32,152 nt of DNA from an uncultured Oscillospiraceae bacterium (GTDB taxonomy: Bacteria; Bacillota; Clostridia; Oscillospirales; Oscillospiraceae). Location of the stretch: positions 1 to 32,152 of the forward strand of contig CALXDR010000012.1 of the NCBI GenBank assembly GCA_944387115.1, written 5' to 3'. The position numbers and the translations under genes are program-made. Of this stretch, positions 1 to 32,152 are shown piece by piece. The notes beneath the pieces were generated by a model, which saw only the letters and a list, made by a program, of their open reading frames with translations, did no database searches and was not told the origin of the DNA. Position 1 is the first letter of the stretch. Each line of letters starts with the position of its first letter.

Positions 1-123
1 TCCCACGACGCCATGACCGAGACCTATCCGGGCACCTATCAATCCCTGCTCCAGATTATCCATACCTGCGGGGAGCGCATTGTGGGGGAGATGGATTCCC
101 ATAAGTCGTATACGCAACGGTAA
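1..123 (+). CDS. C-terminal end of an unidentified protein (partial)
   Basis: Frame 1 is open from the window edge to a TAA at 121-123 and encodes 40 residues ending in SYTQR. The peptide is polar, with a plausible amphipathic helix (QSLLQIIHTCGERIVGEM), and has no motif I recognise. In many Firmicutes the sporulation genes gpr and spoIIP precede lepA, but this tail does not look like the end of SpoIIP, so I assign no function. It is called as coding because it is open to the edge and is followed by a hairpin 27 nt after the stop. An accidental open frame cannot be excluded over so short a stretch. Confidence 0.5.
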   Translation, partial: SHDAMTETYPGTYQSLLQIIHTCGERIVGEMDSHKSYTQR

Positions 124-398
124 TCAAGAAGCGCCCGAGCCGTCGCGGCTTCAAAAAAGTCCAAGGACTTTTTTGAGGAAATGCAGGGGAAATGGGGCTT
201 GATTCCTCTGGAATTGTCACCCCCTTTCCCCTGGACAGCGTGTTTTCCGAGGTGAATATCTTCGGGAATTACAAGATTAAACTTTCTCCCGCCGCCTGCA
301 AACAGGCGAGGCGTAATCATACATTCCCTGCAAGGGATAAACAGCGGAGTGGCCCTGCGGGGCCATGTGACTTTATTAGAAGGAGGAGCGCTTTCTCT
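124..398. other. Gap before lepA, no promoter identified
   Basis: Apart from the hairpin at 151-176 there is a short GC hairpin at 350-365 (TGGCCC, TGCG loop, GGGCCA) just ahead of the lepA ribosome binding site. I could not find a -35/-10 pair with acceptable spacing, although lepA should need one if the hairpin at 151-176 terminates. Confidence 0.4.
151..176 (+). terminator. Perfect hairpin with T-run, likely terminator after the first gene
   Basis: A perfect inverted repeat of 12-bp arms (151-162 and 165-176) with a 2-base centre. The arms carry A6 and T6 blocks, so an RNA hairpin made in either direction ends in a U-run. It lies 27 nt after the stop at 123, which suits termination of the upstream gene before lepA. 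The stem has only four G-C pairs next to the loop, so it may be weak. Confidence 0.5.
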
Positions 399-2207
399 AT
401 GACCGACCAATCGAAAATTCGCAACTTTTCTATCATTGCCCATATCGACCACGGGAAATCCACCCTGTCTGACCGGATGATTGAAATCTGCGGGGCAGTG
501 GCTCAGCGGCAGATGGAGTCCCAGCTGCTGGACAATATGGATTTGGAGCGGGAGCGCGGCATCACCATCAAGGCCCGTGCTGTGCGCATGGACTACCAGG
601 CAGAGGACGGGCAGACCTACTGCCTTAACCTCATTGACACGCCGGGGCATGTGGACTTTAACTATGAGGTGTCCCGCTCTCTGGCGGCCTGTGAGGGGGC
701 TGTGCTGGTGGTGGACGCCGCCCAGGGGGTGGAGGCCCAGACCCTGGCCAACACCTATTTGGCGCTGGAGCACGATTTGGAGATTCGCCCGGTGCTCAAC
801 AAGATTGACCTGCCTGCCGCCGACCCCAAGCGGGTCAAGCAGGAGGTGGAGGACATCATCGGCCTGCCCGCTTTGGACGCCCCCGAAATCTCCGCCAAAA
901 TGGGCATCAACATTCGTGCGGTGCTGGAGGACATTGTCCACCATGTGCCCGCCCCCACCGGGGATCCTGCCGCCCCCCTCAAGGCGCTTATCTTTGACAG
1001 TCAGTACGACCCCTATCTGGGGGTTGTGGTGTACTTCCGTGTGATGGAGGGCACCATCCGTCCGGGAATGCCTGTGAAGCTGATGGCCTCCGGCGCCCAG
1101 TACACGGTGCTGGACTGCGGTTATCTGCGGCCCCTGGGCATGGAGTCGGCCCCGGAGCTGTCCGCCGGCGAAGTGGGTTGGTTCACTGCCTCCATTAAAA
1201 ATGTGAAGGATACCCGGGTGGGTGATACCATCACCGAGGCCCAACGGCTCACGCCCGAGGCCCTGCCCGGGTACCGACCGGTACAGCCTATGGTGTACTG
1301 CGGCGTCTATACAGAGGATGGGTCCAAGTACCCCGATTTGCGTGATGCGCTGGAAAAGCTCCAGCTCAACGACGCCTCCCTCTCCTTTGAGCCGGAGTCC
1401 TCCATTGCCCTGGGCTTTGGCTTCCGCTGCGGATTTTTGGGTATGCTCCACATGGAGATCATCCAGGAGCGGCTGGAGCGGGAGTTTGATTTGGATTTGG
1501 TGACCACCCTCCCCTCGGTCATCTATGAGGTGACCAAGACGGATGGCACGGTGGTGCGGGTGGATAACCCCCATAACTATCCCGACCCGGGCACCATCCA
1601 GCAGGCCAGAGAGCCCTATGTAAAGGTGTCCATCATTGCGCCGCCCGACTATGTGGGCAACATCATGCCCCTGTGCCAGGACCGCCGGGGTGAGTTTAAG
1701 GATATGCAGTACCTGGACACAAACCTGGTGGAAATCCACTATAAAATGCCGCTCAACGAAATTATCTACGACTTTTTTGATACCTTAAAGGCCAAGACCC
1801 GGGGGTACGCCTCTTTGGACTATGAGATGGACGGCTACCTGCCCTCCGACCTGGTGAAGGTGGACTTGCTCCTCAACGGCGACCAGGTGGACGCCCTGTC
1901 CTTTATTGCCCACCGGGAGAAGGCCTACAAGCGGGCCCGCCGTATCTGTGAAAAGCTCAAGGAGAATATCCCCCGCCAGATGTTTGAAGTGCCCATTCAG
2001 GCCGCCATTGGCGGCAAGGTGATTGCCCGTGAGACCATCAAGGCCCTGCGCAAGGACGTGCTGGCCAAGTGTTACGGCGGCGACATCACCCGAAAGAAGA
2101 AGCTGCTGGAAAAGCAGAAAGAGGGCAAGAAGAAGATGCGCAGCCTGGGCACGGTGCAAATGCCCACCGAGGCGTTTATGGCGGTGCTCAAGTTGGATGA
2201 AGAGTAA
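399..2207 (+). CDS. lepA: Elongation factor 4 (LepA), ribosomal back-translocase GTPase
   Basis: A 602-residue translational GTPase, the usual LepA length. It binds ribosomes and is thought to remodel stalled or mistranslocated complexes. The P-loop AHIDHGKST is at residues 14-22, G3 DTPGH at 80-84 and G4 NKID at 134-137. EF-G-like domains follow, and the LepA-specific C-terminal domain has the typical segment [16 protein letters not shown] near the end. The frame stays open back to 192, but the ATG at 399 gives the family N-terminus (MTDQ...[15 protein letters not shown]) and follows AAGGAGG at 380-386, so it is the likely start. The gene is monocistronic here: hairpins lie on both sides, and the S10 operon has its own promoter. 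Confidence 0.97.
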
Positions 2208-2235
2208 AAGCCAAAGCTGGCTGTGTTGTGCAAGC

Positions 2236-2287
2236 TTCCCACGGGGCATTGAAGGGGCACGAATGCCCCTTCAATGCCCCGTGGGAA
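2236..2287. repeat. Perfect 24-bp inverted repeat with CGAA loop after lepA
   Basis: Arms 2236-2259 and 2264-2287 are exactly complementary over 24 bp around a 4-base CGAA loop, 28 nt after the lepA stop. No T-run follows on the plus strand, so it is not a textbook intrinsic terminator, though so stable a hairpin could still stop polymerase or protect the lepA 3' end. Its length and perfection also fit a small mobile or REP-like intergenic repeat. I did not see a second copy in this window. Confidence 0.75.
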
Positions 2288-2393
2288 TGTAGTGTTGTCG
2301 TCAATTCCGCAACTGTACACCCTGCACAGGGGGCAGGGGGGGAGAGGCGGGGGAGTCTGTTGGAAAAAACGGCGGGAAAGTGAGAAAAAGACC

Positions 2394-2422
2394 TTGACGA
2401 AACCCCGTCGATGTTGTACAAT
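2394..2422 (+). promoter_or_regulatory. Promoter of the S10-spc ribosomal operon
   Basis: TTGACG at 2394-2399 and TACAAT at 2417-2422 are separated by exactly 17 nt, five of six matches to consensus for each box. Transcription would start near 2429, directly at a 6-bp hairpin (2429-2446). It is the only strong sigma-A-like promoter between lepA and rpsJ. Confidence 0.85.
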
Positions 2423-2428
2423 AAGCAA

Positions 2429-2687
2429 GCGCCTGTGTGTAGGCGCAATGCGATGATGCAGGAGATTGCTCGCTTGCGAGGTAACTTCTGCGGAGTATGT
2501 CCGTAAAATCGGGCGGCTGAGAGGACTTGTCTGCGGCGTAGATCGCCGGGGACGAGGAAAACCGGCTGTGCTGTGCGCCGGTTTTATTCATGCCCCGGAA
2601 TGATACGCACGGAAGCGTGGATGAAGTCCGCTCACCGTACGAAGGGACGCCAATCATCACTTCGTATGTTTAAGGAGGAAACCCAAC
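2429..2687 (+). promoter_or_regulatory. Structured 5' leader of rpsJ (candidate autoregulatory RNA)
   Basis: About 260 nt of untranslated RNA separate the promoter from rpsJ. Visible perfect helices are 2429-2434/2441-2446, 2469-2473/2476-2480, 2534-2538/2544-2548, 2558-2566/2577-2585 (9 bp, ending in TTTT, attenuator-like) and 2638-2644/2660-2666, which closes just before the AAGGAGG at 2672-2678. S10-operon leaders are autoregulated by L4 in E. coli (established). That L4 or another r-protein binds here is inference. Confidence 0.6.
2558..2588 (+). terminator. Attenuator-like hairpin in the rpsJ leader
   Basis: A perfect 9-bp stem (2558-2566 with 2577-2585) closes a 10-nt loop and its 3' arm ends in four T. 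It sits about 130 nt into the leader and 100 nt before rpsJ, a suitable place for transcription attenuation. The T-run is short (GGTTTTATTC), so termination would be partial at best. Confidence 0.45.
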
Positions 2688-3002
2688 ATGGCAGCTCAGA
2701 AAGAAATGATTCGTATCCGCCTGAAGGCCTATGACCACCAGCTCATTGACCAGGCCGCTGAGAAGATTGTGGACACTGCCAAGCGCAGCGGCGCCACCGT
2801 CTCCGGTCCCATCCCCCTGCCCACCAAGAAGGAGGTTGTGACCATCCTGCGCGCCGTCCACAAGTACAAGGACAGCCGTGAGCAGTTCGAGCGCCGCACC
2901 CACAAGCGCCTGATCGACGTGGTGAAGCCCTCTGCCAAGACTGTGGAGGCCCTGATGAGCCTGGATCTCCCCGCTGGCGTGGACATCGAGATCAAGCTGT
3001 AA
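2688..3002 (+). CDS. rpsJ: 30S ribosomal protein uS10
   Basis: 104 residues, family length, with the conserved start [17 protein letters not shown] and the loop segment [10 protein letters not shown] that inserts into the 30S head. S10 (NusE) also joins NusB and NusG in antitermination, linking translation with transcription. The start has AAGGAGG nine nt upstream. It is the first gene of the S10 cluster, and a 184-nt structured gap separates it from rplC, far longer than the 15-nt gaps typical of the rest of the operon. Confidence 0.98.
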
Positions 3003-3186
3003 GCGAATCCTTTCGATGCAACCATAGGGGAAGGCTAGCCGTTCCCCAGGGGACCGACAGGGTCCCTCAGCTACTTTGTTAGTACCGCAGTCCGTCGCCT
3101 GATCGAGACGGACGGGTCATGTCGCGAGAGCAATGACAGCCCAAGGGTCACCTCTCCCGACCAATAACCTTTAAGGAGGAATACAC
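3003..3186 (+). promoter_or_regulatory. Structured 184-nt intergenic leader before rplC
   Basis: The gap folds into a row of local hairpins: 3027-3032/3042-3047 with an inner GGC/GCC pair, 3050-3055/3061-3066, 3090-3096/3107-3113 (7 bp, perfect) and 3116-3120/3133-3137. An unpaired AAGGAGG at 3173-3179 precedes rplC. No promoter pair and no U-run terminator were seen, so any control would act on translation or processing rather than initiation. Binding by L3 or L4 is conjecture. Confidence 0.55.
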
Positions 3187-3909
3187 ATGGAAAAGGCCAT
3201 TCTCGGCAAGAAGGTGGGTATGACCCAGATCTTCGATGAAGCCGGTAAGGTCATCCCGGTCACCGTCATTCAGGCGGGCCCCTGCACCGTGGTGCAGAAG
3301 AAGACCGAGGAGAAGGACGGCTACACCGCCGTTCAGCTGGGCTTTGAGGAAGTGCCCGAGCGCAAGCTGTCCAAGCCCGAGCTGGGCCACAGCAAGAAGG
3401 CTGGCAAGGCTCTGCGCATTCTCAAGGAGTTCAAGCTCGATAACGCCGCCGAACTGAATGTGGGCGACGAAATCAACGCCACTGTGTTCGCCGCTGGTGA
3501 CCGCGTGGACGTGACCGGCATCAGCAAGGGTCACGGTTATCAGGGCGTCGTCAAGCGCTGCGGCGCCGGCGTCCAGAAGAAGAGCCACGGCGGCGGCCCT
3601 GTGCACCGTCACCCCGGCTCCAACGGCTCCAGCACCGATCCCTCCCGCGTGTTCAAGGGTCACATCGGTGCCGGTCAGATGGGCAATGAGCAGGTCACCG
3701 TCATGAACCTGGATGTTGTCCAGGTGGACGAGGAGCTGGGCGTCATCGCCGTGCGCGGCGCCATCCCCGGCCCCAAGGGCGGCGTGGTTGCTCTGCGCTC
3801 CAGTGTGAAGAAGGTCGCTGAGAAGAAGGTTACCGAGAGCGGCCGCGTCAACCCCCAGAAGGCTTCTGCTCGTGTCAACCCCCAGAAGGCCTCTGCGCGT
3901 AACAAGTAA
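3187..3909 (+). CDS. rplC: 50S ribosomal protein uL3
   Basis: 240 residues, about 30 longer than usual. L3 binds the 3' domain of 23S rRNA early in 50S assembly, and its loop reaches the peptidyl transferase centre. Seen are the N-terminal ILGKKVGMTQIFDEAG and the central HGGGPVHRHPGSNG...G. The extra length is a C-terminal tail (from about residue 214) with a tandem duplication of nine residues (RVNPQKASA twice, residues 220-237). The gene follows a structured leader and is 18 nt from rplD. Confidence 0.97.
   Translation: MEKAILGKKVGMTQIFDEAGKVIPVTVIQAGPCTVVQKKTEEKDGYTAVQLGFEEVPERKLSKPELGHSKKAGKALRILKEFKLDNAAELNVGDEINATVFAAGDRVDVTGISKGHGYQGVVKRCGAGVQKKSHGGGPVHRHPGSNGSSTDPSRVFKGHIGAGQMGNEQVTVMNLDVVQVDEELGVIAVRGAIPGPKGGVVALRSSVKKVAEKKVTESGRVNPQKASARVNPQKASARNK
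3844..3897 (+). repeat. Tandem 27-bp duplication in the L3 C-terminal tail
   Basis: Two adjacent 27-bp units (3844-3870, 3871-3897) each encode RVNPQKASA. They differ at only a few third codon positions, so this is a recent in-frame duplication or a repeat kept uniform. It lengthens the basic tail outside the conserved L3 fold. Confidence 0.85.
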
Positions 3910-3927
3910 GAAAGGAGAGAATGACAA

Positions 3928-4542
3928 ATGCCTAAAGCTAACCTTTTTGATATGGCCGGTAAGCAGATCGGCGAGGTCGAGCTCTCCGAGGCCATCTTCG
4001 GTATCGAGCCCAACCAGTATGTTGTCCACGATGTGGTCAAAAATCACCTGGCCAACTGCCGTCAGGGCACTCAGTCCGCTCTGACCCGTGCCGAGGTGTC
4101 CGGCGGCGGCCGCAAGCCCTGGCGTCAGAAGGGCACCGGTCGTGCCCGTCAGGGCTCCATCCGTGCGCCCCAGTGGACCCACGGCGGTATCGTGTTCGCT
4201 CCCAAGCCCCGGGACTACAGCTACACCCTCAATAAGAAGGTGAAGCGCCTGGCCCTCAAGTCCGTCCTGTCCGCTAAGGCTGCTGCCGGCAACGTGCTGG
4301 TGGTGGACGGACTGTCCATGGGCGAGATTAAGACCAAGACCTTCCAGAGCTTCCTCAACACTGTGGGCTCCAAGAAGGCTGTTGTGGTGACCAGCTGCGC
4401 CAATGTGGTGAAGTCTGCCCGCAACATCCCCGGTGTGGTGACCAGCCCCGCCAACCTGATCAATGTCTATGACATTGTCAACGCCAACCAGCTGATCATC
4501 GACAAGGCTGCGCTGGCTACCATCGAGGAGGTGTTCGCATAA
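3928..4542 (+). CDS. rplD: 50S ribosomal protein uL4
   Basis: 204 residues, family length. L4 lines the peptide exit tunnel with an extended loop, seen here as [20 protein letters not shown] (about residues 56-75), where macrolide-resistance changes map in other species. In E. coli L4 also represses its own operon through the S10 leader. The stop TAA shares its last base with the rplW ATG at 4542, so the two genes are translationally coupled. Confidence 0.98.
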
Positions 4543-4838
4543 TGAAGACCGCTTACGATATCATTAAGCGCCCCATCATCACGGAGAAGTCCATGATGTC
4601 CGCTGCCGACAAGAAGTACACCTTCGAGGTGGCCAAGGACGCCAACAAGATCGAGATTGCTAAGGCCATCGAGGAGATCTTCGGTGTCAAGGTGTCCAAG
4701 GTGAACACCATGAACATGCAGGGCAAGGCCAAGCGTCTGGGCCGCTATCCCGAGGGCCGTCGTGCCAGCTGGAAGAAGGCCATGGTCACCCTGACTGCTG
4801 ATTCCAAGTCCATCGAGTTCTTCGAGGGCATGGTGTAA
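4542..4838 (+). CDS. rplW: 50S ribosomal protein uL23
   Basis: 98 residues with the typical start [15 protein letters not shown]23 sits at the tunnel exit and docks trigger factor and SRP. It has no Shine-Dalgarno gap of its own: its ATG overlaps the rplD stop by one base. It ends 14 nt before rplB. Confidence 0.97.
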
Positions 4839-4852
4839 GGAGGTAACGAGAA

Positions 4853-5686
4853 ATGGCTATTAAAACTTATAAGCCCACGACGCCCTCCCGCCGTCACATG
4901 ACTGTGTCCGCCTTCGAGGGCATCGATAAGAAGGCCAAGCCTGAGCGCTCTCTCACCGAGACCCTGCAGAAGAGCGCCGGCCGCAACAGCTACGGCCGCA
5001 TCACCGTCCGCCACCGCGGCGGCGGCAACAAGCGCAAGTACCGTATCATCGACTTCAAGCGTGATAAGGACGGCAAGGCCACTGTCATCAACCTGCAGTA
5101 CGACCCCAACCGCTCCGCCAACATCGCTCTGGTTGAGTACGAAGACGGCGAGCGCCGCTATATCCTGGCTCCCGTTGGTCTGAAGGCTGGTCACAGCGTG
5201 ATGACCGGCGTTGACGCCGACATCCTGCCCGGCAACTGCCTGCCCATCTCCCACATCCCCGTGGGTGAGATGATCCACTGCATCGAGCTCTACCCCGGCA
5301 AGGGCGCTCAGCTGGTGCGTTCCGCCGGTGTGGCCGCTCAGCTGATGGCCAAGGAGAACGGCATGGCTCAGGTGCGTCTGCCCTCCGGCGAGGTGCGCCT
5401 CATCCGTGAGGAGTGCAAGGCCACCATCGGCCAGGTTGGCAACACCGATTGGGCAAACATCCACATCGGTAAGGCCGGCCGCAAGCGTCACATGGGCTGG
5501 CGTCCCACCGTGCGCGGCTCCGTGATGAACCCCAATGACCACCCCCACGGCGGTGGTGAGGGTAAGAGCCCTGTTGGCCGTCCCGGCCCTGTCACCCCCT
5601 GGGGCAAGCCTGCGATGGGTTACAAGACCCGCAAGAAGAAGAACCCCACTGACAAGTTTATTGTCAAGCGCCGCAACGCGAAGTAA
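4853..5686 (+). CDS. rplB: 50S ribosomal protein uL2
   Basis: 277 residues, family length. L2 is needed for subunit joining and peptidyl transferase activity. The C-terminal signature [18 protein letters not shown] holds the functionally important histidine region, and the lysine/arginine-rich C-terminus is intact. AAGGAGG precedes the ATG, with 14 nt to rplW and 14 nt to rpsS. Confidence 0.98.
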
Positions 5687-5700
5687 GGAGGCAGTAAGAG

Positions 5701-5973
5701 ATGAGCAGAAGTATCAAGAAAGGCCCCTTTTGCGCTCCTGAGCTGCTCAAGCGGGTGGACGAGATGAACAAGAAGAATGAGAAGAAGGTCCTGAAGACCT
5801 GGAGCCGCGCCTCCACCATCTTCCCCTCCTTCGTCGGTCACACCTTCGCCGTGCACGATGGCCGCAAGCACGTTCCCGTCTATGTCACCGAGGACATGGT
5901 GGGCCACAAGCTGGGCGAGTTCGCCCCCACCCGCACCTTCAAGGGCCATGCGGGCAGCAAGACTGGTAAGTAA
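5701..5973 (+). CDS. rpsS: 30S ribosomal protein uS19
   Basis: 90 residues. It begins SRSIKKGPF and contains the conserved [30 protein letters not shown] split over residues 39-68. S19 forms a head complex with S13 close to the decoding site. It lies 14 nt before rplV with its own strong ribosome binding site. Confidence 0.98.
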
Positions 5974-5987
5974 GGAGGAGAGAGAAC

Positions 5988-6320
5988 ATGGAAGCGAAAG
6001 CCACTCTGAGATATATCCGCATCTCTCCCCGCAAGGTGGGCATCCTGTGTGACCTGATCCGCGGCAAGAGCATCGCTCAGGCCAACGCCATCCTTGCCCT
6101 GACCCCCAAGGCCGCCGCTGAGCCTCTGGCCAAGCTGGTTAAGAGTGCGGCTGCCAACGCCGAGAACAACCACGGCATGGACCCCGAGAAGCTCTATGTT
6201 GCGGAGACCTTCGCCACCCCCGGCCCCATCATCAAGCGCTTTATGCCCCGGGCCCAGGGTCGCGCCTACCGCATCAATAAGAGAACTTCTCACGTGACCG
6301 TTGTGGTCAAAGAGCGCTAA
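5988..6320 (+). CDS. rplV: 50S ribosomal protein uL22
   Basis: 110 residues, family length, with [20 protein letters not shown] near the N-terminus and the C-terminal beta-hairpin ([20 protein letters not shown]) that narrows the exit tunnel and is a macrolide-resistance site in other bacteria. It is followed by AAGGAGG and rpsC after 17 nt. Confidence 0.98.
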
Positions 6321-6337
6321 GAAGGAGGTCAAGAGAA

Positions 6338-7162
6338 ATGGGACAGAAAGTGAACCCCCACGGTCTGCGCGTGGGCGTCATTAAGGACTGGGACTCCCGT
6401 TGGTATGCTCGCAATGAGAAAGTGGGCGACCTCCTGGTTGAGGACTACAATCTCCGCAAGGAGCTGAAGAAGCGCCTGTACTCCGCCGGCGTGCCCAAGA
6501 TCGAGATCGAGCGCGACAACGCCAAGATCCGCATCTATGTGCACTGCGCCCGCCCCGGCAAGATCATCGGCAAGGGCGGCGAGGAGATCGAGAAGCTGCG
6601 CGCTGAGCTGGAGCAGAAGCTGGGCAAGAGCGTGGTGCTCAACATCGTCGAGGTCAAGGACGTTGACGTGAACGCTCAGCTGGTGGCTGAGAGCATCGCC
6701 GAGCAGCTGGAGAAGCGCATTGCGTTCCGCCGCGCCATGAAGAACGCCATGGGTCGCGCCATGCGCATGGGCGCCCTGGGCATCAAGGTGCAGGCCTCCG
6801 GCCGTCTCAACGGCGCTGAGATTGCCCGCACCGAGCAGTACCACGACGGCACCATCCCCCTGCAGACCCTGCGTGCCGACATCGAGTACGGCTTTGCCGA
6901 GGCTGCCACCACCTACGGCCGCATCGGCATCAAGGTGTGGATTTACAAGGGTGAGGTGCTCACTCAGACCCTGCGCACCACCCCCCGCACCATTGACACC
7001 AAGAACTACAAAGAGCGTGAGCAGCGTCCCCGCCGGGATCGCCGTGACGGCAACCGTCAGGGCGGCTTCCGTCGCGACGGCAACCGTCAGGGCGGTTCCC
7101 GCCAGGGCGGCCGTCCCGCTGGCAACCGTACCGCTGCTCCTAAGGAAGGAGGCGCTCAGTAA
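6338..7162 (+). CDS. rpsC: 30S ribosomal protein uS3 with extended RGG-like tail
   Basis: 274 residues, about 50 more than the E. coli or B. subtilis protein. The type II KH domain has GKIIGKGG at residues 74-81, and the S3 C-terminal domain follows. S3 binds mRNA at the entry channel and has helicase activity with S4 and S5. From about residue 225 there is a low-complexity tail of repeated units such as RRDGNRQGG, rich in R, G, N and Q. Such tails are known on S3 of some Clostridia and other phyla. The last base overlaps the rplP ATG. Confidence 0.97.
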
Positions 7163-7590
7163 TGCTGCTGCCCAAGAGAGTTAAGTATCGCCGCGTGCAC
7201 CGCGGCCGCATGACCGGCGTCGCCACCCGCGGCAACACCGTTGCCTACGGCGATTGGGGCCTGGTGACCACCGAGCCCGCCTGGATTACCGGCAACCAGA
7301 TTGAGGCCGCCCGTGTGGCCATGACCCGTTACACCAAGCGTGGCGGTAAGGTCTGGATTAAGATTTTCCCCGACAAGCCCGTTACCAAGAAGGCCCTGGG
7401 CACCCGCATGGGTTCCGGTAAGGGCGCTCCCGAGTACTGGGTGGCCGTGGTTAAGCCCGGCCGTGTGATGTTTGAGATCGCCGGCGTGTCCGAAGAGGTC
7501 GCCCGCGAGGCTCTGCGACTGGCCAGCCACAAGCTGCCCGTCAAGTGCAAGATCGTCAAGAAAGAGACTGTTGAGAACGGTGGTGAATGA
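7162..7590 (+). CDS. rplP: 50S ribosomal protein uL16
   Basis: 142 residues with the family start [17 protein letters not shown] and the conserved [16 protein letters not shown]16 helps shape the A site and the GTPase-centre region. The ATG overlaps the rpsC stop by one base, indicating coupled translation. The stop TGA overlaps an ATG of rpmC. Confidence 0.98.
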
Positions 7591-7592
7591 AG

Positions 7593-7784
7593 ATGAAAGC
7601 GAACGAAGTCCGTAGCATGAGTGCCGACGAGCTGAACAGCAAGCTGGTTGAGCTGAAGAAGGACCTGTTTAACCTCCGTCTTCAGCACGCCACCAATCAG
7701 CTCGAGAATCCCATCCGCATCGCGGAAGTCAAGAAGGACATTGCCCGCGTGAAGACCATCCTGCGTGAGCAGCAGGGCCGATAA
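7593..7784 (+). CDS. rpmC: 50S ribosomal protein uL29
   Basis: 63 residues from this start, two helices typical of L29, with DLFNLRLQHATNQLENP in the middle. It sits by the tunnel exit beside L23. Two in-frame ATGs are possible: 7587, which overlaps the rplP TGA, and 7593. I chose 7593 because it gives the family N-terminus MKANEVR and leaves a normal distance from the GGTGG-like ribosome binding site. The 7587 start adds only Met-Lys. Confidence 0.93.
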   Translation: MKANEVRSMSADELNSKLVELKKDLFNLRLQHATNQLENPIRIAEVKKDIARVKTILREQQGR

Positions 7785-7797
7785 GGAGGATTAGACG

Positions 7798-8061
7798 ATG
7801 AGCGAAGTGAGAACCTCTTCTCGTAAAACCAGAGTCGGCCTGGTGGTTTCGGACAAGATGGATAAGACCGTTGTGGTCGCCATCGCCGACCGTGTGGCCC
7901 ATCCTCTGTACAAGAAGATTGTCAAGAGAACCTACAAGCTGAAGGCTCATGACGAGCTGAATCAGTGCGGCGTGGGCGACCGCGTCCGCGTGATGGAGAC
8001 CCGCCCCCTGTCCAAGGACAAGCGTTGGCGCGTGGTCGAGATCATCGAGAAGGCGAAGTAA
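7798..8061 (+). CDS. rpsQ: 30S ribosomal protein uS17
   Basis: 87 residues, OB-fold family. [16 protein letters not shown] and [19 protein letters not shown] are the conserved strands that bind the 5' domain of 16S rRNA early in assembly. It has AAGGAGG upstream and lies 13 nt after rpmC and 15 nt before rplN. Confidence 0.98.
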
Positions 8062-8076
8062 GAAGGAGGTGCCAGT

Positions 8077-8445
8077 ATGATTCAGGAAGAAAGCTATCTG
8101 AAGGTTGCCGACAACACCGGCGCCAAGGAGATTAAGACCATCCGCGTACTGGGCGGCTCCAAGCGCAAGTTTGGTAACATCGGCGATGTGATTGTCGCCT
8201 CCGTGCGCAAGGCTGCCCCCGGCGGCCAGGTTAAGAAGGGCGATGTGGTGAAGGCCGTGATCGTCCGTTCCACCCGCGGCGTCCGCCGCGCCGACGGCAG
8301 CTATGTGCGTTTCGACGACAACGCCGCCGTCCTCATCCGTGATGACAAGAACCCCCGTGGCACCCGTATCTTTGGCCCGGTGGCCCGCGAGCTGCGTGAC
8401 AAGGACTACATGAAGATCCTGTCCCTGGCTCCCGAAGTCCTGTAA
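8077..8445 (+). CDS. rplN: 50S ribosomal protein uL14
   Basis: 122 residues, exact family length. It begins [18 protein letters not shown] and contains the signature [15 protein letters not shown] and the end [14 protein letters not shown]14 contacts 16S rRNA across the subunit interface and is the target of the silencing factor RsfS. Confidence 0.98.
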
Positions 8446-8459
8446 GGGGGTAACGAGGT

Positions 8460-8771
8460 ATGAGTATGAACGTGAAGAAGAACGATACCGTCGTTGTCCT
8501 GTCCGGCAAGGACAAGGGCAAGCAGGGCAAGGTCCTGTCTGTTGACCCCAAGGCCGGCAAGGTCGTGGTGGAGGGCATCAACGTGGCTACCCGCCACCAG
8601 AAGCCCCGCCGCCAGGGTGAGGAGGGTGGCATCATCCGCAAGGAGACCCCCCTCTACGCCTGCAAGGTTATGACTGTGTGCCCCAAGTGCAGCAAGGCCA
8701 CCCGTGTCGCCCACAAGATTGAGGGCGACAAGAAGGTGCGCGTGTGCAAGCACTGCGGCGCTGAAATCTGA
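8460..8771 (+). CDS. rplX: 50S ribosomal protein uL24 with zinc-ribbon-like tail
   Basis: 103 residues. The N-terminal KOW motif ([18 protein letters not shown]) initiates 50S assembly on domain I of 23S rRNA. The C-terminal part carries CPKC at residues 74-77 and CKHC at 96-99, a four-cysteine arrangement likely to hold zinc. It is found in many but not all bacterial L24 proteins. The ATG at 8460 is used rather than the one two codons later because of spacing from AAGGGGG. Confidence 0.97.
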
Positions 8772-8790
8772 GAAGGAGGAGGAGTAAAAC

Positions 8791-9342
8791 ATGGCTAACC
8801 CCAATCTGAAGGCTAAGTACAATGCCGAGATCGCTCCTGCTCTGATGCAGAAGTTCGGCTATAAGTCCACCATGCAGATTCCCCGTCTGCACAAGATCGT
8901 GGTGAACGTGGGCTGCGGCGAGGCCCGTGACAACTCCAAGGTTCTGGAGTCCGTGGTGAACGACCTGGCCACCATCACCGGCCAGAAGCCCATCATCACC
9001 AAGGCCAAGAAGTCTGTGGCCAACTTCAAGCTCCGTGAGGGCATGCCCATCGGCGCCAAGGTCACCCTGCGTCAGGATAAGATGTGGGAGTTCCTGGACC
9101 GCCTGTTCAACGTGGCCCTGCCCCGCGTGCGTGACTTCCGCGGCATCAATCCCAACGCCTTTGACGGGCGCGGCAACTATGCCCTGGGACTGAAGGAGCA
9201 GCTGATTTTCCCCGAGATCGAGTACGATAAGATCGACAAGATCCGCGGCATGGATATCGTGATCTGCACCACTGCCAATACCGACGAGGAGGCCAAGGAG
9301 CTGCTCAAGCTGCTGGGCGCTCCCTTCAGCACCAACGGTTAA
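8791..9342 (+). CDS. rplE: 50S ribosomal protein uL5
   Basis: 183 residues, within the family range. L5 binds 5S rRNA and contacts P-site tRNA. Conserved parts include NVGCGEA, the segment [23 protein letters not shown] and [17 protein letters not shown] near the C-terminus. It lies 14 nt before rpsZ. Confidence 0.98.
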
Positions 9343-9356
9343 AGGAGGACACAGCA

Positions 9357-9542
9357 ATGGCTAAGAAATCTATGATCCTGAAGGCTCAGCGTGAGCCCAA
9401 GTTCTCCAGCCGCCGCAACAACCGCTGCAAGATCTGCGGCCGCCCCCACGCCTACCTGCGTGACTACGGCATCTGCCGTATCTGCTTCCGTGAGCTGGCT
9501 TACAAGGGCCAGATTCCCGGCGTGAAGAAGGCCTCCTGGTAA
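9357..9542 (+). CDS. rpsZ: 30S ribosomal protein uS14, zinc-binding type
   Basis: 61 residues, the short type Z form. Four cysteines at residues 24, 27, 40 and 43 bind zinc. S14 assembles late in the 30S head. It is the last gene before an internal terminator, so transcripts from the rpsJ promoter may partly end here, raising its cluster above the following spc genes. Confidence 0.98.
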
Positions 9543-9595
9543 TCAGCGTTCCGGCGCTCTGCTCCGGCCAATACCAGGCAAGTGAATGCCTATCA

Positions 9596-9648
9596 TCGGC
9601 TTCTGCCGGCGAGGAAACTCCCGGCAGAAGCTGATTTTCGGCTTTTTG
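9596..9648 (+). terminator. Internal intrinsic terminator between rpsZ and rpsH
   Basis: Arms 9596-9609 and 9621-9634 pair over 14 bp (one G-U) around an 11-nt loop. TTTT follows at once, and a second T5 run lies at 9643-9647. It is placed 54 nt after the rpsZ stop and just before a new promoter, so the spc cluster appears divided here. Confidence 0.8.
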
Positions 9649-9683
9649 TGCCCACGGTATCGTGTGTATCGGATAAAAAGCCC

Positions 9684-9712
9684 TTGCATTCGGCGGAGCA
9701 GTGATGTATAAT
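9684..9712 (+). promoter_or_regulatory. Internal promoter of the rpsH-secY-alpha part of the operon
   Basis: TTGCAT at 9684-9689 and a perfect TATAAT at 9707-9712 are separated by 17 nt. The site follows directly on the internal terminator and would start a transcript near 9719. Confidence 0.85.
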
Positions 9713-9718
9713 AAAGTG

Positions 9719-9995
9719 ATTTTGCGTTGGGGGAGAAAATGCAATCCCTCGCAACGAGTCCGGGAGTGTCGCAAAGGCGTAAACTGTGGGTTCCAGCCCA
9801 TGGGTACGGCGTGACAACTTCTCCGGGTGTGCGCAAAATCCATGTACCCGGTCAATTCCGCTGCAAGGCGGTTTTGATAGATCCCGCGGAACGCGGAAAG
9901 ACGGACAAAAGGTCGGGGGACTCTACCTGGCCCTCGATACCTTTCCGCCTGTACAGGCCCCAAGCCTGTAAATCAAAATAGGAGGTAAAACACTC
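9719..9995 (+). promoter_or_regulatory. Structured leader of rpsH (candidate S8-linked RNA)
   Basis: About 275 nt of leader. Helices seen are 9725-9729/9752-9756, 9884-9888/9892-9896 and 9952-9958/9964-9970 (7 bp, ten nt before AGGAGG). Segment 9844-9851 can pair either with 9802-9807 (GGGTAC/GTACCC) or with 9823-9828 (CCGGGT/ACCCGG). These two helices exclude each other and could act as a switch. S8 represses the E. coli spc operon by binding its mRNA (established). That S8 binds this leader is inference. Confidence 0.55.
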
Positions 9996-10397
9996 ATGCA
10001 AATCACCGATCCCATTGCGGATATGCTGACTCGCATCCGCAACGCGAACAACGCCAAGCATGACACCGTGGATGTTCCGGCTTCTAACATGAAGAAGTCC
10101 ATCGCTCAGATCCTGCTGGACGAGGGCTACATTAAGAACTTCCAGATCATCAACGATGGTACCCAGGGCGTCATTCGCATCTCCCTGAAGTACCTGCAGC
10201 CCGGCAAGGAGAAGGTTATCTCCGGCCTGCGCCGCGTCTCCAAGCCCGGCCTGCGCGTCTACGCCGGCGCTGAGGAGCTGCCCAAGGTTCTGCGTGGCCT
10301 GGGTATCGCCATTGTTTCCACTTCTAAGGGCGTCATGACCGACAAGGCGGCTCGCGCTGCTCATGTCGGCGGTGAGGTCCTGGCATTCGTTTGGTAA
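9996..10397 (+). CDS. rpsH: 30S ribosomal protein uS8
   Basis: 133 residues, family length, with the start [16 protein letters not shown] and the RNA-binding end [27 protein letters not shown]8 nucleates the central domain of 16S rRNA and is a known mRNA repressor in E. coli. It is the first gene after the internal promoter and leader, the position expected for a self-regulating protein. Confidence 0.98.
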
Positions 10398-10411
10398 GGA
10401 GGGTTATAGGA

Positions 10412-10957
10412 ATGTCCCGAATTGGTAGAGCTCCTATCGCCGTCCCTGCCGGCGTGGAGATTCAGATTGCTGACAACAACGTTGTCACCGTGAAGGGCCC
10501 CAAGGGCACCCTCACCCAGCAGTTCCACCCCAACATGGCCATTGCCCTGGAGGGTGCTGAGCTGACTGTTACCCGTCCCAACGACCTGAAGGAGAACCGT
10601 GCGCTGCACGGCCTGACCCGCAGCCTGCTGCACAACATGGTCGTGGGCGTCACCGAGGGCTACAAGAAGACCCTGGAGGTCAACGGCGTTGGTTACCGTG
10701 TGGCCCTGGAGGGCCAGAAGCTGGTGATGAACCTGGGCTTCTCCCACCAGGTGATTATGGAGGCCCCCGCTGGCATCACCATCGAGGTCCCCAACCCCAA
10801 CCAGATCATTGTCTCCGGCTTTGACAAGCAGCTGGTGGGCCAGTTTGCTGCCAACATCCGTGAGAAGCGTCCCCCCGAGCCTTATAAGGGCAAGGGCATC
10901 AAGTATTCCGACGAGGTCATCCGCCGCAAGGTCGGTAAGACTGGTGCGAAGAAGTAA
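10412..10957 (+). CDS. rplF: 50S ribosomal protein uL6
   Basis: 181 residues from this ATG. It starts [15 protein letters not shown] as in the family and is preceded by AAGGAGG at 10396-10402. A longer in-frame start at 10391 would overlap rpsH and is not needed. The C-terminal signature [19 protein letters not shown] is intact. L6 lies at the sarcin-ricin loop and factor-binding site. Confidence 0.98.
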
Positions 10958-10975
10958 TAAGGAGGTGTGCCGATT

Positions 10976-11335
10976 ATGATTAACAGACCTAATACCAAGG
11001 CTCAGCGCCTGCATCGTCATAAGCGTGTTCGCGGTAAGGTGTCCGGCACCTCCGAGCGTCCCCGCCTGAATGTGTTCCGCAGCCAGACCAACATCTATGC
11101 GCAGATCATCGACGACACCAAGGGTGTCACTCTGGTCTCCGCTTCCTCCCTGGAGAAGGGCTTTGAGGGTACCGGCAGCAACTGTGAGGCCGCCAACAAG
11201 GTGGGCCAGATGATTGCCGAGCGTGCCAAGGCCAAGGGCATTGAGACTGTTGTGTTTGACCGTGGTGGCTATGTGTACCACGGCCGCGTGAAGGCTCTGG
11301 CCGAGGGCGCCCGTGAGGGCGGCCTGCAGTTCTAA
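10976..11335 (+). CDS. rplR: 50S ribosomal protein uL18
   Basis: 119 residues from the ATG at 10976, ten nt after AAGGAGG. A GTG at 10967 is in frame but lies within 2 nt of the ribosome binding site. L18 binds 5S rRNA with L5. Seen are the basic N-terminus [35 protein letters not shown] and the end [24 protein letters not shown] (in two halves). Confidence 0.97.
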
Positions 11336-11352
11336 GGGAGGAGGAAGAAAGT

Positions 11353-11853
11353 ATGGCTCGTTTTGAGAAAGAACCCAAGGAGTTCGTAGAGAAGGTTGTG
11401 TACCTCAACCGCGTCTCCAAGACCGTCAAGGGCGGCCGTGTGGCCAAGTTCTCCGCCCTGGTTGTTGTGGGCGACGAGAAGGGCAAGGTCGGCTACGGCC
11501 TGGGCAAGGCCGCTGAGGTGGCCGAGGCCATCCGCAAGGGCATCGAGGATGCCAAGAAGAACATGGTGACCATCACTCTGTCCGGCACCACCATCCCCCA
11601 CGAGGTGATTGGTGAGTTCGGCGCCGGCCGCGTGCTGCTCAAGCCCGCTTCCAAGGGTACCGGTATCATCGCCGGCGGCCCTGTGCGTGCCGTGATGGAG
11701 GCCGCTGGTGTGTCCGACATCCGCGCCAAGTGCCTGCGTACCAACAACCCCCAGAACGTTGTGGCTGCTACCATGGAGGGCCTGAAGGCTCTGCGCAGCC
11801 CCGCTGAGGTTGCTCGTATCCGCGGCAAGAGCGTGGAAGAAATCATTGGTTAA
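11353..11853 (+). CDS. rpsE: 30S ribosomal protein uS5
   Basis: 166 residues. The double-stranded RNA-binding-like N-domain has [20 protein letters not shown], and the C-domain has [21 protein letters not shown]5 affects decoding fidelity and mRNA unwinding. It lies 17 nt after rplR and 14 nt before rpmD. Confidence 0.98.
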
Positions 11854-11867
11854 GGAGGCTCATGACC

Positions 11868-12053
11868 ATGGCGAACACGATTGAGATTAAGCTCGTCAAG
11901 AGCCTGAACGGCCGTCTGGCCAAGCACAAGGCCACTGCTGAGGCCCTGGGCCTGCGCCGCATTGGCGACGTGACTGTGCAGCCCGATAACGCTGCCACCC
12001 GTGGCAAGATTGCCAGCATCGGTTACCTGCTCCAGGTGACCGAGAACGCCTAA
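11868..12053 (+). CDS. rpmD: 50S ribosomal protein uL30
   Basis: 61 residues from the second ATG (11868), which is 9 nt after AAGGAGG. The ATG at 11862 is only 3 nt away from it and is less likely. The sequence IEIKLVKSLNGRLAKHKATAEALGLRR is typical of L30 (split at residue 20). It is 12 nt from rplO. Confidence 0.95.
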   Translation: MANTIEIKLVKSLNGRLAKHKATAEALGLRRIGDVTVQPDNAATRGKIASIGYLLQVTENA

Positions 12054-12065
12054 GGAGGTGCCAAG

Positions 12066-12506
12066 ATGAATCTGCATGAACTCTCTCCCGCTCCCGGTTC
12101 CACTCAGGTGGGCAAGCGCAAGGGCCGTGGCCCCGGCACCGGTAACGGTAAGACTGCCGGCCGTGGCCACAAGGGCCAGAAGGCTCGCTCCGGCGGCGGT
12201 GTCCGCATTGGCTTCGAGGGTGGTCAGATGCCTCTGATCCGCCGTCTGCCCAAGCGCGGCTTCAACAACATTTTCGCTCAGCGCCTGGAGGCTGTGAATG
12301 TGGCAGCCCTCAACAAGTTTGAGGATGGCGCCACTGTGAACGTCTGCGACCTGCTGGAAAAGGGTATCCTCTCCAAGTGTGAGTACGGCGTCAAGATTCT
12401 CGGCAACGGCGAGCTGACCAAGAAGCTCACTGTTCGTGCTTCTGCGTTCTCCGCCTCTGCGAAGGAGAAGATTGAAAAGGCAGGCGGGACCGCGGAGGTG
12501 ATCTGA
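12066..12506 (+). CDS. rplO: 50S ribosomal protein uL15
   Basis: 146 residues. The glycine- and lysine-rich N-terminal extension ([20 protein letters not shown]) winds through 23S rRNA, and the C-terminal globular domain follows. It is separated from secY by one base and precedes it in nearly all bacteria. Confidence 0.98.
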
Positions 12507-12507
12507 A

Positions 12508-13839
12508 ATGATTCAGACCATCCGCAACGCTTGGAAGGTGCAGGAGCTGCGCAATAAGCTGCTCTTCACCGTCTTCGCCCTGCTGATTTTCCGGGTGGGC
12601 TCCGCAATCCCGGTGCCCTTTATCGACACCCAGACCCTCAGCAACTATATGGACACTCAGTCGACCAGCATTTTCAGTCTGCTGAATGTCATGAGCGGCG
12701 ATGCGTTTGCTCAGGCGACGATTTTTGCACTGTCCATCCAGCCCTACATCAACAGCTCCATCATTGTGCAGCTGCTGACCATCGCCATTCCCGCCCTGGA
12801 GGCTCTCCAGCGTGACGGCGGTGAGGAGGGCAAGAAGAAGCTTGCTGCCATTACCCGCTATGTCACTGTGGCCTTTGCGCTCATCCAGGCCTTTGGTTAT
12901 TACACTTTCATCAATTACCAGGGCTTTGTGACCGAGGGTGTTTGGCCCGCCATTGTAATCATTGTGGCCTTTACCGCCGGCTCTGCCTTCGTCATGTGGC
13001 TGGGCGAGCAGATTACTGAGTTTGGCGTGGGCAATGGCATCTCCATCATTCTGTTCGGCGGCATCATTGCCCGCGGCCCCTCCATCGTGACCTCCATGGT
13101 CACCGGTGTGCGCAACTGGCTCAACGGCATCAGCTCCGACAGTGCGATGACTTTGCACCCCGTATTTGTCCCCCTGATTCTTATTGGTATGCTGCTGCTG
13201 GTGGTGCTGGTGGTGTTCATCACCAATGCCGAGCGCCGGGTGCCTGTGCAGTATGCCAAGCGGATGGTCGGCCGCAAGATGTACGGCGGTCAGTCCAGCC
13301 ATATCCCCATCAAGGTGAATATGTCTGGCGTGATGCCCATTATCTTTGCCCAGGCCATCGCCTCGCTGCCTGCTACCATTGGTATGTTTGTGCCCTCCGC
13401 GCACACCGAGGGCAGCGCTTGGAACACCTTCCTCAAGATTTTTGACTCCAATGGTGTGTTCTACTGCATTGTCTACTTCCTGCTGATTGTGCTCTTCAGC
13501 TACTTCTACAACAGCATCCAGTTCAACACCGTTGAGGTGGCCAACAACCTGAAGAAGAACGGCGGATTTATCCCCGGCTTCCGGCCCGGCCGTCCCACGG
13601 CTGATTTCCTGCAAAAGGTGGTGGGCCGTCTGACCCTGTTCGGCGCCCTCTATCTGGCGGTTGTGGCCCTGCTGCCCGCCATCACCGGAAACATCATGCT
13701 GCTGTTCGGCTCCAGCGCTGGCCGTTACCTGGCCATCGGCGGCACCTCCATCATCATTGTGGTGGGCGTTGCCCTGGAGACTGTGAAGACCCTGGAGGCC
13801 CAGCTGATGATGCGTCACTACAAGGGGTTCCTTGAGTAA
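12508..13839 (+). CDS. secY: Preprotein translocase channel subunit SecY
   Basis: 443 residues with ten predicted membrane helices. SecY forms the protein-conducting pore with SecE and SecG. Seen are the N-terminal AWKVQELRNKLLFTVFALLIF split over TM1, IQPYINSSIIVQLL of TM2, the cytosolic RRVPVQYAKRM loop that binds ribosome and SecA, and the C-terminal QLMMRHYKGFLE. Codon use is slightly less biased than in the ribosomal genes. The ATG lies one base after the rplO stop. Confidence 0.98.
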   Translation: MIQTIRNAWKVQELRNKLLFTVFALLIFRVGSAIPVPFIDTQTLSNYMDTQSTSIFSLLNVMSGDAFAQATIFALSIQPYINSSIIVQLLTIAIPALEALQRDGGEEGKKKLAAITRYVTVAFALIQAFGYYTFINYQGFVTEGVWPAIVIIVAFTAGSAFVMWLGEQITEFGVGNGISIILFGGIIARGPSIVTSMVTGVRNWLNGISSDSAMTLHPVFVPLILIGMLLLVVLVVFITNAERRVPVQYAKRMVGRKMYGGQSSHIPIKVNMSGVMPIIFAQAIASLPATIGMFVPSAHTEGSAWNTFLKIFDSNGVFYCIVYFLLIVLFSYFYNSIQFNTVEVANNLKKNGGFIPGFRPGRPTADFLQKVVGRLTLFGALYLAVVALLPAITGNIMLLFGSSAGRYLAIGGTSIIIVVGVALETVKTLEAQLMMRHYKGFLE

Positions 13840-13857
13840 TTGGAGAAGGTGAACCGT

Positions 13858-14490
13858 ATGAAGATGATTCTGCTCGGCGCCCCCGGCGCCGGTAAAGGCA
13901 CTCAGGCGGCGGTTCTCAGCGAAAAGCTGGGAATCCCCGCCATCTCCACCGGGAATATTCTCCGTGCCGCTGTGAAAAACGGCACCCCGGTGGGACTTCA
14001 GGCCAAGAGCTATATGGATGCCGGCAAGCTGGTGCCCGATGAGGTCATCATCGGCATTGTGGCCGAGCGTCTGGCTGAGGCTGACTGCCAGAAGGGCTAT
14101 ATCCTGGACGGCGTGCCCCGTACCATCGCCCAGGCTGAGGCACTGGAGCAGGCGGGTGTGGTGTTCGACAATGTGCTGTCCATTGAGATTTCCGATGAGG
14201 AGATTATCCAGCGCATGGAGGGCCGGCGGTTCTGCCAGGCCTGCGGCGCCACTTACCACGTCAAGAACGCTCCCCCCAAGGCGGAGGGCGTGTGCGACAA
14301 GTGCGGCGGCGCGCTGGAGCTGCGGGATGACGACAAGCCCGAGACCGTGAAGCGCCGCCTGGAGGTATACCACCAGGAGACTGAGCCCCTCAAGGACTTT
14401 TATGCCCAGCGGGGCGTGCTGCGCACGGTGGACAATCAGCCTACCATTGAGGCCACCACCCAGGTGGTTATGGCGGCACTCAAGCTCTGA
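13858..14490 (+). CDS. adk: Adenylate kinase, zinc-LID type
   Basis: 210 residues. It converts ATP + AMP to 2 ADP in the cytoplasm. The P-loop [10 protein letters not shown] is at residues 7-16, the AMP-binding region [17 protein letters not shown] follows, and the LID carries CQAC...CDKC, the four-cysteine zinc site of Gram-positive enzymes. An in-frame TTG at 13840 would add six residues, but ATG at 13858 gives the family start MKMILLGAP and lies after GGAGAAGG. A four-base interval joins it to map. Confidence 0.97.
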
Positions 14491-14493
14491 GCT

Positions 14494-15258
14494 ATGGAAC
14501 TGATTACCCTCAAATCGTCCAGAGAACTGGACTGTATGCGCAAGGCCGGGCGAATTACCGCGGCAGCCCGCAAGCTGGCGGGAGAAATGGTGAAGCCCGG
14601 CGTCACAACCCTTGAGATAGATACCGCAGTGCGCAAGTTCATTGAGAGCCAGGGAGGGAAACCCTCCTTCCTGGGCTACCACGGGTTTCCCGGTTCGGCG
14701 TGCATCTCGGTGAATGACGTGGTCATCCACGGCATCCCCTCCAAGCGGGTGGTGCTGAAAGAGGGCGACCTGGTCAGCGTAGATGTGGGAGCCTACATCG
14801 ACGGTTTCCACGGCGACTGCGCCGCTACCTTTGCCTGCGGCGAGGTGTCCGCTGAGGCCAAACGGCTGATCGAGGTCACCGAGCGCAGCTTCTGGGAGGG
14901 CATCCGGTTTGCCAGAGCCGGCCAACGTGTGTCTGACATCTCCCATGCTGTGCAGCAGTATGTGGAGCGCCATGGGTTCTCCGTGGTGCGGGACTTTGTT
15001 GGTCACGGTGTGGGTGCGAAGCTCCATGAAGCGCCGGAGGTGCCCAATTACGGGCCTGCCGGCCATGGGCCCCGGCTCCAGCCGGGCATGACTTTGGCGA
15101 TTGAACCGATGGTGTGCCAGGGTGACTGGCAGGTCAAGGTGCTCCGGGACGGCTGGACCACCGTGACGGCGGACGGCTCACTGGCCGCCCACTACGAAAA
15201 CACCATTCTCATCACCGACGGCGACCCCGAAATCCTCACCCGATGCGGGGAGGATTGA
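14494..15258 (+). CDS. map: Methionine aminopeptidase, type I
   Basis: 254 residues. It removes the initiator methionine from nascent proteins. All metal-centre residues are visible: D97, D108, H171, E204 and E235, with the substrate histidine H79 in HGIPS. The ATG lies three nt after the adk stop without a clear Shine-Dalgarno sequence, so translation is probably coupled. secY-adk-map is the standard order in Firmicutes. Confidence 0.97.
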   Translation: MELITLKSSRELDCMRKAGRITAAARKLAGEMVKPGVTTLEIDTAVRKFIESQGGKPSFLGYHGFPGSACISVNDVVIHGIPSKRVVLKEGDLVSVDVGAYIDGFHGDCAATFACGEVSAEAKRLIEVTERSFWEGIRFARAGQRVSDISHAVQQYVERHGFSVVRDFVGHGVGAKLHEAPEVPNYGPAGHGPRLQPGMTLAIEPMVCQGDWQVKVLRDGWTTVTADGSLAAHYENTILITDGDPEILTRCGED

Positions 15259-15259
15259 G

Positions 15260-15532
15260 ATGAGTTTCGAGAAAGCCCAAATCGTCCGCTCCTGTCGGGG
15301 CCATGACAGCGGGCAGCTCTTCTGCATCCTGGATGTGGAGGAGGACCGCCTGCTCCTGGCAGATGGGAAGCGGCGGCGGGTGAACCACCCCAAGCATAAG
15401 AGCTGCAAGCATGTGGCTCTGGTGGGGGAGTGGTCCCATCCAGCCATGGAAAAAGTCCGTGCCGGACAGCCTGTCCGCGACCGAGAGCTGCGGGCGGCGC
15501 TGGCGGCCTTTCGAGACCAAATGGAGGTATGA
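15260..15532 (+). CDS. KOW-domain RNA-binding protein (eL14-like family)
   Basis: 90 residues. The N-terminal half reads as a small SH3-like barrel of the KOW type: [18 protein letters not shown], then [14 protein letters not shown]-like strands and the basic [10 protein letters not shown]. Proteins of this kind sit between map and infA in many Clostridia and Bacilli and are annotated as KOW or L14E-like. Their role is not established; an accessory ribosome or rRNA-binding function is inferred from position. It begins one nt after the map stop, and its TGA lies between the infA ribosome binding site and start. Confidence 0.85.
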
Positions 15533-15536
15533 CGCT

Positions 15537-15981
<445 letters not shown>

Positions 15982-15999
15982 AGGAGGGGCAGGAGGAAT

Positions 16000-16368
16000 A
16001 TGGCACGTATTGCCGGCATTGATCTGCCGAAGGAAAAGCGAGTCGAGATCGGACTCACCTATATTTATGGCATTGGCCGCACCAGCGCCACCAAGATTCT
16101 GGAGCAGGCGGGCATCAACCCCGACACCCGCGTGAAGGACCTCACCGACGCCGACGAGGCCAAGCTGCGTGAGATCATCGGCCGTGAGTATGTGGTGGAG
16201 GGTGACCTGCGCCGTGACGTGGCGATGAACATCAAGCGCCTGACCGAAATCGGCTGCTACCGTGGCGTTCGTCACCGCAAGGGCCTGCCCGTCCGTGGCC
16301 AGCGCTCCAAGACCAACGCTCGTACCCGCAAGGGCCCGAAGCGCACTGTTGCCAATAAGAAGAAGTAA
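16000..16368 (+). CDS. rpsM: 30S ribosomal protein uS13
   Basis: 122 residues. It begins [21 protein letters not shown] (first 20 residues typical), has the helix-hairpin [11 protein letters not shown], and ends in the basic tail [16 protein letters not shown] that reaches P-site tRNA. It is the first gene of the alpha part, followed by rpsK after 12 nt. Confidence 0.98.
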
Positions 16369-16380
16369 GGAGGGATACAC

Positions 16381-16776
16381 ATGGCTACTGCGAAGAAAGT
16401 GATTAAGCGCCGCCGTGAGCGCAAGAACGTGGAGAAGGGTCAGGTGCACATCCGCTCCTCTTTCAACAACACCATGATTACCGTCACCGATATGCAGGGC
16501 AACGCCCTGTCCTGGGCCTCCTCCGGTGAGATGGGCTTCCGCGGTTCCCGCAAGTCCACCCCCTTTGCCGCCCAGACCGCCGCTGAGACCGCTGCCAACG
16601 CTGCCATCGAGCAGTGCGGTCTGAAGAGCGTTGAGGTGTACGTGAAGGGCCCCGGCCAGGGCCGTGAGGCTGCCATCCGGGCTCTGCAGGCTGTGGGCCT
16701 GGAGGTCACCCTGATTAAGGACGTGACCCCCGTTCCCCACAACGGCTGCCGTCCCCCCAAGCGTCGCCGCGTGTAA
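16381..16776 (+). CDS. rpsK: 30S ribosomal protein uS11
   Basis: 131 residues. The core [18 protein letters not shown] and the C-terminal [18 protein letters not shown] are the classic S11 signatures. S11 forms the platform near the mRNA exit and the Shine-Dalgarno helix. It has AAGGAGG and a gap of 21 nt to rpsD. Confidence 0.98.
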
Positions 16777-16797
16777 TCAGGAAGGAGGAAAACCAAC

Positions 16798-17397
16798 ATG
16801 GCTAAGAATATGCAGCCCTACCTGAAGCGTTGCAGAACGCTGGGCATCTCCCCCGCTGTGATGGGCGTGAACAAGGAGTCCAACCGGAAGCCCGGCCCCC
16901 AGCGCCGTACCAAGAAGAGCGAGTACGCCCTGCAGCTGACCGAGAAGCAGAAGGTCAAGTTCATCTATGGCGTGCTGGAGAAGCAGTTCCGCTCCTACTA
17001 CGAGAAGGCCGCCCGCATGAAGGGCAACACCGGCGATGAGCTGATGACCCTGCTGGAGCGCCGCCTGGACAACGTGGTGTTCCGTCTGGGCCTGGCCAAC
17101 ACCCGCCGTGAGGCCCGTCAGCTGGTCAACCACGGCCACTTCACCGTCAATGGCAAGCGGGTGAACATCCCCTCTTACCTGGTGAAGGTGGGCGATGTGG
17201 TGGCTGTCTGCGAGAAGAGCCGCGCTTCCGTGAAGTTTAAGAAGCTGGTGGAGGAGGACAAGTTCGTCTCCGCTCCCAAGTGGCTGGAGAAGAGCAAGAA
17301 CGCTCCTCTGGAGGGCAAGGTTGTGGCTATGCCCGCCCGCGACGACATCGATTTCGAGGTTTCGGTCAACCTCATCGTGGAGTTGTATTCCAAGTAA
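16798..17397 (+). CDS. rpsD: 30S ribosomal protein uS4, zinc-free form
   Basis: 199 residues. The S4 RNA-binding domain ([20 protein letters not shown], then [12 protein letters not shown]) is present. The N-terminal zinc cysteines of C+ S4 are absent (only C12 remains there), so this is the C- paralogue. S4 nucleates 30S assembly. In B. subtilis rpsD is a separate self-regulated gene, while here it sits in the alpha operon, as in E. coli and many Clostridia. Confidence 0.98.
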
Positions 17398-17465
17398 TGC
17401 AGCAACCCTCAGTGTCCACAATGATTTTTGGCTATTTGCCGCAGTAAAAGGAGGGTAAACACGAT

Positions 17466-18416
17466 ATGGTAGAAATCCAGAAGCCGCGAATCGAATGCAT
17501 CGAGAATGCCGGTGACGAGTCTTACGGCAAGTATGTGGTGGAGCCCCTGGAGCGGGGCTACGGCACCACCATCGGCAACTCCCTGCGCCGTATTCTGCTG
17601 TCCTCTCTGCCTGGCACTGCCGTGACGTCCATTAAGATTGACGGCGTGCAGCATGAGTTCAGTACCATTCCCGGTGTCAAGGAAGACGTGACGGAGATTG
17701 TGCTCAATGTGAAGGGTATCATTGCCAAGCTGTACAGCGAAGGCGTGAAGACAGTCTACATCGAGGCCTCCGGCGAGGGCGTTGTCACCGCCGGCGACAT
17801 CAAGGCCGACAGCGATGTGGAAGTGCTCAACCCTGAGCATCACATCGCCACCTTGGGCCCCGACGCACACCTGAACATGGAGCTCACCCTGGCCCAGGGC
17901 CGTGGCTATGTCACCGCTGACCGGAATAAGCCCGCCCAGACTATCATCGGGGTCATTCCCGTGGACTCGGTGTATACCCCCGTGCGCAAGGTCAACTACA
18001 CCGTGGAGAACACCCGTGTGGGGGACGCCACCGACTACGACAAGCTCACCCTGGAGGTTTGGACCAACGGTACCATCTCCGCCCGTGACGCTGTCTCGCT
18101 GGGCGCCCGCATTCTGGTGGACCACTTCACCCTGTTCACCGATCTGTCTGAGACCATGGGCTCCAAGACCACCGTGGTGGAGAAGCCGGAGGCGCAGCGT
18201 GACAAGGTGCTGGAGCTGACCATTGAGGAGCTGGACCTGTCCGTCCGTTCCTTCAACTGCCTCAAGCGGGCCAACATCAATACCGTGGAGGACTTGATTT
18301 CCAAGACCGAGGACGAGATGATGAAGGTGCGCAACCTGGGCCGCAAGTCCCTGGAAGAGGTTATGAACAAGCTGGCCATGATGGGCCTGTCCCTGGCCAG
18401 CGACGAGAACAACTAA
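17466..18416 (+). CDS. rpoA: RNA polymerase alpha subunit
   Basis: 316 residues, family length. The N-terminal domain ([20 protein letters not shown]) dimerises and seeds core polymerase assembly. The C-terminal domain ([20 protein letters not shown], then [13 protein letters not shown]) contacts UP elements and activators. A 68-nt gap separates it from rpsD, and AAGGAGGG lies before the ATG. A 172-nt hairpin-rich gap follows before rplQ. Confidence 0.98.
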
Positions 18417-18588
18417 TCGGGCCGGCGCACTGCCCCAGGGCAGTGCGCCCCCGTAGGTGCGGCGGTGTACGCCGTGCCGGGCAGCGGGAGGGTATGTAAC
18501 GTTCCGCCTCACGCACAGCTGTCCCGAAAGGGTGCCAGAACGAATTTTATAAAGGATCTCGCCACACGAGGTCGAAGGAGTGCTGAAC
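18417..18588 (+). promoter_or_regulatory. Hairpin-rich 172-nt gap between rpoA and rplQ
   Basis: A perfect 11-bp hairpin (18424-18434/18439-18449, CCAG loop) starts 7 nt after the rpoA stop. A second GC-rich imperfect palindrome lies around 18456-18478. There is no U-run, so the first hairpin is not a classic terminator. It could protect the rpoA 3' end or adjust the level of L17 against alpha. An AT-rich stretch near 18546 lacks a partner -35 box. Confidence 0.5.
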
Positions 18589-18930
18589 ATGGCTCACAAT
18601 CGTAAACTGGGTAAGCCCACTGACCAGCGCCGCGCTATGCTGCGGGCTATGACCACCTATCTGCTGGAGAACGGTCAGATTAAGACCACCTACGCCCGTG
18701 CGAAGGAGGTCGCTCCCATTGCGGAGAAGATGATCACCCTGGCCAAGAAGAACAACCTGGCTGCTTACCGTCAGGTTCTGGCCTATGTGACCAAGGAGGA
18801 TGTGGCCAAGAAGCTGTTTGACGAGATCGGCCCCAAGTACGCCGAGCGCAACGGCGGCTACACCCGTGTGCTCAAGATGGGCCCCCGCCGCGGCGACGCC
18901 GCCGAGATGGCCATCGTGCAGCTGGTGTAA
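18589..18930 (+). CDS. rplQ: 50S ribosomal protein bL17
   Basis: 113 residues from the ATG at 18589, which follows GAAGGAG. Upstream in-frame codons (from 18580) add nothing of the family. [20 protein letters not shown] and the end [20 protein letters not shown] are typical. L17 lies near the tunnel exit. It is the last gene of the operon. The ecfA1/ecfA2/ecfT and truA genes often found next in Firmicutes are missing here. Confidence 0.98.
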
Positions 18931-18951
18931 TCCAGCCCCGCAAGGACTTCC

Positions 18952-18991
18952 AAACCCCGCCGCAGAAGCAGCCTTCTGCGGCGGGGTTTTT
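18952..18991 (+). terminator. Intrinsic terminator of the ribosomal superoperon
   Basis: A perfect 17-bp stem (18952-18968/18973-18989) with a CAGC loop ends in TTTTT at 18987-18991, 21 nt after the rplQ stop. The arms begin with AAA and end with TTT, so it could work in both directions. Confidence 0.95.
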
Positions 18992-19161
18992 GCGTCCCGT
19001 TCCGCTCTGCGTCAGGGGAGAGGCATACCTGGCAGGGACGGGCAGGCCCAGCGCTGTCGGGGAAGCTGTGGACGCACCGGCGGAGGCCGGAAAAGGTGGG
19101 CAGAGGGCAGGGCAAGGGCCGCACACAGGCTAAAAAGCGGAGAAATTATGAAAACTTTTCC
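18992..19161. other. 170-nt spacer, nothing recognised
   Basis: GC-rich sequence between the operon terminator and the next promoter. I see no gene with a ribosome binding site, no repeat and no stable perfect hairpin. Confidence 0.4.
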
Positions 19162-19190
19162 TTGACAAGGGGGAGCGCAGGGGGTATACT
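19162..19190 (+). promoter_or_regulatory. Strong promoter of the ABC exporter operon
   Basis: A perfect TTGACA at 19162-19167 and TATACT (five of six) at 19185-19190 are 17 nt apart. The start would be near 19197, giving a leader of about 280 nt that holds a small reading frame and a terminator. Confidence 0.9.
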
Positions 19191-19222
19191 ATGACCATCT
19201 GCAATGAAAGGAGGCGCACACC

Positions 19223-19312
19223 GTGGAGTTTATCATGGATGGGATGCAAGTGCATCGCTGGCTGGGGAACCAGATTCAAGCGGGAGTTTTGTGCGCCTTC
19301 AGTGGAGCCTGA
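19223..19312 (+). CDS. 29-residue leader peptide ahead of the ABC exporter
   Basis: A GTG-initiated frame of 29 codons, nine nt after a perfect AAAGGAGG (19207-19214), beginning (M)EFIMDGMQVHRWLG and ending CAFSGA. It lies between the strong promoter and an intrinsic terminator, 166 nt upstream of the first exporter gene. This arrangement is that of a regulatory leader peptide: BmrB, ahead of bmrCD in B. subtilis, senses ribosome-targeting antibiotics in this way (from memory). The peptide is not similar to any family I know. A hairpin within it (19243-19256) and a helix formed by its last codons (19294-19300) with 19337-19343 could couple ribosome position to RNA folding. A chance frame is possible, but the ribosome binding site makes it less likely. 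Confidence 0.65.
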   Translation: MEFIMDGMQVHRWLGNQIQAGVLCAFSGA

Positions 19313-19394
19313 TTGGTCTTTGTCTTGTGGTAGGGCGAAGGCGGTCAGGGCCCTTGTCTGCGTACATATGCGCATAGGAGTATGCACCCCTTTG

Positions 19395-19432
19395 AAAATG
19401 GTGTCCCTCTGGCAGGAGGGGCGCCATTTTTT
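19395..19432 (+). terminator. Attenuator terminator upstream of the ABC exporter
   Basis: A 15-bp stem (19395-19409/19416-19430, two G-U pairs) with a TGGCAG loop is followed by a six-T run (19427-19432). It stands after the leader peptide and before the exporter genes, with no other gene between, so the exporter can only be expressed from the 19162 promoter by reading through it. Confidence 0.9.
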
Positions 19433-19477
19433 GCGTTTTGTACCGCTGCAAGGGCGGAGTGAGAGAAAGGAGCTTAT

Positions 19478-21319
19478 ATGGAAACGGAATTTCAACTGTC
19501 AAGGCAGGGAAAGACGGAGATGATTCTCCGCTATCTGCGCAAAAACCTGGTGTTTTTTGCCGCAGCGCTGTTCTGTGCCTGTCTGGGAATGGTGTTTAAC
19601 GCCATCACTCCTCAGATTATCCGGGTGACGGTGGACTCGGTGCTGGACACCCAGGAGCCCCAACTGCCCGCCTGGGCGGCGCAGTGGCTGGATGTGGAGT
19701 ACCTGCGGGCCAACCCCCTTCAGGCGCTGTGGCTGGCGGCGGGCGCAGTGGTGGCGGCGGCGCTGCTGCGCTGTGTGTGTACCTATGGACAGCGGGTGAG
19801 CCTGTCCAAGGGTTCGGAGGGGTTTGTCAAGGCCATTCGGGATGATCTCTACCGCCACATTCTCCACCTGGATTTCGCCTGGCACACCGCCCACTCCACC
19901 GGGGACATCATCCAGCGGTGTACTTCGGATGTGGACGTCATTCGGAACTTTGTGTGCAACCAGCTGGTGGAGGTGGTGCGCACGGTGTTCCTCATTTTGC
20001 TGTATGTGGGCATCATGGTGTCCATGAACCCCCGGCTGGCTGTGGTGTCCGTGGTGTTCATCCCCATTGTGGCGCTGTTTTCCGGGGTGTTTTACAGGAA
20101 GATTTCCTCCCGCTTTCAGGTGGCGGATGAGGCGGAGGGAGAGCTGACCACCGCTGCGCAGGAAAACTTCACCGGCGTGCGGGTGGTGCGGGCCTTTGGC
20201 CGGGAGCAATACGAGGAGGAGCGCTTCCAGCAGCGCAATGAGCGCTTCTCCCAGCTGTGGATTCGCCTGGGCAGGCTGATGGCGGTGTACTGGGCCACAG
20301 GCAATGTGCTCACAGCGCTGCAGGTGATGGTGGTCATCCTCCTGGGTGTGGCGGAGACGGTAAACGGGAATATGTCCCTGGGGGCCTTCATGGCCTTTGT
20401 CAGCTACAATCAGGCGCTGTCCTGGCCGGTGCGCACCCTGGGCCGGGTGCTGTCCGACATGAGCAAGGCGGGGGTGTCCATGGACCGTGTGGGCTACATT
20501 CTCAATGCCCCGGAGGAGGAGGACGTGCCCGAGGCCAAGGCGCAGGATTTGCAGGGGGACATTGTCTTTGAGCACGTCACCTTTGGCTACCAGGGGCAAA
20601 AGGTGCTGGACGATGTGTCCTTCACCATTCCGGCGGGGAGCACCTTCGCCATTCTGGGCGGAACGGGGTCGGGAAAGAGCACCCTGGTGCATCTGCTTGA
20701 CCGCCTGTACGACCTGAAGGAGGGGGAGGGGCGCATTACCATCGGCGGGGTGGACATCCGCCATATCCGCCGGGAAAGCCTGCGCCGTCAGATTGGCCTG
20801 GTGCTCCAGGAGCCGTTTTTGTTCTCCCAGACCATCGGGGAGAACATTGCCGCCACCCGTCCGGGGGTGGAGGAGGCGGAGGTGCGCCATGCAGCCATGG
20901 TGGCCTGTGTGGATGAGGCCATTACAGAGTTCCAGGACGGATATGACACAGTGGTGGGGGAGCGTGGCGTCACCCTGTCCGGCGGGCAGAAGCAGCGGGT
21001 GGCCATTGCCCGTATGCTCATGCAGCAGGCCCCTGTGATGGTGTTTGATGACTCCCTGTCCGCCGTGGATGCGGAGACAGACGCCAAAATCCGCGCGGCA
21101 CTCCGCCATGAGATGGAGGGGGCCACCGTCATTCTCATTGCCCACCGGGTGACCACCCTGATGCAGGCAGATCAGATTTTGGTGCTGGATGAGGGACGGG
21201 TTGCGGACATGGGGACCCACAGCCAGCTCATTGCCCGCCCGGGCATCTACCGTGAAATCTATGACATCCAGATGAGCAGCGACGACCGCCGCTTGCTGGA
21301 GGAAGGAGGGATGGCCTGA
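19478..21319 (+). CDS. ABC exporter, degenerate half (BmrC/TM287-like)
   Basis: 613 residues: six membrane helices (about residues 20-310) fused to an ATP-binding domain. Walker A GGTGSGKST is at 394-402, the signature LSGGQ at 500-504 and the H-loop histidine at 556. The Walker B segment VMVFDD ends in D525 where a catalytic glutamate is expected. That substitution marks the degenerate-site subunit of heterodimeric exporters such as BmrC, TM287 and LmrC. The product would pump drugs, peptides or lipids outward with its partner; the substrate cannot be read from sequence. The ATG follows AAAGGAG, and the stop overlaps the next ATG by one base. Confidence 0.93.
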   Translation: METEFQLSRQGKTEMILRYLRKNLVFFAAALFCACLGMVFNAITPQIIRVTVDSVLDTQEPQLPAWAAQWLDVEYLRANPLQALWLAAGAVVAAALLRCVCTYGQRVSLSKGSEGFVKAIRDDLYRHILHLDFAWHTAHSTGDIIQRCTSDVDVIRNFVCNQLVEVVRTVFLILLYVGIMVSMNPRLAVVSVVFIPIVALFSGVFYRKISSRFQVADEAEGELTTAAQENFTGVRVVRAFGREQYEEERFQQRNERFSQLWIRLGRLMAVYWATGNVLTALQVMVVILLGVAETVNGNMSLGAFMAFVSYNQALSWPVRTLGRVLSDMSKAGVSMDRVGYILNAPEEEDVPEAKAQDLQGDIVFEHVTFGYQGQKVLDDVSFTIPAGSTFAILGGTGSGKSTLVHLLDRLYDLKEGEGRITIGGVDIRHIRRESLRRQIGLVLQEPFLFSQTIGENIAATRPGVEEAEVRHAAMVACVDEAITEFQDGYDTVVGERGVTLSGGQKQRVAIARMLMQQAPVMVFDDSLSAVDAETDAKIRAALRHEMEGATVILIAHRVTTLMQADQILVLDEGRVADMGTHSQLIARPGIYREIYDIQMSSDDRRLLEEGGMA

Positions 21320-23148
21320 TGGCTGCCTTTGACGAACAGGAATATACCAAATCCTTTGACCTCTCCCTGTGGAAGCGGCTGTTTTCCATGATGAAGGGCT
21401 TCAAAGCGGTCATTGTGGGGCTGCTGCTCTTCAACACCCTGGAGGCGGTGATGGATGTGGTGCTGCCCCTCTTCCAACGCTATGCCATTGCCAACTTCAT
21501 CGGGGCGGGCACGGTGGCGGGTCTGCTCCCCTTTGGCCTGGTCTATCTGGGGGCAATTCTCTTCCATGGGCTGTGCTCCGTGGGGTTTGCCCGCAGCTGT
21601 ATGTACCTGGAGATGAATCTGGCCCAGAGCCTGCGGCAAAAGCTGTTTCACCATCTTCAGACCCTCTCCCTGTCCTTTTACAACGTGACCCCGGTGGGCT
21701 ATCTCATTGCCCGGGAGATGAGCGACACCAACAAAATCGGGGGCATGATGTCCTGGGAGATGTCGGAACTGCTCTGGTCAATCTGCTACGTGGGGGGCGC
21801 ATTCCTCTCCATGCTGCTGCTCAACTGGCGCCTGGCGCTGGTGGTGATGGCCATTGTGCCCGTGCTCGCCCTGCTCACCGGATATTTTCAGGGGAAAATC
21901 CTCCACTATAACCGGCAGCTGCGCAAGCTCAACTCTAAAATCACCGGCGCCTTCAATGAGGGCATTACAGGGGCAAAGACCGCAAAGACCCTGGTGGTGG
22001 AGGAGCAGAGCTGGGAGCGCTTTCGGGGCGTGACCGGGGAGATGCATGACGCCGGTGTGCGGGCCGCCCGGCTCAATGCGGTGTATGTGCCGCTGATTCT
22101 CTTTTTCTCCTCGCTGGCGGTGGCCATTGTACTGCTGCGGGGTGGGAGCATGGAGGTGGAGCAGGTGCTGGAGATTGCCACCTTATCCACCTTCCTGTCC
22201 TATGCGGTGGGAATTTTCGAGCCCATTCAGGGGATTGCCTCCAAGCTGTCTGAGTTTATCTCGGTGCAGGCCTCCATCGAGCGGGTGCTGGGGCTGCTGG
22301 ATGAACAGCCCCAGATTGCAGACACCCCGGAGGTGGTGGAGCGCTACGGCGACGCCTTTCACCCCAAAAAGGAGAACTGGGAGCCTCTGCGGGGGGAAAT
22401 TGAGTTTCGCGACGTGACCTTCCGCTACCCGGACGGAGGGGACAATGTGCTGGAGCACTTCTCCCTCCACATCCCCGCCGGAACCACTGTGGCCATTGTG
22501 GGGGAGACGGGGGCGGGCAAGTCCACGCTGGTCAATCTGGCCTGCCGGTTTTTTGAGCCCACCCAGGGGCAGATTCTCATTGACGGACGGGACTACCGGG
22601 AGCGCAGCCAGCTTTGGCTCCACTCCAACATCGGCTATGTGCTGCAAAATCCCCACCTGTTCTCCGGTACGGTGCGGGAGAACATCCGATATGGGCGGCT
22701 GGACGCCGCAGAGGAGGAAATTCAGGCTGCCGCCCGGGCGGTGTCGGCAGACGGCGTGGTGGCCAAGCTGGAGCAGGGCTGGGACACCAATGTGGGCGAG
22801 GGGGGCGACCGCCTGTCCACCGGGGAGAAGCAGCTGATTTCCTTTGCCCGTGCCGTGCTGGCAGACCCCCGTATCTTTGTGCTGGATGAGGCCACCTCCT
22901 CCATTGACACCCAGACCGAGCAGTTTATTCAGCAGGCCATTGACCACCTGCTGAAGGACCGCACCTCCTTCCTCATTGCCCACCGCCTGTCCACCATCCG
23001 CAAGGCGGATTTGATTCTGGTGGTGAAGGACGGGCGCATTGTGGAGCAGGGCACCCATTTGGAGCTGCTGGGCCGCAGGGGATACTACCATGACCTGTAC
23101 AGCAAGCAGTTTGCCGAGGAGAGCGCTGCACGGGTGCTGGGAGAGTAA
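21319..23148 (+). CDS. ABC exporter, catalytic half (BmrD/TM288-like)
   Basis: 609 residues with six membrane helices and an ATP-binding domain. Walker A GETGAGKST is at 395-403, and Walker B ends in D523-E524 with the catalytic glutamate present. The signature is changed to LSTGE (499-503) instead of LSGGQ. This is the exact complement of its partner: the degenerate site is formed by the D525 Walker B of the first protein and the altered signature of this one, and the second site is canonical. One-base overlap with the upstream gene suggests equal synthesis. It could be a multidrug exporter, inferred from family and regulation only. Confidence 0.93.
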   Translation: MAAFDEQEYTKSFDLSLWKRLFSMMKGFKAVIVGLLLFNTLEAVMDVVLPLFQRYAIANFIGAGTVAGLLPFGLVYLGAILFHGLCSVGFARSCMYLEMNLAQSLRQKLFHHLQTLSLSFYNVTPVGYLIAREMSDTNKIGGMMSWEMSELLWSICYVGGAFLSMLLLNWRLALVVMAIVPVLALLTGYFQGKILHYNRQLRKLNSKITGAFNEGITGAKTAKTLVVEEQSWERFRGVTGEMHDAGVRAARLNAVYVPLILFFSSLAVAIVLLRGGSMEVEQVLEIATLSTFLSYAVGIFEPIQGIASKLSEFISVQASIERVLGLLDEQPQIADTPEVVERYGDAFHPKKENWEPLRGEIEFRDVTFRYPDGGDNVLEHFSLHIPAGTTVAIVGETGAGKSTLVNLACRFFEPTQGQILIDGRDYRERSQLWLHSNIGYVLQNPHLFSGTVRENIRYGRLDAAEEEIQAAARAVSADGVVAKLEQGWDTNVGEGGDRLSTGEKQLISFARAVLADPRIFVLDEATSSIDTQTEQFIQQAIDHLLKDRTSFLIAHRLSTIRKADLILVVKDGRIVEQGTHLELLGRRGYYHDLYSKQFAEESAARVLGE

Positions 23149-23188
23149 GGCCAAGCCCTGCCCCGTAGCGCAAGACCCTTTGACGCAG

Positions 23189-23218
23189 CCCCCAGCCGGA
23201 GGGAGAGCCGGCTGGGGG
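23189..23218 (+). terminator. GC-rich hairpin after the ABC operon
   Basis: Perfect 11-bp arms (23189-23199/23208-23218) around an 8-nt loop, 41 nt after the exporter stop. No T-run follows, so it is only a possible terminator or 3' end protector. Confidence 0.45.
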
Positions 23219-23394
23219 CCGCTGCGCTGTGCGCCGGAGGGGGGCGGTCATATCGCTGCACCGCAGGGAATAGCCCTCCAAATAGGCGCAGGTATGAGGA
23301 GAGAAACCGAAATCGCCCAATGGTGTCCATGAGGGGGAGAACAGTGCGGGCAGCCGCTGGGGCAAAATCACTGCCCTGCGCCCCAAAAATGACC
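23219..23394. other. Spacer before the phosphodiesterase gene
   Basis: No gene with a convincing ribosome binding site on either strand. The sequence resembles neither a riboswitch nor a tRNA that I recognise. Confidence 0.4.
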
Positions 23395-23423
23395 TTGCAT
23401 TTTTGCGGGAAATCGTATATCAT
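23395..23423 (+). promoter_or_regulatory. Promoter of the c-di-GMP phosphodiesterase gene
   Basis: TTGCAT at 23395-23400 and TATCAT at 23418-23423 are 17 nt apart. The 65-nt leader contains a hairpin (23442-23449/23460-23467, one G-U) before the AAGGGGGA ribosome binding site. The leader does not carry the conserved core of a c-di-GMP riboswitch. Confidence 0.7.
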
Positions 23424-23495
23424 TACACTGTGTCAGAATGTAAACACTCGCAGGAAAACGGGTGTTTGGAAACCATCATTGAAGGGGGATGCCAG

Positions 23496-25787
23496 ATGGG
23501 GACTAATCAAGCCGCGCAGGGGATAGAGCGGAAAAATCCTCTCTACATGGTTATCGCAACATTGATTTGCGCGGCATTTGTGATTAGCGGACTGGTGTTT
23601 GTCATACGCATGATGCGCCTGAGTGTGGCGGAGAATTCAAGCTACCTGATTAACTCCGCCGGGGAGCGCCGGGAGACCATTTCACGCCAGATTCAAGGGG
23701 ATTTGCAGACCTTGCGGGGGCTGTCCACCTGCCTGGCGGAGATGGACGATCTGCAATCTGACCAGATTACGCGGGTCCTGCAGGAAATCAACATGGAAAA
23801 CCGCTTTATCCGCATGGGGGTTGCCAACCTCAGCGGTGAACTGCTGCTGTTCGCTATCAACGGGGATACCTACCAGTTGAATGTGGCGGAGGAGCCGTTT
23901 TTTCTCCAGGCACTGCTGGGGGAGGAGACTGTATCGGGCACCAGACTGGATTCACAGCGTGAGGGAGTATACATCAACTACTTCGCAGTGCCCGTGTGGA
24001 ATGAGGAGGAGGTATCCGGGGTGCTGGTGGCGGTGCATGAGACCTATGTGCTGCGCAGCATTCTGGACCAGCCGCTGATGAATGGGGAAGGCGCCTCCAG
24101 CATCGTGAACAAAAACGGGCAGATGGTGGTGCGCACCCTGGATGAGGGATTCCAGCAGGTGCTTACCCTGGATGATTTGCAGTGGGAGAGCCAGCAGGAG
24201 CGGGATAAGGCCTATGCCGCCCTCAACCGGGACGAGGAGACCACCTTCCAGTGTCAGGTGGAGGGCGTGACCATGCTGGGCGCCCTGCTGCCGGTGCACA
24301 TCAACGACTGGTACGTGCTCAGCACCATCCCCGTGGAGGCCCTTCAGGGGCGCTACAGCCAGACGGCGGCGGGTATGACAATCATCATCGTGGCGGCAGG
24401 GGCGCTGTTTGTGGCGCTGATCTATATGCAGCGGCGCACCATGATTCGCAGCCAGAAAAAGCTGTACGACCTGGCCTATCGTGACGAGCTGATTGGCTGC
24501 CCCAACTTTCAAAAGTTTCAGCTGGATGCCTCTGGCCGGGTGAAGCATGGCGACTGGGTGGTGTGGTACTGCGACCTGAAGAACTTTAAGTACTACAACG
24601 ACGTGTTCGGCTACCAGAAGGGGGACGAACTGCTGCGGCGGGTGGCCCTGCTCATCGAGGAGAATATGCAGCCGGAAGAGCTGTTCTGCCGGGTGTCTGC
24701 GGATAACTTTGTGGGGCTGCGTGTAGACCGGGGCCGGGAGGAGATGGAGCAGTGGTTCAGCGCCATGGCGGAGACCCTGCGCCGGGAGGAGCAAAAGCGC
24801 TCCAACCAGATGAATGTGGAGCTGTCCATGGGTGTGTACCGGGTGGACGGTGCGGAGGATACCCTGACCATCAACGATATGGTGGACCGGGCCAACATGA
24901 CCCAGAAGTCCATCAAGGGCCTGCCCGGAAGCCGCATGGCATTGTACACGCCCCAGCTGCGGGAGCGCAGCCTGCTGGCCACCTCCCTGTCTGCGGAAGG
25001 GGAAAGCGCCATCTGGAGCGGTCAGTTCCAGGTGTACTTCCAGCCGAAGGTGGGCATCCAGCAGGGGGACACCGTGGTGGGGGCCGAGGCGCTGGTGCGC
25101 TGGCAGCATCCCCAGCGGGGCATCATTCCCCCCAATGTGTTCATCCCTGTGTTCGAGGAGACGGGCCTGGTGGTGGATTTGGACCGCTATATGTTCTGGC
25201 AGGTGTGCCGCTGGTACAGCAATTACCTCAAGACGGGCCGCCCGCTGCTGAACATCTCCATCAATGTGTCCCGGCTGGGCATTTTCCGCAAGGATTTCCT
25301 GGAGTATTACACCTCGGTGAAGGAGGAGCACGGCATTCCCGACGGCGTGCTGGAGCTGGAGTTCACCGAGACGGTGGTGCTGGACGACGACCAGGCGTTC
25401 CAGGGGCTGGTGAATACCCTGCGTCAGCGCGGGTTTGTCTGCTCGCTGGATGACTTTGGGGCGGGGTACTCCTCCCTCAATATGCTCAAGAATCTGCCCA
25501 TCAATGTGCTCAAGCTGGATGTGCTCTTCTTCCGCAAGAGTCAGGATGCTCAGCGGGACCACATCGTGGTGAGCAACATCATCCACATGGCCCGTCAGCT
25601 GAACATCAACACTACGGCGGAGGGTGTGGAGAGCCCTGAGCTGGTGGAGTTCCTCCGCGGCGTGGGCTGTGATATGGTGCAGGGCTATGTATTCTCCAAG
25701 CCCATGCCCATGGCAGACTTTGATGCGCTGCTGGCCAGCGCAGGGGAGGGAGAACTGCCCTCCCTGGTGCCTACCAAGGCCGGGTAA
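23496..25787 (+). CDS. Membrane sensor c-di-GMP phosphodiesterase (dCache-like, degenerate GGDEF, active EAL)
   Basis: 763 residues from the ATG at 23496, six nt after GAAGGGGGA; an upstream in-frame ATG (23403) lies within the promoter and is rejected. Layout: TM1 at about 16-42, an extracytoplasmic domain to about 293 that fits a dCache sensor, TM2 at 294-313, a GGDEF-like domain at about 325-485, and an EAL domain at about 505-755. The GGDEF site reads SADNF (401-405), so cyclase activity is unlikely. The EAL domain keeps EAL (531-533), ELEFTE, DDFG (652-655), KLD and AEGVE (708-712), so it should hydrolyse c-di-GMP to pGpG. It is monocistronic, between its own promoter and a terminator. 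The ligand is unknown. Confidence 0.92.
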   Translation: MGTNQAAQGIERKNPLYMVIATLICAAFVISGLVFVIRMMRLSVAENSSYLINSAGERRETISRQIQGDLQTLRGLSTCLAEMDDLQSDQITRVLQEINMENRFIRMGVANLSGELLLFAINGDTYQLNVAEEPFFLQALLGEETVSGTRLDSQREGVYINYFAVPVWNEEEVSGVLVAVHETYVLRSILDQPLMNGEGASSIVNKNGQMVVRTLDEGFQQVLTLDDLQWESQQERDKAYAALNRDEETTFQCQVEGVTMLGALLPVHINDWYVLSTIPVEALQGRYSQTAAGMTIIIVAAGALFVALIYMQRRTMIRSQKKLYDLAYRDELIGCPNFQKFQLDASGRVKHGDWVVWYCDLKNFKYYNDVFGYQKGDELLRRVALLIEENMQPEELFCRVSADNFVGLRVDRGREEMEQWFSAMAETLRREEQKRSNQMNVELSMGVYRVDGAEDTLTINDMVDRANMTQKSIKGLPGSRMALYTPQLRERSLLATSLSAEGESAIWSGQFQVYFQPKVGIQQGDTVVGAEALVRWQHPQRGIIPPNVFIPVFEETGLVVDLDRYMFWQVCRWYSNYLKTGRPLLNISINVSRLGIFRKDFLEYYTSVKEEHGIPDGVLELEFTETVVLDDDQAFQGLVNTLRQRGFVCSLDDFGAGYSSLNMLKNLPINVLKLDVLFFRKSQDAQRDHIVVSNIIHMARQLNINTTAEGVESPELVEFLRGVGCDMVQGYVFSKPMPMADFDALLASAGEGELPSLVPTKAG

Positions 25788-25850
25788 CGAGGGGTACAGC
25801 CGGAGCCTCCATTGGGGGCGCTCCCGGCAGATATAGACTTGTGCAAAGCA

Positions 25851-25898
25851 AACATGGAGGCTGTAGACCGGCGGTCTACAGCCTCCATGTTGTGTTTT
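25851..25898. terminator. Bidirectional terminator between convergent genes
   Basis: A perfect 19-bp stem (25851-25869/25873-25891) with a 3-nt loop is followed by GTGTTTT on the plus strand. On the minus strand it is followed by a T-rich stretch (TTTGCTTTG). It would end both the phosphodiesterase gene and the minus-strand rlmB operon. Confidence 0.9.
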
Positions 25899-25900
25899 CA

Positions 25901-25935
25901 GGCGGGAACAGGGGGTGTGCCCGCCAGTTCCCGCC
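25901..25935. repeat. Second inverted repeat beside the convergent terminator
   Basis: Arms 25901-25909 and 25927-25935 (9 bp, perfect) flank a 17-nt loop. It lies just after the stop of the minus-strand gene (25949) and may add to termination from that side, but no T-run adjoins it. Confidence 0.45.
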
Positions 25936-25948
25936 CGGCGGGTTGTTG

Positions 25949-28018
25949 TCAGAACTGATCCACCCAGTTGGACAGGAGCAGCTGGGGCACCATCCACACC
26001 AGCATGAAGATGAGGAAGCTGGTGGTGGTGAGGGAGGCCCAGGCGCTCAGGGAGGTGAGATAGAAGGTGAGGGCCAGCCCCAACACAGAGCCCACCAGGG
26101 AAAAGACAATTCCCAGCCGGGTGGCGGTGCGCAGCCGCCGCCCGCCCACCACGGCGTCGGCAAAGACATTCAGACCCTCCCGGCATAGCAGCGCCACGGG
26201 GACCTGGCTGTGGGGCCGGTCGGTGCGGGACAGCTCCAGCCGGCGCTCCACCGGGGGGAACTCCAGCCGGTCCACGGGGAGCTTGAAGCGCTCCAGCAGT
26301 TCGGGAATCAGGTTGAAGTCCCGGGTGACCAGCACGGAGAACAGCCCCCCCTGGGTGATGGCGTGGAGGGCGGGGCTTACCCCGGAGGGAACGGAATACT
26401 GGAGGGGGAACATCCCCGCCAGCTGTCCGTCAATGGCGCAGAATACGGCGGTTTTGATGTTTAGTCCCTGGGGAAGGCTGACCTCCATCATGTGCATGAA
26501 GGCGGCGGTGCCCACTAAAATCTCCTGGTTGCGGATGACGCCGGAAACGCCGCCCTCATGGTAGCGCACCCCGCTCACCTCCCGGTAGAGTGCGCCCTGG
26601 GTACGCATGAGATCGTGGAAGGTGCGGGCGAGGCCGCAGTTGAGCACCCGCAGCAGGGTGGCGGTGTAGGCCACCACCTTTTCCGTGGACACCTGGCCAA
26701 AGACCTTGATTTGCCGCACCTGCACCGTGCCGGGGGGGAACAAGTCCAAATCGGTGGTGAGGATGCCCCCCGCCTGACAGCGCTCCACCCCGGGCCAACC
26801 CGCCAGAGCTGCGCCGCTTTTTTGCAGCCGGTTTGCCAGCCTGCAATAGGGCATGGCGTAGGAGAGGGTGGCGCTCCAGGCGGTGACGGCGGTGAGGCAG
26901 CAGGAGGCGCACCAGACAAACATCTCCGGCTTGCCCCGGCCCAGGGAGGCCATTACAGCGCACAGCAGCGCCCCCAGCAGGAGCAGGGGGGCGGCAATGC
27001 GGTAGGCCTTTTGCGCACCGTCCTCGTCCTGAAGCTGGCTGCCAAATTGTGCGGTGGTGCCCGACCACTTGGCATAGGCGGGCAGCCCGCTCCACTGCTG
27101 CTCATCCAGAGTGACCACATAGGGGGCGTTGGAGCGGGAGAGGGTTTTGGCGGATATGCGGTCGCCCCGGCGGCGCAGAAGGTTCCCCTGCTGCACCATT
27201 GCCACCCCGATGGAGATGACCGCCCCGCAGCTCAGGCCGGGCCGGGACTGGGCGGCAATCAGGTGGACGCTGTCCAGGGCTGTAAACAGCCAGGCAATGG
27301 CGGCAAGGGTATCCGGCCCCACCTGGAGGTGAAGCAGCCGCCCAAGCCCTCCGGTGAACACCTCGTAGCAGGCCAGTGCGGTGAGCACCATCAGCGCCAG
27401 AACCAGCACCTGGCGCAGTGTGGTGAGGGGCAGGGTGCCCAGCGCCCCCGTCCAGGTGAAAAACGGCAGGTCGATGGAGAGAATGGCGCAGGCCAGTGCG
27501 CACAAAAGGGCCAGGTTCTTGCGCAGATACATCCCATTCAGACCCTTTTGCAGCTGAGCGGCCAGCTGGGCGGGGGGGATGTCAGGGGGCATTTGCTCCG
27601 GTTTGCGGGGCTTGGGGGGGCGGGCGGCCGGCCGGGGCCGGCGGGGCGGTTCCCGCTCCTGGTCCACGCCGGGGACATACTTTTCCGCCTTCACCGTCTC
27701 TGTGTCCGGCTCGGCCTGGTCATACATATGGTCGGCATAGTGGTCGGCACGGCTGAGAAGGGTGGACAGGCGGGCTGCCAGGTTGCGCCGCACGCCTTTG
27801 GGCATAATCTCCCCCACCACCTGGGCGGCGGGAGGGCGGTCGGGGTGTTTGGGGCGGCTGTCCCCGTTGTCAGGCTCAGACTGGGAAAAGGCCACCACCT
27901 TGCTGCCGCCGGGCTTGCCGCTGGCGTACTTGCCGCTCCCGTACTCGGCCAAAATCTCCTCTACGGAGTAATCCCCGTCCTGGTTGGGGCCGCTGGGGCC
28001 TTTGTGCTGATCGGACAT
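25949..28018 (-). CDS. Membrane protein resembling a catalytically dead P1-type ATPase
   Basis: 689 residues. Residues 1-150 are a polar, proline-rich cytosolic tail with one ordered-looking motif, YSVEEILAEY (17-26). Predicted helices lie at about 167-186, 200-222, 233-256, 262-276, 339-358, 366-389, 634-655 and 663-683. The part between 389 and 630 follows the P1B-ATPase plan: RLQKSGAALAG after the sixth helix, then TTDLDLFPPG (421-430) where DKTGTLT is expected. An N-domain-like run, GGVSGVIRNQEILVGTAAFM (489-508), is followed by DGQLAG and SVLVTRD (561-567) where LTGDN is expected, and CREGLN (612-617) where GDGIND is expected. The actuator TGE and the metal-site CPC are absent. The fold assignment is inferred from these alignments by eye, and loss of pumping is inferred from the missing motifs. 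It is 20 nt downstream of rlmB. Confidence 0.7.
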   Translation of the reverse strand: MSDQHKGPSGPNQDGDYSVEEILAEYGSGKYASGKPGGSKVVAFSQSEPDNGDSRPKHPDRPPAAQVVGEIMPKGVRRNLAARLSTLLSRADHYADHMYDQAEPDTETVKAEKYVPGVDQEREPPRRPRPAARPPKPRKPEQMPPDIPPAQLAAQLQKGLNGMYLRKNLALLCALACAILSIDLPFFTWTGALGTLPLTTLRQVLVLALMVLTALACYEVFTGGLGRLLHLQVGPDTLAAIAWLFTALDSVHLIAAQSRPGLSCGAVISIGVAMVQQGNLLRRRGDRISAKTLSRSNAPYVVTLDEQQWSGLPAYAKWSGTTAQFGSQLQDEDGAQKAYRIAAPLLLLGALLCAVMASLGRGKPEMFVWCASCCLTAVTAWSATLSYAMPYCRLANRLQKSGAALAGWPGVERCQAGGILTTDLDLFPPGTVQVRQIKVFGQVSTEKVVAYTATLLRVLNCGLARTFHDLMRTQGALYREVSGVRYHEGGVSGVIRNQEILVGTAAFMHMMEVSLPQGLNIKTAVFCAIDGQLAGMFPLQYSVPSGVSPALHAITQGGLFSVLVTRDFNLIPELLERFKLPVDRLEFPPVERRLELSRTDRPHSQVPVALLCREGLNVFADAVVGGRRLRTATRLGIVFSLVGSVLGLALTFYLTSLSAWASLTTTSFLIFMLVWMVPQLLLSNWVDQF

Positions 28019-28038
28019 GGCACATCTCCCTCCCTGCG

Positions 28039-28824
28039 TCAGATGCGCTGGCGCACAGCTTCATAGAGCACCACTGCGGCGGCGGCAGAGGCGTTGAGGG
28101 AGTTGACCTTGCCCCGCATGGGGATGGAGAGCAGGAAGTCGCACTCCTCCCGCACCAGACGGCTCATGCCGTCCCCCTCGCTGCCGATGACAATGGCGGC
28201 AGGGCCCTTCAGGTCGGCCTGGTAGAGGGGGGTAGCGCCCTGGGCGTCGGTGCCGAATACCCACAGCCCCTCCTCCTTCAGCTCCTTGAGCAGGGCGGTG
28301 AGGTTGGGCACCCGGGCCACAGGCAGGTGGCTCACTGCCCCTGCGCTGGTCTTCGCCACAATGGCGGTCAGCCCCGCAGAGCGCCGCTTGGGAATGATGA
28401 CCCCGTGGGCGCCGGCGGCCTCGGCGGTGCGGATGACAGCGCCCAGATTGTGGGGGTCGGACAGCTCGTCGCACACCACCACCAGGGGTGGCTCCCCCTT
28501 TTCCCGGGCGGCGGCCAAAATGTCAGCCACGTCGGCATACTCCCGCACCGCCGCCACGGCGATGACCCCCTGGTGGCTCTTGGTGCGGCTCATGCCGTCC
28601 AGCTTGCGCCGGTCGGCCTCTACCACCACAATGCCCTTGCCCCGAGCGGTGGAGGCGATGTGACCCAGGGTGGCGTCTGTCTCCCCCCGGGCGATGTATA
28701 CCTTGTCCATGGCTGTTCCGGCTCGCAGGGCCTCAATGACGGCGTTGCGCCCCTCGATGAGGCCGTCTGCCACCGCCTGCTCCACATCGGCGGGGCGGGG
28801 CCGCCGGTGTTCCCGTTCTCTCAT
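28039..28824 (-). CDS. rlmB: 23S rRNA 2'-O-methyltransferase of the RlmB/TrmH family
   Basis: 261 residues. The N-terminal L30e-like RNA-binding part begins IEGRNAVIEALRAGTAMDKV, and the SPOUT knot domain has DPHNLGAVIRTAEAAGAHGV, then IGSEGDGMSRLVREECD and IPMRGKVNSLNASAAAAVVL: motifs 1 to 3 with the SAM-binding knot. By family it methylates Gm2251 (E. coli numbering) in the 23S P loop; a related site cannot be excluded. The longer frame to 28887 is rejected: ATG at 28824 lies eight nt after AAGGAG. Its promoter faces that of the sulfotransferase gene. Confidence 0.92.
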   Translation of the reverse strand: MREREHRRPRPADVEQAVADGLIEGRNAVIEALRAGTAMDKVYIARGETDATLGHIASTARGKGIVVVEADRRKLDGMSRTKSHQGVIAVAAVREYADVADILAAAREKGEPPLVVVCDELSDPHNLGAVIRTAEAAGAHGVIIPKRRSAGLTAIVAKTSAGAVSHLPVARVPNLTALLKELKEEGLWVFGTDAQGATPLYQADLKGPAAIVIGSEGDGMSRLVREECDFLLSIPMRGKVNSLNASAAAAVVLYEAVRQRI

Positions 28825-28906
28825 TGCTGCACGCTCCTTATCTAATCGTATGGCCTTTGCACAAGGCCGGGGTTGCAAACCTCCCAAGACAATGGGATAT
28901 CATCTT

Positions 28907-28912
28907 ATTATA
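28907..28912 (-). promoter_or_regulatory. Extended -10 promoter element of rlmB
   Basis: On the minus strand the sequence reads TGCTATAAT, a perfect -10 box with an extended TGn motif. The -35 region (TTGTTT, 15 nt away) is poor, as often with extended -10 promoters. The start would be about 75 nt upstream of the rlmB ATG. Confidence 0.65.
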
Positions 28913-28991
28913 GCATAGATTCCCCGGAAACAAAAGGGGGGAAAGGAGGCCAGGTATAACAGGGAATTATCCATCCATAACTATGGGGAAG

Positions 28992-29020
28992 TTTACAAAG
29001 GCGGGTCCGCGGTGTAAAGT
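28992..29020 (+). promoter_or_regulatory. Probable promoter of the sulfotransferase gene
   Basis: TTTACA (28992-28997) and TAAAGT (29015-29020) are spaced by 17 nt. It diverges from the rlmB promoter by about 80 nt, so a shared regulator site could lie between. A small GGGG/CCCC hairpin at 29030-29043 falls in the leader. The -10 box is only four of six. Confidence 0.5.
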
Positions 29021-29078
29021 GCCATATAAGGGGTGCAATCCCCCGTCTATGAGGATATGAGGAGAAGGAGAATGTAAC

Positions 29079-31025
29079 ATGAACAAGCCCATTGCAATGC
29101 TCTCAGCCGCCGCCCTGGCCCTGGGGATACTGTCCGGGTGCGGCCCTGCCGCCAGCGCCCCCAGTACAAGCCCCAGCGCCGCCCCGTCCCCCGCCGCCCC
29201 CCAGGAGAGCGCCCAGGCGGAGCAGGGGGTCTTTGCGCTCTCGTACAGCAACGTAAATTTTGACTTTTCCAAGGACATTGCCCAGCTGATGGACCAGACC
29301 CCTCTGGTGCCCCAGCAGGCAGACATTCCCCTCACAGTGGCAGATGAAAAGGGGGCTTCCGGGGTGATTTTGGTGCCCTCAGTCCGGGAGGACGGGGCAG
29401 GGGACTACTACCTCAATGCCCTGGTGGCGGGCAATGCCCTCCAGTTTACCGCCACGGCGGACATTGCCCGGGTGGAAAGCTCGGTGTCCGGCGGGGTGGA
29501 GGTGCAGGACAATGCCTTTTCTCTGGTGCCCGCCCCCATCGTGGTGGGCGCACAGGAACAGGAGGTCATCACCGTGACCATGGCCGACGGGCAGGTTTAC
29601 CGGGTACACACTGCCCATGAGCTGGCCCCTGTGCTCAACATCACCACCAAGCAGGTGGCAGAGGAAAACGCCGGTGTGTATGATTTTGCATTGGATAAGT
29701 TCCTGCTGCGGGTGAACACGGAGGGGGAGGTGGTGTATTACCGCAACCTGAACTGTGTGGGGGAGAAGATGGCGGAGAACTTTGCCCGCCAGGAGACGGC
29801 AGACGGCGACTTCTACACCACCTTTGTGGAGCTGAATGTGGAGTACCGCAACATGAACGGCGGATACTCCAGCGGCCTGTACCTGGTGATGGATGAAAAC
29901 TATGCCGATGTGGACACGGTGACCCTTCTGCCAAACGCAGAGGAGCACCACACCCATGGCGAGGGCTATCTGGATCAGCATGAGTTTGTGGTGCTGGGCA
30001 AAGGGCACTATCTGACCATGAGCTATACCCCCATGCTGGTGGAGAACCTGCCTGAGGGCGTGCAGGGCATTGACGGAGGTTCTTCTGCCTATGTGTGGGC
30101 GGGGATTTTCCAAGAGGTGCAGGACGGCAAGGTGCGCTATGAGCTCAACACCACAGACTACCCCATGCTCTACGAAACCGCCGTGGAGAAGCTGGACTAC
30201 GCCAACAGCACCGACCAGGGGATTGACGCCGAGGACCGCCAGGGTAATACCGTACACGTGTTCTCTGAAGGCTTTATGGACTATGTCCACCCCAACAGCA
30301 TCGACTATACCCTGGATGGACAGGGAAATGTGGACAAGCTGCTGGTGTCCATGCGTGACCAGTGCGCCGTGTACCAGTTTGACCTGGACACCGGAGCGGT
30401 GGAGTGGGTGCTGGGCGGCAAAGCCTCCACCTTTACCGGCTATGAGGCGTATGCCACCCAGCGCAAGGATGAAAAGGGTGTGGAATTCACCGCCCTCAGC
30501 TACGGGCAGCACGATGCCCGCTACCTGAATAAGAACGCCGACGGCACCCTCACCGGCAACCCCCGTATCAGTATGTTTGACAACCAGACCGGGGACGCCC
30601 CCTTCCGCATTGAACCGCCTGCCCCCACCATGGCCCCCAACCTCACCCGCACCTTGCAGGTGGAGCTGAATGTGGAGGACAAGACTGCCACGGTGTCCCA
30701 TGTCATCAACGGGGTGGATTTGAACGCACTCTCCCAGGGGTATCACATCGCCAGCCACTGCGGCAGTGTGGCCTATGACAACGACAACGCTGTGGTCATT
30801 GGCTGGGGTCTGCACGGCGTGGTGGACGGCATTGGTGCGGCGGCCCCTGCCGGAACCATTACGGACAAGGGGTATGAGGACCTGCGTCAGGGCAGCCGGC
30901 CTGTGTTCACCGAGTATGACCTGGAGCACGGCACCATCACCTTTGAGCTGTACGCCACCCGAAACCCCCTGATCCAAAGCCATGAGGCGCTTTTCTCCTA
31001 CCGCACTTATAAGAGCGGGAAGTGA
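29079..31025 (+). CDS. Arylsulfate sulfotransferase, surface lipoprotein
   Basis: 648 residues. The N-terminus is a lipoprotein signal with lipobox LSGC (C21) and a following Ala/Pro/Ser linker, so the enzyme should be anchored outside the membrane. The rest fits the ASST family, which moves sulfate from one phenolic ester to another phenol without PAPS. Candidate active residues are H301 (DQHEF), H404 (VHPNS), R426 (SMRDQ) and H478 (GQHDARYL). Their order and approximate spacing match E. coli AssT H252, H356, R374 and H436 (from memory), H478 being the sulfurylated one. AAGGAG precedes the ATG. No DsbA/DsbL-like partner is nearby. It is monocistronic with its own terminator. Confidence 0.88.
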   Translation: MNKPIAMLSAAALALGILSGCGPAASAPSTSPSAAPSPAAPQESAQAEQGVFALSYSNVNFDFSKDIAQLMDQTPLVPQQADIPLTVADEKGASGVILVPSVREDGAGDYYLNALVAGNALQFTATADIARVESSVSGGVEVQDNAFSLVPAPIVVGAQEQEVITVTMADGQVYRVHTAHELAPVLNITTKQVAEENAGVYDFALDKFLLRVNTEGEVVYYRNLNCVGEKMAENFARQETADGDFYTTFVELNVEYRNMNGGYSSGLYLVMDENYADVDTVTLLPNAEEHHTHGEGYLDQHEFVVLGKGHYLTMSYTPMLVENLPEGVQGIDGGSSAYVWAGIFQEVQDGKVRYELNTTDYPMLYETAVEKLDYANSTDQGIDAEDRQGNTVHVFSEGFMDYVHPNSIDYTLDGQGNVDKLLVSMRDQCAVYQFDLDTGAVEWVLGGKASTFTGYEAYATQRKDEKGVEFTALSYGQHDARYLNKNADGTLTGNPRISMFDNQTGDAPFRIEPPAPTMAPNLTRTLQVELNVEDKTATVSHVINGVDLNALSQGYHIASHCGSVAYDNDNAVVIGWGLHGVVDGIGAAAPAGTITDKGYEDLRQGSRPVFTEYDLEHGTITFELYATRNPLIQSHEALFSYRTYKSGK

Positions 31026-31074
31026 TAAAATACGGGGATAAACCGGGGGAAATGGCATAAAATCGGCGCACATT

Positions 31075-31112
31075 GCCCGCCCGGAGCGGAAGCTCCGGGC
31101 GGGCGTTTTTTT
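31075..31112 (+). terminator. Intrinsic terminator after the sulfotransferase gene
   Basis: A perfect 13-bp GC-rich stem (31075-31087/31092-31104), a GGAA loop and seven T at 31106-31112, 50 nt after the stop. A textbook terminator. Confidence 0.96.
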
Positions 31113-31184
31113 CGCTGCTGCGGGGCATACTAGGGTTGTGCGTGCATAGTCATAGAAAGTTTACAAGCCGGAGGAGAAGCTTTC

Positions 31185-31213
31185 TTGTTTTTGGATGGGT
31201 TTTGTGCTACAAT
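31185..31213 (+). promoter_or_regulatory. Promoter of ftsH
   Basis: TTGTTT (31185-31190) and TACAAT (31208-31213) are 17 nt apart, with TGC directly before the -10 box (extended -10). The leader is about 90 nt and has no clear CIRCE operator. Confidence 0.75.
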
Positions 31214-31280
31214 GGCGGAAACAACCTGTGCAGCCCCGTTTTCCGGGGCGCAGACAGTCCCAAGGGGACAGATTGGCTGA

Positions 31281-32152
<872 letters not shown>

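Follow-up and report, generated by a model that had tools for sequence, protein, structure and literature searches.

The transport cycle of P-type ATPases requires a phosphorylation site, an actuator domain, a hinge and ligands for the substrate. Among the described members of this family the P1B-1 copper-exporting ATPases, represented by CopA (PDB 3rfu), come closest to the protein analyzed here. Both have the same order of eight membrane helices, the same fold of the N-domain and the same position of the P/N insertion, but our protein lacks the actuator domain, the phosphorylation site, the hinge motif and the metal ligands, and a long disordered tail stands in place of the N-terminal metal-binding domain. 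A degenerate P-type domain is present in guanylyl cyclase beta of Plasmodium. That domain, however, is eukaryotic, of the P4-ATPase type and fused to the cyclase, whereas the protein described below is bacterial, stand-alone and of P1B descent. Searches of an open-access library brought up no stand-alone pseudoenzyme among the bacterial P-type ATPases, and none of the titles listed deals with a bacterial pseudo-pump.

The gene for this protein, which we call the pseudo-pump, lies in a window of 32,152 nucleotides, the whole stretch of DNA that was analyzed. A dead pump, paired with rlmB and kept by almost every sampled member of an order, provides a natural test of what the P-type scaffold is capable of in the absence of phosphorylation.

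Gene arrangement in the window

The pseudo-pump frame extends from an ATG at 28018 to a stop codon at 25949-25951 with no internal stop (Table 1), and a purine-rich run precedes the ATG. Plus-strand frames which cover the same bases (e.g., 26558-28066) were rejected since the homologue match is on the minus strand. The rlmB-like neighbour matches PF00588 with an E-value of 5.6e-46. Given the promoter-like site before this gene and the hairpin after the pseudo-pump gene, both being pattern matches only, rlmB and the pseudo-pump gene likely form a two-gene unit. The hairpin is nearly palindromic and could therefore serve both of the genes converging on it.

Table 1. Positions of the pseudo-pump gene, its parts and the adjoining features in the window.
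Feature	Position	Strand	Remarks
Pseudo-P1B-ATPase gene	25949..28018	-	689 codons
rlmB-like 23S rRNA methyltransferase gene	28039..28887	-	SpoU_methylase + SpoU_sub_bind; 20 nt upstream of pseudo-pump
Promoter-like site upstream of rlmB	28990..29018	-	pattern match only
Terminator-like hairpin 3' of pseudo-pump gene	25851..25891	. (listed on +)	19 pairs; pattern match
Cytosolic N-terminal tail, residues 1-159	27542..28018	-	mostly disordered in model
Tail motif YSVEEILAEY, residues 17-26	27941..27970	-	
Membrane helices 1-4, residues 160-285	27164..27541	-	helices in model; collinear with MA, MB, M1, M2 of P1B pumps
Short loop replacing actuator domain, residues 286-336	27011..27163	-	family median 55, range 45-80
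Membrane helices 5-6, residues 337-388	26855..27010	-	model and alignment; CPC position reads TAW (379-381)
DKTGT position, reads TDLDL (residues 422-426)	26741..26755	-	profile alignment
N-domain, residues 432-545	26384..26725	-	fold kept (model, Foldseek); G490, G503 nearly invariant
TGD position, reads TRD (residues 565-567)	26318..26326	-	profile alignment; D567 in 109/112
Deletion point of GDGxND hinge segment, between residues 602 and 603	26212..26213	-	profile alignment
C-terminal stretch with membrane helices 7-8, residues 613-688	25955..26182	-	W675 at MxxSS site, 106/112

The gene on the other side of the hairpin (23403-25787, plus strand), which converges on the pseudo-pump gene, encodes a protein with Cache-like, GGDEF and EAL domains, a domain set of c-di-GMP signalling. 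Two ABC exporter half-transporter genes are found side by side at 19478-23148 (plus strand), and a gene of the arylsulfotransferase (ASST) family (29079-31025, plus strand) is divergent from rlmB. The window also contains long antisense frames on the minus strand at 12427-15066 (879 codons), 23952-26186 (744 codons) and 29379-31073 (564 codons). The latter two have no Pfam match, and the long antisense frames are probably chance frames.

Descent from P1B-type pumps and loss of the pumping parts

Searched alone against Pfam, the window protein gave nothing better than an E-value of 0.23, and its match to the CopA model PRK10671 is weak (residues 430-569, E 1.9e-5). A profile of 37 members of the family searched against the PDB sequences returned the copper efflux ATPase 3rfu as top match (E 5.4e-28), and a profile–profile alignment by hhalign, in which 112 members were set against 16 P1B proteins from the same class, gave a probability of 100 and an E-value of 2.3e-41 over 620 columns. 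When the 37 members were scanned singly, 14 matched PRK10671 (best 2.9e-16), ten TIGR01525 (best 1.1e-11) and nine the Zn/Cd model PRK11033 (best 1.3e-6); the P-type models of Pfam were matched by none of them at 0.01.

An AlphaFold model of the full protein, built from 10 sequences, has a mean pLDDT of 61.8. The rerun on residues 150-689 was worse in the cytosolic part (mean pLDDT 57.3) and we therefore preferred the first model, relying solely on its helices and its N-domain, as the remnant of the P-domain is unreliable in both. A Foldseek search with this model yielded 43 PDB chains at E<=1e-3, by title all of them P-type ATPases, and the top ten are P1B. Over the whole model the TM-scores of these ten are low (0.28-0.36 of the query length); the N-domain superposes on the N-domain of HMA6 with TM-scores of 0.77 and 0.76 of the target length. 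The preliminary description of this locus had called the protein P1-type ATPase-like, and the profile–profile match together with the fold search bears this out: the structure comparison leads to P-type ATPases, the N-domain fold is present, and there is no convincing match of the window protein to any unrelated family. The protein is thus almost certainly a pseudo-pump of P1B, copper-type descent. Alignment and model agree that the eight-helix order with the cytosolic N-domain between helices 6 and 7 is present.

The profile alignment of the 112 members with the P1B proteins allowed us to read the motif positions in the window protein. Gaps are found at the positions of TGE and GDGIND, the CPC position has been replaced (Table 1), the SEHP position reads LNCG (residues 459-462), the YN position reads GS (residues 643-644), and at the MxxSS site W675 replaces the first Ser. 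None of the motifs DKTGT, CPC, EHP, TGD and GDGxND is found at its place in any of the 112 members, with a few members being partial, and the tripeptide TGE occurs at scattered places in seven of the 112 shortened actuator loops. The reference pumps have TGE, DKTGT, CPC, TGD and GDGxND in all 16 cases and SEHP in 14. The possibility that homologues keep DKTGT, which would have made the window protein a decayed copy, is therefore not borne out. Given an uncertainty of one residue in the alignment D423, present in 88/112 members, could occupy the phosphorylation site; in either register the Lys, Thr, Gly and Thr expected next are lost. We also considered whether DLDLF might be the DxD motif of a HAD phosphatase and rejected this, as the two Asp residues are present in 88 and 79 of the 112 members, respectively, and the remaining catalytic set is gone. 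Since phosphorylation site, actuator, hinge and ligands are all missing, a P-type cycle cannot run, and, judged from its sequence, the protein is unable to perform the pump cycle.

These results also change the preliminary description in several respects. CREGLN, which had been taken for the hinge, aligns to the stretch after it, while the hinge itself is deleted between residues 602 and 603. A role as metal sensor on the old site is not supported, for want of ligands: the window protein no longer has CPC, YN or MxxSS, CPC is found in 0/112 members although its middle Pro persists in 80, and no position in the membrane helices has a Cys or His in 40 or more of the 112 members. Finally, the statement that every catalytic motif has been lost is correct for the motifs as written and incorrect for single residues, as D567, G490 and G503 are nearly invariant. 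The best conserved residues among the 112 members are G503 (111), D567 (109), G490 (108), W675 (106) and Y541 (102), and in the profile alignment G503 is located at the GN position, D567 at TGD and G490 at GxG.

Conservation in the order and linkage to rlmB

A match to the pseudo-pump was found in 57 of 60 relatives. In the sampled order, which is apparently the Oscillospirales, 112 of 117 genomes at least 90% complete have the gene at E<=1e-40, one copy each; one member (G388) is split over two contigs and was counted once, and another (G386) is truncated by a contig end. In-frame stops within the match occur in five of the 112 members, including G057 with its broken frame. Among the genomes scored as lacking the gene, G349 has rlmB and, behind it at the end of a contig, the start of a gene that bears the tail motif. 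The near-complete genomes G374, G426, G394 and G343 have neither a pseudo-pump nor an rlmB match at E<=1e-30, and the same holds for the less complete G025 and G034. This joint absence in six genomes may reflect assembly gaps or a loss of both genes together; for G374 and G426, which belong to the same genus, loss is favoured.

In a sample of 293 genomes of the class, 14 of the 15 genomes of the order match with E<=5.2e-85 over most of the profile. Comparable matches are absent from the 278 genomes of other orders, where the best among the matches listed reaches 5e-35 and the listed matches of this kind are confined to the P1B core (about columns 340-660). This search scored up to three candidates per genome, and a very divergent member elsewhere might escape it.

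Eight pairs of members were used for the calculation of dN/dS. The core has values of 0.13-0.29 in six close pairs and the tail 0.22-0.31 in the same six, and the core values of the other two pairs are 0.39 (a nearly identical pair) and 0.51 (a distant pair with 43% identity). All eight are below 1, and the pseudo-pump gene is under purifying selection. The pseudo-pump is a core membrane protein of these bacteria, and its copy in the window has no Pfam match of its own. As the gene is retained under selection, it must have some other use than pumping, and a protein which nearly all sampled relatives keep without its pumping parts is most likely a non-pumping membrane scaffold or sensor.

The rlmB gene lies upstream on the same strand at 103 of the 112 loci, so that the adjacency noted before for the window alone is conserved throughout the order. 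The gap between the two genes measures between -4 and 63 nt at 84 of the 103 loci and is exactly -4 nt at 13 of them. The gap of 1106 nt in G057 is explained by the broken frame, the motif-bearing first part of the gene lying in between. Eight of the nine loci without rlmB have 92 nt or less of upstream sequence, which is too little to judge, and the ninth, G037, has a different gene at this place, presumably Obg-like as named by eye. At three loci an extra gene of about 254 codons is located between rlmB and the pseudo-pump gene (L002:5204-5968, L010:2552-3316, L014:452-1216). On the downstream side there is no constant partner across the 112 loci; the commonest cluster comprises 23 genes, which we take by eye to be EF-G-like.

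The N-terminal tail and possible functions

The cytosolic tail had been described as 150 disordered residues added to the pump. A disordered tail is indeed present, with a pLDDT below 50 for residues 1-74 and 108-143, but its length is about 159 residues. We did not find a metal-binding (HMA) domain in it. Tails of at least 113 residues are present in 100 of the 112 members, and in the remaining 12 the tail is nearly absent (0-21 residues), at least two of these being cut by contig ends. Many tails contain a motif of the type [FY][ST][VIL][DE][DE]ILAE[FY], predicted to form a short helix. This expression, which was composed after the sequences had been seen, matches 50 of the 100 tails of 30 or more residues, whereas 100 shuffles of all tails gave 0.57 matches on average and three at most.

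In a pattern search of the genomes 22 of 35 matches fell into pseudo-pump genes (two of them contig-end fragments) and 13 elsewhere; the reversed control gave three. Of the 12 of these 13 that were inspected, two are tails of membrane proteins (LspA and an ABC-2 permease) and ten are of other kinds; the thirteenth lies on contig 19 of G182. A wider pattern survey, in which 50 loci (30 + 20) out of a larger number of matches were inspected, revealed a similar motif in other membrane proteins. Two genomes have it at the LspA C-terminus (PF01252; L260:2488-3357, L302:1449-2231; an example is YSLEDILAEFRDI) and three at the YceG/MltG N-terminus (PF02618; L287-L289; L287:1-1554); it is likewise present at the N-terminus of ABC-2 permeases, two of which were checked with Pfam (PF01061; L257:2427-3749, L295:3-1532) while a third (L299) is cut off. 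It is also found in the C-terminal tail of a membrane protein that has a cadherin-like domain (PF12733; L095:1459-2868), and L261 resembles this protein with no Pfam match. Many other matches are internal stretches of soluble proteins, which by eye we take to be SecA, EF-Ts and MurC. In a wider sample the motif was present in 0/30 LspA C-termini and 0/30 YceG tails, and a single internal match was located inside a YceG domain (L334). We therefore rejected the idea that LspA and YceG are generally marked by this motif; its sharing with other membrane proteins is sporadic and restricted to single lineages.

Most members have a long tail, and its recurrent motif is occasionally shared by other membrane proteins; for these reasons we favour, with a confidence just short of even, a scaffold or receptor in the membrane to which the tail would attract at least one soluble partner. 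A copper-type P1B-ATPase was long ago converted into a non-pumping membrane protein by excision of the actuator domain and of the hinge part of the phosphorylation domain, with retention of the eight-helix order and the N-domain; the motifs for phosphorylation, hinge, metal ligands and contact with adenine, among them the nucleotide-binding SEHP, have disappeared from the whole family. The membrane bundle and the N-domain would then form a fixed platform, and the tail, often via the short predicted helix, would bring the soluble partner or partners to the membrane. Such a putative scaffold or receptor would serve envelope- or translation-linked machinery. A precedent comes from other Firmicutes, where KhpB (EloR/Jag) recognises the cytosolic N-terminal region of the membrane protein MpgA/MltG according to passages of PMC12542702; for the pseudo-pump tail and its motif this may serve as an analogy only. 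The short motif could be used as bait for fishing out the binding partner. Half of the tails do not contain the motif in the form given and 12 of the 112 members are nearly tailless, so the tail cannot be the sole function of the protein. A bolder form of this idea, which we consider less likely than not, is that throughout the order a copper-type pump became a core membrane hub that no longer pumps and that the docking code of its tail was independently gained by LspA, YceG/MltG and ABC-2 permeases of single lineages, so that one cytosolic protein would gather the envelope machinery.

What counts against a scaffold is that the best conserved residues, located in the N-domain and at TGD, fit ligand binding at least equally well. 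The main rival is for this reason a ligand or nucleotide sensor, in which the N-domain and D567 would still bind a ligand, ATP or some other, without hydrolysing it, and would signal to the helices or the tail. The near invariance of G490, G503 and D567 at the GxG, GN and TGD positions is what such a sensor would call for. SEHP, however, has been lost (EHP in 0/112), the window protein has nothing that corresponds to the first Gly of GxG, just 37/112 members retain the Asn of GN, and the glycines of the N-domain may be kept for the fold alone. We regard this reading as unlikely.

The linkage described above raises the question of whether the pseudo-pump cooperates at the membrane with RlmB, or with some other protein encoded in the operon, and thereby couples the membrane to rRNA modification or to the assembly of ribosomes. 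The position of rlmB upstream at 103/112 loci, often with an overlap of 4 nt, and the absence of both genes together from six genomes are consistent with this. But the joint absence may go back to one deletion or one assembly gap, G037 has a pseudo-pump without rlmB upstream, neighbours in an operon need not interact, and RlmB is widespread in bacteria that have no pseudo-pump gene. A partnership of this kind seems quite improbable to us.

Slightly more improbable still is a passive transporter, a channel or a non-catalytic subunit of a transporter which would use the old helix bundle without ATP. The retained eight-helix order and the polar residues R166, D236, R630, R634 and N636, located within or at the ends of helices and present in 42-62 of the 112 members, would suit such a role; the metal ligands, on the other hand, are gone, a Trp occupies the MxxSS site in 106/112 members and no transporter gene constantly adjoins. 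A decayed copy of a metal pump, which the lost motifs and the in-frame stops in 5/112 members might suggest, is scarcely credible, and the earlier view that the gene is intact rather than decaying holds, as DKTGT is found in 0/112 members, the 689 codons are open, dN/dS is below 0.3 in the six close pairs, the gene order is conserved and 112 of 117 genomes retain the gene.
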